Virus record (IMG/VR): IMGVR_UViG_3300023265_000005
Location: 1-44,489 of that record
Source of the DNA: a virus
DNA length: 44,489 nucleotides
Reading direction: 5' to 3' (one strand)
The translations under genes and the position numbers were made by a program. This document shows positions 1 through 44,489 of the stretch, piece by piece (positions within the stretch are counted from its first letter, which is position 1; every line of letters starts with the position of its first letter). A model generated the notes under the pieces. That model saw only the letters and a program-made list of their open reading frames with translations. It was not told the origin of the DNA and made no database searches.

Positions 1-8
1 TCCGATCT
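1..8. other. Sequencing-adapter remnant
   Basis: The first eight bases, TCCGATCT, equal the 3' end of the Illumina adapter (GCTCTTCCGATCT). In the overlapping copy at the other end of the contig the match to the genome begins only at base 9; the base before it is C (44363) against T here. These bases are therefore probably not phage sequence. Confidence 0.8.
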
Positions 9-134
9 TTTCGGTGCAGGGGCGGTCAGCCGATCCGCCAGTTGGTTCCGTCGCTGTAGACAGGTACGCCGTTCGCGCCGCCGCCCGCAACGACAGCGCC
101 GAAATTCCCGGCCGCCGCGACAGTGCTATCCGAC
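9..134. repeat. Direct terminal overlap, left copy
   Basis: These 126 bases are identical to 44364-44489. An exact overlap of this size at both ends of a contig is the usual mark of a circular assembly graph (k-1 for k=127), so it probably reflects circularity rather than biological terminal redundancy. Joining the ends gives about 44,355 bp and places the tail fibre stop about 28 bp from the next minus-strand gene. Confidence 0.9.
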
Positions 135-1087
135 ACAAACGCATCGGCACCCGCGCCCGCAGTCGCCGCAGCCGGCAACAGGGCAACCGCCACGGGCTTT
201 TTGTTCACGCGGTAGGTGTGGACTGTCGACAGCGGGTTGACCGAAGTGCCGAACGGAACCGTGCCGTCTCCAAGGACCCTCAGCGCCGAGCAAGCGAACT
301 GCACCGGCTTGAACGCCACGCCAGATTCGATCGAGCCGATGATCATCTGCTCGTTAGGCTCGTCCCACCCCAGGTAGCCCGCCTTGGTGAAAAACCCGGT
401 GTAGCTGCCGAAGATGATGGGGGCAGTCGTGTCGGTGCCGTCCCAGTCCTCTCCGTCCGAACCGTAGAACCGCAGGAGCCCTTGCTTGTCGAATTTGGCG
501 AGAATGTCGACGCCATCGCCGGTGTTTCCGGCGCCGGAGGTCCGCGCCCGGAGAGCTTCCCAGAAGTCCCCCGTGCCGACGCCATGCGCGGGCCAGGCAG
601 TGTCGTTGAGGGCTTGCTTGAGGCTCAGCGCGACCTTGTTGCCGAGGTTGTCGATCTGCACCGCCTTGGCGTTGGTGTAGTTGTGGACCGCCAGCGCGTT
701 CGTTTGATTGTCGACCGTGGCCTGATCGCCGTAATGGTAGATATGCTGCGCGTTACCAGTGAATGCGGTGTTGGTCTGAATCGTCAGCCGGGCATCCAGC
801 GCGCCCGAGCCGATGCCGACAGTTTCCGTGCCAAAGTCGGTTGTTTGCGCCACAAGTTCCGCACTTAACCCGAGCGCATCTATGGCCTGAGCTACCCGTA
901 GCGGGGTCATCCGTTTGACATTGTTGCTGCCGGCCTCAGCATCAGCTTGAGACGCTAGCGGAATAGCCGCGTCGATGATCTGGAGAGGCGTTGCCTTCTC
1001 GACCACCGACCCATCGTCGATAATGATCGCTGCGGCGGGGTTGACACTGCCGGCTGCTGGAAGCGCGATAGGGCGGATAGTGGCCAT
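26..1087 (-). CDS. Tail fibre protein (353 aa)
   Basis: Probable tail fibre or appendage protein. Residues 1-100 carry a repeat-like segment (SVVEKATPLQIIDAAIPLASQ, then KRMTPLRVAQAIDAL) of a type seen in fibre proteins of alphaproteobacterial phages. The rest is rich in Gly, Thr, Asn and aromatic residues, with no catalytic motif that I recognise. The start overlaps the stop of the collar-type fibre gene upstream by one base. The stop at 26 lies in the terminal overlap, so the last ~36 codons are duplicated at the other contig end (44381-44489). A role in receptor contact is inferred from composition and position in the late operon. Confidence 0.75.
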   Translation of the reverse strand: MATIRPIALPAAGSVNPAAAIIIDDGSVVEKATPLQIIDAAIPLASQADAEAGSNNVKRMTPLRVAQAIDALGLSAELVAQTTDFGTETVGIGSGALDARLTIQTNTAFTGNAQHIYHYGDQATVDNQTNALAVHNYTNAKAVQIDNLGNKVALSLKQALNDTAWPAHGVGTGDFWEALRARTSGAGNTGDGVDILAKFDKQGLLRFYGSDGEDWDGTDTTAPIIFGSYTGFFTKAGYLGWDEPNEQMIIGSIESGVAFKPVQFACSALRVLGDGTVPFGTSVNPLSTVHTYRVNKKPVAVALLPAAATAGAGADAFVSDSTVAAAGNFGAVVAGGGANGVPVYSDGTNWRIG

Positions 1088-1866
1088 CAGGCGGTCACCT
1101 TGATGATCTTGTTGCAGATGATGGTAGGTTGAACGTTGCTGTGCGCCTCGCCGCTGCCGGCAGCGTTGGTCGTGAAGGCGTGGGTGTGCGAGGCCAACTC
1201 AATCTGAGTGATCGCATCGCCCCCACCGAAATTGATCGGCGCGGAAGTTCCGTTGGTCGCGGCAATGGTGCCGCTCGTTGCCCCGGAGTGCGAGTGCGAG
1301 GGCATCTGCGCCGCCGTCAGGGTGTGCGTCTGCAAGCCTCCTACGGCCCCTAGCGTAGTGCTGGAAAGCGTGTTCAGGCGGGCTGCGGACGTCCCGCCCA
1401 TGTCGTCTTTGCCCGCGCTGGTTCGGCCGCGGTAGTCGGGCAGATTGAAGGTGGTCGAGCCGTTGCCCGGCCCCCCTGCGGTTCCGATCGCTTCGAACAG
1501 ATCGGCATAGGCGGCTCGAGACAGTTCCTGCCCAGCGGCGAACAGCCATCCCTCAGGAGGGGCCGTGCCCCAGTAGTCCAGCAGGCAACCTACCGGAACG
1601 CCCCCACCCGCCGAAAGCTGGCCCACCGTTGCGGCATCGGTCGCGTCCACGCCATCCGCGAGCCCGGTGATCTTGTTGTTGCCCATCGGCAGATCGGCGC
1701 GCATTCCGCCCTTGCCGTCGCGGTCGAGCGAACCCGTCAGCGCCTGCGATATGTCCTGCATCGCCGGGTTGTGCTGGCTGACCAGCACGGTGTCCCCGGT
1801 GTTGACCAGGGTGCCGCTCGGCAGGCTGTGTGTCCCGATGGAATCGCGCGGCATCGATGCATCCAT
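1087..1866 (-). CDS. Tail collar-domain fibre protein (259 aa)
   Basis: Contains a phage tail-collar domain in the middle and C-terminal half. The run GCLLDYWGTAPPEGWLFA leads to SRAAYADLFEAIGT, then STTFNLPDYRGRTSAGKDDM, and the protein ends in NVQPTIICNKIIKV. These are hallmark blocks of the family found in phage tail fibres and microcystin-dependent-protein relatives. The N-terminal ~85 residues (SQHNPAMQDISQALTGSLDRDG) resemble the segment that attaches such fibres to the tail. It is followed immediately by the second fibre gene, so both are probably made together as distal parts of the adsorption apparatus. Confidence 0.85.
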   Translation of the reverse strand: MDASMPRDSIGTHSLPSGTLVNTGDTVLVSQHNPAMQDISQALTGSLDRDGKGGMRADLPMGNNKITGLADGVDATDAATVGQLSAGGGVPVGCLLDYWGTAPPEGWLFAAGQELSRAAYADLFEAIGTAGGPGNGSTTFNLPDYRGRTSAGKDDMGGTSAARLNTLSSTTLGAVGGLQTHTLTAAQMPSHSHSGATSGTIAATNGTSAPINFGGGDAITQIELASHTHAFTTNAAGSGEAHSNVQPTIICNKIIKVTA

Positions 1867-1947
1867 GTTCGTGGATGCTCGTGAAGGGATTCAGCCGAGC
1901 GGAATGGCCCCTTTTAGCATAGGGTTCGCTGTGATAACAAGCGGGGG

Positions 1948-2238
1948 ATGGCGAAGCCCGACCACAGCGGTGACTACGATCCGACCATTGAACAGATCGA
2001 AGCCGAAATACGAAGTTCCCAATTCTCGGCCTGGGATGTCGAGGAATTCCTTGCTCGGCGACATCAGGCTAAGATCGACGCCCTCACTTCCACCGAAAGC
2101 AAATGGCGCGGGCGTTGGCAAGTGGCAAAGGAGCTGGGCACACTGGCTTTGACTTTTATCGGCTATCTTACCGTAATAACTGTCGGCGGCGTTTGGTTGC
2201 TTACTGGGCAATTCCCTATCGTGCCGGTCGGTCCCTAA
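1948..2238 (+). CDS. Small single-span membrane protein, opposite strand (96 aa)
   Basis: Function unknown. A hydrophilic, acidic N-terminus (about residues 1-55) is followed by a basic segment and one strong transmembrane helix (roughly residues 66-88, LALTFIGYLTVITVGGVWLL). It is the only rightward gene inside the leftward late operon. Its stop overlaps the stop of the converging 939-aa gene by three bases. No clear Shine-Dalgarno spacing is visible: a GGGGG run abuts the ATG. Placement and topology are typical of a moron gene, for example one acting in superinfection exclusion, but that is inference. The competing minus-strand reading of this stretch looks less protein-like. Confidence 0.65.
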   Translation: MAKPDHSGDYDPTIEQIEAEIRSSQFSAWDVEEFLARRHQAKIDALTSTESKWRGRWQVAKELGTLALTFIGYLTVITVGGVWLLTGQFPIVPVGP

Positions 2239-5054
2239 TTCTGCAGCGCCGCGCTGGCCGCAGCGCCGATATGGCCTCCTCGCCTTCCTGCCTGAAGCAA
2301 CGCCTCCGCGACTTTATCACGATACGCATGGTCGGTGAGCGCCATAGTGAGCATCCGCTCAATCGCAGCGTCCGGATTCTGCTCCAGCGTAATCGGGGCG
2401 ATCTCATCAGCCAGCGCGGTCGCCCGCTTCCCGAAGCCGAGCGTGCGCCAATCGCGCACCGCACTTCCGAGACTGCGCCCGATGCCAGATCGTGCCGCGG
2501 TAACGACCGGAGCGCCGGTGAGAAGGGTTTCAATCGTCCCGGTCGCCATGTCGCCCGCAAGGCTGTTCTGCCCGAAAGCCTGATCGGCCAAACCACGTTC
2601 CGCTGTCATCGAGTTGCCAATCAGGCGGTTCGTGGAGCCCGCCATCTCGCGCTCGAGGTCGCGTTGCGCCAACAGCCGGGCAACGCTATCTCCGTTATCC
2701 GGGTAGAGTGTGCCGAGGCGCTGCTCCATGCCCGGAGTGCCGAGTGTGCTTTCAAACGGGTTTGTGCTGTTGCGGAGACCGCCGGCACGCTCTCCTAGCG
2801 CCGACTGAAAACCGAGGCGCATCTGGTCGGCGTTGGCAGGCGAGGCGCGGCCTAGGTTCACGCCAAGCTGGTTCGGCGACATGCTGAGCGCTTCTTGCCC
2901 CTGCCGCAACGCAGCGCGCTCGGCAGCGGGCCCGGAGTAAGCAGCGCGCGCGGCAGCATAGTCGGGGTTGAGCTCGTCCATGCGCGACAAGAGGAGGTTC
3001 TTCATCGCGATCGCGCGGCGGCCCTCGGGAGTGACGCCATCAATCTTCGAGGTGTTCCGCTCAATGATATTGTCGAGACCACGCTTCACATAGTCGAGAG
3101 ATCGCCACGAAGGCGAGGCGATCTGGACCCCGTCGTCGATCTGCTGCAGGCCGATAGCCGAAGGATCAAGGCCTTCGTCGAGGACCTCGTTGTAGGCCTC
3201 CCGCAGCGCGGCCCCGAAAGTCGGCCTCTCTGCAAGATCGGACAGGTTGATGTTTTCAGCGCCCGGCGCAGCGTAAGCCGAATCGTACAGCGGCCCAGCT
3301 TGTTGGCGAGCCTGCGCAATCAGGTCCTCGCTGCGCTGGGGGATATTCTCGATTGGCCCCAGATCGCGCTCCACGGCCCCCAGAAGGCGATCGTATTGAC
3401 CGCGGCCCCGATCCCCCAATGCAACACGCGCATCGCCGGCAGCGGCCGGAGAGCGGCGCAGAGCAGCGCCCGTGAGGCTGTTCGCTCCGGATGAGACATC
3501 GGCGATTGAGGCGGGAACGCCAAGCTCATCGGCTTGGGAGAGGGCTGCAACAACGGGATCAATATCGCCCACGGCGTCGACCACGCGGCGCTCCCCTGCC
3601 CCGAGAGGGTCGGCGGGCAACCGGGTGCCGGTCAGGATGGGCGCTTTGCGACCGATCCAGCCGCCTACCTTGCTGCCAAGAAAGGCGCCGCCTGCTCCGG
3701 TTGCAGCCCCAAGCAGCGGGTTATCGGACTGCGTGGCCCCGTAGGTCGCGCCATAGGCCATGTCGGCCATAACTGGATTGGCAAGGAGCCGCGCGATGGA
3801 CGGAAGCGGGACGGCCCCCGCCACCGCCTTCAAGCCTGCGCCCGCGCCCATCGTGCCGGTGATGCCGCCGACCATTTCACCCGCGAACGACGACTTCGGG
3901 TTGAGTTCCCGCGCCGCATCCATCTGGTCTCCGGCCAAAAGGCTCAGAGTTCCAAACCCCCCCGCGTTGGCCATGCTGGCAGCAAACGAGCCAGCAGGGT
4001 GGCTAACCACATCGTTGCGGAGTTTGTCGAAGCCGCTTAGCTCCTCATTCGCTGGCGGGATGGCGGTCCCGACCTGCCCACCTCCGGCCACGTTCTTGCT
4101 CGCACCTTCGAACCAAGTTTGTAGATCCGCATCGGGCGGGGCCTGGAAACCATACTTTTGGTCGAGCCCCCGGCGGAATTGAGCGTATGCCTGGGGCGTG
4201 GCCGTAGTGAAGTTCTGAGACAGCCACGCTTCGTTTTCCGCTTGCATCTCGGGCGGCAAGGGAATGCTTTGCGTGGTCGCACCGCCACCCGCTGCGGCCG
4301 GTGGCGGTGCACCGCCAAGGCCGCCGGTGCGGTTGAGAAACTCCTTGAACTTAGGGTCAGCGAGCAGAGGATCGTTCTCGTCAGTATACCCGAGCGTAGC
4401 GCGCCCTCGCCCGTGGGCGGTGCCGATCAGTTCCTCAAGCGTGTTGAGCTTGGCCTCTATCTGGCCATCGCTATCGTTCGCTGTCGGGAGGATGCTCTGG
4501 ATAAACAGCTTTTGCTCGGCCGGCGTGTTGAACTGCTGGCCGGTGAGGCCGAGCGCGGTGGCGATGAACGCGGTCAGCGCGCCCGAGCGGTCGTTGAACA
4601 CCCGCCCTTTGTCCCCGAACGCCTTTCCCACCGGGATCCCGAAAACTTCGGCCGTATCGATCGCTTCAAAGGGATCGGTGCCCTTGAAATTGGTCTCGTA
4701 CTGGTCACGCAGGTCGTTCACGCCCGCAGCCAGATTGGCGAGCGTGCCGTACTGGTTCATTGCGGCGCCGCGCATCTCCGCAGTGAGCTGGCCCGCAGCC
4801 GGTTTTGGCGTGCCGTCCGGATTGTGCGTGGCGTTCCATTCGAGCGCAGCCCGCCGTTCCTTCGCAGCATCGAAATCGGTTTGAGTCTGGGTGCGCTCCA
4901 AGTTCGCCGCCGCCTGCGGGGCCTCATAGGGCGCAGCGGGGTCCGGAGTTCCGATAGTCGCAGGGCCGGGCTGCGCAGGCCCCACCATAACCCAGGGGTC
5001 GCCCGGAGCTTCGCGCGTGTAGGTGTGGCCCTGATAGGTGCGGGTCTCGGCCAT
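2235..5054 (-). CDS. Large internal/ejection protein (939 aa)
   Basis: Probable internal virion protein delivered with the DNA. It lies after the tail hub genes and directly downstream of two other ejection-type proteins, with a one-base start/stop overlap. Residues ~1-60 are a short polar region (TYQGHTYTREAPGDPWVMVG). A Gly/Ala-rich, weakly hydrophobic stretch follows at about 385-480 (GGITGTMGAGAGLKAVAGAV, LLGAATGAGGAFLGSKVGGW), as in ejection proteins that cross membranes. The C-terminal half is long, Ala/Arg/Glu-rich and helical. I see no lytic transglycosylase motif. Its size and position match the largest ejection protein of podoviruses such as P22 gp16 or T7 gp16, but sequence homology is not claimed. 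Confidence 0.7.
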   Translation of the reverse strand: MAETRTYQGHTYTREAPGDPWVMVGPAQPGPATIGTPDPAAPYEAPQAAANLERTQTQTDFDAAKERRAALEWNATHNPDGTPKPAAGQLTAEMRGAAMNQYGTLANLAAGVNDLRDQYETNFKGTDPFEAIDTAEVFGIPVGKAFGDKGRVFNDRSGALTAFIATALGLTGQQFNTPAEQKLFIQSILPTANDSDGQIEAKLNTLEELIGTAHGRGRATLGYTDENDPLLADPKFKEFLNRTGGLGGAPPPAAAGGGATTQSIPLPPEMQAENEAWLSQNFTTATPQAYAQFRRGLDQKYGFQAPPDADLQTWFEGASKNVAGGGQVGTAIPPANEELSGFDKLRNDVVSHPAGSFAASMANAGGFGTLSLLAGDQMDAARELNPKSSFAGEMVGGITGTMGAGAGLKAVAGAVPLPSIARLLANPVMADMAYGATYGATQSDNPLLGAATGAGGAFLGSKVGGWIGRKAPILTGTRLPADPLGAGERRVVDAVGDIDPVVAALSQADELGVPASIADVSSGANSLTGAALRRSPAAAGDARVALGDRGRGQYDRLLGAVERDLGPIENIPQRSEDLIAQARQQAGPLYDSAYAAPGAENINLSDLAERPTFGAALREAYNEVLDEGLDPSAIGLQQIDDGVQIASPSWRSLDYVKRGLDNIIERNTSKIDGVTPEGRRAIAMKNLLLSRMDELNPDYAAARAAYSGPAAERAALRQGQEALSMSPNQLGVNLGRASPANADQMRLGFQSALGERAGGLRNSTNPFESTLGTPGMEQRLGTLYPDNGDSVARLLAQRDLEREMAGSTNRLIGNSMTAERGLADQAFGQNSLAGDMATGTIETLLTGAPVVTAARSGIGRSLGSAVRDWRTLGFGKRATALADEIAPITLEQNPDAAIERMLTMALTDHAYRDKVAEALLQAGRRGGHIGAAASAALQN

Positions 5055-5980
5055 CAGCGGGGCTCCATGTGGACGTGATCGCCCTCGTTGATGACCTCCA
5101 GGTGGGGGTTCGCCGCTTTCAACTGGCGGTAGTATTCAGCCATCCCCATGCCAGGCGGTGGAACGCTATCGCGCGCCATCGGATTGCCCCGCCCGTCTCG
5201 TCGCGTGTGAAAGCTGTTCGGCACGCCGCCGACTTCGCGATTGTGCGCTGGCGTGCGGAAGGTGCTGGTCACGGTCTCACCTGGAAGTCCGCGAAAGCCC
5301 GCTGAAAAGGTCTCCGACGCGGGCTGCGTCGGGCCTCCTTCGCCAAAGTCAAAGTCGGGCGGGAGCGTGGCCGGCGGAGTCGATCCGGATTGCCCCGCCA
5401 TCGGGCCCCCAACGCCTACAGGAACAAGGGTTGTCGTCCCGTCTGGATTCTTGACCGACAACCAGTCGAGCGCCGGCTTCGGGTTCGGGTCGGCGTGCTG
5501 GAACATGACCTCGCCGGTCATCGGGTTCAGCCCGAGAATATCGCCATTGTTGGCGCGTTGAATAGTCGGCTCGACTGGAGCCGGATTGCGCTGCTTGTAG
5601 GTCAGCTCGGCGATGTCCTGAAGCTCAGGGAACGCCAGCGCGGCCGCAACAGGGTCGGAACCATCCGGCATCTGACCGCCCGCCATCAATATCTGCGCGA
5701 TGCTATCGATCTCGCCAGTTCGCGCCTCGGCAGCCTCGTCCGCCTTGTGCATATGCAGGCCGCCCAGCAGGCCCGTCGCAGCTCGTGCGGCGCCCTGCGT
5801 CCAATGCTGCACCGGGGAGAAGTCGGCACCCTGTGCCATCTGCTGCGCGGCGAGGCGGCGTTGGAACGTGATGTCCTCCGGGGTCATGCGCTTGCCGCCA
5901 CCGCCCCAGAGGAACGGTTCGTTCGGCCGGCCGGGGAAGCCGAGCGAGCCCGAATGTGCCCGGGGGTCGACCATGCTCAT
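5054..5980 (-). CDS. Virion protein with C-terminal M15-like peptidase domain (308 aa)
   Basis: The last ~75 residues read as a D-Ala-D-Ala carboxypeptidase/M15_3-type zinc peptidase: STFRTPAHNREVGGVPNSFH, then ARD, then GDHVHMEP. The first His, the Asp and the final HxH would be the zinc and catalytic residues. The N-terminal ~110 residues are helical with a GLLGGLHMHKADEAAEARTG segment typical of internal virion proteins, and the middle is a Pro/Asn/Gly-rich linker. It overlaps both neighbours by about 1-4 bases within the ejection-protein cluster. Likely role: virion-borne cleavage of peptidoglycan stems during DNA entry. As no separate endolysin is seen in this genome, a contribution to lysis cannot be excluded. 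Confidence 0.75.
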   Translation of the reverse strand: MSMVDPRAHSGSLGFPGRPNEPFLWGGGGKRMTPEDITFQRRLAAQQMAQGADFSPVQHWTQGAARAATGLLGGLHMHKADEAAEARTGEIDSIAQILMAGGQMPDGSDPVAAALAFPELQDIAELTYKQRNPAPVEPTIQRANNGDILGLNPMTGEVMFQHADPNPKPALDWLSVKNPDGTTTLVPVGVGGPMAGQSGSTPPATLPPDFDFGEGGPTQPASETFSAGFRGLPGETVTSTFRTPAHNREVGGVPNSFHTRRDGRGNPMARDSVPPPGMGMAEYYRQLKAANPHLEVINEGDHVHMEPR

Positions 5981-6954
5981 TGCACGGCCTTTCCGTAATC
6001 GACCGCCTTGAACCCGCCGATCTCGCTTACCGCCTCAGGGTGGATCATTTCGACGTCCTGCGCCATCACGCCGATCTGCATGGGGCCGCCGACCTTGTAG
6101 CGGTAGGCGAACACGGGCAGCCCGTTATCGAGCCTGCCGACGCGCGAAATGTCTGTTTTCAGCCGGATGTCTGACAACATCATCGCGCCTTGGCCCGCGG
6201 CGCCAGCGAGCCCGAACAGCCCGCCCATCATGGCATTGTTGCTCGCCAGCTTCGCCTGATAGTTGTCCTGCACGAGACCCGCGTAATCGACCCCCGCCAC
6301 GCTCGCCTGAGGTGTTGGGCCCGACATCGTTGCCGGGTTCGATACTTGAGAGCCCGAAAGCAGCGCAGTGAGTTCGTTCATCGGCTGATTGCGCGTCGCC
6401 AGCGCCTCGCCGAACGCCTGCCCTCTGCCGGTCAACGCGAGCTGGTTCATCTGATCGGTGTTGCCTTCGGTCATGCGTCGCATCTCGTTCGTCCACGCCG
6501 CCGTCCCGGGCCTGATCCCGGAGTTGACCAGTCGCGATCGCAACGCTTCCTCGTTGCGCTGCTGCTGGGGTAGAATGCGCGAGGATGCGAGATCGTAGGA
6601 CCAGTCGGCCGCGTCCTGATTGTTGAAGGCGAAGGGGTCCGAGAGCGCGCCGGAAACACGCTCCGACTGCTCGCTGGCGATGTTGGCCAAGTTGCCCTGA
6701 GCCTGCTGCGACTTGTCGAAGATCGCCTGCTGCTCGGGCGAAAAAGTCGTGGTCTGGGTGAATTGCGGAATGCTGACCCACTTCCCGGAACTGTCGGTGT
6801 AGCCGGTCTGCCCGCTCTGATCGTAGCTGGTCGAGCCCCAGGGATTGTTGGTCGAGACCATGTTTACGAGCTGCTGGGATACAGCAGCGTCGCGGTTCAT
6901 CCCCGCTTGAGCATCGGCGGTCTGATAGGGGTCAGCGGGCTTTGGCGTTTTCAA
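5977..6954 (-). CDS. Ejection-type protein with C-terminal S74 chaperone domain (325 aa)
   Basis: Residues ~260-325 are an intramolecular chaperone of peptidase family S74: LSDIRLKTDISRVGRLDNGL, VFAYRYK, IGVMAQDVEMIHPEAVSE, VDYGKAV. The Ser-Asp pair in the LSD motif is the expected self-cleavage dyad. The N-terminal 250 residues are Gln/Asn/Ala-rich, helical and not fibre-like (NPWGSTSYDQSGQTGY, then RILPQQQRNEEALRSRLVNSG), as in small internal proteins of short-tailed phages. The domain is known mainly from tail spikes, where it trimerises the protein and is cut off. Its presence on an ejection-type protein suggests assisted assembly of an oligomer. Confidence 0.8.
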   Translation of the reverse strand: MKTPKPADPYQTADAQAGMNRDAAVSQQLVNMVSTNNPWGSTSYDQSGQTGYTDSSGKWVSIPQFTQTTTFSPEQQAIFDKSQQAQGNLANIASEQSERVSGALSDPFAFNNQDAADWSYDLASSRILPQQQRNEEALRSRLVNSGIRPGTAAWTNEMRRMTEGNTDQMNQLALTGRGQAFGEALATRNQPMNELTALLSGSQVSNPATMSGPTPQASVAGVDYAGLVQDNYQAKLASNNAMMGGLFGLAGAAGQGAMMLSDIRLKTDISRVGRLDNGLPVFAYRYKVGGPMQIGVMAQDVEMIHPEAVSEIGGFKAVDYGKAVQ

Positions 6955-6993
6955 CGGGTCGCTTCCTGATGATCGGGAAGCGCCTGAAGGGGT

Positions 6994-7398
6994 TCAGCGG
7001 CACTCTGACGCGGGGAACCTACCGTATTTCCACTCGTCCCGCAATATGCCGACGATCCATGCGTCCCGCCCTTTGCCGAAGTGGTTTCTCAGGCATCCCT
7101 CGACCTGACCGCCGAGCTTGCAGGCCAGCTTGACCACTGCATCCTGTTCGGTTGTCGCGGTCATTCGCTCGCATCCGAGTTGGTCAAAGGCGTAGCTGCC
7201 GACCGCCCATAGGAACCCGCGCGTCCAGCGCTTGCCAGCTACCGTGATGTGCACGTCTGCCCCCTCGAAGCATGAGAAGATCACCCCGTTGACGATCCGA
7301 CCGTCAATCTCGGTGCCGAGCGGAGTATAGGGCGGGCACAACCCAAAGCCGAGTTGCGACGCGACGAACCGCGCCACCCGCTCATCGCTGACGATCAT
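6994..7398 (-). CDS. GNAT-like acetyltransferase (134 aa)
   Basis: Short protein resembling the GNAT N-acetyltransferase fold found beside tail genes in many podoviruses. The core reads VHITVAGKRWTRGFLWAVGS, then YAFDQLGCERMTATTEQDA, KLACKLGGQVEGCLRNHFG and the final DAWIVGILRDEWK, which matches the usual progression from strand 4 to strand 7. It starts inside the ATGA overlap with the preceding tail hub gene. In such phages the protein sits in the structural cluster; its substrate is not known. Assignment is by pattern only. Confidence 0.7.
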   Translation of the reverse strand: MIVSDERVARFVASQLGFGLCPPYTPLGTEIDGRIVNGVIFSCFEGADVHITVAGKRWTRGFLWAVGSYAFDQLGCERMTATTEQDAVVKLACKLGGQVEGCLRNHFGKGRDAWIVGILRDEWKYGRFPASECR

Positions 7399-9305
7399 GT
7401 GACCGCGCCGGCCACCGTATGCAGGGTTTCCATCTCAATAACCTCCACGTCGATCGCCGCGATAGAGCCCGACGTCACCTGATAGCAGGGCGCCAACGAA
7501 TACCCGTAGGCCCCCGCCGAACGCCAGTTTTGCGCGACGAACGACGGCAGTTCCGAGCCCCACTGACTGACGCCCCAAACAGCATCGCCCCATGTGTTCG
7601 TGCCGGTCAATGGCGTGGCGTCAGGGGCGGGCGGGAGGTCGATGTTGTAATCCACGAGAATATCGACGCGATCGGAAATCATGGCGCTTGCCCGGGTGCG
7701 GGCCCGGGCCACGGTGCCGATCTTGGCCGAGGCAGGCAGGCCCATATCGTCGAACAGCGGCACGACCGCGCCTGAGTAGACTGAACCGTCGTCAAGCCCG
7801 CCCACGTTGGCGAGATACACCTTGCCGTCCGGAGAGCCGAAATAGAGCTGACCGCGGAAAACCTCCAGGCACAACGCCTGCCAGCCCGTGTAACGCGCCC
7901 ACGCGCCGGTCTCCGTATTCGACACGAACCACACCGGGAATGTCGAGCCAATCAGGTCAGGCGGCGCGATCACGGCCAGTTTGCCTTCCGCCCAGATCAT
8001 CGCCTGCCACGCGCCGTCACCACGAAGCCGGATTGCGTCGGACCAAGCATCGGCAATGCGATAGGAAACAGTCGCGACATTCAGCGCGGTGATGTCAAGT
8101 GAGATTGCCTTCGACAGTGGGACGAGTCCGGCCGTGGTCGCAATAGCCAGGTCACCGCCGCCACGCAGATATGCGCGCTTCCCCAGTGGTGCGCCGATCC
8201 GATAGACGCCCACGAGCCGCCAGTTCGAAGCTTCGTCGGGGCTATCCCCCTGATAGATAGCGACCTCGCCTTGTGTGGTGACGAACACGTTTTGATCGGA
8301 CAGGCCACCTTCTCCCCCGCTTTCCAGAGACCAGCGCGCCCCGAACAGAAGCGAGCCGCCATTGGCGAACACGCCGCCCATAAGGAACTCGGTAGCATCC
8401 CCGCCCACGGAATCGACGCCCAGATACCATGCCGAAAGGCTATCCTTCTGCGCGAACCAGACCCGGTTCTTGTAAGTCCACACGAATGCCATATCGGCGC
8501 TGGTCAGCGCCCCGAAATCGACCCCCGGGGAAACCTGTTCCTCGGTCAAGTCGACATCGGCAGACCCACCATTCCCATCGGTGATCGTCTCGTTGTCGTC
8601 GAATGGACCTCCCGTGATGCCGGTCAGCAGAAGGTACCCCGTCGCTCCTTCGTCAACCACACGCCAGATCGTCGCGGTTGCGCCAGACGTTCCGCCGGTC
8701 AGAGTTTCCCCTACGGTGAATGGGGCGGTCTCGGCGTCGTAGTCGAGCCGCCAGACCCCGCCTTCAACGTTGGGATAGAAGGTGCTGCCATCATAAATGA
8801 ACCCGTCATCTACGCCATTAACACCGATCAAGTAGACGCCGCCCGACGTCGCGAACTGAACAACGACCCAGTCCCCGCCGGTGTAGACACCGGAAACGTC
8901 CAGTCCGCTGGTCGAAGCCCAACCGAAAACGTCCCCATCGTCGGTGACGAACAAGTCCTCGTCCTCGTCGCCGAGCTCGGCGTCGGACGAAAACGGAACA
9001 TTGCTCAGATCGTAGATGGTCTCCGCGTTGCAGCCGAATAGTTCCTCGGTTGAACCGTTGCGGTAAGTGAATAGGGACAGGACCGGAAGATCGGTCTCCT
9101 CCAGCGTGGCATAGAGTTCCTTCCCGCGCCGGAGCGCCACTCCGGTTGCCCGGGGATAGAAGTTGTCCAGCACGGCCGCGCCCGGCCCTTCAATCGACTT
9201 CGGATCGGACAGGGCGCGATTCGAGACCCACCCGGCAGTAGGTGCCGCCCACTTGCGGGGCTGAGCTTGGAGGGGCTTTGGCCGGGTCTGGCGGCGGACG
9301 TACAT
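7395..9305 (-). CDS. Tail hub / DNA-stabilisation protein, P22 gp10-like (636 aa)
   Basis: Probable tail hub protein that closes the head after packaging. The N-terminus (QAQPRKWAAPTAGWVSNRAL, then VLDNFYPRATGVALRRG) is characteristic of the gp10-type packaged-DNA stabilisation proteins of short-tailed phages. The body is made of repeated beta-strand blocks consistent with a propeller (FTYRNGSTEELFGCNAETIYDLS, MAFVWTYKNRVWFAQKDSLSAWY, FVTTQGEVAIYQG). It lies between the adaptor gene and the ejection proteins, the same order as P22 gp4-gp10. No adhesin or enzymatic motif is visible. Confidence 0.75.
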   Translation of the reverse strand: MYVRRQTRPKPLQAQPRKWAAPTAGWVSNRALSDPKSIEGPGAAVLDNFYPRATGVALRRGKELYATLEETDLPVLSLFTYRNGSTEELFGCNAETIYDLSNVPFSSDAELGDEDEDLFVTDDGDVFGWASTSGLDVSGVYTGGDWVVVQFATSGGVYLIGVNGVDDGFIYDGSTFYPNVEGGVWRLDYDAETAPFTVGETLTGGTSGATATIWRVVDEGATGYLLLTGITGGPFDDNETITDGNGGSADVDLTEEQVSPGVDFGALTSADMAFVWTYKNRVWFAQKDSLSAWYLGVDSVGGDATEFLMGGVFANGGSLLFGARWSLESGGEGGLSDQNVFVTTQGEVAIYQGDSPDEASNWRLVGVYRIGAPLGKRAYLRGGGDLAIATTAGLVPLSKAISLDITALNVATVSYRIADAWSDAIRLRGDGAWQAMIWAEGKLAVIAPPDLIGSTFPVWFVSNTETGAWARYTGWQALCLEVFRGQLYFGSPDGKVYLANVGGLDDGSVYSGAVVPLFDDMGLPASAKIGTVARARTRASAMISDRVDILVDYNIDLPPAPDATPLTGTNTWGDAVWGVSQWGSELPSFVAQNWRSAGAYGYSLAPCYQVTSGSIAAIDVEVIEMETLHTVAGAVT

Positions 9306-9308
9306 CGC

Positions 9309-10025
9309 TTAATGATCGATATAGGTCGACGGGCCAAGCTCCCACGGCCACGCGGCGTATGTCCCGGGGAATGCCCGCCCCGCGTTCGCCCTGTAGGACC
9401 GCGCACCCCGATCCTTCGCCGCGTATTCGTCCAGCGCCTTGACGAAGGCTTCCTGGTCGCCGGACGCATCGAGCCGCTTGTTCTCGCGCCAGCGCCAGAC
9501 CAGCCCAAGAGTTAGCAGGCGCTCGGGGAGGAGGAAGCTGTCGTCGTCCTTATCGAACGCCGCCTTCGTGGCCGTGCTGAATGCCCGCGCCCAGTTCTTC
9601 GTGATATAGGGGAAGGTCGCCGTAGCGCCGTCAGCCGGCACAGGGGCAAACTGGAGACGGTCGGAGAAGATAATCCATCCCCCGGGCCGCGGACTAAAAC
9701 CGCGCTCCCGCGCAGAGAGAAAGGCGTTGATATCGGTATAGGCGCCATACCCCCACGCCCACGATTCCAGATCCTGCACCTGACTGTTCTGGAGCATCCG
9801 GTCGTAATCGGATGGCAGGATGAAGTCGCTCGACTCGCCGTCCCCGGTGATCGTCTTGAGGCGGACCAGCGCTTGCCAGTCCTGATACTTGGCAACGTCT
9901 ATCGCGACCTCGTTGACCAGATCGCAAACTTCAAGTTCGAACTGACCAGAGCCGCCGAAGAAGGTGGTCGGCCGCTGGCCGATGAGCCGGGTTGCGGCCG
10001 ACTGCATGGCGGCCAGAATGGCCAT
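9309..10025 (-). CDS. Head-tail adaptor, gp4-like tail accessory protein (238 aa)
   Basis: Matches the phage adaptor family: an N-terminal helical segment (LAAMQSAATRLIGQRP, then LEVCDLVNEVAIDVAKYQDW), a QALVRLKTITGDGESSDFILPSDYDRM block, and a C-terminal helical region with LLTLGLVWRWRENKRLD. This layout is typical of P22 gp4-like and related portal-binding adaptors of short-tailed phages. It is encoded just before the gp10-like hub. Expected to form the ring connecting portal and tail hub. No peptidoglycan hydrolase motif is obvious, although P22 gp4 itself has muramidase activity. Confidence 0.75.
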   Translation of the reverse strand: MAILAAMQSAATRLIGQRPTTFFGGSGQFELEVCDLVNEVAIDVAKYQDWQALVRLKTITGDGESSDFILPSDYDRMLQNSQVQDLESWAWGYGAYTDINAFLSARERGFSPRPGGWIIFSDRLQFAPVPADGATATFPYITKNWARAFSTATKAAFDKDDDSFLLPERLLTLGLVWRWRENKRLDASGDQEAFVKALDEYAAKDRGARSYRANAGRAFPGTYAAWPWELGPSTYIDH

Positions 10026-10028
10026 AGC

Positions 10029-10754
10029 TCAGGCCGCCTGCCGCAGTTCCCGCAGCGACGCCTCGAGCGTGGCCCGCGAGGGGTTGCCGGCCGGACGTGT
10101 GCCGGTGAGGCGCTTGATCTCGTCCTTGATATCGGTGTCGCCCATCGCCGCGAGGGCTGCGTCAGCCTCCTGCACGGCACGCTCGATGTCCTCGGGGGTG
10201 CCTGGGTCGACCGGCGGCAGCGTCGAGCGCGCCTCCAGTTCTGCTACACGGGCGCGCAACGTCTCGATCTCGCCCGCAGCAGCCGAAGCACTCATCTGCG
10301 AGGCCATGAACTTGCCCGCAGCTTCCTTGAGGTGGTTGGCGTTCATGCCGAGGCTCTTGAGCGCCTGCCCCTCGAGGTGATGCAGCGCCTCGATGCTGTA
10401 GATGCGTAACGCGCGGCACAGCGAAATATGCTCGGGCGTGACGCCGTGGACCCGCAGCATCTCGAGCGGAGTGCCCATCGCTTCCTGGGGGTTGCCCTCC
10501 TTGAAGGCGCGGTACTGCTCAGCCCACCGCTCGGCGTAGGTGATCGTGCGGTTTCCCTCGCGCCGCCAGAAGCCATGCGCCGGGAACACCGGGACATAGT
10601 TCTTGGAGCCCGCGAACCGGACCTCGACCACTTCCTTCGTCTCCAGCACGGCGTGGCCGGCCGTTTCGGACTTCGGGATATTTTCGATTTCGAGGTACTT
10701 GAACACCGGGGTGATGGTGATCTCGCGCGGGTCGATTACGGCGACTTGGGTCAT
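10029..10754 (-). CDS. Structural-cluster protein with C-terminal HeH/SAP-like motif (241 aa)
   Basis: Function unknown. Residues ~1-75 form a beta-rich region (ITITPVFKYLEIENIPKSET). A central helical block contains TPLEMLRVHGVTPEHISLCRALRI, and a coiled-coil lies around 155-175 (AGEIETLRARVAELEARS). The final ~30 residues (DIKDEIKRLTGTRPAGNPSRATLEASLRELRQAA) have the helix-extended loop-helix pattern of HeH/SAP-type nucleic-acid-binding motifs. It lies between the decoration-like gene and the adaptor, so it is probably a head completion or internal protein. The spacing motif looks convincing, the function does not. Confidence 0.6.
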   Translation of the reverse strand: MTQVAVIDPREITITPVFKYLEIENIPKSETAGHAVLETKEVVEVRFAGSKNYVPVFPAHGFWRREGNRTITYAERWAEQYRAFKEGNPQEAMGTPLEMLRVHGVTPEHISLCRALRIYSIEALHHLEGQALKSLGMNANHLKEAAGKFMASQMSASAAAGEIETLRARVAELEARSTLPPVDPGTPEDIERAVQEADAALAAMGDTDIKDEIKRLTGTRPAGNPSRATLEASLRELRQAA

Positions 10755-10830
10755 TTTGCTCTCAGCTCCCGGAGGGATGAAGGAAAGGGGCGAACCGGAC
10801 GGCCCTGGGAGGAACCGCCCGGTTCATTCG

Positions 10831-11205
10831 TTAGGGCGCCGTGCCCTTGGCCGCCCAGAAGCGATCGCCGGCAAGGATGTCCGTGCCGTAAATCGTGGTC
10901 GCCGGAGCGTACCAGCCACCCGAGCCGGTGGCTGCCGTGACGCGCGGATCGCTGCCCGCCGCATTGACGGTGAGAGCAACCTGAGTCCCGGGAGCTGCGG
11001 CGTCGGCAATCGTGCCGGAGGCCTCGACCCACATGTATTCGCGGCCGTCGTCACCGAATGCCGTGTCGCCGGTCTGGGGGCTCATCGCCTGACCGGCGCC
11101 GGCAGCGGCACGGCCGGGGCCGTCGTACCAGGCGCGATCCGAAGGCACGACCTGATGCAGGTTCGGGCCGAGGGAGGGATTCGTGCGGAAGGGGGAAGTC
11201 GTCAT
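10831..11205 (-). CDS. Putative capsid decoration/minor head protein (124 aa)
   Basis: Small Gly/Ala/Thr-rich protein made directly after the major capsid gene. It has a strong ribosome site (AAGGAGG, 8 bases before the ATG). The first ~45 residues are polar and Pro/Gly-rich. The remainder (EYMWVEASGTIADAAAPGTQVALTVN) looks like a small beta barrel. Genes of this size and composition next to a capsid gene often encode head decoration proteins, so the role is inferred from context. A 76-bp gap separates it from the next gene. Confidence 0.6.
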   Translation of the reverse strand: MTTSPFRTNPSLGPNLHQVVPSDRAWYDGPGRAAAGAGQAMSPQTGDTAFGDDGREYMWVEASGTIADAAAPGTQVALTVNAAGSDPRVTAATGSGGWYAPATTIYGTDILAGDRFWAAKGTAP

Positions 11206-11218
11206 GTCCGTTGCCTCC

Positions 11219-12229
11219 TTAGGCCGTGATGATGCGATAGGAGAACAGCGGGTTCTCCAGCACGAGCTGGCCGCTCCAGACGATGCCCTGCGCCACCGCG
11301 TCCTGGTTGATCGGCCGCATCCCGTTTCCGGGATGGAACGGCACGAAGGACTGACCCGGGAACTCGTAGATCGAGAGGCCCTGGCTATCGATGCCGTAGA
11401 TCGTGTTGGCCGGCATCACGTTGCCGATGCCGCCGGCCGCGATGATGTCCACCGGGCCCGCCGGAGTGACGTAGGTCAGCCCGGTGAATCCGAGCCGCCC
11501 GAGCCGTTCCGAGACGATCCGCTGGTGCGCCACGAACGAAGCCGAAATCGGGCCATAGCTCGCCGCGTCGGCGATCAGGAGGTCCGCATATCGGCCGTTG
11601 CGCGAGCGAGCGAGAGCGATGTTCTCGATGATCGGCCGCGCCGTGGTGCTGTCCCAGGTCGTGTAACCCGATACATCGCCCTCGGGGATATCGAACACCG
11701 ACGTCCGCCAGTTCGCCACCGTGCCGCGGTCGACGCCGCCGTAGATGCCGGTATTGGGAACCACCGGGATGGCGCCGCCGAGGCCGATCATCTGCCGGCC
11801 GCCGTCTGCCGTGCCATCGCCGACCATCGCGGTCTCGAAGGCCTCCTTAACCGATTTCTCGGCGGAGTTGATGTAGAACTCCATCAGGTCGATGACTTCT
11901 TCTTCGCCCTGGTTGTAGAGCAGTTCGGTGCCGTTGAGGCTGAACATGCCGACGCAGCGGGACCAGTTGAAGACCGCCGAGTTCAGCAACTCCTTGGGCG
12001 TGATCTCCAGCTTGTCGTAGCCTGTGAACCACTGCGCGGTAAGCTTGTCGAACTCGACCGGGATGCGAAGCTCCGGGCCGCCAGCGCGCTTGACCTTGAT
12101 GTTGCCGCGGTCACGCAGAAGCGAAGTAAGCGGCGTCGAATTGTAGACGATGTCCTGCACCTGCTTGGAGCGGCGCGCGACAGAAGCGGTCAGGATTTGA
12201 CCGTAATTGCGATCGGAAACGATTGCCAT
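11219..12229 (-). CDS. Major capsid protein (336 aa)
   Basis: Assigned as the major capsid protein from its place after the scaffold gene, its length and HK97-fold-like features. The N-terminal arm (ASVARRSKQVQDIVYNSTPL) is followed by an E-loop-like strand region (RAGGPELRIPVEFDKLTAQW), a spine helix (EEEVIDLMEFYINSAEKSVKEAFETAMVGDG), and a C-terminal A-domain (FVAHQRIVSERLGRLGFTGL, then GGIGNVMPANTIYGIDSQGL). Residues YADLLIADAASYGPI are typical of capsid proteins of this type in alphaproteobacterial phages. No prohead protease is encoded nearby, consistent with a separate scaffold. Confidence 0.85.
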   Translation of the reverse strand: MAIVSDRNYGQILTASVARRSKQVQDIVYNSTPLTSLLRDRGNIKVKRAGGPELRIPVEFDKLTAQWFTGYDKLEITPKELLNSAVFNWSRCVGMFSLNGTELLYNQGEEEVIDLMEFYINSAEKSVKEAFETAMVGDGTADGGRQMIGLGGAIPVVPNTGIYGGVDRGTVANWRTSVFDIPEGDVSGYTTWDSTTARPIIENIALARSRNGRYADLLIADAASYGPISASFVAHQRIVSERLGRLGFTGLTYVTPAGPVDIIAAGGIGNVMPANTIYGIDSQGLSIYEFPGQSFVPFHPGNGMRPINQDAVAQGIVWSGQLVLENPLFSYRIITA

Positions 12230-12246
12230 GGCCTTGAACCTTCAGC

Positions 12247-13437
12247 CTAGGACCGCCGCGCGCGTTTCATTTCGTCGCGAAGCAGCTCACTGATTGAACC
12301 GCCGCGTTCAGGCTCCATGTCGTCGGACACAGCCCCCGGCGCGGATTTGATGGATTTGGCCGCTGAAGGTTCATCAGCGCGGCGGTCAGGATCAGGGCGG
12401 GCCGAGGTCTCGGGCTCATCGGCATGTGAGGACGGATTGATCCGTACAGCCATGTCGTATGCCGCCGCGAGCCGGTCTGGCGCGCTCAAGCTGGTGGGAA
12501 TCTTATCACTTTGCAGGAAAAACGCAATATCCCCGCGCAGTTCGTCGTAGCGGGGGTTCGCCGAGCGAAACGGGGCGATCACGGTCGCCTCCATGGTCTG
12601 CTCCTGCACCCGCGCAAGCTGCGCCCTGAGTTGTGCAACCTCAGGATCGGCGCCGCGCTGCTGCGACTGCTGTTGCGCAGGCTGCGAGACCACCTTGTGA
12701 TAGTTGTCCTGCCCGCCGTTGACGACGGCCTGGGCCAGCTCGAACAACGAATAGGGCTGGCCATCGGCCTTGCGGGGTCCGGCGCGCAGAAGCATTTGAT
12801 TGAGCGCGGCAACCGGGTTTTTCGCCAGCAAATCCTCCAGTTGGGCGACTTCCGCCATCGTCTCGTGCAATCCGGCACGGCCATGCTGGCGCACGACTTC
12901 GTCGAAACGCCGCAGCGGCTCATAGCGTTCGGCCGCCTCGCGATACTTGGTAAGCTCGGTTTCGTGTTCCCGGAGGGTATTGTCGACGTCTCGCTGCACC
13001 GCGCGAGGCACGTTGCGCCAGACCTCCTTGGCGTCGGGCAGGAACTTGGTGGGGGCCTCGATATGGCCGTTGGTCTTGGCCTCCGACTTCGCGTCGGGCT
13101 TGGCGTCGTCGCCCTCGCTCTGCTTTGCCACAAATTTACCGTCAGGCGCACGCTCAGCGGCCTTGGCGACATCCTTGGCAGGAGCAGCAGGTGCTTCCTC
13201 CGACTTGGCCTTCTCAGGCTTCGGCTCGGGCGGCTTGTCTGTGGCTTCCTCGGTGGCCTCGTCGTCCTTCTTCACGACGTCGGCGATCGTGTCGCGCAAA
13301 CTCGGGGTCTTCTCTGCCGGCTTGTCGTCGCCGCCGAGCGTTCGCGGTGCTCCAGCGCCGGAGGGCCCGGTCGCAGTGTCCGTGTCGATCGTAGTGGACT
13401 GCGCGGTATCCGGCTCGGCTACGGCGAGGTCGGTCAT
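12247..13437 (-). CDS. Scaffolding protein (396 aa)
   Basis: Highly charged, low-complexity and helical, as expected of a head scaffold. The first ~130 residues are rich in Lys, Glu, Pro, Ala and Asp and probably disordered. Residues ~135-190 (VPRAVQRDVDNTLREHETELTKYREAAERYEPLRRF) and ~265-290 (QLRAQLARVQEQTME) are predicted coiled coils. The C-terminus ends in a short basic helix (ISELLRDEMKRARRS), like the capsid-binding tail of P22 scaffold. The gene lies immediately before the major capsid gene and overlaps the zinc-ribbon gene by ATGA. Confidence 0.8.
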   Translation of the reverse strand: MTDLAVAEPDTAQSTTIDTDTATGPSGAGAPRTLGGDDKPAEKTPSLRDTIADVVKKDDEATEEATDKPPEPKPEKAKSEEAPAAPAKDVAKAAERAPDGKFVAKQSEGDDAKPDAKSEAKTNGHIEAPTKFLPDAKEVWRNVPRAVQRDVDNTLREHETELTKYREAAERYEPLRRFDEVVRQHGRAGLHETMAEVAQLEDLLAKNPVAALNQMLLRAGPRKADGQPYSLFELAQAVVNGGQDNYHKVVSQPAQQQSQQRGADPEVAQLRAQLARVQEQTMEATVIAPFRSANPRYDELRGDIAFFLQSDKIPTSLSAPDRLAAAYDMAVRINPSSHADEPETSARPDPDRRADEPSAAKSIKSAPGAVSDDMEPERGGSISELLRDEMKRARRS

Positions 13438-13817
13438 GGAAGGTCTCCGGTTACGACAGGTGGCAGCCGGCCCGCCTTGACGTCCGCGATCCCCGCCTTG
13501 ATGGCGTCGCGACGGGTCCGCCGGTCAAACTCCGGCGCCTTGAAAGCTGGCAGTTCCTGATCGCCGAGTTCGAAATAGCGCTCGCCGCGGGGATTGCCGC
13601 CGGGGGTCAGCGAATGGCGGTAGCCCGCCAGGCTATCGTGGATCTTGCCGTCAGGGCCGCGGGTCGGCTCGATAAAATCGGAACGGACGCGGGGAGCCGA
13701 GATGATGCGTTGCGCGACAGTCCCGCAATCACACTCCTGGATATCCGCGAAGCGAGCGAGGGGCACCGCACGCTCGAACTGGTGGCCCTCGCCGCAACGG
13801 AAATCGTAGAGCGGCAT
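13434..13817 (-). CDS. FmdB-type zinc-ribbon protein (127 aa)
   Basis: Start chosen at MPLYDFRCGEGHQFE, the conserved opening of FmdB-like zinc ribbons. Two pairs of metal-binding residues follow within 45 residues (RCGEGH, then ECDCG). The C-terminal ~65 residues (GGNPRGERYFELGDQELPAF, then a basic helical tail) are specific to phage versions. It sits between a short basic protein and the scaffold, with a 4-base overlap into the scaffold gene. Phage zinc-ribbon proteins of this sort commonly occur in head modules; what they do there is not established. A longer upstream reading has poor composition and is rejected. Confidence 0.75.
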   Translation of the reverse strand: MPLYDFRCGEGHQFERAVPLARFADIQECDCGTVAQRIISAPRVRSDFIEPTRGPDGKIHDSLAGYRHSLTPGGNPRGERYFELGDQELPAFKAPEFDRRTRRDAIKAGIADVKAGRLPPVVTGDLP

Positions 13818-13818
13818 A

Positions 13819-14046
13819 TCAGGCCCGCAGCTTGTCCTCGTAGTCCCAACCATCGAGCCACAGGTCGCGTCGCGGCCCCGCGACATGGGGGCTGGAATCC
13901 CGATCGATCGACGACGCTCGCGCCTCGCGGCCCTGGTCGAACACCTGCTGGTCGCCGGCATCGCGCTTGGGCTGGGCCTCGGGGTGAACCATCTTGTTGC
14001 CGGTCGCCTTGGCGGGCTTCTCCGGTTTTGCAGTCTTGGCAGCCAT
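13819..14046 (-). CDS. Small basic head-module protein (75 aa)
   Basis: Function unknown. Start taken at MAAKTAKPEKPAKATGNKMV, because a clear GGAGA ribosome site lies just before it; the longer reading from 14178 is Arg-rich and non-typical. The N-terminal half is Lys/Ala/Pro-rich, the C-terminal half acidic with a conserved-looking RRDLWLDGWDYEDKL end. Its stop lies one base from the next start. Possibly a minor capsid or scaffold-associated protein, by context only. Confidence 0.55.
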   Translation of the reverse strand: MAAKTAKPEKPAKATGNKMVHPEAQPKRDAGDQQVFDQGREARASSIDRDSSPHVAGPRRDLWLDGWDYEDKLRA

Positions 14047-14125
14047 GTCGGTCTCCTTCATGCTCCCGCCCATGCGTCCATCGCCGTCGTGATCTGTCGT
14101 CCCGTGGCGAAATCGTCCCATCGCT

Positions 14126-14395
14126 TTACGCCTTGAGCGCCGCGATGATGGCCTCGACTTTCGCCTCCAGCTCGACACAGTATTCGAGCAGTTCGGCGAC
14201 GGTCGGCGTGGCGGCGACCGAAATGGTGACGCTGCCGTTGGCGGTCGGCAGGGAGCCGGTGGTCGCGGTTGACGTGAGATTGCTCAGCGCGGCGATCTGC
14301 GTCTTGGCGGCGACCGCGCCGCCGATCTGGCTGACGACCTCCGTCGCCAGCGGCGGCACCATCGAAAGCTCAATCAGGCGGCGGGCATCGGGCAT
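14126..14395 (-). CDS. Head-fibre-like small protein (89 aa)
   Basis: Short protein with a Thr/Ala/Ser/Val-rich middle (ALSNLTSTATTGSLPTANG) followed by a C-terminal helix (TVAELLEYCVELEAKVEAIIAALKA) with heptad spacing, suited to trimeric coiled-coil formation. This arrangement recalls the C-terminal domain of phage head-fibre proteins, and the gene lies in the head module. Identification is by resemblance; a small tail or capsid spike would fit equally well. Confidence 0.5.
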   Translation of the reverse strand: MPDARRLIELSMVPPLATEVVSQIGGAVAAKTQIAALSNLTSTATTGSLPTANGSVTISVAATPTVAELLEYCVELEAKVEAIIAALKA

Positions 14396-14468
14396 CGGAC
14401 CACTCCGTCAGGAATAAGGTCCGATCTAACTAAAGCACGACGCGGACCTTGGGCACGGGGGAATAAAT

Positions 14469-15686
14469 CTAGACCGTCATACCCAACCCGGTGAGCAGGT
14501 TGGCGTTCATGTCCGCGCGCCATGTGGTTACGTCACGCAAGGTGCCGAACCCTTGGCCCAGAGCCTCCAATGGACAATCGCCCTTGCGGCCACCGACTGA
14601 AAGCATCGATGTCCCGATCGGGTGCAGTACCCGGAAGTAGTCAGTCGCCTGCACCGGCAGACTGATCCCCGTGCTGACATCGGTAAAGGTCGGCGCCGCG
14701 CCGCTTCGCATCCGCCACATGCGCGTCAGGTCCTTGCGGGTCGTCAGGATGCCGCAGACCCAGTTCGTGCCCTCCTGTCCGCTCTCGCCGGCCACCACAG
14801 GCACATTGGATTGGCCTGCATTGACGCAGTAGCCGACCATGCCGCGGGCGGTTGCGCCGGGAGCGTCTTCCCAATGGGTGAAACCCCAACGCTGGTTGCC
14901 AGCGGAACTGAAGAACCCACCGGCGCAGACATCGCCGTTCGCGCCAGCCTTGAGAACCGCGAGATAGGTCGCAGCCGGATCGCCGCCGCCGTTGAAGGTG
15001 GCGCCCAGCAGGGTCTTCGTGGTGCAGCTCAGCGAGATAGCAACAGCAATCGCATTCTGCGCCGGTCCCTCGGTCAGGGACCACAGGTCGATGAACGCCG
15101 TCGAGCCGGTGACGGTGAACGCCTCGCCGCGGCACCCGAATACAGTCGGATACGCATCGAGAATGGCCGCCACCGCGTTGAGCATCGACAGAGCGGTGCC
15201 GATGTTGACCTGGTAGCTTGCCTGAACCGCGCCCGAAGTCTTGAACGTGATGACCGCGGGCGCGCCGCCGACTGGCGTGATCGTGATCGTGTCGTTGTTG
15301 GCGATATTCGCCGGGCTGACCGTGATCGTCAGCCGGTTGTAGGCATAAGTCGCGATCGTACCGTTTGCGTCCTGCACCAGTTCGGAGAGCGTGTGCGGCG
15401 TGATGAGGCCGCTGTCGGCCACACCAGCGTTGGGGCCGGCATTGACCGACCGGGCGCTGATCGTCGGCGTTCCCACCTCAGTCAGATGCCAGTCGCCGAT
15501 GTAGTCGCGGATGTAGACCGGCGAGAGTCCCTCATTGACGCGGATGAGCGAGCGGTTATACGCCGAGCCCAAGAGCCACAGGTGCTTGATCTTGCCGTTC
15601 TCGTTGCCGAACACGTCCTGCGCCCACGGCATCGCGTCGGTGCCCGGACGGTCGAGCTGGACGATCTGACTGTCACCATATGCCAT
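14469..15686 (-). CDS. Structural-module protein, possible head/tail appendage (405 aa)
   Basis: No family recognised. Residues 1-95 include PWAQDVFGNENGKIKHLWLLGSAYN and SLIRVNEGLSPVYIRDYIGD. The middle is beta-rich with Thr/Ala/Val strands (YNRLTITVSPANIANNDTIT), suggesting repeated Ig-like or appendage domains. The C-terminal third has Trp-rich blocks (NQRWGFTHWEDAPG). It directly follows the SGNH-like gene with a 9-bp gap. The pair may form an appendage together, but that is inference. Confidence 0.6.
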   Translation of the reverse strand: MAYGDSQIVQLDRPGTDAMPWAQDVFGNENGKIKHLWLLGSAYNRSLIRVNEGLSPVYIRDYIGDWHLTEVGTPTISARSVNAGPNAGVADSGLITPHTLSELVQDANGTIATYAYNRLTITVSPANIANNDTITITPVGGAPAVITFKTSGAVQASYQVNIGTALSMLNAVAAILDAYPTVFGCRGEAFTVTGSTAFIDLWSLTEGPAQNAIAVAISLSCTTKTLLGATFNGGGDPAATYLAVLKAGANGDVCAGGFFSSAGNQRWGFTHWEDAPGATARGMVGYCVNAGQSNVPVVAGESGQEGTNWVCGILTTRKDLTRMWRMRSGAAPTFTDVSTGISLPVQATDYFRVLHPIGTSMLSVGGRKGDCPLEALGQGFGTLRDVTTWRADMNANLLTGLGMTV

Positions 15687-15695
15687 CGTGGTCTC

Positions 15696-17489
15696 CTAGG
15701 GCCTGACGTGCTGCGAGCGCGCGACCCGGTTGTGCAGTTTGTAGATCACGCCATCGATCGTGACCTGGTTGAGGTAGTGTTCGCCCGCCTGGTCACGGAA
15801 ACAGGTCCGCGCGCCGAATGTCGGGCCGGGGACCGCGCCGGGGCCGAGCACACCGTTGGGCAGTGCACAGCGGCCGAGCGACAGTTTCGTCCCCGAGGGC
15901 GTGGTGCCGCCGACGAACCACTTGTTGGTCCCGACTTGCGTGCAGGAGGTAACCGGGACCACAACGTCCGAAGCGTCATGGAACGCGAACCCGTAGTTGA
16001 AGCCGGTTGGGTTCGGCACCTTGGGATCGACGATGATGTCCGTCGTGCCGTTGCCGAACGTGACGTAACAACCGGAGGCCGACCACTCGACACGGATAAT
16101 GCCGGGGTAAACCGGGAGAATGCCGGTCGCGAGAAGCTGCGCAACGCGGATTGCTTTCCGCGCGCCCTTGCGCTCCATGGCCAGAATGATCTGGTGCCGG
16201 TTGTCGGTGTGGTAGGTGTAGTCATAACCTACGCCGGTCAGGAACATGTGCGGATCGAGCATCGCGGCTCGAGCCTGCGCACATTCGATCAGCCATGCCT
16301 TGCGTTCGGCATTGGCAACGGTCGTGTAGGTAGCGTTGAGCGCCTGTTGCTCTACGCCAACGAACACCGGGGCGGTGACAGAGGGGACCGCCGTCTGCGA
16401 GGCCTTGAGCGCCGCCGGGTAGTTGAGCAACGTAGTCTGGTAGGTCGCGTCATTCGTGCCAGCGGTCGTATCCTGCCCGCCGTCATCTAGCAGGGCCACT
16501 GCCAGGCGCGCCGTTGCGAGGCTTGCGGCGGTTGCACGCGCTTTGTGGTAGCCGAGCCAGTCAGTGGTGCGGACGTAGTAGGTCCCGCCGACCGTCACGT
16601 CCGCGAGCACTTGCCCCGCCGCGCCGGTGTTGCCGAGCATGATCTGGATGCCCGACTCCTCGACCCTACCGCCGAGCCAGTAGTTGAGATGCTGGATCAG
16701 CATGTTGCCGAACCCGACCATGCCCGTCGAAGCGTAGCCGGCGAGTTCAAATTCAGCCGCGGCGTTGGTCGTGCTACCCCACGTCGCCTCGTCGCTCGCG
16801 GTCCAGGTCGTAACCCACCCACTCGACACCGCCGTCTGACTGTCCTCGTAGCGGATCGACCCCAGCATCTTGAGGTTGCCGGTGTATTGGTTCGACACGT
16901 CGGTCAGCGTGCCAGTGTCGAGGCCCATGCCCTGCGACATGCCTGTGCTGATGATCCCGAGGCTTTCGGTCGGAACGGCCTTGAAGTCGTAGGCGCCGCC
17001 TTCAATGGGGCGGCCGTTCGGGTTCACCGGCAGGTCGGGGATGACCAGCGTCGGCGTCTCGACCGTGGGCAGCGCGGGATAGCCGCCGTTGTTCGCAGTG
17101 AGACCGTAGGTCCCGACGTAGACGACAGGGGTCGCCGCGCCCCGCCCGAAGATGGTCCGCTCGCCGAGCAAGATTTGGGTCTCGCTCTCGGACATGATCG
17201 CGTCGAGGTCGTTCAGGTCGAAATTCTTGTCCTCGACCACCCAGGCATCGCCGGACTGGCTGCCGACAACCGGATAGCCCCCGTTGTTCGCGGACAGTCC
17301 TGTCGTTCCGAGCTGCGTGACGATGTTGGAGGTCGGCGCGAACGTTGTGCGCGTGGCGATTGCCTCAGCATCGGCCAGCGCCTGTTCGGAGCGATCGGCA
17401 CCATTCTCGGAGCGGTCAGCGTCCGCGCTCGCAGCAGCGGCTGCAGCGATTGCCGCGGCGCTTGAGCTGGGGGGGTAATACGTCGGCAT
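15696..17489 (-). CDS. SGNH-hydrolase-like virion protein (597 aa)
   Basis: Start taken at MPTYYPPSSSAAAIAAAAAA, one base after the preceding stop; the longer reading from 17789 opens with an Arg/Ser-rich run and overlaps that gene. An Ala-rich helix (residues 10-47) precedes two copies of GL(S/T)ANNGGYP at 64-73 and 129-138. From about 175 the protein resembles SGNH/GDSL esterases: a nucleophile block ISTGMSQGMG (180-189), ALLDDGGQDTTAGTND (332-347), and a D-x-x-H block at D429/H432 (YHTDNRHQ). Family members in tail spikes deacetylate surface polysaccharide, so a receptor-modifying role is plausible. The Ser of the nucleophile block is not in a canonical GDS context, so activity is uncertain. 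Confidence 0.6.
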   Translation of the reverse strand: MPTYYPPSSSAAAIAAAAAASADADRSENGADRSEQALADAEAIATRTTFAPTSNIVTQLGTTGLSANNGGYPVVGSQSGDAWVVEDKNFDLNDLDAIMSESETQILLGERTIFGRGAATPVVYVGTYGLTANNGGYPALPTVETPTLVIPDLPVNPNGRPIEGGAYDFKAVPTESLGIISTGMSQGMGLDTGTLTDVSNQYTGNLKMLGSIRYEDSQTAVSSGWVTTWTASDEATWGSTTNAAAEFELAGYASTGMVGFGNMLIQHLNYWLGGRVEESGIQIMLGNTGAAGQVLADVTVGGTYYVRTTDWLGYHKARATAASLATARLAVALLDDGGQDTTAGTNDATYQTTLLNYPAALKASQTAVPSVTAPVFVGVEQQALNATYTTVANAERKAWLIECAQARAAMLDPHMFLTGVGYDYTYHTDNRHQIILAMERKGARKAIRVAQLLATGILPVYPGIIRVEWSASGCYVTFGNGTTDIIVDPKVPNPTGFNYGFAFHDASDVVVPVTSCTQVGTNKWFVGGTTPSGTKLSLGRCALPNGVLGPGAVPGPTFGARTCFRDQAGEHYLNQVTIDGVIYKLHNRVARSQHVRP

Positions 17490-17490
17490 C

Positions 17491-17841
17491 TTACGATCCC
17501 GTCCAGACATCGAGGAGCGCGCCAGCTGACTCGCGGATGAACTTGATCGCCGAGAAGTCGCCATCGTAACCCAGCACACCCCCGGCAGCGACGCGGTTGC
17601 CGACCGATGCAGTCGGATCGATCCCGTCGTCTCGCCACCGCACGGCCTGCGTGCCGTTGTTCTCGATGATCGCGGTCGTGGCGCCTTCCGGCACGCCGCC
17701 TGCGATATCTGCGAACCCCACAGCCGTAGCGAGATCGGCGCTGGTGAACTGCCGATAGCCTCGCGGGGTATAGGAAGCCGGACGTCCAAGAACAGTGCCG
17801 TCCTTGCCTACCGGGGTGACTGGTGCTCCGCCGACCGCCAT
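17491..17841 (-). CDS. Structural-module protein of unknown function (116 aa)
   Basis: Small protein (MAVGGAPVTPVGKDGTVLG at the start, ending AIKFIRESAGALLDVWTGS). Its central part, VPEGATTAIIENNGTQAVRWRDDGIDPTASVG, matches a pattern common in small phage proteins that form a compact beta sandwich next to portal genes. It starts one base inside the portal stop and ends one base before the SGNH-like gene. Function unknown; possibly a head decoration or adhesin base. Confidence 0.65.
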   Translation of the reverse strand: MAVGGAPVTPVGKDGTVLGRPASYTPRGYRQFTSADLATAVGFADIAGGVPEGATTAIIENNGTQAVRWRDDGIDPTASVGNRVAAGGVLGYDGDFSAIKFIRESAGALLDVWTGS

Positions 17842-20216
17842 TACTGGCCTCCCTCGTTAATCGTCTGTTTTTCAGTGAATTGCTGCTGCCGGTCGGACCT
17901 GTCCTCGGCGCGTTCCGCACGCGACTGATCCTGCTGCCGGAATTGCTGGTCGGCCTGCTGACCTGTCACAGCCATCGCCTGATCGACTTGCTGCGCCTTG
18001 GCCTGCTGGGCCGCCTGATATTCGCTGAGGTCCTGCTCCCTGACGTCGAGCCCGATCTTGTTCAGGATCGCAGCCGTCTCCGCGGTCAGCTTGTTGACCT
18101 GAGCCTCGATGAGCGCGGTCTTTGCCTGTTCGGCAGTGAGCGACTGGCGCAGCTTTTCTGCTTCGGCCGACGACTTGGTCTGGTCCGCCTGCGCCTTCTG
18201 CTGCATTTCCAGCATCTTGCGCTGCATCTCGGCCTTATCGAGCGCGGCCTTCGCCTCGACACTCGCCATCGCGGCCCTTGCCTTGACCATCTCGGCTTCG
18301 GCGAGCTTGTTGTTCGCTTCGGCGAGGGCATCGGAATCGCCCTGCTGGCCCTGAGCAGCGGCAGCCATCTCGGGCGCAGCGTCGATGAAGGCGTTGATCG
18401 CCCCGTCGAGCTGACGACCGGCGCGATACGGAGCCAGCGTGAACTTCATCAGCTCGCCCGCGAGTTCGGCGCCTTGCTCGCCCATCGCCGCCATCCCCAT
18501 GAGGGCCTGGCTTGCAGTGGTGAACGCCTGCATGAACTCGTTGCGAGAGGCCTTCTCCTGCAGTTCGTCAGTCAGGATGGTGCTGTCGGTTTCGATCTCG
18601 AACGCGAACGAACGCGCCTTGTCGTCACGCAGGAGTGAAACGACGTCCTCGATGGGAATCGTCGCCTCGGCCTCAGCCAACATCGGAGCATACTTGGCCA
18701 GGACGGCCTGCTGGCCCTGCTGAAACATCGCCTGAGCCTGTTGAGGATCGACCTCGGCCTGTTGCTGCGCGGCCTTCTGTGCCTGACCCTCAAGCGCCTT
18801 CAACTCGCCCTCAGCAGCCTTCTCGACCTCCTTGATGCGCTTCTCGATCTCCCGCTTGGTCGGGATATCCATCTGCGACATGTCGAGCAGGGTCTTCTGG
18901 CTGAACTTCTCGGAAATGATCTCGGCCGCGATCTTCACCGCTTCGGCAGCGACCCGCTGCAGTTCGTCGATCTTGCAGCGCACCCGCACTGAGCCGTACT
19001 GCGTCTTGAGCTGCTGTGCCCCCAAGGTCTCCTCGGCCTCGGTGGCGCCACGCATGATGTCCGAGATGCCGCTAAGCTCGTAGAAGTCGGCAATTAGTTG
19101 CTGGCGCGCCTGAATAAGGCCCGTGATGGCAGTCGCGATCATGTCGAGCGGCAGCCATTGGACGAAGTCGCCGGCGGCGCCCTGCGCCAGCAATGCCGCA
19201 CCGGGGACCGGAATCAGCAGCTTGTCGTCATCCGATGCGATCAGTTGCTCGACCGCATCGCCAACGTCGCCGCCGGCCGGGATCAGCCCCTTCATCTTCA
19301 CGGAATCGAGCAGAAGGTAGATGCGCCCGGTCAGGTCGCTGATCTTGCGGAAGTGGATGGCGTAGCGTTCCCAGTCGGGAACCGGAACGAGGGCCCGGCG
19401 GCGCAGTGTGCCATAGGCCGGACGCGGGCACGGGAAGAAGCCCGACAGCTTGACCTCGGGTGTGTCGCTGTCGAGCAGCTTGTCCACGCCCTCAGAGACC
19501 CAATAGACCTTACCGTCTGCCTTGTGCCAGACCTCCCAGACACCGGCCTTCTTGGTCAGCGACTGGCTTTCGGCGTTGGACTCATCTTCACGGCGAAGCT
19601 TGAACTTGGCGTCCTGGTAAGCGTCCCCGCTGGTCTTGCGGAACCGGGCGCGCATCTCCTTGCGCGTCATCCATGCCCGGCGAGCGACCCAGCCCACTTC
19701 CGACCACTTGCGGGCAGGCTCGTGCAGGAAGTCGGTGCGGTCCAGATGCTCGACACAGACCTGCTGGCCGTCGTCGGTATCGTAGCGAAGCCACATGACA
19801 CCGCGACCGGAGAAGATCAGGTCATCCCGCACCTCGCACATGACGTCGTCGATGCCAGTGCGGGCGAATGTGGACAGCGCGACCCGCTCGAGCAATTCGG
19901 CGGTCGTCGTGTGGAGCGGCTTGTTGTCCTTGAACAGCGGAGCCACGGCGGGAACCGGGGGCCTGGCATAGACCGCGGGCTTCAGGATCTCGAACGAGGC
20001 CCAGAACAGGTCCAGCTTCGCGTCCTGCCACGAGTAGCTGTCGAGCATCGCTCGCGAGCCGCCATAGCCCGATCCGTGCAAACTATAGACGTCGTCGATA
20101 TCGAAGCACGTTGCCTGCCAGTCGTTGAACTCGCGCTCGGCCCGGACCAACGCAGTGTGCACGCCGGCTGACGACTTGGGCTCAGGGCCGATGAAGGGCT
20201 CGTCCTCGTCGATCAT
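17841..20216 (-). CDS. Portal protein (791 aa)
   Basis: Portal vertex protein by position after the large terminase and by sequence character. The N-terminal ~110 residues (FNDWQATCFDIDDVYSLHGS, DSYSWQDAKLDLFWASFEIL, ARPPVPAVAPLFKD) and the wing/stem (IHFRKISDLTGRIYLLLDSVKM, ADFYELSGISDIMRGATEAEETLGAQQLKTQYGSVRV) match large portals of short-tailed phages. Residues ~640-790 are a long Gln/Lys/Ala-rich coiled coil ending in KQTINEGGQ, probably an extended barrel. At 791 residues it is near the length of the P22 portal (725). It overlaps the terminase stop by 4 bases. Confidence 0.88.
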   Translation of the reverse strand: MIDEDEPFIGPEPKSSAGVHTALVRAEREFNDWQATCFDIDDVYSLHGSGYGGSRAMLDSYSWQDAKLDLFWASFEILKPAVYARPPVPAVAPLFKDNKPLHTTTAELLERVALSTFARTGIDDVMCEVRDDLIFSGRGVMWLRYDTDDGQQVCVEHLDRTDFLHEPARKWSEVGWVARRAWMTRKEMRARFRKTSGDAYQDAKFKLRREDESNAESQSLTKKAGVWEVWHKADGKVYWVSEGVDKLLDSDTPEVKLSGFFPCPRPAYGTLRRRALVPVPDWERYAIHFRKISDLTGRIYLLLDSVKMKGLIPAGGDVGDAVEQLIASDDDKLLIPVPGAALLAQGAAGDFVQWLPLDMIATAITGLIQARQQLIADFYELSGISDIMRGATEAEETLGAQQLKTQYGSVRVRCKIDELQRVAAEAVKIAAEIISEKFSQKTLLDMSQMDIPTKREIEKRIKEVEKAAEGELKALEGQAQKAAQQQAEVDPQQAQAMFQQGQQAVLAKYAPMLAEAEATIPIEDVVSLLRDDKARSFAFEIETDSTILTDELQEKASRNEFMQAFTTASQALMGMAAMGEQGAELAGELMKFTLAPYRAGRQLDGAINAFIDAAPEMAAAAQGQQGDSDALAEANNKLAEAEMVKARAAMASVEAKAALDKAEMQRKMLEMQQKAQADQTKSSAEAEKLRQSLTAEQAKTALIEAQVNKLTAETAAILNKIGLDVREQDLSEYQAAQQAKAQQVDQAMAVTGQQADQQFRQQDQSRAERAEDRSDRQQQFTEKQTINEGGQ

Positions 20217-21772
20217 CGACGCATCCTGAGCGGGGCAGCGATTACCCCGTCTGCGACCACAATCGGCGGCGCGCCGGGCTTCGGCTTCTCGCTCTCAGGC
20301 ACGTTGCCCATGCCCATGCGGTCCATAAGCTGGCCCGCCAGACCGATCGCGTCGACCTGATCGTCATGCACGCCCACCGGGAAGCTCATCAACTCGTTGG
20401 TGAAGTCGGTGAGCCACGGGGCCTCGGCCGGAACGTGCAGGCCCTGCATTGCCATGCGCCCACGGATCGACTGTGCCCGGACAGCCTTGTCACCGCGCGT
20501 CGGGAACTGCTCGCGAACGGTGTAGGAGCCAGTCTCCAGCATCCGCTTGACGAGGAACGGACCAACGCCGGACTTGATTTGCCCGGTCTCTTCGGCCCAG
20601 CCTATCGGCTTCCACTTGCGGACGAAGGCGCAGAAAGCATCAACCCAGACGTCGGAGCTGGTCTGCCCGCGCCACAGGTCGAGCAGGTACATGCGGCCGG
20701 TGTGGTCCACGCCGATGATGACGAGCACGGTGAAGTCACCGCCATCCGCCGTCACCGCGTAGTCGCTGGCACCGTAGATCGCCATCTGCTCGCGCGGCGG
20801 GACGGTGGTTACAGGGATGACCCACTCGCGCTTGAAGTAGTCGCCAGTGTCAGGTGCGGGCACCTGCTGGTAGAGCGCTGACCATGTGCGGGGCAGGCGT
20901 TCGAACGGTGCCCAGTGCTCAGGACCGAAATACTCAGGCCAGATGTATTCACCGGGAAGACGGCCAAGCGGGTCATCCGTGCGGACACACTTGGCGGGGA
21001 TGCAGATCACCTCCCAGGTCTCGCCGTCGCGACATTCGATCATGCCGCTTTCACCAGCCCAACCCTCGGGCAGGATCGACCCAGCGAGATCGGCCTCATG
21101 CCAACGGGTCTGGGTAATCATCACGGAACCGCCCGGCTTGAGACGGGTCAGCACGTCGTCCTGGTAAGCCTCGAGCGTGCTCTTGCGGATGACCTCGGAA
21201 TCGGCCTCCTTGCGACCCTTGATCGGGTCGTCGATCGGGATGAAGTCGGCGCGGTTGCCGGTGATGCCCGACAGGATGCCGCCGCCCATGTATTCCGAGC
21301 CGTTCTCCAGCGCCCACTCATCTGCTGCGGCGCTCTCGGTGCTGAGCGCGGTATCGAACAGCAGCCGGAAACGATGCTGCTTGGTGATCGAACGCATCCG
21401 CCGGCCGAACTTGCGGGCGAGGTCCGAACCATAGCTGACACCGATCACCTTGAAGTCGGGCTTGCGCCCCATCGCCCACGTCGGGGCGACCACTGTGGCG
21501 TAGGTTGACTTCGCGCTACCCGGGGGCAGGAACAGCATCGTCCTGCCGCGATGGCGCTCGATGCAGCGTTGCGTGGCGTTGAGAATGATCTCGTGATGCT
21601 CGGCCAGCTCGGTGTCGACCGGAACGAAGTCCTCGGTGTCGTCATCCTCGACCAGCGGGGCGCCAGGCACGTCGATGAAGCGGGCGTAGTCCACTAGGCT
21701 GACGCGCGCGCGGCGGCGGCGTAGAAGCTCGGTGGCGGCCTGCGCCGGAGTGATGCGCTCAAGGAGCATCAT
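20213..21772 (-). CDS. terL: Terminase large subunit (519 aa)
   Basis: ATP-driven DNA packaging motor and nuclease. The ATPase half has a Walker A-type block (FLPPGSAKSTYATVVAPTW, around residue 80) and a Walker B region (DFIPIDDPIKGRKEAD), followed by a coupling motif (VMITQTRWHEADLAG). The nuclease half shows conserved acidic residues: ASDYAVTADGGDF (~340), WAEETGQIKSG and a final HDDQVDAIGL. These patterns match the Terminase_6 group. It starts in an ATGA overlap with the putative small subunit and precedes the portal gene, the usual order. Headful or cos mode cannot be judged from this window. Confidence 0.95.
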   Translation of the reverse strand: MMLLERITPAQAATELLRRRRARVSLVDYARFIDVPGAPLVEDDDTEDFVPVDTELAEHHEIILNATQRCIERHRGRTMLFLPPGSAKSTYATVVAPTWAMGRKPDFKVIGVSYGSDLARKFGRRMRSITKQHRFRLLFDTALSTESAAADEWALENGSEYMGGGILSGITGNRADFIPIDDPIKGRKEADSEVIRKSTLEAYQDDVLTRLKPGGSVMITQTRWHEADLAGSILPEGWAGESGMIECRDGETWEVICIPAKCVRTDDPLGRLPGEYIWPEYFGPEHWAPFERLPRTWSALYQQVPAPDTGDYFKREWVIPVTTVPPREQMAIYGASDYAVTADGGDFTVLVIIGVDHTGRMYLLDLWRGQTSSDVWVDAFCAFVRKWKPIGWAEETGQIKSGVGPFLVKRMLETGSYTVREQFPTRGDKAVRAQSIRGRMAMQGLHVPAEAPWLTDFTNELMSFPVGVHDDQVDAIGLAGQLMDRMGMGNVPESEKPKPGAPPIVVADGVIAAPLRMRR

Positions 21773-22110
21773 GCGCGGCCCACTGCAATCTTCGCCAGCA
21801 GGTCGTCGCTCAGGTCATGCGAATGCTTGATCGCGCCACCTTCGCCATCGCCGTCGATGGGCTGCGAGGGCTTGCCGTATCCGCGGTCGAGTAAGGCGTT
21901 CGCAGCCGAAACTCGTGCGGCCGCCGGTTGCGCATCATCAGCCATGACGGCGGCGAGGGTCAGAAGCGCATCATGCGTATATTCGCGAGCGGCATCACGG
22001 ATCGAAGCGGTTGCCTTGTTGGGGGTCCCCTTTGGGCGGCCGGCCCCCGGACGTGCGCCGCCGGGCCCTGATTTGACCTGATTGTTTTTCTGGACGAGAG
22101 GCGCCTGCAT
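21769..22110 (-). CDS. Terminase small subunit-like protein (113 aa)
   Basis: Likely DNA-recognition subunit of the packaging motor. A basic N-terminus with GARPGAGRPKGTPNKAT (an AT-hook-like segment) precedes helices AREYTHDALLTLAAVMADDA and AARVSAANALLDRGYGKP. This layout is common in small-terminase or DUF5681-like proteins located just upstream of terL. Its stop overlaps the terL start. No separate candidate is visible, which supports the call. Confidence 0.75.
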   Translation of the reverse strand: MQAPLVQKNNQVKSGPGGARPGAGRPKGTPNKATASIRDAAREYTHDALLTLAAVMADDAQPAAARVSAANALLDRGYGKPSQPIDGDGEGGAIKHSHDLSDDLLAKIAVGRA

Positions 22111-22161
22111 AGCGCCTGCTCAGTTACAGCACGCCTTCCCCGCTGGGCACGGGGGATTAAT

Positions 22162-22389
22162 TCAGGCCCGTCCGAGTTTCCTCAGGTCCGCCACGATCCG
22201 CCTTGCCTCCCGGTAGTCGTAGAGCCCGCACCGGCGGGCAACGCTGGCGAGGGTGACAGGCTCACCCCTCACTGCTGCGTCGATGATCTCGGCGAGCACT
22301 TGCCGGCGGCGTGTGGTCATTTGACCAGCGGGGCGTCCTCGAGGGTTCATCGACTGTCGATCCTTTTGGTTGGGCGTGGTTCCGCTCAT
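22162..22389 (-). CDS. Small winged-helix/HTH DNA-binding protein (75 aa)
   Basis: The C-terminal 55 residues (RRRQVLAEIIDAAVRGEPVTLASVARRCGLYDYREARRIVADLRKLG) read as a helix-turn-helix: the pattern VTLASVARRCGLYDYREA is a recognition unit. An N-terminal GRPAG segment could add minor-groove contact. Start chosen at 22389, where ATGA joins it to the upstream 48-aa gene; an ATG at 22350 preceded by AAGGA is a fair alternative. Position before the terminase suggests a regulator or packaging-associated protein. Confidence 0.6.
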   Translation of the reverse strand: MSGTTPNQKDRQSMNPRGRPAGQMTTRRRQVLAEIIDAAVRGEPVTLASVARRCGLYDYREARRIVADLRKLGRA

Positions 22390-22532
22390 TCCATAAATCC
22401 CATCTTTCCCTTTGGTTCGGGCTTGCGGTCCTTGCGGGCGTCGATCAGCTGTTGCGTTACATGGCGTTGGGAGAGCCATGATCGGGGTGACCAGTGGGGA
22501 CCTTGGCGGGGTGAGGGACGGCGCGGAGTCAT
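22386..22532 (-). CDS. Small conserved-type protein, WSPRSWLSQRHVTQQ motif (48 aa)
   Basis: A 48-residue basic protein bounded by ATGA overlaps on both sides: its start overlaps the replication gene stop and its stop overlaps the HTH gene start. The segment HWSPRSWLSQRHVTQQLIDA, with the ending KPEPKGKMGFME, recurs in small alphaproteobacterial phage proteins as I remember them. Function unknown; the overlaps make translation likely. Confidence 0.65.
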   Translation of the reverse strand: MTPRRPSPRQGPHWSPRSWLSQRHVTQQLIDARKDRKPEPKGKMGFME

Positions 22533-23272
22533 GCTGTGGAGGTCCGCTGCTGGGGAAGTTGGAGAACTTGACCGATCGGCCGCGGTGGACCGGTTGCGCG
22601 CTCCCTCAGCCTCACGGCCCGTTGCTCAGCTTCGGCGGCATCCTCGTCCCGACCCATGCGGCGGTAGAGCGCAGCGGCACTTTCGGCGGTCTTGATCGGG
22701 TCTGCGCCGCCGGTGGCCGGCCGCTTGGGATCGGGCAGCTCGAGCGCCTTGGTGACGTTGTCGTCCGACTTCAGAAACCAACCGATGTCCGCCTGCCATT
22801 CCCGGTCGTTCTTGCCGCAGTGGAACGCACTGGCACCCAGCTTCCGCACCGCCTCGAACAGCGTTTCCTCGCCGAACTCGCTCAGGCGCTTCCGGAACTT
22901 GGTCAGTCGCTGTCCCGCCAGTTTCCGGGCTTGCCGCAAGCCGCTTTCGGCGTTCCAGGCTTCGACAAATCGAACATCGATCGGCGGGGGGGTGTCATCA
23001 GCGTTAGCTGATGATGGGGGAACTGGGGGGTTAGAATATATATCATTGGGGGGGTCACGTTCGTCGCATGGTGTCACAGTGACATCGCGTGACTGAGTGT
23101 GACCAACATTGCCTTTCGACCGGCATTTGCGCTGCCTCTCGGCGTCTTTTGCCCGCCTTTCCGTGATGCGCTGTTCATCAATCGCTGCGTCCGCCTTAAC
23201 AGCCGCGACGATCTGCTCAGCAGTGCAGCCGGCAGTCAGCATGGCATCAAGAACGGCGGGCGCGAGGCTCAC
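22529..23272 (-). CDS. Phage replication protein, O/DnaT-like (247 aa)
   Basis: Likely replication initiator or primosome loader. The start is the GTG at 23272, overlapping the HNH stop as GTGA; the longer upstream reading runs into the HNH gene and is excluded. Residues 1-30 (LAPAVLDAMLTAGCTAEQIVAAVKAD) fit a recurrent N-terminal helix-turn-helix of phage replication genes. A Pro/Asn/Ser-rich linker at about 75-105 carries the candidate origin. The C-terminal half (RFVEAWNAESGLRQARKLAG, then AFHCGKNDREWQADIGWFLKSDDNVTKALE) resembles the helicase-loader-interacting domain of replication proteins in alphaproteobacterial prophages. No phage helicase or polymerase is seen, so host enzymes are presumably recruited. 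Confidence 0.7.
   Translation of the reverse strand: MSLAPAVLDAMLTAGCTAEQIVAAVKADAAIDEQRITERRAKDAERQRKCRSKGNVGHTQSRDVTVTPCDERDPPNDIYSNPPVPPSSANADDTPPPIDVRFVEAWNAESGLRQARKLAGQRLTKFRKRLSEFGEETLFEAVRKLGASAFHCGKNDREWQADIGWFLKSDDNVTKALELPDPKRPATGGADPIKTAESAAALYRRMGRDEDAAEAEQRAVRLRERATGPPRPIGQVLQLPQQRTSTA
22986..23054. other. Candidate replication origin inside the replication gene
   Basis: Within the linker-coding part of the replication gene lie G-runs of 7, 5, 6 and 7 (22986-22992, 23016-23020, 23025-23030, 23048-23054), a perfect 7-bp hairpin (CATCAGC-GTTA-GCTGATG, 22996-23013), and a short AT-rich tract (TTAGAATATATATCATT, 23031-23047). The surrounding gene is GC-rich. Lambda places its iterons and AT-rich stretch inside O in the same way. 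The G-runs could also form a quadruplex. Origin activity is inferred. Confidence 0.4.
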
Positions 23273-23814
23273 TGGCCGCGGACCTCCTTGATCTTGTTCC
23301 AGCAGATGCCGCAGAAATAGCGCCACTCGGCGTTCTGCCCATAGGACGTACGAGCGCCCATCGCGATGTCGATCGCGTCCAGAACATCGTGCAGCCCAAG
23401 CTGCTCGATGAACCGCTTCATGCTGTTGAATTTGTCGCGGGTTGTCTCGGCCTGTCCTCGCCAATGCATGAAGGCATCCCAGACCTCATCCTCCAAGCGC
23501 TCGCGTTTCGCGGCCATGATCGCGCTGTAGCCGCGAAGCTGCTCTTCGCGCTCGGCGATCTCCGCTGCCTTATCTGCGAGGGACTGCGGAACGACATTGA
23601 GCCCGACAGCGCCCTTCCCGCGATTGCACGGGAAACAGGAAGTGATGAGGTTGTCGGCGTCGTTGTCTCCGCCTTCTGCCACGGAAACGATGTGGTCGAC
23701 CTCGAGAATCACTGCGGGCGGGTGCGCTCCGCAATACTGGCAAGTGAAGCCGTCGCGCTTGAACACCTCAAAGCGCGTCTTCTTGCTCAATCCTACCCGC
23801 TTAGCTCTAGCCAT
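23269..23814 (-). CDS. HNH nuclease domain protein (181 aa)
   Basis: Start at MARAKRVGLSKKTRFEVFKR, which has a GGGAGGG ribosome site eight bases upstream; the reading from 23919 is longer but lacks it. The HNH core spans about residues 18-65: RDGFTCQYCG with a zinc Cys pair, LEVDHIVSVAEGGDNDADNLITSC with the catalytic His and conserved Asn, then FPCNRGKG with the second Cys pair. The ~100 C-terminal residues (REEQLRGYSAIMAAKRERLED onward) are helical and phage-specific, ending YFCGICWNKIKEVRGQ. It precedes the replication gene in a GTGA overlap. Possible roles are DNA nicking in replication or packaging. Confidence 0.85.
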   Translation of the reverse strand: MARAKRVGLSKKTRFEVFKRDGFTCQYCGAHPPAVILEVDHIVSVAEGGDNDADNLITSCFPCNRGKGAVGLNVVPQSLADKAAEIAEREEQLRGYSAIMAAKRERLEDEVWDAFMHWRGQAETTRDKFNSMKRFIEQLGLHDVLDAIDIAMGARTSYGQNAEWRYFCGICWNKIKEVRGQ

Positions 23815-24001
23815 GCTTAGGCCCTCCCTGGCCGACACGCTGATAGGCGACCACATCCCAACCACTGCCGGTGTCAGTCCAGCGGAGTTGCTTGGCGGTG
23901 TAGGCGTGCTTATCGTCAACGTAGCCGCAGCGGAATTTCACGCGCAGCTTCGCCTCGCCGGTCTGTGGCATGACGCCATGTGCGGGCATGAACTCGCTCA
24001 C
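23807..24001 (-). CDS. Small protein of unknown function (64 aa)
   Basis: GTG-started gene of 64 residues, with an 8-base overlap into the HNH gene and a GTGA overlap with the 55-aa gene upstream. The sequence GEAKLRVKFRCGYVDDKHAYTAKQLRW looks like a small beta-rich fold. I do not recognise it, but the coupled overlaps support translation. Confidence 0.6.
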   Translation of the reverse strand: MSEFMPAHGVMPQTGEAKLRVKFRCGYVDDKHAYTAKQLRWTDTGSGWDVVAYQRVGQGGPKHG

Positions 24002-24165
24002 AGCAGCGCCTCAGGCACGGGCCTGCCCGCGTCGATGTTCATCTGGCGGGCAACGGCCCTATAGCGCTCGCGAGTGCGCTCCTTACGTGCCTGAGCGCCT
24101 AGCTTGCCTAGGTGACTGGCGCATACCTCTATGGGCGGGAGTTCGATGAGGAGCTCGTAGGTCAC
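23998..24165 (-). CDS. Short basic protein in the recombination block (55 aa)
   Basis: A GTG-started 55-residue reading frame, coupled to both neighbours by GTGA overlaps (RusA-like stop upstream, 64-aa gene start downstream). It reads MTYELLIELPPIEVCASHLG, then a Lys/Arg-rich helix (KLGAQARKERTRERYRAVAR), ending VPEALL. Function unknown. The tight overlaps and continuous frame are the main evidence. Confidence 0.6.
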   Translation of the reverse strand: MTYELLIELPPIEVCASHLGKLGAQARKERTRERYRAVARQMNIDAGRPVPEALL

Positions 24166-24782
24166 CCTGCGTCTCCGAAGTCAGGGGCAATGCCGTTCTT
24201 GCGCGCGAGTTCCTGCCCCTTTTCCGTCAGGCGATATGCAGGTAGGCCTCGCGCCGAAAACTGCTCAAACACGCCAACTTCCACACCGAGCGACAAGCGC
24301 TCATCGTCAAAGCGAACGATCATCGCGCCCCAGGTGACGAACGCCTGGATCATTCTTCTATCGTTGCGCCAGCACCTTACGAGCACCACTTCCACCCGAC
24401 CGGGCTTCTCAGGATCGGCGAACACGTAGTGCGGACGGAACCGACGATCATCGACGCGCAGCATCTCGGCAATCCCGTCGCGGGCGTGCTTGAAGGCGCC
24501 GATCATGTTGTCGTCGTCCCGGTGGCGCCTGTCGGGCGGGTAGAACGTCACCCTGACCGGGATTGGCCCCTCGCTACCCTCCAGGGCCTTCCTCGCGCTC
24601 CAGAAGCCCTTGGCGGCCACTGTGGCGTGTTGCGCGGCGATCCGGGCCGACTGCTTCGGGCCGACCTTGGAGCGCCAGTGGAGCCGGGCGTTGGGCGACA
24701 GGCGCTTGTCGGGCCACGGCAGGACGATGCACAGCCCTTCTGCCGCTTCGTCTGCGAGGTCGGCGATGTAGGGGGCGATCAC
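24162..24782 (-). CDS. rusA: RusA-like Holliday junction resolvase (206 aa)
   Basis: RusA family members cut four-way DNA junctions. The hallmarks are here: VLPWPDKRLSPNARLHWR near residues 20-37, the triple Asp with Asn at 89-92 (RHRDDDNMIGAFKHARDGIAE, with Lys98), and VDDRRF (D111-D112). A C-terminal ~65-residue extension (RRMIQAFVTWGAMIVRFDDERL, then GLPAYRLTEKGQELARKNG) looks like a winged-helix add-on absent from typical RusA (~120 aa). Start taken at GTG 24782, coupled as GTGA to the upstream stop; GTG 24791 would add three residues. It belongs to the recombination operon with NinB, SSB and Rad52-like proteins. Confidence 0.85.
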   Translation of the reverse strand: MIAPYIADLADEAAEGLCIVLPWPDKRLSPNARLHWRSKVGPKQSARIAAQHATVAAKGFWSARKALEGSEGPIPVRVTFYPPDRRHRDDDNMIGAFKHARDGIAEMLRVDDRRFRPHYVFADPEKPGRVEVVLVRCWRNDRRMIQAFVTWGAMIVRFDDERLSLGVEVGVFEQFSARGLPAYRLTEKGQELARKNGIAPDFGDAG

Positions 24783-24988
24783 CGCTCGCACTCCCGGTTC
24801 GCCGCCAGCGCTCGCGTCGCTTCAAGCTCGAAAGCGTCGCCGGCCATCGCTGGATCGTGCAGCAGGTCGTACAGCCGGTAATGGCTGGCGCGGGCCTCCA
24901 GATGACGCAGTCGCAATCGCGCACGCTCAATTTGGGCGGGGAGGTTGTAAACCTCGTAATAGGCGCGCCGGTATTCCTTCTCGGTCAC
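24779..24988 (-). CDS. Small helical protein (69 aa)
   Basis: GTG start coupled (GTGA) to the NinB-like stop; the reading from 25072 would overlap that gene. The sequence (TEKEYRRAYYEVYNLPAQIERARLRLRHLEARASHY) is predominantly helical with an amphipathic charge pattern. No family recognised. It is one of several small genes between the recombination enzymes. Confidence 0.6.
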   Translation of the reverse strand: MTEKEYRRAYYEVYNLPAQIERARLRLRHLEARASHYRLYDLLHDPAMAGDAFELEATRALAANRECER

Positions 24989-25452
24989 GCTGCCTCCTTG
25001 ACGCGATACCGCGCCTGATACGTCGCAAGGGATGGATCTGGATCGGTCAGCCGAATGCCGTTCTCGGCGCACTCGCGCTGGACCGTGTCGAGGTATTCGA
25101 CCATCTGCCGCACCTTCATTTCGCTGGTGACCGGCAGGAACCGCATCGCCTCGATTTTGAGCTCGTAGGGCAGCGGGCGGATGGCTTGGTCGTAGACCGC
25201 GCGAAACTCGGCGCTAGCGGCCCGAAGTATCGGGACACCGTAGCGCAGCTTCCACTCGCGCTGGATTTCGTCGGGCGGGCGGTCGCCGAGCTGGTGGGCG
25301 GCTTCCGTCGCCCATAGCCATTGCAGCGCGTTCTGATCGCGGGTGCGGTCCCGGCCCTGTACCCACTCTACCGTGACCGGCAACTTGAGCTTGCCGAGGA
25401 AGCGGGTGAAATCAGCCAGATCGTCGGGGGTTTCCAAAATGCGGTGCGGCAT
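24985..25452 (-). CDS. ninB: NinB-like recombination protein (155 aa)
   Basis: Resembles NinB (lambda Orf), which binds single-stranded DNA and SSB to help recombination mediators. The core RTRDQNALQWLWATEAAHQLGDRPPDEIQREWKLRYGVPIL (about residues 35-76) is the conserved signature, followed by RPLPYELKIEAMRFLPVTSEM with the family ending. Length is near the usual ~145 aa. It lies between the RusA-like and DUF968/Ref-like genes, which is consistent with a ninB-ref-rusA cluster. Confidence 0.85.
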   Translation of the reverse strand: MPHRILETPDDLADFTRFLGKLKLPVTVEWVQGRDRTRDQNALQWLWATEAAHQLGDRPPDEIQREWKLRYGVPILRAASAEFRAVYDQAIRPLPYELKIEAMRFLPVTSEMKVRQMVEYLDTVQRECAENGIRLTDPDPSLATYQARYRVKEAA

Positions 25453-25778
25453 TATGCGGCCTCCCGGATATCGGAGAGGATGCCGAGCGCGACGCTTTCC
25501 GCTTCAAGTCGCCGGGCCTCTGCGTACAGGTCGATGCCGTAGCGCGCGAAGAACCCTTGGTGGCCAAGCGCTTCGACGCTGTAGCGCGGCCCGTGCTGGA
25601 TCAGGTGGTATTCCGCCGCCAGTGGAACCACCAACCGATGGGAACGCGAGAAGCGCCCCATGCGGTCGGCGTAGCCCGTCACGTGGTGGCGAGTGACCGG
25701 GCGCTTGCCGCTGACGAGGCAAGGCAGCCCGGATACCCGGTTCATGTGACGAAGTTCCGAGGCGGTCGGTGCAGCCAT
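25452..25778 (-). CDS. DUF968/Ref-like nuclease (108 aa)
   Basis: Related to the DUF968/Ref group of phage proteins; phage P1 Ref is a RecA-dependent HNH-type nuclease. The pattern CLVSGKRPVTRHHVTGYADR, LVVPLAAEYHLIQHGP and EALGHQGFFARYGIDLYAEAR holds the His pairs and the F-GIDL block of the family. One zinc Cys appears instead of the usual pair, so its metal site may differ. Overlaps with SSB upstream and NinB downstream tie it to the recombination operon. Confidence 0.75.
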   Translation of the reverse strand: MAAPTASELRHMNRVSGLPCLVSGKRPVTRHHVTGYADRMGRFSRSHRLVVPLAAEYHLIQHGPRYSVEALGHQGFFARYGIDLYAEARRLEAESVALGILSDIREAA

Positions 25779-26242
25779 CAGAACGGAATGTCGTCGTCGG
25801 GGTCTTGCCCGAACGAAGGCGTGTGCTGCCAGCCCGGCGTCGCTTCCTCACGTGACGCGCCTTGCCTGCCCGGGTTGCCGTTGCCCTGTGGCGGGCCGTC
25901 CAGCATGGTCAGCACCGCGCTGGGGCCACGAAGCACGACTTCGGTTGAGTAGCGAACGGCGCCGCTCTGGTCCTGCCATTTGCGGGTCGAGAGCGCGCCT
26001 TCGATGTAGACCTTGGAGCCCTTGCGCAGATAGCGCTCAGCGACCCCGATCAGCCCCTCGCCGAAGATGGCCACGGTGTGCCATTCGGTGCGCTCTTTGC
26101 GCTCACCCGTGGCCTTGTCTTTCCAGCTTTCAGACGTCGCGATGCGCAGGTTGGCGACCTTGCCGCCGTTCTGAAAGCTCTTGACCTCAGGGTCTTGCCC
26201 GAGGTTGCCGATCAGGATGACCTTGTTGACTGAGCCGGCCAT
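25778..26242 (-). CDS. ssb: Single-stranded DNA-binding protein (154 aa)
   Basis: Canonical SSB. The OB-fold runs over residues 1-~110 ([20 protein letters not shown], then [39 protein letters not shown]). A Gly/Gln/Pro-rich linker leads to the acidic tip DPDDDIPF, which binds host repair proteins. It would protect single strands during replication and annealing. It is transcribed right after the Rad52-like gene, and its stop meets the DUF968-like start. Confidence 0.95.
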
Positions 26243-26913
26243 TACGCGGCGTCCTTCTTTTTGCTGTTGTCGATGAACCGCTTGGCCTCGGCCATCTGCT
26301 CAAATGTCAGTTCACGGAGGTCTTTGGGCTTGAAGTGGTCGAGCAGAACGGCGGGCGGCATTTGCACGATCGTGAGCTGCGTGATGAGCCAGTCCCGCGT
26401 CGTCTCGCTTATTGGGCCACTGGGGCGGCTGAGTTTGGATAGAGCCGCGCCGAATACGTCCTGTGCCTCAGGCTTCCATTTGCGGAAAATCGGCTTGTTG
26501 TTCTTGTTCAGGACCGGCTTGCCGTCGCGCATTGCGACTTCGCAGGGCGCCCAAACGTCTCCCACGTCGTAGAGGTAGCGCCCGATGCCCCAGCGCACAG
26601 CGGCCCGCTTGAGGGCTCCGGAAATCGCGCCCTTCTCGCCCTCTATGTCGCTGTCGCCGCTGCCGTCGGACTTGGTGATCCATTCGCCAGCAATGCGGAT
26701 CGAAAGTTTGCAGAGCAGCCGGCCCTTGGCGGTTTCCTCGTAGGAGTCCTGCCAATTCTCAGGGCCGCACACGACATCGAGGCGGTCCTGAACATCGCGA
26801 GCGTCGAGGTACGCCAGCGCAAGGCCGGAGAAGGCGTTGTTGCGCTCGGCGACCAGTTGTGCACGCCAATGGATAGCATCCACCGGGAAAGGTGCTGATA
26901 GGCGGTCAAACAT
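26242..26913 (-). CDS. Rad52/22-type single-strand annealing protein (223 aa)
   Basis: Phage annealase of the Rad52/Sak type. Diagnostic features are [22 protein letters not shown] (residues 35-56), a strand region with [14 protein letters not shown], and the block [32 protein letters not shown] (~85-116), which is the DNA-binding groove signature. The last ~60 residues ([20 protein letters not shown], then a Lys-rich end) are variable. It would pair complementary strands for recombination-dependent replication together with SSB. The gene overlaps both neighbours by one base. Confidence 0.9.
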
Positions 26914-27596
26914 CAGGCCGCCCTCCTGCGTTCGTGGAAGGCGACGCCGGGGACGGTGCCACGTGAGCCGCGTGCGTCCTCGTCAGCCATCTGTTGGATG
27001 AGCGCTTCGAACCTCTCGGGCGAGCGCGTGATGTAGTGCTTGAGGGCCTCGCGCCGGTCGGTGATCTCGGCTTCCCAATAGGTGCGAAGGCCCTTGGCCC
27101 TGCGGTCGATCTTGTTCGCAACCGCGGTCAGCTTGGCCGCCTTTTTCAGCTCTTCCTCGGCTGCGAAGCGTTCCTCCAGGTCGTCCGACTGGCGTAGGGC
27201 TTCCTGTGCGGCCTTCTGCAGCGCCTCGGCTTCGTCGCGCGCCTTGCGGGCCGCTTCGTCCTTGGCCTTCTGGCGGGCGTCACGGTACGGTGTGAGCGCG
27301 TTCTTGATCGCGGTGGCCGCAGCGTCGCAACGTGCCAGCAGCGGCTTCCATGCGGCCTGTACCGCGGCGGCGGCTTGGTCGTGCGGGCGCTTCTCAGCGT
27401 CGCGCTGTTCGTCCGCCGCCTTCTTCGCCTTGCGGATATCGTCCAGCAGCTTGTCGAGATCGGCTTCTTGTTCGTCGGTTGCGACAGGGCCGGCGGCGAG
27501 GCTTCCGGATGCGAGCGAGAACAGGTCCTCGATGTGGAGCGAGTGCGCCTCGAGCGGGGGCGGACGGTTATGGCCGGGGCCGGGAACGTCGGTCAT
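26913..27596 (-). CDS. Coiled-coil protein beside the annealase (227 aa)
   Basis: Residues ~40-165 are one long charged coiled coil (EADLDKLLDDIRKAKKAADEQ, then ARKARDEAEALQKAAQEALR). The N-terminus (GPGHNRPPPLEA) and the segment YWEAEITDRREALKHYITRSPERFEALIQQMADEDAR are recurrent in alphaproteobacterial phage proteins encoded next to annealases. Its biochemical role is not known; a partner of the annealase is plausible. It overlaps the upstream gene by 4 bases. Confidence 0.7.
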   Translation of the reverse strand: MTDVPGPGHNRPPPLEAHSLHIEDLFSLASGSLAAGPVATDEQEADLDKLLDDIRKAKKAADEQRDAEKRPHDQAAAAVQAAWKPLLARCDAAATAIKNALTPYRDARQKAKDEAARKARDEAEALQKAAQEALRQSDDLEERFAAEEELKKAAKLTAVANKIDRRAKGLRTYWEAEITDRREALKHYITRSPERFEALIQQMADEDARGSRGTVPGVAFHERRRAA

Positions 27597-27865
27597 GCCG
27601 CGATCCTCGCGCGCGCCCTTTCGATTGCCCGGGCAAGTTCGTCTTGCGCCAGTTCGAGAAGGTGGAGGTGAGGTCGGAGCCGCGGCGCCTGAGCGCAGCC
27701 GACCAGTTCGGCGTCCCTCAAAAGCGAGACGACTGTAGCTTCGAAATCGAGGTCGGACATCGCGATAGGGATGCCCGCTTTGCCGGAGACTGCTTGCAGG
27801 CTCCGCTCCGAAGGAGGGGCAGCCCGGGCCGCCGAAGGCGGTATCGCCATAACTTCCTGTTTCAC
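27593..27865 (-). CDS. Small early protein (90 aa)
   Basis: Function unknown. The N-terminal part is Ala/Pro/Ser-rich; from about residue 37 a helical region (LDFEATVVSLLRDAELVGCAQ) leads to a basic C-terminal helix (LELAQDELARAIERARARIAA). GTG 27865 has a GGGAGAG ribosome site; ATG 27850 with AGGAAG is an equally good alternative start. It overlaps the coiled-coil gene by ATGA. Confidence 0.55.
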   Translation of the reverse strand: MKQEVMAIPPSAARAAPPSERSLQAVSGKAGIPIAMSDLDFEATVVSLLRDAELVGCAQAPRLRPHLHLLELAQDELARAIERARARIAA

Positions 27866-27892
27866 GTCACACTCTCCCAGGTAGAAAACAGA

Positions 27893-28120
27893 TCAGTTCC
27901 CCGCCGTCCAAAAGGCGAGGAACATGCAGGCAAAGAAGATGAGCAGACCGAAGATGAGAAAGACCCAGGCCGTCAGAGCATCGAGCGTGGCGTTCACTGC
28001 CTCGGGGTCGAGTTCGTCATTGACGTACTGGCGGTTCATCCACGAGGCGGGCGGGTTCTGAAGCTCCTCGCCGTCTTGGAAGTCGTCGGGTCTCAGGAAG
28101 GGGTCGTGTAGGTCGCGCAT
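27893..28120 (-). CDS. Small membrane protein of the early operon (75 aa)
   Basis: Hydrophilic N-terminal ~48 residues followed by one transmembrane helix (AWVFLIFGLLIFFACMFLAFW), ending TAGN. It lies directly after the CII-like gene with one base between them. The topology suggests an inner-membrane protein with its N-terminus in the cytoplasm. Function unknown. Confidence 0.65.
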   Translation of the reverse strand: MRDLHDPFLRPDDFQDGEELQNPPASWMNRQYVNDELDPEAVNATLDALTAWVFLIFGLLIFFACMFLAFWTAGN

Positions 28121-28121
28121 G

Positions 28122-28553
28122 TCAGGCTACCTTCCCGATCAACGGAAGCTGGACCACCTTGGCGTCTAGCTTCCTGCGTTCGGTGGGACCGATCGCCGGC
28201 CCATCCTCGCTTGCCGGATGATGCGCCTTGCCCTTCTCGATCAGGTAGGCTTGGCAGTGCTCGGCGAACTCGTCATGGTCGATGCCCTCGGGCACCGCGA
28301 CGATCGCCAGACCGTTCGGCAGTAGTAGGCTGAGAATGTCGACAGGGAGCGCGTTGCCGTCCGCCAGCTCGTAGATTGCCGAGCCGGGGATAACGGCAGG
28401 CTCCCGCGAGCCCTCCGCTGGAAAGTAGCTCAGCAGCGTGGCATAAGGGATGCCCGCGTCGAAGCTGACCTGTTTGAGCGCGATGCCGCGCCGGTCCATT
28501 TCCCGGCGGATTGCCAACTGGCGCTCGCGGACAATCGTAACACCGTCACGCAT
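28122..28553 (-). CDS. CII-like/XRE-type transcription regulator (143 aa)
   Basis: Candidate lysis-lysogeny regulator. Helix-turn-helix region: VRERQLAIRREMDRRGIALKQVSFDAGIPYATLLSYFP (about residues 8-45), typical of the CII-like proteins in alphaproteobacterial prophages. The C-terminal region (SIYELADGNALPVDILSLLLPNGLAIVAVPEGIDHDEF) is the partner domain seen with it. Start taken at MRDGVTIVRERQ; a longer reading to 28628 is possible, but no start here has a clear ribosome site. It lies third in the leftward operon after cro, a usual cII position. Confidence 0.65.
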   Translation of the reverse strand: MRDGVTIVRERQLAIRREMDRRGIALKQVSFDAGIPYATLLSYFPAEGSREPAVIPGSAIYELADGNALPVDILSLLLPNGLAIVAVPEGIDHDEFAEHCQAYLIEKGKAHHPASEDGPAIGPTERRKLDAKVVQLPLIGKVA

Positions 28554-28607
28554 GATCGTGGGCGCCCTTTCCGTTATTCGTCCCGGCATGAAAGGAAGCC
28601 CCGACAC

Positions 28608-28648
28608 CCGCAGCGGATTGACGAGCATAGGGCTCGCTACCGCTGCGG
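28608..28648 (-). promoter_or_regulatory. Hairpin before the CII-like gene
   Basis: Nine-base arms CCGCAGCGG and CCGCTGCGG pair perfectly around a loop that contains a second small stem (GAGC/GCTC). It lies in the 138-bp gap between the 106-aa gene and the CII-like gene. No T-run follows on the minus strand, so it may be an RNA control element, a boxB-like site or an attenuator rather than an intrinsic terminator. Confidence 0.4.
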
Positions 28649-28692
28649 TTATCGAGAGGTTGGAGGGTGCTGTTGAAGTCGGGGAGCATCGG

Positions 28693-29013
28693 TTAGACCT
28701 CCACAGGAACGGGCTGGCCGCTCATCAAGCGGATGGTTTCGATGTCCTCGGCATCGGGCGTATGGGGGAGGATTTTGCGGAAGAATCTGGCGTTGTAGCC
28801 AATCGCCGCCGGATGCCTCGGCGGGATTTCCGCGAAGGCCAGGGCGAACCCGAACACGCCGTAGCAATCAACCGCTCTGCGCACCGCGACGACTGTGTAG
28901 CTCAGGCCGACAATTGGTCCGGGCGTTTGCGGGATAGTGGGCATGAGCGCAAATGCGTCATCCTCGCCGATCCCGACGCACAGCGCCAAATCTCCGGGCG
29001 CCCAGTCGCTCAC
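28693..29013 (-). CDS. Small early protein (106 aa)
   Basis: GTG-started gene. The opening MSDWAPGDLALCVGIGEDDA and the ending FFRKILPHTPDAEDIETIRLMSG match a small family that I remember from alphaproteobacterial prophages. The middle has YTVVAVRRAVDCYGVFGFALAF. The fold is probably a small beta barrel. Function unknown. It lies two genes after cro. Confidence 0.7.
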   Translation of the reverse strand: MSDWAPGDLALCVGIGEDDAFALMPTIPQTPGPIVGLSYTVVAVRRAVDCYGVFGFALAFAEIPPRHPAAIGYNARFFRKILPHTPDAEDIETIRLMSGQPVPVEV

Positions 29014-29074
29014 CCCATCACCCCGCTTGAACTAAGTGGAGCGGGGACGAATGCCTGCCGATGAAGTGCCGCGC

Positions 29075-29227
29075 TCACGCTGCCAGCCCTCCGTCGTTGT
29101 CGTTTTGATGGGCCCCGCCACGCAACCGCCAGCGGGGCGCACGAGGCGCGTTGGCGATCTCGCGCGGAAGGCTGGTCCATGCGAAATGGATGCGGCGTTG
29201 CGCCACTACGATCAGGGGGCGGCGCAT
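29075..29227 (-). CDS. Short basic protein following cro (50 aa)
   Basis: Its ATG overlaps the Cro stop by one base (TGATG), which supports translational coupling. Sequence: RRPLIVVAQRRIHFAWTSLP, then REIANAPRAPRWRLRGGA and a polar C-terminus. Strongly basic, no family recognised. A longer frame at 29010-29237 in another frame was rejected for poor composition. Confidence 0.5.
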   Translation of the reverse strand: MRRPLIVVAQRRIHFAWTSLPREIANAPRAPRWRLRGGAHQNDNDGGLAA

Positions 29228-29457
29228 CAGGCGGCAATGCCCGATCGCGACAGGAACTCCGCTTGCCACAGCGCGAAAGGAACTTCGCCAGTCGTGGCGT
29301 CGTCGATCCTCCGCGCCGTCTCGGCGTCAGGGAAGCGCACTCCCTCGCAGTATCGGTGGATTGCAGGCTGGGTCTTGCCGATCCTGCCGGCGAGGTCCGT
29401 CTGCGTGTTCTCCGAGCGCCTGAGATATGCGTCTAGCGTGGCGGCATAGGTCTGCAT
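29227..29457 (-). CDS. Cro-like repressor (76 aa)
   Basis: Small XRE-like DNA-binding protein. The core is TLDAYLRRSENTQTDLAGRI, then GKTQPAIHRYCEGVRFPDAE; the recognition helix lies in QPAIHRYCEG. It is transcribed divergently from the CI-like gene across an operator region, the usual cro position. The predicted -10 box is only ~8 bases from the ATG, so the mRNA may be leaderless. The longer reading to 29589 would run through the operators and overlap cI. Confidence 0.8.
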   Translation of the reverse strand: MQTYAATLDAYLRRSENTQTDLAGRIGKTQPAIHRYCEGVRFPDAETARRIDDATTGEVPFALWQAEFLSRSGIAA

Positions 29458-29465
29458 GACGCTGC

Positions 29466-29493
29466 AATATACCAATACGGTATGTCTTGGCAA
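29466..29493 (-). promoter_or_regulatory. Leftward early promoter of cro
   Basis: Read on the minus strand: -35 TTGCCA (29488-29493), 16-bp spacer, -10 TATATT (29466-29471). The -10 is 8 bases before the cro ATG at 29457, so transcription would begin at or next to the start codon. An operator (29469-29483) overlaps the -10. Confidence 0.55.
29469..29483. promoter_or_regulatory. Operator, ATACC-N5-GGTAT
   Basis: ATACCAATACGGTAT is a perfect 5-bp inverted repeat around a 5-bp centre. It lies over the predicted cro -10, so binding there would block the leftward promoter. Related sites occur at 29537, 31540 and 31573. A degenerate half-site begins at 29493. Confidence 0.6.
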
Positions 29494-29536
29494 TACCAAT
29501 CTGGCCATACCGCCCACGTTCGCCGGCGGGCACAAT

Positions 29537-29551
29537 ATGCCAATGGGGTAT
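29537..29551. promoter_or_regulatory. Operator overlapping the cI start
   Basis: ATGCCAATGGGGTAT fits the operator pattern with one changed half-site base. It overlaps the cI start codon at 29537, so it could serve autoregulation by blocking cI transcription or initiation. Because it is coding sequence, conservation here may be partly coincidental. Confidence 0.4.
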
Positions 29552-30181
29552 CTCCAACTCGCCGAGCTGAGGAAGCGCAAAGGGTTCACGCAACAGACGC
29601 TCGCGGATGAGATGGGAGTCGAGCAGCCAACGATTCAGCGGTGGGAGGGAGGCAAGCGCGAGCCGACCATTGAGCAAATGCTTGAGTTGGCAAAGGTGCT
29701 GGACGTCGAGCCCGGCGCGCTCATAGACCCGAGCATCCTGGCATCGATCGGCCCCCGACTGTTCGTAAAGGGCGAGGTGGCCGCGGGCGTCTGGCGTCAA
29801 GCATTCGAGCTGGCGCCTGACGAGTGGCAAAGCTTCACCGGCCGCGCCGATGTCAACGCCAGATCGGAGCACCGCTTCGGTCTGCGGGTCATCGGCGACA
29901 GCATGGACGAAGTCTATCCGCCGGGGACGATCGTCGAGTGCGTGTCCGTGTTCGGCCATGTCGAGCCCGAGCCGGGCAGGCGCGTCGTTGTCTTGCGGAC
30001 CAACGAGAACAACGAAGTCGAGGCGACCGTTAAAGAATTGGTCGCGCAGGCTGGCGAACTATGGCTTGTGCCACGCTCATCCAACCTGACGCATCAGCCT
30101 TTCAAGGTGTCGGCGCCCGGGCCGGGAATCAAGCAAATCAGGATTGCCGCGGTCGTAGTGGCCTCAGTGCGGCCGGAATAG
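29537..30181 (+). CDS. CI-like repressor with S24 peptidase domain (214 aa)
   Basis: Maintains lysogeny. Residues 5-60 hold an XRE helix-turn-helix (AELRKRKGFTQQTLADEMGV, then QPTIQRWEGGKREPT). The C-terminal S24/LexA-type half has a likely self-cleavage bond A83-G84 (KGEVAAGVW), nucleophile S122 (IGDSMDEVYPPGT) and lysine K166 (ATVKELV). RecA-stimulated cleavage, and so SOS induction, is therefore expected. ATG 29537 is the start used here; ATG 29543 is an alternative, and the longer reading to 29456 would cross the operators. Encoded opposite Cro. Confidence 0.9.
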   Translation: MPMGYLQLAELRKRKGFTQQTLADEMGVEQPTIQRWEGGKREPTIEQMLELAKVLDVEPGALIDPSILASIGPRLFVKGEVAAGVWRQAFELAPDEWQSFTGRADVNARSEHRFGLRVIGDSMDEVYPPGTIVECVSVFGHVEPEPGRRVVVLRTNENNEVEATVKELVAQAGELWLVPRSSNLTHQPFKVSAPGPGIKQIRIAAVVVASVRPE

Positions 30182-30205
30182 AGTTTAGCGACAGGCGCGA
30201 AGCAA

Positions 30206-31339
30206 GTGCAGGCCAAAGAACGGTTCCACCACCTTGACGGCATCCGCGGAATCGCGGCGCTCGCCGTGGTGATCGGTCACAGCAATTGGCCCAACCACAT
30301 CAAGGGCTACGGCTTTGCCGGCATCTCGCTTTGGGTCGACTTCTTCTTCGTCCTGTCCGGCTTCGTGATTGCCTACAATTATCAGGTGCGGCTTGGATCC
30401 GGGTTCGGCATCGGGAACTACATGTACCGCCGCCTCGCCCGGCTCTACCCGGCGCATGTTGCCGTGCTGGTCCTGTTGCTCGGCTATGAGCTGCTGAAAT
30501 ACGCCACGGAATCGAGCGCTGGCATCGGTGCCGAACAGGCTGCGTTCGAGCACAACAACCTGCCGACGTTCCTCGCCAGCCTTGCCCTGGTCCAGTCGAT
30601 GGGGCTGTTCGAGGCGTCGCATTGGAACGGCCCCTCTTGGAGTATCAGCACAGAGGTCTGGACCTACCTGCTGTTCGGCCTCGTGTTCCTCTGGCCCAAG
30701 CGAGCATGGATTATCGGCTGCACGCTCGCCGTGATCGCGCTGTCCTATGCCGTGATCCTCGCCAATCCGAACCGGGATTATCTGAGCGTTGAGGCCGACT
30801 TCGGGTTCTTCCGCTGCCTCATCGGATTCGGAATGGGCGTGCTGTGCTTCAATGCCTGGCAGGCGTGGAACGGGCGAGAGGCAGGTCCGGCGATGCAGGC
30901 GCTCCAGCTCGCGCTTATGGCCGCCGGGTTCGCCGCGGTCGCGCTCGGCCTCTACCAATCACCGCTGACACTCGCGGCGCCGCTCCTGTTCGGAGCGCTG
31001 GTTTACCTGCTCGCCGTCTATCGCCACGGGCTGCTCGAGCGGATGCTGCTGGTCAGTCCAGCCCAGTTCCTCGGGCGCATCTCCTACTCGCTCTACATTA
31101 GCCACGCGGTCGTTCGCCGGTTCGCCACCACGGGCCACAAGATCGTCTCAGGCAAGCTCTCGGGAGTGATGACGCCCGGACAGTTCGGCGACCTCGTGAC
31201 GCTGGCCTATGTGCCTGCTGCCGTCGTGTTCGGGTGGATGGTCTGGCGCTTTGTCGAGACGCCCGCGAACGACTGGTTGGTCGCGCGGCTTGGGCGCAAG
31301 AAGGCCGATCCCGAGAAGGCGGCAGGGGCGGCGTTTTGA
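30206..31339 (+). CDS. OafA-type O-acetyltransferase (377 aa)
   Basis: Membrane acyltransferase of family 3 (OafA/YrhL), which moves acetyl groups to surface polysaccharides. The N-terminal signature HHLDGIRGIAALAVVIGHS, a DFFFVLSGFVIAYNY helix, NYMYRRLARLYPAHVAVLVL, and the periplasmic-facing WSISTEVWTYLLFGLVF are all present, with roughly ten transmembrane segments. GTG start at 30206; the stop overlaps the next small gene. It lies directly behind cI, so it can be expressed from the prophage: a typical lysogenic-conversion position. O-acetylated receptors would often resist further phage, as known for Salmonella and Shigella phages; the target in this host is unknown. Confidence 0.88.
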   Translation: MQAKERFHHLDGIRGIAALAVVIGHSNWPNHIKGYGFAGISLWVDFFFVLSGFVIAYNYQVRLGSGFGIGNYMYRRLARLYPAHVAVLVLLLGYELLKYATESSAGIGAEQAAFEHNNLPTFLASLALVQSMGLFEASHWNGPSWSISTEVWTYLLFGLVFLWPKRAWIIGCTLAVIALSYAVILANPNRDYLSVEADFGFFRCLIGFGMGVLCFNAWQAWNGREAGPAMQALQLALMAAGFAAVALGLYQSPLTLAAPLLFGALVYLLAVYRHGLLERMLLVSPAQFLGRISYSLYISHAVVRRFATTGHKIVSGKLSGVMTPGQFGDLVTLAYVPAAVVFGWMVWRFVETPANDWLVARLGRKKADPEKAAGAAF

Positions 31340-31524
31340 ATCCCACGGCCGTCAGCGCCGTGCTTTGCGTCATGGCCGCGGCGATGGCCGCGCTTGGCCT
31401 TGGCCTCATTGTCCACATGATGACGAATCGCTCTCGATACCGCCCTCGGGAACGCGCGCGCGAGGTAGCTCTAGGGCTTGCGGCAATCGGTGCCGGTGTC
31501 GTAATTCTGTGGGCTGCGTTCTAG
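31336..31524 (+). CDS. Small two-helix membrane protein coupled to the acetyltransferase (62 aa)
   Basis: TTG start at 31336 overlapping the acetyltransferase stop (TTGA). Two hydrophobic helices (VSAVLCVMAAAMAALGLGLIVHM and LGLAAIGAGVVILWAAF) flank a short basic loop (RSRYRPRERAREV). The coupled overlap suggests that it works with the acetyltransferase or is co-expressed from the prophage. The longer reading to 31234 overlaps the enzyme gene and is rejected. The weak TTG start lowers confidence. Confidence 0.55.
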   Translation: MNPTAVSAVLCVMAAAMAALGLGLIVHMMTNRSRYRPRERAREVALGLAAIGAGVVILWAAF

Positions 31525-31539
31525 GGCGTGCGCCAGAAA

Positions 31540-31554
31540 ATACCATAACGGCAT
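31540..31554. promoter_or_regulatory. Operator upstream of the accessory operon, site 1
   Basis: ATACCATAACGGCAT matches the ATACC-N5-GGTAT pattern with one change. It lies 33 bp centre-to-centre from the perfect site at 31573, about three helix turns, so two repressor dimers could cooperate. Confidence 0.55.
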
Positions 31555-31563
31555 AATTCGCTC

Positions 31564-31590
31564 TTGATCATCATACCGTAACGGTATAAA
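31564..31590 (+). promoter_or_regulatory. Candidate promoter of the accessory operon
   Basis: TTGATC (31564-31569) and TATAAA (31585-31590) are separated by 15 bp; TCTTGA at 31562 would give a 17-bp spacing. The operator at 31573 fills the spacer and the -10, so this promoter should be repressed by the phage repressor. The first gene begins at 31642. Confidence 0.45.
31573..31587. promoter_or_regulatory. Operator upstream of the accessory operon, site 2
   Basis: ATACCGTAACGGTAT is a perfect inverted repeat (ATACCGT-A-ACGGTAT), the best palindrome of the set. It overlaps the predicted promoter elements. The shared pattern with the site at 29469 suggests one repressor controls both regions. 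Confidence 0.6.
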
Positions 31591-31641
31591 CCTCTCCTCA
31601 CACCCCCGGCATTCCGCAGAGGGGCTTGAGGAAGAGACGCG

Positions 31642-32007
31642 GTGGGCAACCCATTTACCTACGTAGCGCGCCGAGAGGCTTTCGAGCAGGCGCTAAAGGC
31701 TGCACGCAGCTCCTACCCGGCAGCGAGCGATCGGCTCATCCTCAGGATGGCGCACTCCCACGCGCGGAACGTGCCGGTCGCGAAAGTGCTGCACGTACCA
31801 CGGCCCCGGCTGAACGTCGCAGCCGTCCCCCCGCCGAAGCTGCCGGGCCGCGTCAACCGCGTGAAGGACGGGCCCAACCGCCGGGTACGCGAGACGCTCC
31901 CCGACCCGCGCCCCGTCAGTGTCCTCGCAAACCTGTCTCGCCGGCATCCGGATTACGGCTGCACGCCGATCGAGCACGCACGCCGAAAGGCTGAGCGCCT
32001 GCTCTGA
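31642..32007 (+). CDS. First accessory-operon protein (121 aa)
   Basis: GTG start about 50 bp after the predicted -10 element, preceded by GAGGAAGAG. The N-terminal region is helical (YVARREAFEQALKAARSSYP, ERLILRMAHSHARNVPVAKV-like pattern), and the C-terminal part is basic (NRVKDGPNRRVRETLPDPRP, ending HARRKAERLL). The overall basic charge suggests nucleic-acid binding, but no family is recognised. Confidence 0.65.
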   Translation: MGNPFTYVARREAFEQALKAARSSYPAASDRLILRMAHSHARNVPVAKVLHVPRPRLNVAAVPPPKLPGRVNRVKDGPNRRVRETLPDPRPVSVLANLSRRHPDYGCTPIEHARRKAERLL

Positions 32008-32053
32008 CTTCAACCCCCCAAAGAACGCCCTGCATGGGGCGGGAAGGATAGAG

Positions 32054-32452
32054 ATGGCTGAGACAAACGCGGGTGGCAAGTTCACGCCGAAGGAATTTCG
32101 CGCCGAGCTAGTCAAGATCATGCCCGGCTATTCTTGGACGGTCCACAAGTCATCGAGCGGGCCATATCTGATGATGGCCACCGGGACTCAGAGTTCCGGC
32201 TTCAATCGCCTCTCTACCCTCCGCGTCATCCGTACCGAACGAGACGGGGCTGTCGCATACGAAGCCAAGTCCGCCGGATACGGGCTGCGGGCGCGTTGGC
32301 TGCACGCCAACACCGACGGAACGCTCGCACGATCCCTGCGCGGCCTTCAGGCGCACTATGAGCGGGTAGCTGGCACCTACGCAGGCCACGCCCGCGCCCT
32401 GCAATCAGGGCGCACCGCTCCGGCTGTGATTTCGGACGCGCACCATGACTGA
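32054..32452 (+). CDS. Accessory protein of unknown function (132 aa)
   Basis: Start at ATG 32054 with a GGGAAGGA ribosome site; the frame extending to 31919 overlaps the preceding gene. Sequence GKFTPKEFRAELVKIMPGYSWTVHKSS, then SSGFNRLSTLRVIRTE and ALARSLRGLQAHYERVAGTY-like helices suggest a small alpha/beta fold. I remember similar proteins from alphaproteobacterial prophages without known role. Confidence 0.7.
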   Translation: MAETNAGGKFTPKEFRAELVKIMPGYSWTVHKSSSGPYLMMATGTQSSGFNRLSTLRVIRTERDGAVAYEAKSAGYGLRARWLHANTDGTLARSLRGLQAHYERVAGTYAGHARALQSGRTAPAVISDAHHD

Positions 32453-32801
32453 CCCCACCCCCGACAACAACACTTTGGCGATGGGGCCGGGAACGCCGCT
32501 GCCGTGGCGGGTGGACTATCGCGACATCTGCCAGTTGCGAGACAACGGCGCGAACCTGCTCGTGATCGGTACGATGACGGGCGGCTTCCATGACGACGCA
32601 ATCGCCGAGAAGGACGCCGCCTACATCGTCCGCGCCTGCAACTCTTTCCCCGCCCTCATTGGGGCGTTGGAGGAAGCGCGGCGATATGCGGGTTACTGCT
32701 ATCGGAAATCCGAAGACGCTGACTTCTCGAACGACGCCTTCGCTGCACTGACGATGATCGACGCAGCCCTCGCCACCGCACGCGGGGAGCAAGAAGCGTG
32801 A
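32445..32801 (+). CDS. Accessory protein with ACNSFPAL motif (118 aa)
   Basis: Belongs to a widespread type of small phage protein: a polar N-terminus with PLPWRVDYRDICQLRDNGAN, then the conserved block DAAYIVRACNSFPALIGALEEARRY and a helical C-terminus. Such proteins recur in the early accessory regions of siphophages and podophages; their function is not known. The start overlaps the previous stop. Confidence 0.75.
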   Translation: MTDPTPDNNTLAMGPGTPLPWRVDYRDICQLRDNGANLLVIGTMTGGFHDDAIAEKDAAYIVRACNSFPALIGALEEARRYAGYCYRKSEDADFSNDAFAALTMIDAALATARGEQEA

Positions 32802-33160
32802 ACATCTACAACCCGCCAGTTCGCATCCCCAATCCTGTGCAAGACAGGTGGGCAGAGGCTGACGCTGAGAGCGATGCGGTATTCGAGCACTTGAACTCGG
32901 GCCGCTTCGACCGGGAGCGCCTTGGAGCCTGGAAGAAGTTCGAGAAGATCGCCGCCGAACGTGACGAGATACTGCGCCGCACTGGTCGCATCGTCAACCG
33001 CCTGTGCCCCGCTGTGCGCACTCCTGACGTTGCTTGGACTGCGGAGGGGTTCGCTGCCTACGCGGCCTCTCTGGACCGCCGTAGAGCCCTGCACAGGCTC
33101 ATCACGCCGAGGATCGAAGCGAAGGTCCGGTTCCAGCGCACGACACGAGGGGGGATTTAG
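32798..33160 (+). CDS. Accessory protein (120 aa)
   Basis: GTG-started gene overlapping the previous stop as GTGA. The N-terminus is extended (NIYNPPVRIPNPVQDRWAEA), followed by helices (ERLGAWKKFEKIAAERDEIL, RRTGRIVNRLCP) and a basic C-terminus. No recognised family. The overlaps with both neighbours support translation. Confidence 0.65.
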   Translation: MNIYNPPVRIPNPVQDRWAEADAESDAVFEHLNSGRFDRERLGAWKKFEKIAAERDEILRRTGRIVNRLCPAVRTPDVAWTAEGFAAYAASLDRRRALHRLITPRIEAKVRFQRTTRGGI

Positions 33161-33161
33161 C

Positions 33162-33488
33162 ATGGCAGAGAATCCGAGAGCTTTCCCGAGCGGCGACTTC
33201 GCTGGCTGCGAGCCGAGCTATGGCATGGGCTTGCGCGACTACTTCGCGGTGCACGCGGACCAACCGGGCATCAGCGAAATCGTGAGCATGGCCGGTTTCC
33301 AGACTGACGGCTTTTGGGTGTTCCTTGGCGGTGACGGCGAGAACAAGCAGACGTTCAACGACTGGTGGAACAACCTGCCGTTGACGGAACGCCTGTCGCT
33401 GTCTGCTCGTGTTCGCTTTGCGATGGCCGACGCCCTTCTCTCCGCCCGCACTCCCGAGGCTTCGGATACAGGAGAGGGGAAGTCGTGA
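33162..33488 (+). CDS. Accessory protein (108 aa)
   Basis: Start at ATG 33162, directly after the preceding stop; the reading from 32922 lies over that gene. The sequence EPSYGMGLRDYFAVHADQPGISE and QTFNDWWNNLPLTERLSLSA is characteristic of a small protein with a central DYFA-type block seen in phage accessory genes. It ends with a polar tail and overlaps the next start (GTGA). Function unknown. Confidence 0.7.
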   Translation: MAENPRAFPSGDFAGCEPSYGMGLRDYFAVHADQPGISEIVSMAGFQTDGFWVFLGGDGENKQTFNDWWNNLPLTERLSLSARVRFAMADALLSARTPEASDTGEGKS

Positions 33489-33940
33489 GCGAACAGGTTA
33501 TCCCAACGGCGGCACAAGTCGAGGCGCTGGAAAGCGCTGCCAAGGCATTGCTCGACGCGTGCTATCTCGCCGATGCCAACGAGGAGCTATCGGACCACGT
33601 TGACGGCTCGCTGCTCGACGCGGTGAGCGAAGCGCTCGATTGGCGTTACCCTGAAATCTGGACCCAGGAGCAGGTCGATGCGCTCAACGCCTCGCAGCAG
33701 GGATATGGCCACCCGTTCACCTGCGGCAGCGGCAACCGCAGCGACGAAGCGCACACGGCCTACGCCGAGGAGAGCGGTGAGGACAAGGGCCAACTGATCG
33801 CGACCAAGCGAGGGTGGGTCTGCCCGGTCTGCGACTACCGCCAGTTCTGGGCGCACGATCACCAGTTTGAAGGCGCGCTGCCACATCCTTTCGCCGCCTC
33901 TCTCACCGAACGCAACCGGGACCAATCAGATGACCGATAA
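33485..33940 (+). CDS. Accessory protein with a C-terminal zinc-ribbon-like motif (151 aa)
   Basis: GTG start (GTGA overlap). The first ~80 residues are acidic helices (AAQVEALESAAKALLDACYL, AVSEALDWRYPEIWTQEQVD). The C-terminal part has a Cys residue in HPFTCGSGNRSDEAH and a CPVCDYRQFWAHDHQFEG block, so a metal site with two to three Cys/His ligands is plausible. It overlaps the HNH gene by 11 bases. Function unknown. Confidence 0.65.
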   Translation: MSEQVIPTAAQVEALESAAKALLDACYLADANEELSDHVDGSLLDAVSEALDWRYPEIWTQEQVDALNASQQGYGHPFTCGSGNRSDEAHTAYAEESGEDKGQLIATKRGWVCPVCDYRQFWAHDHQFEGALPHPFAASLTERNRDQSDDR

Positions 33941-34391
33941 TATTGGCGCTTCGGCTGACGCCGACCGGGCCGTCGTGAACGGAGCCGGACAAGCCGTCTC
34001 CGCCCTTCGGGCTTCCGTCCCTAGCGCGAGGCCGTCGCAATCGCGGAGACCGCAAGGCACCTACAAGCGGCGGCAAAGGGACGCAGTGGTAGCGCGCGAC
34101 GGAAAGAACTGCCGCTACTGTGGCGTCGAAACAACCACGCCGCGATATAGCGGCGACAACAGCGACTGCGTTCGAACCCTCGACCATATCGTTCCTTTGT
34201 CGCGCGGCGGCACCAACCGCCTTTCGAATCTCGTGATAGCCTGTGGCTGGTGCAACCGCATGAAAGCCGATGGGCAGTTCTCTGCGCAAGCGATCGAAGC
34301 CCGTAGGGCCGAGACTGGAACAGGCTCGGTTCACGAGAGCGCGGTCGGCGAAGCCGAGGCGCCCGACCAAGGCCCCGACCATGTCGACTAG
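33930..34391 (+). CDS. HNH endonuclease with ends made of inverted repeats (153 aa)
   Basis: HNH nuclease core at residues ~45-115: zinc Cys C61/C64 (NCRYCG), catalytic H86 (LDHIVPLSRGGTNRLSNL) and C105/C108 (ACGWCNRMKADGQ). Residues ~5-35 (ASADADRAVVNGAGQAVSAL onward) and ~122-145 (EARRAETGTGSVHESAVG) are not part of the HNH fold: the DNA encoding them forms ~70-bp imperfect inverted repeats that recur around another gene (41400-41870). ATG 33930 overlaps the previous stop. Possible roles are homing, packaging or defence; see the repeat entries. Confidence 0.8.
   Translation: MTDNIGASADADRAVVNGAGQAVSALRASVPSARPSQSRRPQGTYKRRQRDAVVARDGKNCRYCGVETTTPRYSGDNSDCVRTLDHIVPLSRGGTNRLSNLVIACGWCNRMKADGQFSAQAIEARRAETGTGSVHESAVGEAEAPDQGPDHVD
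33945..34015. repeat. Inverted-repeat arm, 5' side of HNH gene
   Basis: This 71-bp stretch, inside the 5' coding end of the HNH gene, is an imperfect inverted copy of 34296-34363. Landmarks in inverted order: GGCGCTTCGGCT pairs with AGCCGAGGCGCC, GTGAACGGAGCC with GGCTCGGTTCAC, and CCCTTCGGGCTTC with GAAGCCCGTAGGG. A related arm lies at 41409-41475. Confidence 0.7.
34284..34365. repeat. 82-bp exact repeat, copy 1 (3' end of HNH gene)
   Basis: All 82 bases are identical to 41766-41847. The block begins GCGCAAGCGATCGAAGCC and ends GCCGAGGCGCCCG; the flanking bases differ on both sides (T before, A after, against C and T in copy 2). It is read in the same frame in both genes (QAIEARRAETGTGSVHES, then AVGEAEAP). 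Bases 34296-34363 form the inverted-repeat partner of 33945-34015. Confidence 0.95.
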
Positions 34392-34779
34392 CCCCCTCCC
34401 CAAGGCGGTTCCGTATCGTCCAGAACGAAGCGTCACCTTCAAGGTGTGGCAAGGTAGCTATCCGGTCAGGAGCGCCGCGGTCGACCAAGCCGAGACGTTC
34501 GAAGATGCCGTGCGAGCAGCCACCTGGATCCACAAGCAGGTCATCACCGTGTTGCGGATCGATGCCGGCAAGGCCGAGAAGGAACTGGCGCTTTACGCGA
34601 TCAAGCAGAGTGCGCCCAAGTGGCGAACCGGAGCTGATGGCCGAACTGTCCGGCGGTGCGATCTCTACCCCGACTTGCTGCACGACGTGCTGGTCACAGA
34701 GTTCGCTCCGGTCGAGCCCTTCGATCCGTTCGTCGATCCGGTCGGGATCGATCGAGGACTGGTGGTGCGTCATGGCTGA
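34381..34779 (+). CDS. Accessory protein (132 aa)
   Basis: ATG at 34381 overlapping the HNH stop by 11 bases. Residues 10-40 contain PYRPERSVTFKVWQGSYPVR, then a helix FEDAVRAATWIHKQVITVLR and a basic/acidic C-terminus (DLYPDLLHDVLVTEFAPVEP). No recognised family. The overlaps on both sides support the call. Confidence 0.65.
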   Translation: MSTSPLPKAVPYRPERSVTFKVWQGSYPVRSAAVDQAETFEDAVRAATWIHKQVITVLRIDAGKAEKELALYAIKQSAPKWRTGADGRTVRRCDLYPDLLHDVLVTEFAPVEPFDPFVDPVGIDRGLVVRHG

Positions 34780-35113
34780 GTGGCAGGACATTGCGACGGC
34801 GCCGCGGGACGAGGCCGTTCCACTGCTCGTGTATTTCGATCACGACGCGGACCCTTACCAAGACCCGGAGCAGCCCGGTCGCCTGACGGACTATGCCATC
34901 CATGCGGAAGGCGGAGACTACCTTAAGGGGCAAGGCGTCGCGGTCGCTGTCTGGCGATATGGTTGGCATGAAAGCGATGGATGGGAGAGCGCCAACTCGG
35001 ACTACTGGATGCCAGCGGCGTGGTGGCTCTTGGTCGACGGCGATACTGGCGATCACGTAGTCAACGCAACCCACTGGATGCCCCTCCCACCGCCTCCGGT
35101 GCCCCATGCGTAG
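34772..35113 (+). CDS. DUF551-like protein (113 aa)
   Basis: Opens WQDIATAPRDEAVPLLVYF and closes with WWLLVDGDTGDHVVNATHWMPLPPPP, the Trp/Pro-rich ending of DUF551-like small proteins common in phage genomes. The middle contains GYLKGQGV-like and VAVAVWRYGWHESDGWE strands. Function unknown. It overlaps its neighbours by 8 bases on each side. Confidence 0.75.
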   Translation: MAEWQDIATAPRDEAVPLLVYFDHDADPYQDPEQPGRLTDYAIHAEGGDYLKGQGVAVAVWRYGWHESDGWESANSDYWMPAAWWLLVDGDTGDHVVNATHWMPLPPPPVPHA

Positions 35114-35270
35114 CCTCTTCACCCGGTTCCTTACCGATCCTGGTTCTGCCTTGTTGGGGGTGGGGATTGGGACGGGGGCGGTGTTCCTTCTGTTTCAGAT
35201 TGGGGATGGGCTCGCGGAAAGAGCCGAGGCGAATGCCGCCTTCGGCGTCACCGCAGGAGACGATCAGTGA
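35106..35270 (+). CDS. Small membrane protein (54 aa)
   Basis: ATG 35106, inside the end of the previous gene; its TGA overlaps the next GTG. One hydrophobic helix (PGSALLGVGIGTGAVFLLFQIG) lies near the middle, then a charged tail (LAERAEANAAFGVTAGDDQ). Translational coupling with the following transglycosylase-like gene is likely, but its role is unknown. Confidence 0.55.
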   Translation: MRSLFTRFLTDPGSALLGVGIGTGAVFLLFQIGDGLAERAEANAAFGVTAGDDQ

Positions 35271-35875
35271 TCGCCCTGCTCGACAACGGGCAAGACCTTG
35301 CCGACTGCGAGGATGAGATCGGTGTGCCAGTCGGGCAACTCCTGACGCCGCTAACCCGGTATCGGCTACGCGATCCTGATCGGCCTTGGGCAATCGACAA
35401 CGGCGGCTTTGCCGAGCTGGACATCGACGCACTTTTTGCGCTGCTCACCCGTGAAGCGCACCATAAGGGCGACTGCCTTTTCGTGGCCGTGCCCGACATC
35501 GTTGCGTCAGCGCAGCGCACACTGGAGTTGTTCGAGCATTTCGCCCCGCAGTTGAAGGGCTGGCCACTCGCGCTTGTCTGCCAAGATGGCCAAGAGCATT
35601 TGCCGATCCCCTGGGGCGGCATCGCCGCGGTGTTCATCGGCGGAACCACGAATTGGAAGTGTTCGGCCCATGTCGAACAAATCATCAAAACAGCGCTACT
35701 TCTTGGGAAGCACGTCCACGCCGGCCGAGTGAATACGCCCGAGCGCTTCACATGGTTTGAACGGCGGGGAGCCCACACTGCGGATGGGACTGGAATGTCC
35801 CGATATACGCACATGCGGCAGGCAATCGCCATGCGCGGTCGGCAGGCTGAGCTCGACATTGGGGAGGCAGCATGA
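35267..35875 (+). CDS. tRNA-guanine transglycosylase-like protein, DpdA-related (202 aa)
   Basis: Looks like a short TIM-barrel member of the queuine tRNA-ribosyltransferase superfamily. Motifs in order: AIDNGGF (D44-F48, cf. the DSGGF block), AVPDIVAS (D77, candidate catalytic Asp), the IGGTTN loop (124-129), and GKHVHAGRVNTPERF (147-161, cf. the GVGTPED block), ending in DGTGMSRY. Tgt-family enzymes exchange guanine for a 7-deazaguanine base; DpdA paralogues do so in DNA, and short phage relatives occur (DUF7221-type, from memory). At 202 residues it lacks the tRNA-binding parts of full Tgt (~375). Its stop overlaps a QueD-like gene, which supports 7-deazaguanine chemistry. Substrate DNA or RNA is inferred. 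Confidence 0.6.
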   Translation: MIALLDNGQDLADCEDEIGVPVGQLLTPLTRYRLRDPDRPWAIDNGGFAELDIDALFALLTREAHHKGDCLFVAVPDIVASAQRTLELFEHFAPQLKGWPLALVCQDGQEHLPIPWGGIAAVFIGGTTNWKCSAHVEQIIKTALLLGKHVHAGRVNTPERFTWFERRGAHTADGTGMSRYTHMRQAIAMRGRQAELDIGEAA

Positions 35876-36228
35876 GGCTGTTCAAGCGCAAGCCGCAAGC
35901 CGCAACGGGCGTAGGTGCGACATTCTGCGCGTCTCACCGCGATCAAATCAGCGGCCAAGTGCACGGTCACAGCTACCATGTGAAGGCGTGGTTGCCGTTC
36001 TCGGCAGCAAGCAGCGCCACAGTGCAGCAGCACACGCTAAAGACGATTGTGGCGCGTCTTGATCATACCACGCTGCCTGATCGCCTTGCTTGGGCCGAGA
36101 AGTTGGCTGAGCACATCTTCCACGCGATGCGAACCGAGCACAGTTGGTACGATGGCAGCACGAGTTCGGTGCTCTGGGTCGAGGTGAGCCGCCCGCTTGA
36201 AGACCTTTACGCAAGGTGGCCGGCATGA
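35872..36228 (+). CDS. QueD/6-pyruvoyl-tetrahydropterin synthase-like protein (118 aa)
   Basis: Resembles QueD, the second enzyme of 7-deazaguanine (preQ0) synthesis. Zinc ligands appear as H22 (ATFCASHRD), H31 and H33 (VHGHSYHVKAW), and the LDHTTLP block (D64-H65) matches the family LDH motif; length matches (~120 aa). In E. coli QueD the catalytic Cys precedes HGH (CGRLHGH); here the equivalent is S27 (SGQVHGH). The C-terminal Glu region (VEVSRPLED) is also unlike VKET. It may have altered or lost activity, or supply a related pterin reaction. ATGA overlap with the transglycosylase-like gene suggests they act together. No queC, queE or folE is seen here. Confidence 0.6.
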   Translation: MRLFKRKPQAATGVGATFCASHRDQISGQVHGHSYHVKAWLPFSAASSATVQQHTLKTIVARLDHTTLPDRLAWAEKLAEHIFHAMRTEHSWYDGSTSSVLWVEVSRPLEDLYARWPA

Positions 36229-36488
36229 CCCTCATCGACCACGTCGAGGCATTTCTGGCACGTACAGGGATCCCTCCGGCGCAGTTCGGGCGGACAGCCT
36301 TGCGCGACCCACGCTTCGTATTCGACCTTCGCAATGGGCGCGAGCCACGAGCTGCTACCAAGCATTTCGTCGTCGCCTTCATGGCGATCCACTCACGCGC
36401 CATGGGACTAACGCCCGGCAGGGCTGAGACGCGCGCGCCAACCAAGGCAGTGCCCCGCCATACCTCCAACATCAAAGGAGACACCTGA
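36225..36488 (+). CDS. Small helical accessory protein (87 aa)
   Basis: ATG 36225 overlaps the QueD-like stop (ATGA). The core LIDHVEAFLARTGIPPAQFGRTALRDPRFVFDLRNGREPRAAT resembles a short helix-turn-helix-like protein frequent in alphaproteobacteria and their phages (DPRFV-LR-GREPR pattern). The C-terminal part is polar. It may bind DNA; the role is unknown. Confidence 0.7.
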   Translation: MTLIDHVEAFLARTGIPPAQFGRTALRDPRFVFDLRNGREPRAATKHFVVAFMAIHSRAMGLTPGRAETRAPTKAVPRHTSNIKGDT

Positions 36489-36736
36489 TGGCCGAGACGG
36501 ACCCTGAACTGTTGCGCGCGATGGCCGAACGGTTGGCCAACTATCCATCGGACGGCAAGCCGCCGAACGACGACACGACACACGCTTTGAACCTGTGTGG
36601 CTTCATCGAGCGCATCGAGATCAACAAATCGTGCCCGGCCTGCGGGACGCCGAAGCTCGACTATTCATACCTCAAAATCACAGCGGGCGGGCGATATTTT
36701 CTCGCCGCGATGCAGCAGGAGAAATCCGATGCCTGA
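36488..36736 (+). CDS. Small accessory protein with CPAC motif (82 aa)
   Basis: Its start overlaps the preceding stop by one base. Helical N-terminus (ELLRAMAERLANYPSDGKPP), then NLCGFIERIEINKSCPACGTPKLDY and a final GGRYFLAAMQQEKSDA. A single CPAC pair could hold metal with other ligands. The sequence resembles a small winged-helix domain. Function unknown. Confidence 0.65.
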   Translation: MAETDPELLRAMAERLANYPSDGKPPNDDTTHALNLCGFIERIEINKSCPACGTPKLDYSYLKITAGGRYFLAAMQQEKSDA

Positions 36737-36884
36737 ACACCGCACCGGCTGCCTTGCCCTTCGCATCCACTCGAACACTCGCCCCATGCAGGGCGGTCAC
36801 CGCCTGAATCAGCCGGTGCCTCGCGGTATCCTGCCGATGGAGCGGCCTTCGCTCTGGCAGCGGTTGTTCGGACGGGGGCGGTGA
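36729..36884 (+). CDS. Short basic accessory protein (51 aa)
   Basis: ATG 36729 overlaps the previous gene by 8 bases and its stop overlaps the next GTG (GTGA). Composition is Arg/Pro-rich: HRTGCLALRIHSNTRPMQGG, ending LWQRLFGRGR. The C-terminal LWQRLFGRGR resembles short motifs at the ends of other small membrane-associated phage proteins. Function unknown. Confidence 0.5.
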   Translation: MPEHRTGCLALRIHSNTRPMQGGHRLNQPVPRGILPMERPSLWQRLFGRGR

Positions 36885-37246
36885 TGGTGACCGTCAGCAC
36901 AGCCGCGCTCCTGACGCTCTCGACCGGGATCGTGATGGTCGAGCGGTTCGAAGGCGTGGGCGAGGCAGCCGAGGCCGTGATGGGCCACCCCGTCTGGACG
37001 CATGAATTCCCCTCGCTCGGCGACCGGATGCGCGAGTTGATTGTTGCGCAACTGCCCGACTTTCCGACCGAAGTGAGCGGCGATTGGCGCGAAGTGCGAG
37101 AGGCTGCGGTTGCCCGCTATGGCGAGACAATCGAGATCGATCGTGGAAACGAACAGCGCGCGGGCGATCCGGTTTCGACGCTGGTGAGCGCGGTCGCTCA
37201 GGCCAAGGGTCGCCGCGCCCACCTTCTCGAACAGGAACCCAAGTAA
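36881..37246 (+). CDS. Accessory protein, HPVWTHE family (121 aa)
   Basis: GTG 36881 start with a GTGA overlap. The opening VTVSTAALLTLSTGIVMVERFEGVGEAAEAVMGHPVWTHEFPSL is a well-known type in alphaproteobacterial phages (LLTL-TTGI then HPVWTHE). The C-terminal half is acidic/basic helical. Function unknown; its spread suggests a real, conserved protein. Confidence 0.75.
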   Translation: MMVTVSTAALLTLSTGIVMVERFEGVGEAAEAVMGHPVWTHEFPSLGDRMRELIVAQLPDFPTEVSGDWREVREAAVARYGETIEIDRGNEQRAGDPVSTLVSAVAQAKGRRAHLLEQEPK

Positions 37247-37788
37247 TGGGAGAGATCGTAACCGCCACACAGGCGGATCGGGACCGCGCGGCCGATTTCC
37301 TTGCCCGCGACTGGACCAGCAACCTCACTGCTGAGCACGTCAGGCGCGGGCTCTACGACGAGGACGAGTGGGTCCAGACCTTCGCCCGCCACCGCCTCGC
37401 ATCCACCCCTCAACCGGCTGTCGGTGAGAGCCTCGTTCGTTGGGAGAACTTGGCCGGCGTCAAGGGCTGCAAGCACTGTCGCGGGAAGGGGTGGCACATG
37501 GTCACCGTGGACCCAGATTTGGACCTTGAGGAGCCGACCCCCTGTGGTTGGTGCCTTGTTCCCCGCGCCGCTCTATCCGAGGCCATCCCTCATATAGTCG
37601 AGCAGTGTGCGAAGGTGGCGCGCAGCTACGAGGAAGCGTTGGGGCCTCCGGGGATCGTCAACACGATGTCAGGCGCCGACGCATACGAAACCGGCGTCGC
37701 CGATGCCGCATTGGCGATTGAGTCAGCGATCCGCTCCCAACCTCTTTCGCCTCCTTCACCTTCCAAGGACCAAGATGATGCAGAATGA
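37246..37788 (+). CDS. Accessory protein with CxxC zinc-knuckle pair (180 aa)
   Basis: ATG 37246 immediately follows the previous stop. Residues ~85-112 have two CxxC motifs (GCKHCRGKGWHM, then PTPCGWCLVP), as in DnaJ-like zinc fingers. The N-terminus is helical and acidic (ADRDRAADFLARDWTSNLTA, HVRRGLYDEDEWVQTFARHR), the end Ser/Pro-rich. Possibly a nucleic-acid or protein-binding regulator. A longer frame from 37084 overlaps the previous gene. Confidence 0.7.
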   Translation: MGEIVTATQADRDRAADFLARDWTSNLTAEHVRRGLYDEDEWVQTFARHRLASTPQPAVGESLVRWENLAGVKGCKHCRGKGWHMVTVDPDLDLEEPTPCGWCLVPRAALSEAIPHIVEQCAKVARSYEEALGPPGIVNTMSGADAYETGVADAALAIESAIRSQPLSPPSPSKDQDDAE

Positions 37789-38218
37789 CGAGATCGCGGG
37801 GGAGTTGGATAGGCTGCTGCACGGCCCACTCAAAGCGGGTGCGTTCGCCGCCGAGGCGAGTGTTTTCATCGCCCGGCATGGTGAGGCCATCCTCGCCGCC
37901 CTCTGCACCCCCGCGCCTGACGGGGAGATCGGCGAGCTGGTGGAGCAGGCGCGTCGTTACGCCGAGGCAACCTACATCCAGCCCAAGGTGCGTCAATTTG
38001 CCAGTAAGGTCGCAGACGCGCTCACCACCCAGCAATCCAAACTCGACGAAGCACTGGCCACAATCGCTCGGCTCGAGGAAGCGGGGGAGGCCGTGATCGC
38101 AGCGGTGCGGCCGATCATCGTTTTCCATTCCAGCGGCGGGCACGAGGGCGAGGCTACCGATGCCGTCCTGAATCGCGCTGACGACGCCCTCACCACCTGG
38201 TCCTCCGCCCGTGGTTGA
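37775..38218 (+). CDS. Helical accessory protein (147 aa)
   Basis: Start at 37775 with AAGGA five bases upstream; it overlaps the preceding gene by 14 bases. Mainly helical: IAGELDRLLHGPLKAGAFAA, EIGELVEQARRYAEATYIQP, then LDEALATIARLEEAGEAVIA. The heptad-like spacing suggests a coiled coil. No known family. Confidence 0.65.
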   Translation: MMQNDEIAGELDRLLHGPLKAGAFAAEASVFIARHGEAILAALCTPAPDGEIGELVEQARRYAEATYIQPKVRQFASKVADALTTQQSKLDEALATIARLEEAGEAVIAAVRPIIVFHSSGGHEGEATDAVLNRADDALTTWSSARG

Positions 38219-38546
38219 GGAGAGCTCAGAACAGCGGGTGCTGGCGGTGGGGCTGCTCGCGCTACTGGCGATAGCCGACGGTCGAGGATGGGCGAAGGCC
38301 GATCATTACCGGATCGGCGCGTTCATCGCCAGCAATCGCGCCACCATCCTCTCCGCCCTTACCTCGGTAACAGATCGGGAAGAGAGGCTGATAGAGGGTC
38401 TCGAAGCTGCGGTTAGATGCGCTGAGTTGGCCCTTTTTGTCATCCGAAAGCAGGGGGTCATGCCGAACAGCAGTTGGGAAACAGGCTTTAACTCAGACTT
38501 AGAGTCTGCCCGTACCGCCCTCTCTAGTGGAAGAGAGAGGGGATGA
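38211..38546 (+). CDS. Accessory protein (111 aa)
   Basis: GTG start overlapping the previous stop by 8 bases. Helical N-terminus (RVLAVGLLALLAIADGRGWA, hydrophobic but short), then ATILSALTSVTDREERLIEG and a basic/Ser-rich C-terminus. The recurring IASNRATILSAL phrase resembles small accessory proteins of other phages. Function unknown. Confidence 0.6.
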   Translation: MVEESSEQRVLAVGLLALLAIADGRGWAKADHYRIGAFIASNRATILSALTSVTDREERLIEGLEAAVRCAELALFVIRKQGVMPNSSWETGFNSDLESARTALSSGRERG

Positions 38547-38671
38547 CGAACAATTACAAGAGCTTGGCGATTGCGCCTAGCGGCGCACCGTCGCTACCCA
38601 GGCTTCGCCCCGAGCCCCTACGGGTCTCGGCCATCCGGTGGGTATCAACTATCGCGGGTCGCGCGGAGTGA
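38543..38671 (+). CDS. Short protein preceding xis (42 aa)
   Basis: ATG 38543 overlaps the previous stop (ATGA), and its TGA overlaps the xis GTG (GTGA). The sequence is MTNNYKSLAIAPSGAPSLPR, then LRPEPLRVSAIRW and a short tail. Residues 24-38 are encoded by DNA related to the 5' arms of the inverted-repeat elements (see 38612-38656). Either a coding peptide with an element inserted, or simply a translated element. Confidence 0.4.
   Translation: MTNNYKSLAIAPSGAPSLPRLRPEPLRVSAIRWVSTIAGRAE
38612..38656. repeat. Diverged partial copy of the inverted-repeat element
   Basis: This 45-bp stretch aligns with 41448-41492 (5' end of the 156-aa gene). Shared blocks are GAGCCC, GGTCTCGGCC, GGTG-GTATC and CTA-CGCG, with scattered substitutions and one-base indels. 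No matching second arm is visible downstream, so it appears to be a solitary copy, just before xis. Confidence 0.55.
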
Positions 38672-38952
38672 CGAGACCTGCCCTCTTGACCGAAACCGAA
38701 GCTGCGGAGACGCTGCGGCTGTGCCCGCGCACGCTGCGGAAGGCTCGGCAGGCGGGCGCGTTGCCTTTCGTCCGGTTCGGGCGCACGATCCGCTACACCG
38801 AATCCGACCTGCACCAGTACATCGAAAGGTCGCGGGAATGTCCCTCTATAAGCGCGCCGGCTCCCCGTTCTGGCAATACTCGTTTGCCATCAACGGTATT
38901 CGATTTCGAGGAAGCACTGGCCGCACGGGCAAGCGCGAAGCTCAAATCGTAG
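38668..38952 (+). CDS. Excisionase-like HTH protein (94 aa)
   Basis: MerR/excisionase-type DNA-binding domain: LLTETEAAETLRLCPRTLRKARQAGALPFVRFGRTIRYTESDL (residues ~5-48), the usual HTH_17 pattern with recognition helix and wing. The C-terminal tail (ECPSISAPAPRSGNTRLP onward) is extra. GTG start coupled to the 42-aa stop. It overlaps the integrase start by 115 bp, a common xis-int arrangement. Likely directs excision of the prophage; it could instead regulate int. Confidence 0.75.
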   Translation: MTRPALLTETEAAETLRLCPRTLRKARQAGALPFVRFGRTIRYTESDLHQYIERSRECPSISAPAPRSGNTRLPSTVFDFEEALAARASAKLKS

Positions 38953-39848
38953 AGGCGGAAAAGCGTCATGAACTCAAGCGCGGCTTGGTGCCCAAAGATC
39001 GGTGGTCGCTGCACATCTGCCTCGGCACCTACTGGAGCGAGAAGGCCAAGCACAACCGATCGCACGACACGATCCTCGCCAAGCTGGACGCGCTGCGGCG
39101 CATACTCGGCAGGGACACCCCCATCATGACCCTCACCAACGCGATGCTACTAGACTACAGGGCGACCCGCCGCGGCGAAGGGCTCGAGGCGCACAGCGTC
39201 AACCGCGACTATGCCTGCCTGAAAGCCGCGCTCAATCATGCCAAGGTGATGCACGGCCAGCGGGTGCCCGAGCTGGCGTGGAAGCACATCATGGCCGCAG
39301 AGCCGCCGCACCGCATCCGTTTCCTGAGCGCCGACGAATATGCCCGGCTTCTCACCGTCTGCGATCCCGCGCTCGCCAAGATCGTCAAGGTTGCGGTCGC
39401 CACGGGCCTGCGGAAAGACAACCTGCTGTCGCTCGACTGGAAGCAGGTGGATCTATCGAGCGGGCGCATAACTGTGCTGCTCAAGGGCGACAAGCTGCAC
39501 AGCGTGAAGATGACGCCGGAGGTGCGGGCCGCGCTGTCGACCGATACCGAGCGCAAGGGGCCGGTATTCGACACGACCAACTTCCGCCGCCGATGGGCGC
39601 GGGCCGTCAAGAAAGCCGAGCTGGACAACTTCCGTTTCCACGATCTGCGCCACACGTTCGCCAGTTGGGCACGCATGGCCGGCGCGGACCTTGCCGACAT
39701 CTGCGACGCCCTCGGGCACTCCAATATCGCGGTCACGATGCGCTATGCGCACATTGAACCGCTGAACCATGTGACGGCCTTCGACCGCGTTTCCGGCGCC
39801 GTTTGGTCACAATCGCCGTCACAATCAGCAGTCGAGGGCGGGAAATGA
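38838..39848 (+). CDS. int: Tyrosine recombinase integrase (336 aa)
   Basis: Site-specific recombinase inserting the phage at a tRNA-Arg gene (see the attachment core). Start taken at MSLYKRAGSPFWQYSFAING, inside the xis gene; the reading to 38571 has poor composition. N-terminal arm-binding and SAM-like core-binding regions span ~1-155. Catalytic set: R192 (ATGLRKDN), K219 (KGDKLH), H268 and R271 (FHDLRHTF), H294 (LGHSN) and nucleophile Y303 (MRYAH). Length fits phage integrases of this type. The attachment site lies just downstream, starting inside the gene's end. Confidence 0.95.
   Translation: MSLYKRAGSPFWQYSFAINGIRFRGSTGRTGKREAQIVEAEKRHELKRGLVPKDRWSLHICLGTYWSEKAKHNRSHDTILAKLDALRRILGRDTPIMTLTNAMLLDYRATRRGEGLEAHSVNRDYACLKAALNHAKVMHGQRVPELAWKHIMAAEPPHRIRFLSADEYARLLTVCDPALAKIVKVAVATGLRKDNLLSLDWKQVDLSSGRITVLLKGDKLHSVKMTPEVRAALSTDTERKGPVFDTTNFRRRWARAVKKAELDNFRFHDLRHTFASWARMAGADLADICDALGHSNIAVTMRYAHIEPLNHVTAFDRVSGAVWSQSPSQSAVEGGK
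39806..39829. repeat. Tandem 12-bp repeats, left arm sites of attP
   Basis: GTCACAATCGCC and GTCACAATCAGC lie end to end inside the 3' end of int. Two similar tandem repeats (GACACAATGCCT, GACACAATGCGG) lie on the other side of the core. Their sharing of the G-CACAAT motif suggests arm-type integrase binding sites. Confidence 0.55.
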
Positions 39849-39945
39849 CTAGGATTTCTGCGGCTTTGCGCTATACTGCGGGCAGGATTAGGAATCCGAT
39901 GCTCTATCCTGCTGAGCTACGGGCGCGCACTAGGAATACTGCGGG
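39848..39945. repeat. Core-proximal repeats of attP
   Basis: ACTAGGATTTCTGCGG (39848-39863) and ACTAGGAATACTGCGGG (39929-39945) flank the tRNA core on both sides; ATACTGCGGG also occurs at 39873-39882. The near-direct repeats could be further recombinase or Xis/host-factor sites. Confidence 0.45.
39885..39926 (-). other. attP core: 5' half of tRNA-Arg(CCU)
   Basis: Read on the minus strand, these 42 bases run from GCGCCCG through TAGCTCAGCAGGATAGAGC (D-arm) to TCGGATTCCTAATCC. They make a complete acceptor 5' strand, a D-arm and an anticodon stem-loop with loop TTCCTAA, i.e. anticodon CCU (Arg). The match breaks off in the 3' anticodon stem, so the phage carries a tRNA fragment, and the site implies integration at a host tRNA-Arg gene with crossover in the anticodon arm. 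Integration would leave a hybrid gene end. Confidence 0.8.
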
Positions 39946-40026
39946 TTTCGGTAGTTTCAGGGCCACCCGGCGTCAACCGCCGAGCGGAACGCAGCGGAAA
40001 CAAAGGTCACAGTGCGGCACACTGTC

Positions 40027-40050
40027 GACACAATGCCTGACACAATGCGG
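40027..40050. repeat. Tandem 12-bp repeats, right arm sites of attP
   Basis: GACACAATGCCT and GACACAATGCGG lie end to end, about 100 bp after the core. The left pair (39806-39829) is about 55 bp before it. Pairs of spaced, tandem arm sites are typical of lambda-type integrases. Confidence 0.55.
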
Positions 40051-40109
40051 GCCGGAAACGAGGTTGGCCCCTCGCCCCGGCCCTGACCACAACGCGAAGG
40101 AACCGCGCG

Positions 40110-40628
40110 ATGGATGAGAACGAAGTTACCGCAAACTTACCGCAGGGCACAGATTGGAATGAGCGCCGCGCCTTCTTTATGGCGTTGGGCTTCGACACCC
40201 GATGCGCGCACGCCCTCGCCAGAACGGAGTGCCTATCATTGCGCGACGTGGCAGGCATGACCGAAGCCGAGTTCCTGAGGCTTCCGGACATCGGGCGCAC
40301 TTCGCTACGCAATGGGAGCAACGCCCTAGCAAGATGGGGGCTTGCGTTCCGAGGCGGCAAGCTGTTCGCGCAGTACCCGAAGCCTCTCAGCCAAGCGACG
40401 GCGGCGACGCCCGCCGAGGAATTTTGTCACGGCTGCCGTTTCTGGAATCGGGATGATCCCGAGGTTTTCAGCGGCGACTGTCGGCGCCACGCTCCCCGCC
40501 TATCTGGCATGGCCGCACCGCACGGCAACTCGATCCACCAAGACCCGAGGGCTGCCATGTGGCCCATGACGATGCGCGATGATTGGTGTGGCGAGTTCGT
40601 TGCAGACGAACCTCCATGCGGAGTGTAA
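40110..40628 (+). CDS. Helix-hairpin-helix plus Cys-rich protein (172 aa)
   Basis: N-terminal half resembles the helix-hairpin-helix end of RNA polymerase alpha (TRCAHALARTECLSLRDVAGM, EFLRLPDIGRTSLRNGSNAL). The C-terminal ~65 residues hold a Cys-rich unit common in alphaproteobacterial phage proteins: EFCHGCRFWNRDDPEVFSGDCRRHAP, then MRDDWCGEFV. Four Cys would bind metal. The combination may link DNA or transcription factors; function is not known. It begins the block right of attP. Confidence 0.65.
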   Translation: MDENEVTANLPQGTDWNERRAFFMALGFDTRCAHALARTECLSLRDVAGMTEAEFLRLPDIGRTSLRNGSNALARWGLAFRGGKLFAQYPKPLSQATAATPAEEFCHGCRFWNRDDPEVFSGDCRRHAPRLSGMAAPHGNSIHQDPRAAMWPMTMRDDWCGEFVADEPPCGV

Positions 40629-40632
40629 ACCG

Positions 40633-40842
40633 ATGAGCGCCATCGAGCCCTTGCGCGTCGGTAACGACCTATGCCCAAAATGCTTGGCCGCGCACCCTGC
40701 AACGATGAACTGCGAGCTTCCCGATATAACGCTCCGGACGGGTTGGCGCTGTTGGAGGTGCGGAGCATGGGCGCCTACGCTTTGCCGCTGTGCGCCCGCT
40801 CGCTCCCCCACCCCGACGACCGAAGGAGGATTGCATGGTTGA
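40633..40842 (+). CDS. Small zinc-finger-like protein (69 aa)
   Basis: Start at MSAIEPLRVGNDLCPKCLAA. Cys at CPKC and then MNC, and CWRCGAWAPTLCRC, give a possible zinc ribbon. The end is Pro/Thr-rich. The frame overlaps the next gene by 8 bases; a competing frame at 40671-40853 lacks a comparable motif. Function unknown. Confidence 0.5.
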   Translation: MSAIEPLRVGNDLCPKCLAAHPATMNCELPDITLRTGWRCWRCGAWAPTLCRCAPARSPTPTTEGGLHG

Positions 40843-41245
40843 GCCGAGCTTGATCGATAGAGTGGAAGCTGCGGAGGGACCGGATCGCGGATTAGACCGC
40901 GAGATCGCTCGTGTGCAGATCCACCGGATACTGGCGGGCATGGGCGAAGTGAGCGCAGAAGGAATCGCCAAGTCAATGGCGAGCGCTCGATTGGATGAAG
41001 ACCTGGACGCCTACACAGCCTCGCTTGACGCTGCTCTGACGCTGGTTCCTGAGGGGTGGGGTGTCGATCGAGCGGGCTGGCAGTCTATCACGGCGCCGGG
41101 CCACGCCGGTTTCGAGCTTTGGCAATACCGACAGAACGCGAACGGCGACTGGCGGCACGGATCCGACGAGCGAATCGTCAAGGGCAACGCCGCCACCCCC
41201 GCCCTCGCTCTTTGCGCAGCAGCCTTGAAGGCCCTGTCCGCATGA
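40835..41245 (+). CDS. Phage ABA-sandwich-domain protein (136 aa)
   Basis: Start at MVEPSLIDRVEAAEG, overlapping the preceding gene by 8 bases. An N-terminal helix is followed by YTASLDAALTLVPEGWGVD, a beta region with HAGFELWQYRQNANGDW, and a C-terminal GNAATPALALCAAALKALSA. The S-LDAALTLVPEGW and ATPALALC pattern is the phage ABA-sandwich type, known from many phage genomes but of unknown function. Confidence 0.75.
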   Translation: MVEPSLIDRVEAAEGPDRGLDREIARVQIHRILAGMGEVSAEGIAKSMASARLDEDLDAYTASLDAALTLVPEGWGVDRAGWQSITAPGHAGFELWQYRQNANGDWRHGSDERIVKGNAATPALALCAAALKALSA

Positions 41246-41385
41246 CCCCTCTCCCCTGGTATAGTTGGCATAAGCTGTCGGACGCCGAGCGGTTAGAGCG
41301 CATCCATGCCAACCGGCGGGTGCGCATGGATCTACTGCCGATGCGCCATAACCTGCTCTTCGGGGAGGGTTGGTATAGTCTATGA
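41242..41385 (+). CDS. Short protein (47 aa)
   Basis: ATG 41242 overlaps the ABA-sandwich gene stop (ATGA). Sequence: MTPLPWYSWHKLSDAERLER, then IHANRRVRMDLLPMRHNLLF and GEGWYSL. Trp/Arg-rich, small; no family recognised. The overlap is the main evidence. Confidence 0.5.
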   Translation: MTPLPWYSWHKLSDAERLERIHANRRVRMDLLPMRHNLLFGEGWYSL

Positions 41386-41399
41386 AAGGAGAAAACGTG

Positions 41400-41870
41400 A
41401 TGGATATTGGCGCTCCGGCTTCGCCGTCGGGCTACTCAGCAGAGCCCGAGCCCGTGCCGGTCTCGGCCCTACGGGTGAGTATCCCTAGCGCGAGGCGCGA
41501 ACGCGAGTTGCTGCCGTGGCTAGGCGAGCGGCATCGCCGTTTGCCGCTGTGGGCGCAGGAAGAAATCCATCGCCTGCGGACTGCGGAAATCAACGGAGAG
41601 TTCGCCAGTGAGCTCACCGGCGAAGTGCGCCGGATAGCCAAGCGCACCCTTGGCGGGAACTGCACATTCGCGGATGACGACGTGCACCTGCTCGCTGCGT
41701 TTGCACTTCGCGCTATTGAGGCCGGACTTACCCACGACCTCTCACCCAGTGTCGCACGGAACGTCGCGCAAGCGATCGAAGCCCGTAGGGCCGAGACTGG
41801 AACAGGCTCGGTTCACGAGAGCGCGGTCGGCGAAGCCGAGGCGCCCGTCCTCAGTCGCTCTCCTCGATAG
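41400..41870 (+). CDS. Accessory protein with ends made of inverted repeats (156 aa)
   Basis: Start at ATG 41400, with AAAGGAG eight bases upstream; ATG 41382 would overlap that ribosome site. Residues ~3-28 (IGAPASPSGYSAEPEPVPVS onward) and ~123-149 (QAIEARRAETGTGSVHES onward) come from the repeat arms. The unique centre (RERELLPWLGERHRRLPLWA, QEEIHRLRTAEINGEFASEL, DDVHLLAAFALRAIEAGL) is helical with no recognised domain. It is not homologous to the HNH centre of the other repeat-flanked gene, so the arms appear to bracket exchangeable cores. Confidence 0.65.
   Translation: MDIGAPASPSGYSAEPEPVPVSALRVSIPSARRERELLPWLGERHRRLPLWAQEEIHRLRTAEINGEFASELTGEVRRIAKRTLGGNCTFADDDVHLLAAFALRAIEAGLTHDLSPSVARNVAQAIEARRAETGTGSVHESAVGEAEAPVLSRSPR
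41409..41475. repeat. Inverted-repeat arm, 5' side of the 156-aa gene
   Basis: Imperfect inverted copy of 41778-41845, inside the 5' coding end. Best block: GAGCCCGTGCCGGTCTCGG plus CCCTACGGG aligns, reversed, at 25 of 28 positions with the block starting CCCGTAGGGCCGAGAC in the 3' arm. GGCGCTCCGGCTTCGCC pairs with GGCGAAGCCGAGGCGCC. Related to the arm at 33945-34015. Confidence 0.7.
41766..41847. repeat. 82-bp exact repeat, copy 2 (3' end of the 156-aa gene)
   Basis: Identical to 34284-34365 over all 82 bases, in the same reading frame. Bases 41778-41845 are the inverted-repeat partner of 41409-41475. Exact identity over 7.4 kb separation, in two otherwise unrelated genes, points to recent copying or gene conversion, because the 5' arms have diverged. 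Confidence 0.95.
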
Positions 41871-41899
41871 TCTCCTACATCCGAAGGGATAGAAGAAGC

Positions 41900-42115
41900 A
41901 TGGACATACTAAAACCTTCGCCAGCTCTGCTCTGCAAGCTGGCCTCAATCGCTGTGCACGCCGATGAACTCGCCTCGCCGGGCGGACACGAGTTCGACCG
42001 TGCCGCACTGCAGAGCGCGATGAATGATGGCGAGGTCGTGGTCTGGATCGACGCGATGACGCGCGCCGGCATGGCTCCAGTAAAGCGGAGCGCAGGTGCC
42101 GCCCTCACCGAATGA
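41900..42115 (+). CDS. Small accessory protein (71 aa)
   Basis: ATG 41900 preceded by GAAGAAGC. Helical: PSPALLCKLASIAVHADELA, then FDRAALQSAMNDGEVVVWID and a final KRSAGAALTE. No family recognised, but the composition and ribosome site favour a real gene. Its stop overlaps a tiny membrane protein start. Confidence 0.65.
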   Translation: MDILKPSPALLCKLASIAVHADELASPGGHEFDRAALQSAMNDGEVVVWIDAMTRAGMAPVKRSAGAALTE

Positions 42116-42201
42116 GGCGCGATCCTCGCCTTGTCCGTATCGGATTGGCGTGGTCCGTGTTCCTGGGTTGGCTTATCGTGTGGTTGGTGGCGGGGAGGTG
42201 A
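42112..42201 (+). CDS. Tiny membrane protein (29 aa)
   Basis: ATG 42112 overlaps the previous stop (ATGA). A basic start (MRRDPRLVRIG) leads into one helix, LAWSVFLGWLIVWLVAG, ending Arg. Its size and topology are typical of small phage membrane peptides. Evidence is the coupled overlap and hydrophobic segment only. Confidence 0.5.
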   Translation: MRRDPRLVRIGLAWSVFLGWLIVWLVAGR

Positions 42202-42202
42202 T

Positions 42203-42290
42203 GCTACCGGCAGGTTGGATTTGAACCAACATCCGAATCATGATTCGCCCGGGGTGGACTGGGTTGCGATCTTCGCCCCTTGCCCGGCCT
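42203..42290 (-). other. tRNA-like remnant with intact T-arm
   Basis: On the minus strand, 42214-42230 is a perfect T-arm (GTTGG-TTCAAAT-CCAAC, with the GGTTCAAATCC promoter-box consensus), preceded by a hairpin CGAAT-CATG-ATTCG and followed by CTGCCGGTAGCA. I could not build an anticodon stem or acceptor stem without mismatches, nor find CCA. I read it as a degenerate tRNA (possibly class II, with a long variable arm) or a tRNA-like RNA. The rest of the ~330-bp gap at 42202-42533 shows no convincing gene. Confidence 0.35.
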
Positions 42291-42533
42291 CCGCCTCTGC
42301 GGCATTCGTCCTAGTTGAGCCACCGCCCGCAGCCCATCCTTGTCTCACATTTGAGGTTGTCGGGCAAGCGTTTCCGTGCTACAGAGTGGCTTCCTGTAGT
42401 GTGGTTCAGGCACACGCGCTGCGGCGACCCGAGAAGAACGGCCTGAGATATTGGTCGGGTCGGTGGAACTCCGAATAAGCCGCAGCATCTACCTGATCGA
42501 CTCCCACCTCTCCCCGTGCCATGTCTCCCCTTC

Positions 42534-42647
42534 ATGGCCCGAGCACCAGATAGCAAGCCGAAGAAGAAGCCGCAAAACACGGGGTGCGTGTTGATGGTGG
42601 CGGTGCTGTTGGTCGGGGTGGTGGTGAGCGTGGGCTGGCCGATCTAA
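42534..42647 (+). CDS. Tiny single-span membrane protein (37 aa)
   Basis: Basic N-terminus (MARAPDSKPKKKPQNTG) followed by one transmembrane helix (VLMVAVLLVGVVVSVGW) and PI. A positive N-terminus next to a single helix is typical of small phage membrane peptides, and the same layout occurs in pinholin-like proteins. It is the last rightward gene and converges with the leftward lysis-type genes. The ATG has no clear ribosome site, so confidence is moderate. Confidence 0.5.
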   Translation: MARAPDSKPKKKPQNTGCVLMVAVLLVGVVVSVGWPI

Positions 42648-42670
42648 GCGGTTCTAAGCTCGGTCGCTTA
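42645..42670. terminator. Hairpin at the convergent operon junction
   Basis: TAAGCG and CGCTTA (42645-42650, 42665-42670) form a short 6-bp stem around a 14-base loop, in the 31-bp gap between the last rightward and last leftward stops. No T-run follows, so a bidirectional terminator here is only a weak proposal. Confidence 0.3.
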
Positions 42671-42678
42671 CAAAGGGA

Positions 42679-43068
42679 TCAGCCGCCGTTGCCGAATATC
42701 GCGAACAGCGTACCTGCGGCACCGACAAGAAGCCCGAGGATCAACCCGAGCTGCCCGAACCCCTCCGACTTCTTCGCGTTGCCAGACACGGATAACTCGA
42801 GCCGCGTCACCTGCTCCTTGAGCGCTTCGAACTGTGCGAGGTTGGGGAAGTTCTTCTGCGCATCCATCATGGCGCCGCGGATTTCGTTGCTGGCCTCGAA
42901 CCGCTTTTCAGCGGCGTTCTCGGCTTTCAGGACTGCCTCTTTGGCCGCCGTCAGGGCAGCGGTCACCGCTTCTTTCGCCGCTGCCAACGCCGTAGCGACA
43001 GCTTCCTTGTTGTCGCGTATCTGGACGTCGAAGTGCTCTTTCAGCGTGTCGAGGGTCCATTCAGACAT
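42679..43068 (-). CDS. C-terminally anchored coiled-coil protein (129 aa)
   Basis: Start at MSEWTLDTLKEHFDVQIRDN (43068), overlapping the upstream gene. A long Ala/Lys/Glu-rich helix (AVATALAAAKEAVTAALTAA) suggests a coiled coil over residues ~15-95, and the last 25 residues form a transmembrane helix (LGLILGLLVGAAGTLFAIFG). Such proteins recur next to holin and spanin genes. Possible lysis accessory, anchored in the inner membrane with the coiled coil outside or inside; unproven. Confidence 0.65.
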   Translation of the reverse strand: MSEWTLDTLKEHFDVQIRDNKEAVATALAAAKEAVTAALTAAKEAVLKAENAAEKRFEASNEIRGAMMDAQKNFPNLAQFEALKEQVTRLELSVSGNAKKSEGFGQLGLILGLLVGAAGTLFAIFGNGG

Positions 43069-43339
43069 TGCCGGTCTCCTGTGCCGGCTGCTGTCCGCCC
43101 GCGGGAACACCGGCCACTGTCTCGGCAATCCGGGCGTTACTTTCCGCCTGCTTGTTCCCACGCTCGGTCGCTTGGTAAACCCAGCCTACCGGACCCTGGA
43201 CCCATCCCGTGATGACGATCGCTGTGGCGAGGATCAGGAACGCGTCGTTGTCCAGCAGCGCCGGCCTAGTCCAGATCATGCCGAACACGACCAGCACGAG
43301 CGAGTAACAGGCGAGGGCAATTAGGCTACGGGCGTTCAT
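43061..43339 (-). CDS. Two-helix membrane protein, putative holin (92 aa)
   Basis: Two transmembrane helices: LIALACYSLVLVVFGMIW (~5-22) and DAFLILATAIVITGWVQGPVGWV (~32-54), followed by a polar, Gln/Glu-rich tail. This is the class II-like holin layout, and the gene is flanked by a spanin-like gene and a coiled-coil anchor protein in the last part of the late operon. A holin role is plausible but inferred from topology and position. Confidence 0.6.
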   Translation of the reverse strand: MNARSLIALACYSLVLVVFGMIWTRPALLDNDAFLILATAIVITGWVQGPVGWVYQATERGNKQAESNARIAETVAGVPAGGQQPAQETGNV

Positions 43340-43791
43340 TCCCTGTCTCTCAGTTCTCGTGCAAGCCGTGCCCGTCCACGCTGCGGCTCTACCTCGCTTG
43401 CAAGCTGCAGGATCGATGCAGCCATGGCAGCGTCTATCTCGCCGCGGGAAGCTTTGATCGCGACATCGGCCATCTTCCGGAAGGCCCCGGTCAGCCTGTC
43501 TTCAAGGTCCACCACACGGTTGCGCAGCGCGTCCGTCTCCTGGTGACATTGCTTGCGGTACTGCTCGTGTCGCTCTTCGAGCTTGACCAGGTCCTCGCGG
43601 AGATTCCTGTTCTCGCCCTCCAGCCCTTCGACGCGCTTGGTGTAGCCCTCTCTCAGGGCGAGCCGGTCATCGGACGAGAGCTTGCGGTTCTCCCGCCACT
43701 CGCGCGCCATGTAGACGCCGATCATCATCACGACGGTCCAGACGCCCGCTGCGCCCGGCGTGAACTCGCTTACCAGTTCGTTAAACTGCAT
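43336..43791 (-). CDS. i-spanin-like protein (151 aa)
   Basis: N-terminal transmembrane segment (AAGVWTVVMMIGVYMAREW, ~14-32) followed by a long coiled coil (EGLEGENRNLREDLVKLEERHEQYRKQC, then ALRNRVVDLEDRL). That is the architecture of inner-membrane spanins (Rz) of Gram-negative phages, which link to an outer-membrane partner to fuse membranes at lysis. The C-terminal ~50 residues are helical and acidic. No lipoprotein partner (Rz1) was found in or near it, so a uni-spanin or a different role remains possible. Confidence 0.55.
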   Translation of the reverse strand: MQFNELVSEFTPGAAGVWTVVMMIGVYMAREWRENRKLSSDDRLALREGYTKRVEGLEGENRNLREDLVKLEERHEQYRKQCHQETDALRNRVVDLEDRLTGAFRKMADVAIKASRGEIDAAMAASILQLASEVEPQRGRARLARELRDRE

Positions 43792-44245
43792 ACGCGACCC
43801 CCACCATCAAGTCCGCATGACGCCACAGCCGACAGCCGGCCCAAAGCGACTGTGCCTTGGTCGCGACCTCACCGTAGACACCCACCAGCATGAACTGGGC
43901 AACCACGACTGCCGCAGCGCCCCACTCTCGCACCTCGCCCCCGATCAGGTAGGCAATCCAGCCCACGGGGAACAACAGGTTGATCGCGATCTCTTCGCGC
44001 CTCATGTCGGGGTTGAAGATCGCCAGCGCCGTCGCAACGTCGATCAGGACCCACAGCCAGAAGTTGAACGGCACCCCCGACCAGCACAGCGTCGTTGCGA
44101 GCGCGAAGTTCAGCAGCAGCGCCACGGCCGCCCTGTTCTGCCTCAACGCCTCCCACGCGCCGCGCGGCCGACGGGCGCCGATGTTCGCCATAAGCGACAG
44201 CCACCCTATCGCCGCAGCAGACCACAGGACGGCCTCGAGCAGCAC
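43781..44245 (-). CDS. Multi-span membrane protein in the lysis region (154 aa)
   Basis: About four transmembrane helices (VLWSAAAIGWLSLMANIGA, AAVALLLNFALATTLCW, FWLWVLIDVATALAIF, LLFPVGWIAYLIGG, EWGAAAVVVAQFMLVGVYG). It starts at the last base of the PT-rich peptide gene and overlaps the spanin-like gene by 11 bases. Position and topology fit a holin or a lysis-timing protein, but the family is unknown to me. Confidence 0.6.
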   Translation of the reverse strand: MLLEAVLWSAAAIGWLSLMANIGARRPRGAWEALRQNRAAVALLLNFALATTLCWSGVPFNFWLWVLIDVATALAIFNPDMRREEIAINLLFPVGWIAYLIGGEVREWGAAAVVVAQFMLVGVYGEVATKAQSLWAGCRLWRHADLMVGVAYAV

Positions 44246-44352
44246 TAGCCGCCCTGACTGCCCGGAGAGGGCGCTGGCGTGCCTGTAGGCGTCGGAGAGG
44301 GCGTGGGAGTAGGGGTTGGAGTAGGCGTGGGGCTGCCGGGTGCTCTGGCCAT
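44245..44352 (-). CDS. Pro-Thr-repeat peptide (35 aa)
   Basis: A short peptide: MARAPGSPTPTPTPTPTPSP, then TPTGTPAPSPGSQGG. The ribosome site AAAGGA lies eight bases before the ATG. About nine Pro-Thr/Ser units form a stiff, glycosylation-like or spacer-like tail. In circular order it directly follows the tail fibre stop (28 bp), so it is the first gene after the tail genes. Function unknown; small size and repeat composition make it unusual. Confidence 0.55.
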   Translation of the reverse strand: MARAPGSPTPTPTPTPTPSPTPTGTPAPSPGSQGG

Positions 44353-44363
44353 TGTCAGGGTCC

Positions 44364-44489
44364 TTTCGGTGCAGGGGCGGTCAGCCGATCCGCCAGTTGG
44401 TTCCGTCGCTGTAGACAGGTACGCCGTTCGCGCCGCCGCCCGCAACGACAGCGCCGAAATTCCCGGCCGCCGCGACAGTGCTATCCGAC
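44364..44489. repeat. Direct terminal overlap, right copy
   Basis: Identical to positions 9-134. It contains a duplicate of the last ~36 codons and the stop of the tail fibre gene (44381-44489, minus strand), which should not be counted as a separate gene. The overlap closes the circle. Confidence 0.9.

Follow-up and report, generated by a model that had tools for sequence, protein, structure and literature searches.

The two overlapping genes at 35267–36228, one encoding a small DpdA-like protein and the other a QueD-like protein (hereafter QueD′), are a recurrent variant of the known phage 7-deazaguanine systems. We consider the odds to be slightly in favor of a two-gene phage DNA-modification cassette for which the remaining preQ0 synthesis is borrowed from the host, based on family relationships, fold, conserved residues, gene coupling, a recurrent neighborhood, and purifying selection. 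The stretch of DNA analyzed (the window) is a 44,489-base IMG/VR virus record, apparently from a temperate tailed phage judging by its gene content (a CI/S24-type repressor, tyrosine integrase, terminase, SSB, Rad52-type annealase, RusA, and a portal-like protein). An acyltransferase-3 family gene (30206–31339) adjoins the repressor (29456–30181) and is probably a lysogenic-conversion gene.

The DpdA-like gene (35267–35875, + strand; 202 amino acids, PHROG 15826) has a GTG start and an AGGAG ribosome-binding site at 35255–35259 (+). The QueD-like gene (35872–36228, + strand; 118 amino acids, PTPS fold, Cys-less subgroup) starts with ATG, and its ribosome-binding site, GGGGAGG at 35861–35867 (+), lies within the 3′ end of the DpdA-like gene. 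The overlap of two small genes described in an earlier note on this DNA was borne out as an ATGA overlap with a good ribosome-binding site upstream of each. The two genes are real and their pairing is not a coincidence, as dozens of related loci carry both kinds of gene and purifying selection acts on them. A small ORF of 87 amino acids (36225–36488, +) starts in a further ATGA overlap with the QueD-like gene; it has no family match and is possibly a member of the same operon. A long antisense ORF (35248–36033, − strand) was rejected as a gene, as its codon-position GC pattern is unlike that of coding sequence and it is instead both plus-strand frames that have homologues and conserved proteins. 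The pair was also rejected as a known defense system, with no match in PADLOC.

The 202-aa protein belongs to a family of unknown function (phrog_15826, E = 2.7e-33), with 26 related loci in IMG/VR, and its homologues in named phages are annotated as 'DpdA-like tRNA-guanine transglycosylase'. Searches of Pfam and NCBIfam returned no above-threshold match, including no direct match to the Pfam DpdA family (PF23859), and a match to the EAL domain (E = 0.15) was under the cut-off and set aside as TIM-barrel noise. The relationship emerged from a profile–profile comparison of the widened family with phage DpdA (PHROG 887 members plus the DpdA of phages SHIN8, R29Z, and Sonali), which aligned 187 columns with a probability of 97.4% (E = 1.3e-11), compared to 0.4% for the reversed control. 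The protein contains the motifs D44NGGF, P76D77, QDGQE, IGG, GRVN, and D173GTG, and in the alignment DNGGF corresponds to DNGAF in DpdA, VPDIV to IPDVI, IGG to IG(S/W), and ADGTG to (V/A)DST. Within a 23-sequence alignment of the DpdA-like proteins, D44, N45, P76, D77, Q106, D107, G125, G126, H151, R154, N156, D173, and G174 are invariant, and D44, D77, and D173, aligned to the DSGG/DNG, PD, and D(S/G)T positions of DpdA, are the candidate catalytic residues. The motifs listed in the earlier note, AIDNGGF (D44), VPDIV (D77), IGGT (G125–G126), and GRVNTPERF, were all found in this ORF.

An AlphaFold2 model of the 202-aa protein (pLDDT 92.0) returned TGT structures as the dominant top matches in the PDB (E = 7e-6, probability 1.0, TMq ~0.5). 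ThiG and aldolases match about equally well, so that the fold alone is only consistent with a TGT-like barrel. The window has no match to PF01702 (TGT), the CxCxxC zinc motif is absent from the 202-aa sequence, where the C-terminal zinc region of TGT is missing, and a profile comparison of the family with 30 bacterial TGTs was negative. A PDB search with the single sequence gave chance matches only, and a search with a profile of the family found no relative either. The assignment to the Tgt/DpdA superfamily made in the earlier note stands as far as DpdA is concerned: the comparison of profiles points to a distant but clear relationship with phage DpdA and, judged by motif and context, to a putative DpdA-like action. 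The genes are conserved at the protein level (dN/dS ~0.05–0.10), and PHROG 15826 can now be placed in the orbit of DpdA. In Escherichia phage SHIN8, the homologue (L064:5932–6524), which lies near a complete DpdA, is annotated as a pair of ORFs that overlap as they would after a frameshift; the gene may be decaying or may use a programmed frameshift.

For the 118-aa protein, the Pfam PTPS family matches above its cut-off (E = 1e-5), and an AlphaFold2 model (pLDDT 91.6) has QueD/PTPS structures as its best PDB matches in Foldseek (E = 2e-6, probability 1.0); a single-sequence search of the PDB gave chance matches only. The relevant residues are H22, S27, H31-G-H33, L63-D64-H65, E76, R107, and E110. 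Among 29 aligned phage QueD′ proteins, H22, H31, H33, E76, R107, and E110 are invariant, and conservation of D64 and H65 is 90% or higher. The three histidines and the LDH block noted from the sequence are thereby borne out. Cys27 of QueD is usually taken as catalytic. At this position of the CxxxHGH signature the window has S27 and its phage relatives D, E, S, T, or I; within the phage QueD′ subgroup only one clade (L059–L062) has the Cys. The protein scores 25 bits against the QueD equivalog (TIGR03367), for which the cut-off is 89.25. The sequence likewise departs from the PTPS-II (CxxxxxHGH) and PTPS-III (ExxHGH) signatures (PMC5041015), with Q25 and an invariant G28 occupying those positions. 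The 118-aa protein is, by these comparisons, a member of the PTPS/QueD fold that is not filed as QueD, since it lacks the Cys signature and falls below the equivalog cut-off. In a small tree, the phage QueD′ proteins cluster on a single branch, separate from the canonical QueDs included (split support 0.645).

The QueD′ group is under purifying selection and is maintained rather than decaying, given dN/dS values of mostly 0.05–0.15 (0.33 for the window and L002). A degenerate pseudogene is ruled out by this selection and the family-wide conservation. Some members diverge further: in two loci (L001:6612–6995 and L037:5962–6327), a GKC motif that brings in a new cysteine takes the place of the DH dyad, and a very divergent QueD-like ORF in Synechococcus phage Ssp-JY42 (L028:5639–6001) has HEH for HGH and has lost DH. 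The latter is annotated merely as hypothetical and lies immediately upstream of a DpdA-like gene.

A single-sequence scan of viral contigs for QueD′ found nothing, but an alignment-based profile scan identified 35 viral contigs. Across 37 loci (the window, L001–L005, Caulobacter phage DMCA, and those newly found), a DpdA-type gene neighbors QueD′ in every case: PHROG 15826 in six, PHROG 887 in 30, and Pfam DpdA (PF23859; E = 4.5e-45) in one, L038. Several of these loci are near-duplicates of one another, and the QueD′ alignment holds 29 distinct proteins. The profile was seeded from loci adjoining phrog_15826 genes, plus DMCA, and the 31 loci with the other DpdA families are therefore nearly free of ascertainment by seeding. 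The three DpdA families (e.g., L038:6290–6979, L030:6303–6998, and window:35267–35875) share the slot beside QueD′, on either side of it. The combination of a short transglycosylase with a single QueD-like gene, thought uncommon in the earlier note, is recurrent, and pairs of this general kind occur in dozens of phages. A queE gene adjoins QueD′ in 9 of the 37 loci, and searches of whole records found queE in 6 of 40 and folE in none; as a record may be a fragment, such absences carry little weight. One record (L032) has queE, queD′, dpdA, and queC in a row and no second PTPS gene. Three records (L016, L014, and L021; G033, G037, and G034) carry the small DpdA-like gene without QueD′ and have a QueC homologue instead. 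The literature searched contained no description of the dpdA–queD′ pair and no test of a QueD without the Cys, though an earlier description is possible. A later paper reportedly adds four 7-deazaguanine derivatives to those known in phages.

The missing Cys is not confined to phages. A Novosphingobium MAG carries the dpdA–queD′ pair on a prophage related to the window, with 74% identity between its locus and the DpdA-like protein of the window, and elsewhere in the same MAG queE, queD, and queC occur in a row with a QueD that reads ESSRRIHGH, a Ser at the Cys position. In a class-wide sample of Alphaproteobacteria, to which the Rhizobium genome of L069 was added, 13 distinct QueD homologues were readable. 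Ten of them have S, Y, or N in place of the Cys, and for eight of the ten the gene adjoins queE and/or queC. Most of the sampled homologues also score below the TIGR03367 cut-off. The phage QueDs of SHIN8, R29Z, and Sonali retain the Cys. As far as these sequences can tell, the change is common and probably arose more than once, and the operon context suggests that absence of the Cys alone is no sign of lost function. Because the loss is common to nearly the whole phage subgroup and to most sampled alphaproteobacterial QueDs, some within queE/queC operons, it is not a specific degeneration, and S27 loses the standing as an oddity that the earlier note gave it. The family calls of that note held, and the grounds on which it considered the locus odd mostly did not. 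It should be noted that for most QueDs in the alphaproteobacterial genomes (L078–L090), which lack the CxxxHGH Cys and fall under the NCBIfam QueD cut-off, annotation pipelines may overlook or misname the gene.

Under the favored cassette, QueD′ would convert dihydroneopterin triphosphate, the product of host FolE, to 6-carboxytetrahydropterin (CPH4), and host QueE and QueC would carry CPH4 to preQ0. The small DpdA-like protein would then replace guanine in the DNA of the phage with a 7-deazaguanine, for which preQ0 or a closely related base is the likeliest candidate, and the replacement would shield the phage genome from host restriction. We infer the inserted base, the choice of DNA over tRNA, and the anti-restriction role, as well as the catalytic competence of a QueD′ of the S27, D, E, or T type. 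In phage CAjan, dpdA is essential for dPreQ0 and for resistance to restriction (PMC6884629). A host-supplied base has precedent, as phages 7-11 and MED16 have dpdA without preQ0 genes and yet contain dADG (PMC8306585), and the nearest pair-carrying genome, the Novosphingobium MAG, has a host queE–queD–queC operon. Several observations count against the cassette. QueD′ mostly lacks the Cys usually taken as catalytic, the window protein lies far below the QueD equivalog cut-off, and three members (L001, L037, and L028) have also lost the DH dyad. The small protein has no direct sequence-profile link to bacterial TGT and other TIM barrels match its model about equally well. Mycobacterium phage Majeke carries a homologue, and mycobacteria are without the preQ0 pathway (PMC6884629). 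The SHIN8, R29Z, and Sonali genomes encode a full-length DpdA in addition to the small protein, which may therefore not be the sole transglycosylase everywhere.

These observations leave room for other functions of the pair. QueD′ may no longer be a CPH4 synthase. It could instead be a zinc T-fold protein that binds a 7-deazaguanine or pterin base and passes it on to DpdA, or it could catalyze another pterin/deazapurine step leading to a different modified base. The near-universal loss of the Cys, the loss of the DH pair in three members that kept all three histidines, the usual position of QueD′ as the sole pathway gene in a record, and its constant adjacency to DpdA rather than to queE/queC alone would all fit. 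Most members, however, keep DH and the Glu, QueE is a partner in nine loci, the L032 record, with its row of queE, queD′, dpdA, and queC, has no other PTPS gene, and the Cys-less alphaproteobacterial QueDs within queE/queC operons suggest that the Cys is dispensable; we regard this reading as rather unlikely. Its group-wide form, in which the phage QueD′ proteins have left QueD chemistry to become a Cys-less zinc T-fold base-carrier subunit or the maker of a new deazapurine/pterin DNA base, paired with any of the three DpdA families, is similarly improbable.

The small DpdA-like protein could alternatively be an accessory or altered-specificity paralogue that inserts no base, in which case the window pair would modify little or nothing or would need another transglycosylase. 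In Sonali it occurs together with a full DpdA and a complete set of preQ0 genes, and in SHIN8 and R29Z together with DpdA, FolE, and QueD; it is the shortest DpdA type and has no C-terminal zinc region, and the SHIN8 homologue is split. Conversely, phages of the window type place it in the slot that other DpdA families fill elsewhere, the window record has no other TGT or PHROG 887 gene, and the putative catalytic Asp residues show no variation in the family alignment, making an accessory role decidedly unlikely. Least probable, to the point of being quite doubtful, is that the pair modifies host tRNA to boost the queuosine pathway. The TGT-type fold would allow it and phages with queD/E/C but without dpdA have been proposed as boosters of host Q (PMC6884629), but the sequence relationship is to DpdA and not TGT, the zinc region is absent, and in related phages the genes nearby encode, among others, a DNA polymerase and its processivity factor.

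The preferred two-gene cassette defines a recurrent minimal unit, any DpdA with a Cys-less QueD-like partner, through which phages, many of them probably infecting Alphaproteobacteria, may draw on the queuosine metabolism of the host to protect their DNA. Across a large part of one bacterial class, CxxxHGH fails as the signature for annotating QueD, so that the role of its cysteine can be tested directly.

Among the closest known systems are those phage DpdA systems that lack most or all of the preQ0 genes (group 3 of Hutinet et al. 2019; MED16 and 7-11). Like these, the window has a phage DpdA-type gene without folE, queE, or queC and would need host preQ0, but it differs in having a dedicated QueD-like gene translationally coupled to dpdA and in a transglycosylase of the small PHROG 15826 type. 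The complete preQ0 systems (CAjan, Rosebush, and the Seuratvirus SHIN8) share the combination of DpdA with a PTPS-fold QueD, and the queE–queD′–dpdA–queC row of L032 resembles them further. They differ in that folE is absent from all records searched here, QueD′ has no Cys, and the window is without queE and queC. Seuratvirus, the genus of SHIN8, is also that of CAjan. In common with E. coli QueD (PTPS-I) and alphaproteobacterial QueD, QueD′ has the PTPS fold, three zinc His, DH, and a C-terminal Glu, and most of the sampled alphaproteobacterial proteins are likewise without CxxxHGH. QueD′ is set apart by its own tree branch, a Gly that is invariant at the third position ahead of HGH, and a shorter loop (H-x8-HGH in the window and H-x7-HGH in many relatives, compared to ~H-x14-HGH in E. 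coli QueD). Finally, gp81 of Arthrobacter phage Sonali, annotated as a 'DpdA-like tRNA-guanine transglycosylase', is a homologue of the window's 202-aa protein, but that phage also encodes a full DpdA, QueC, a QueD with the Cys, QueE, and FolE.
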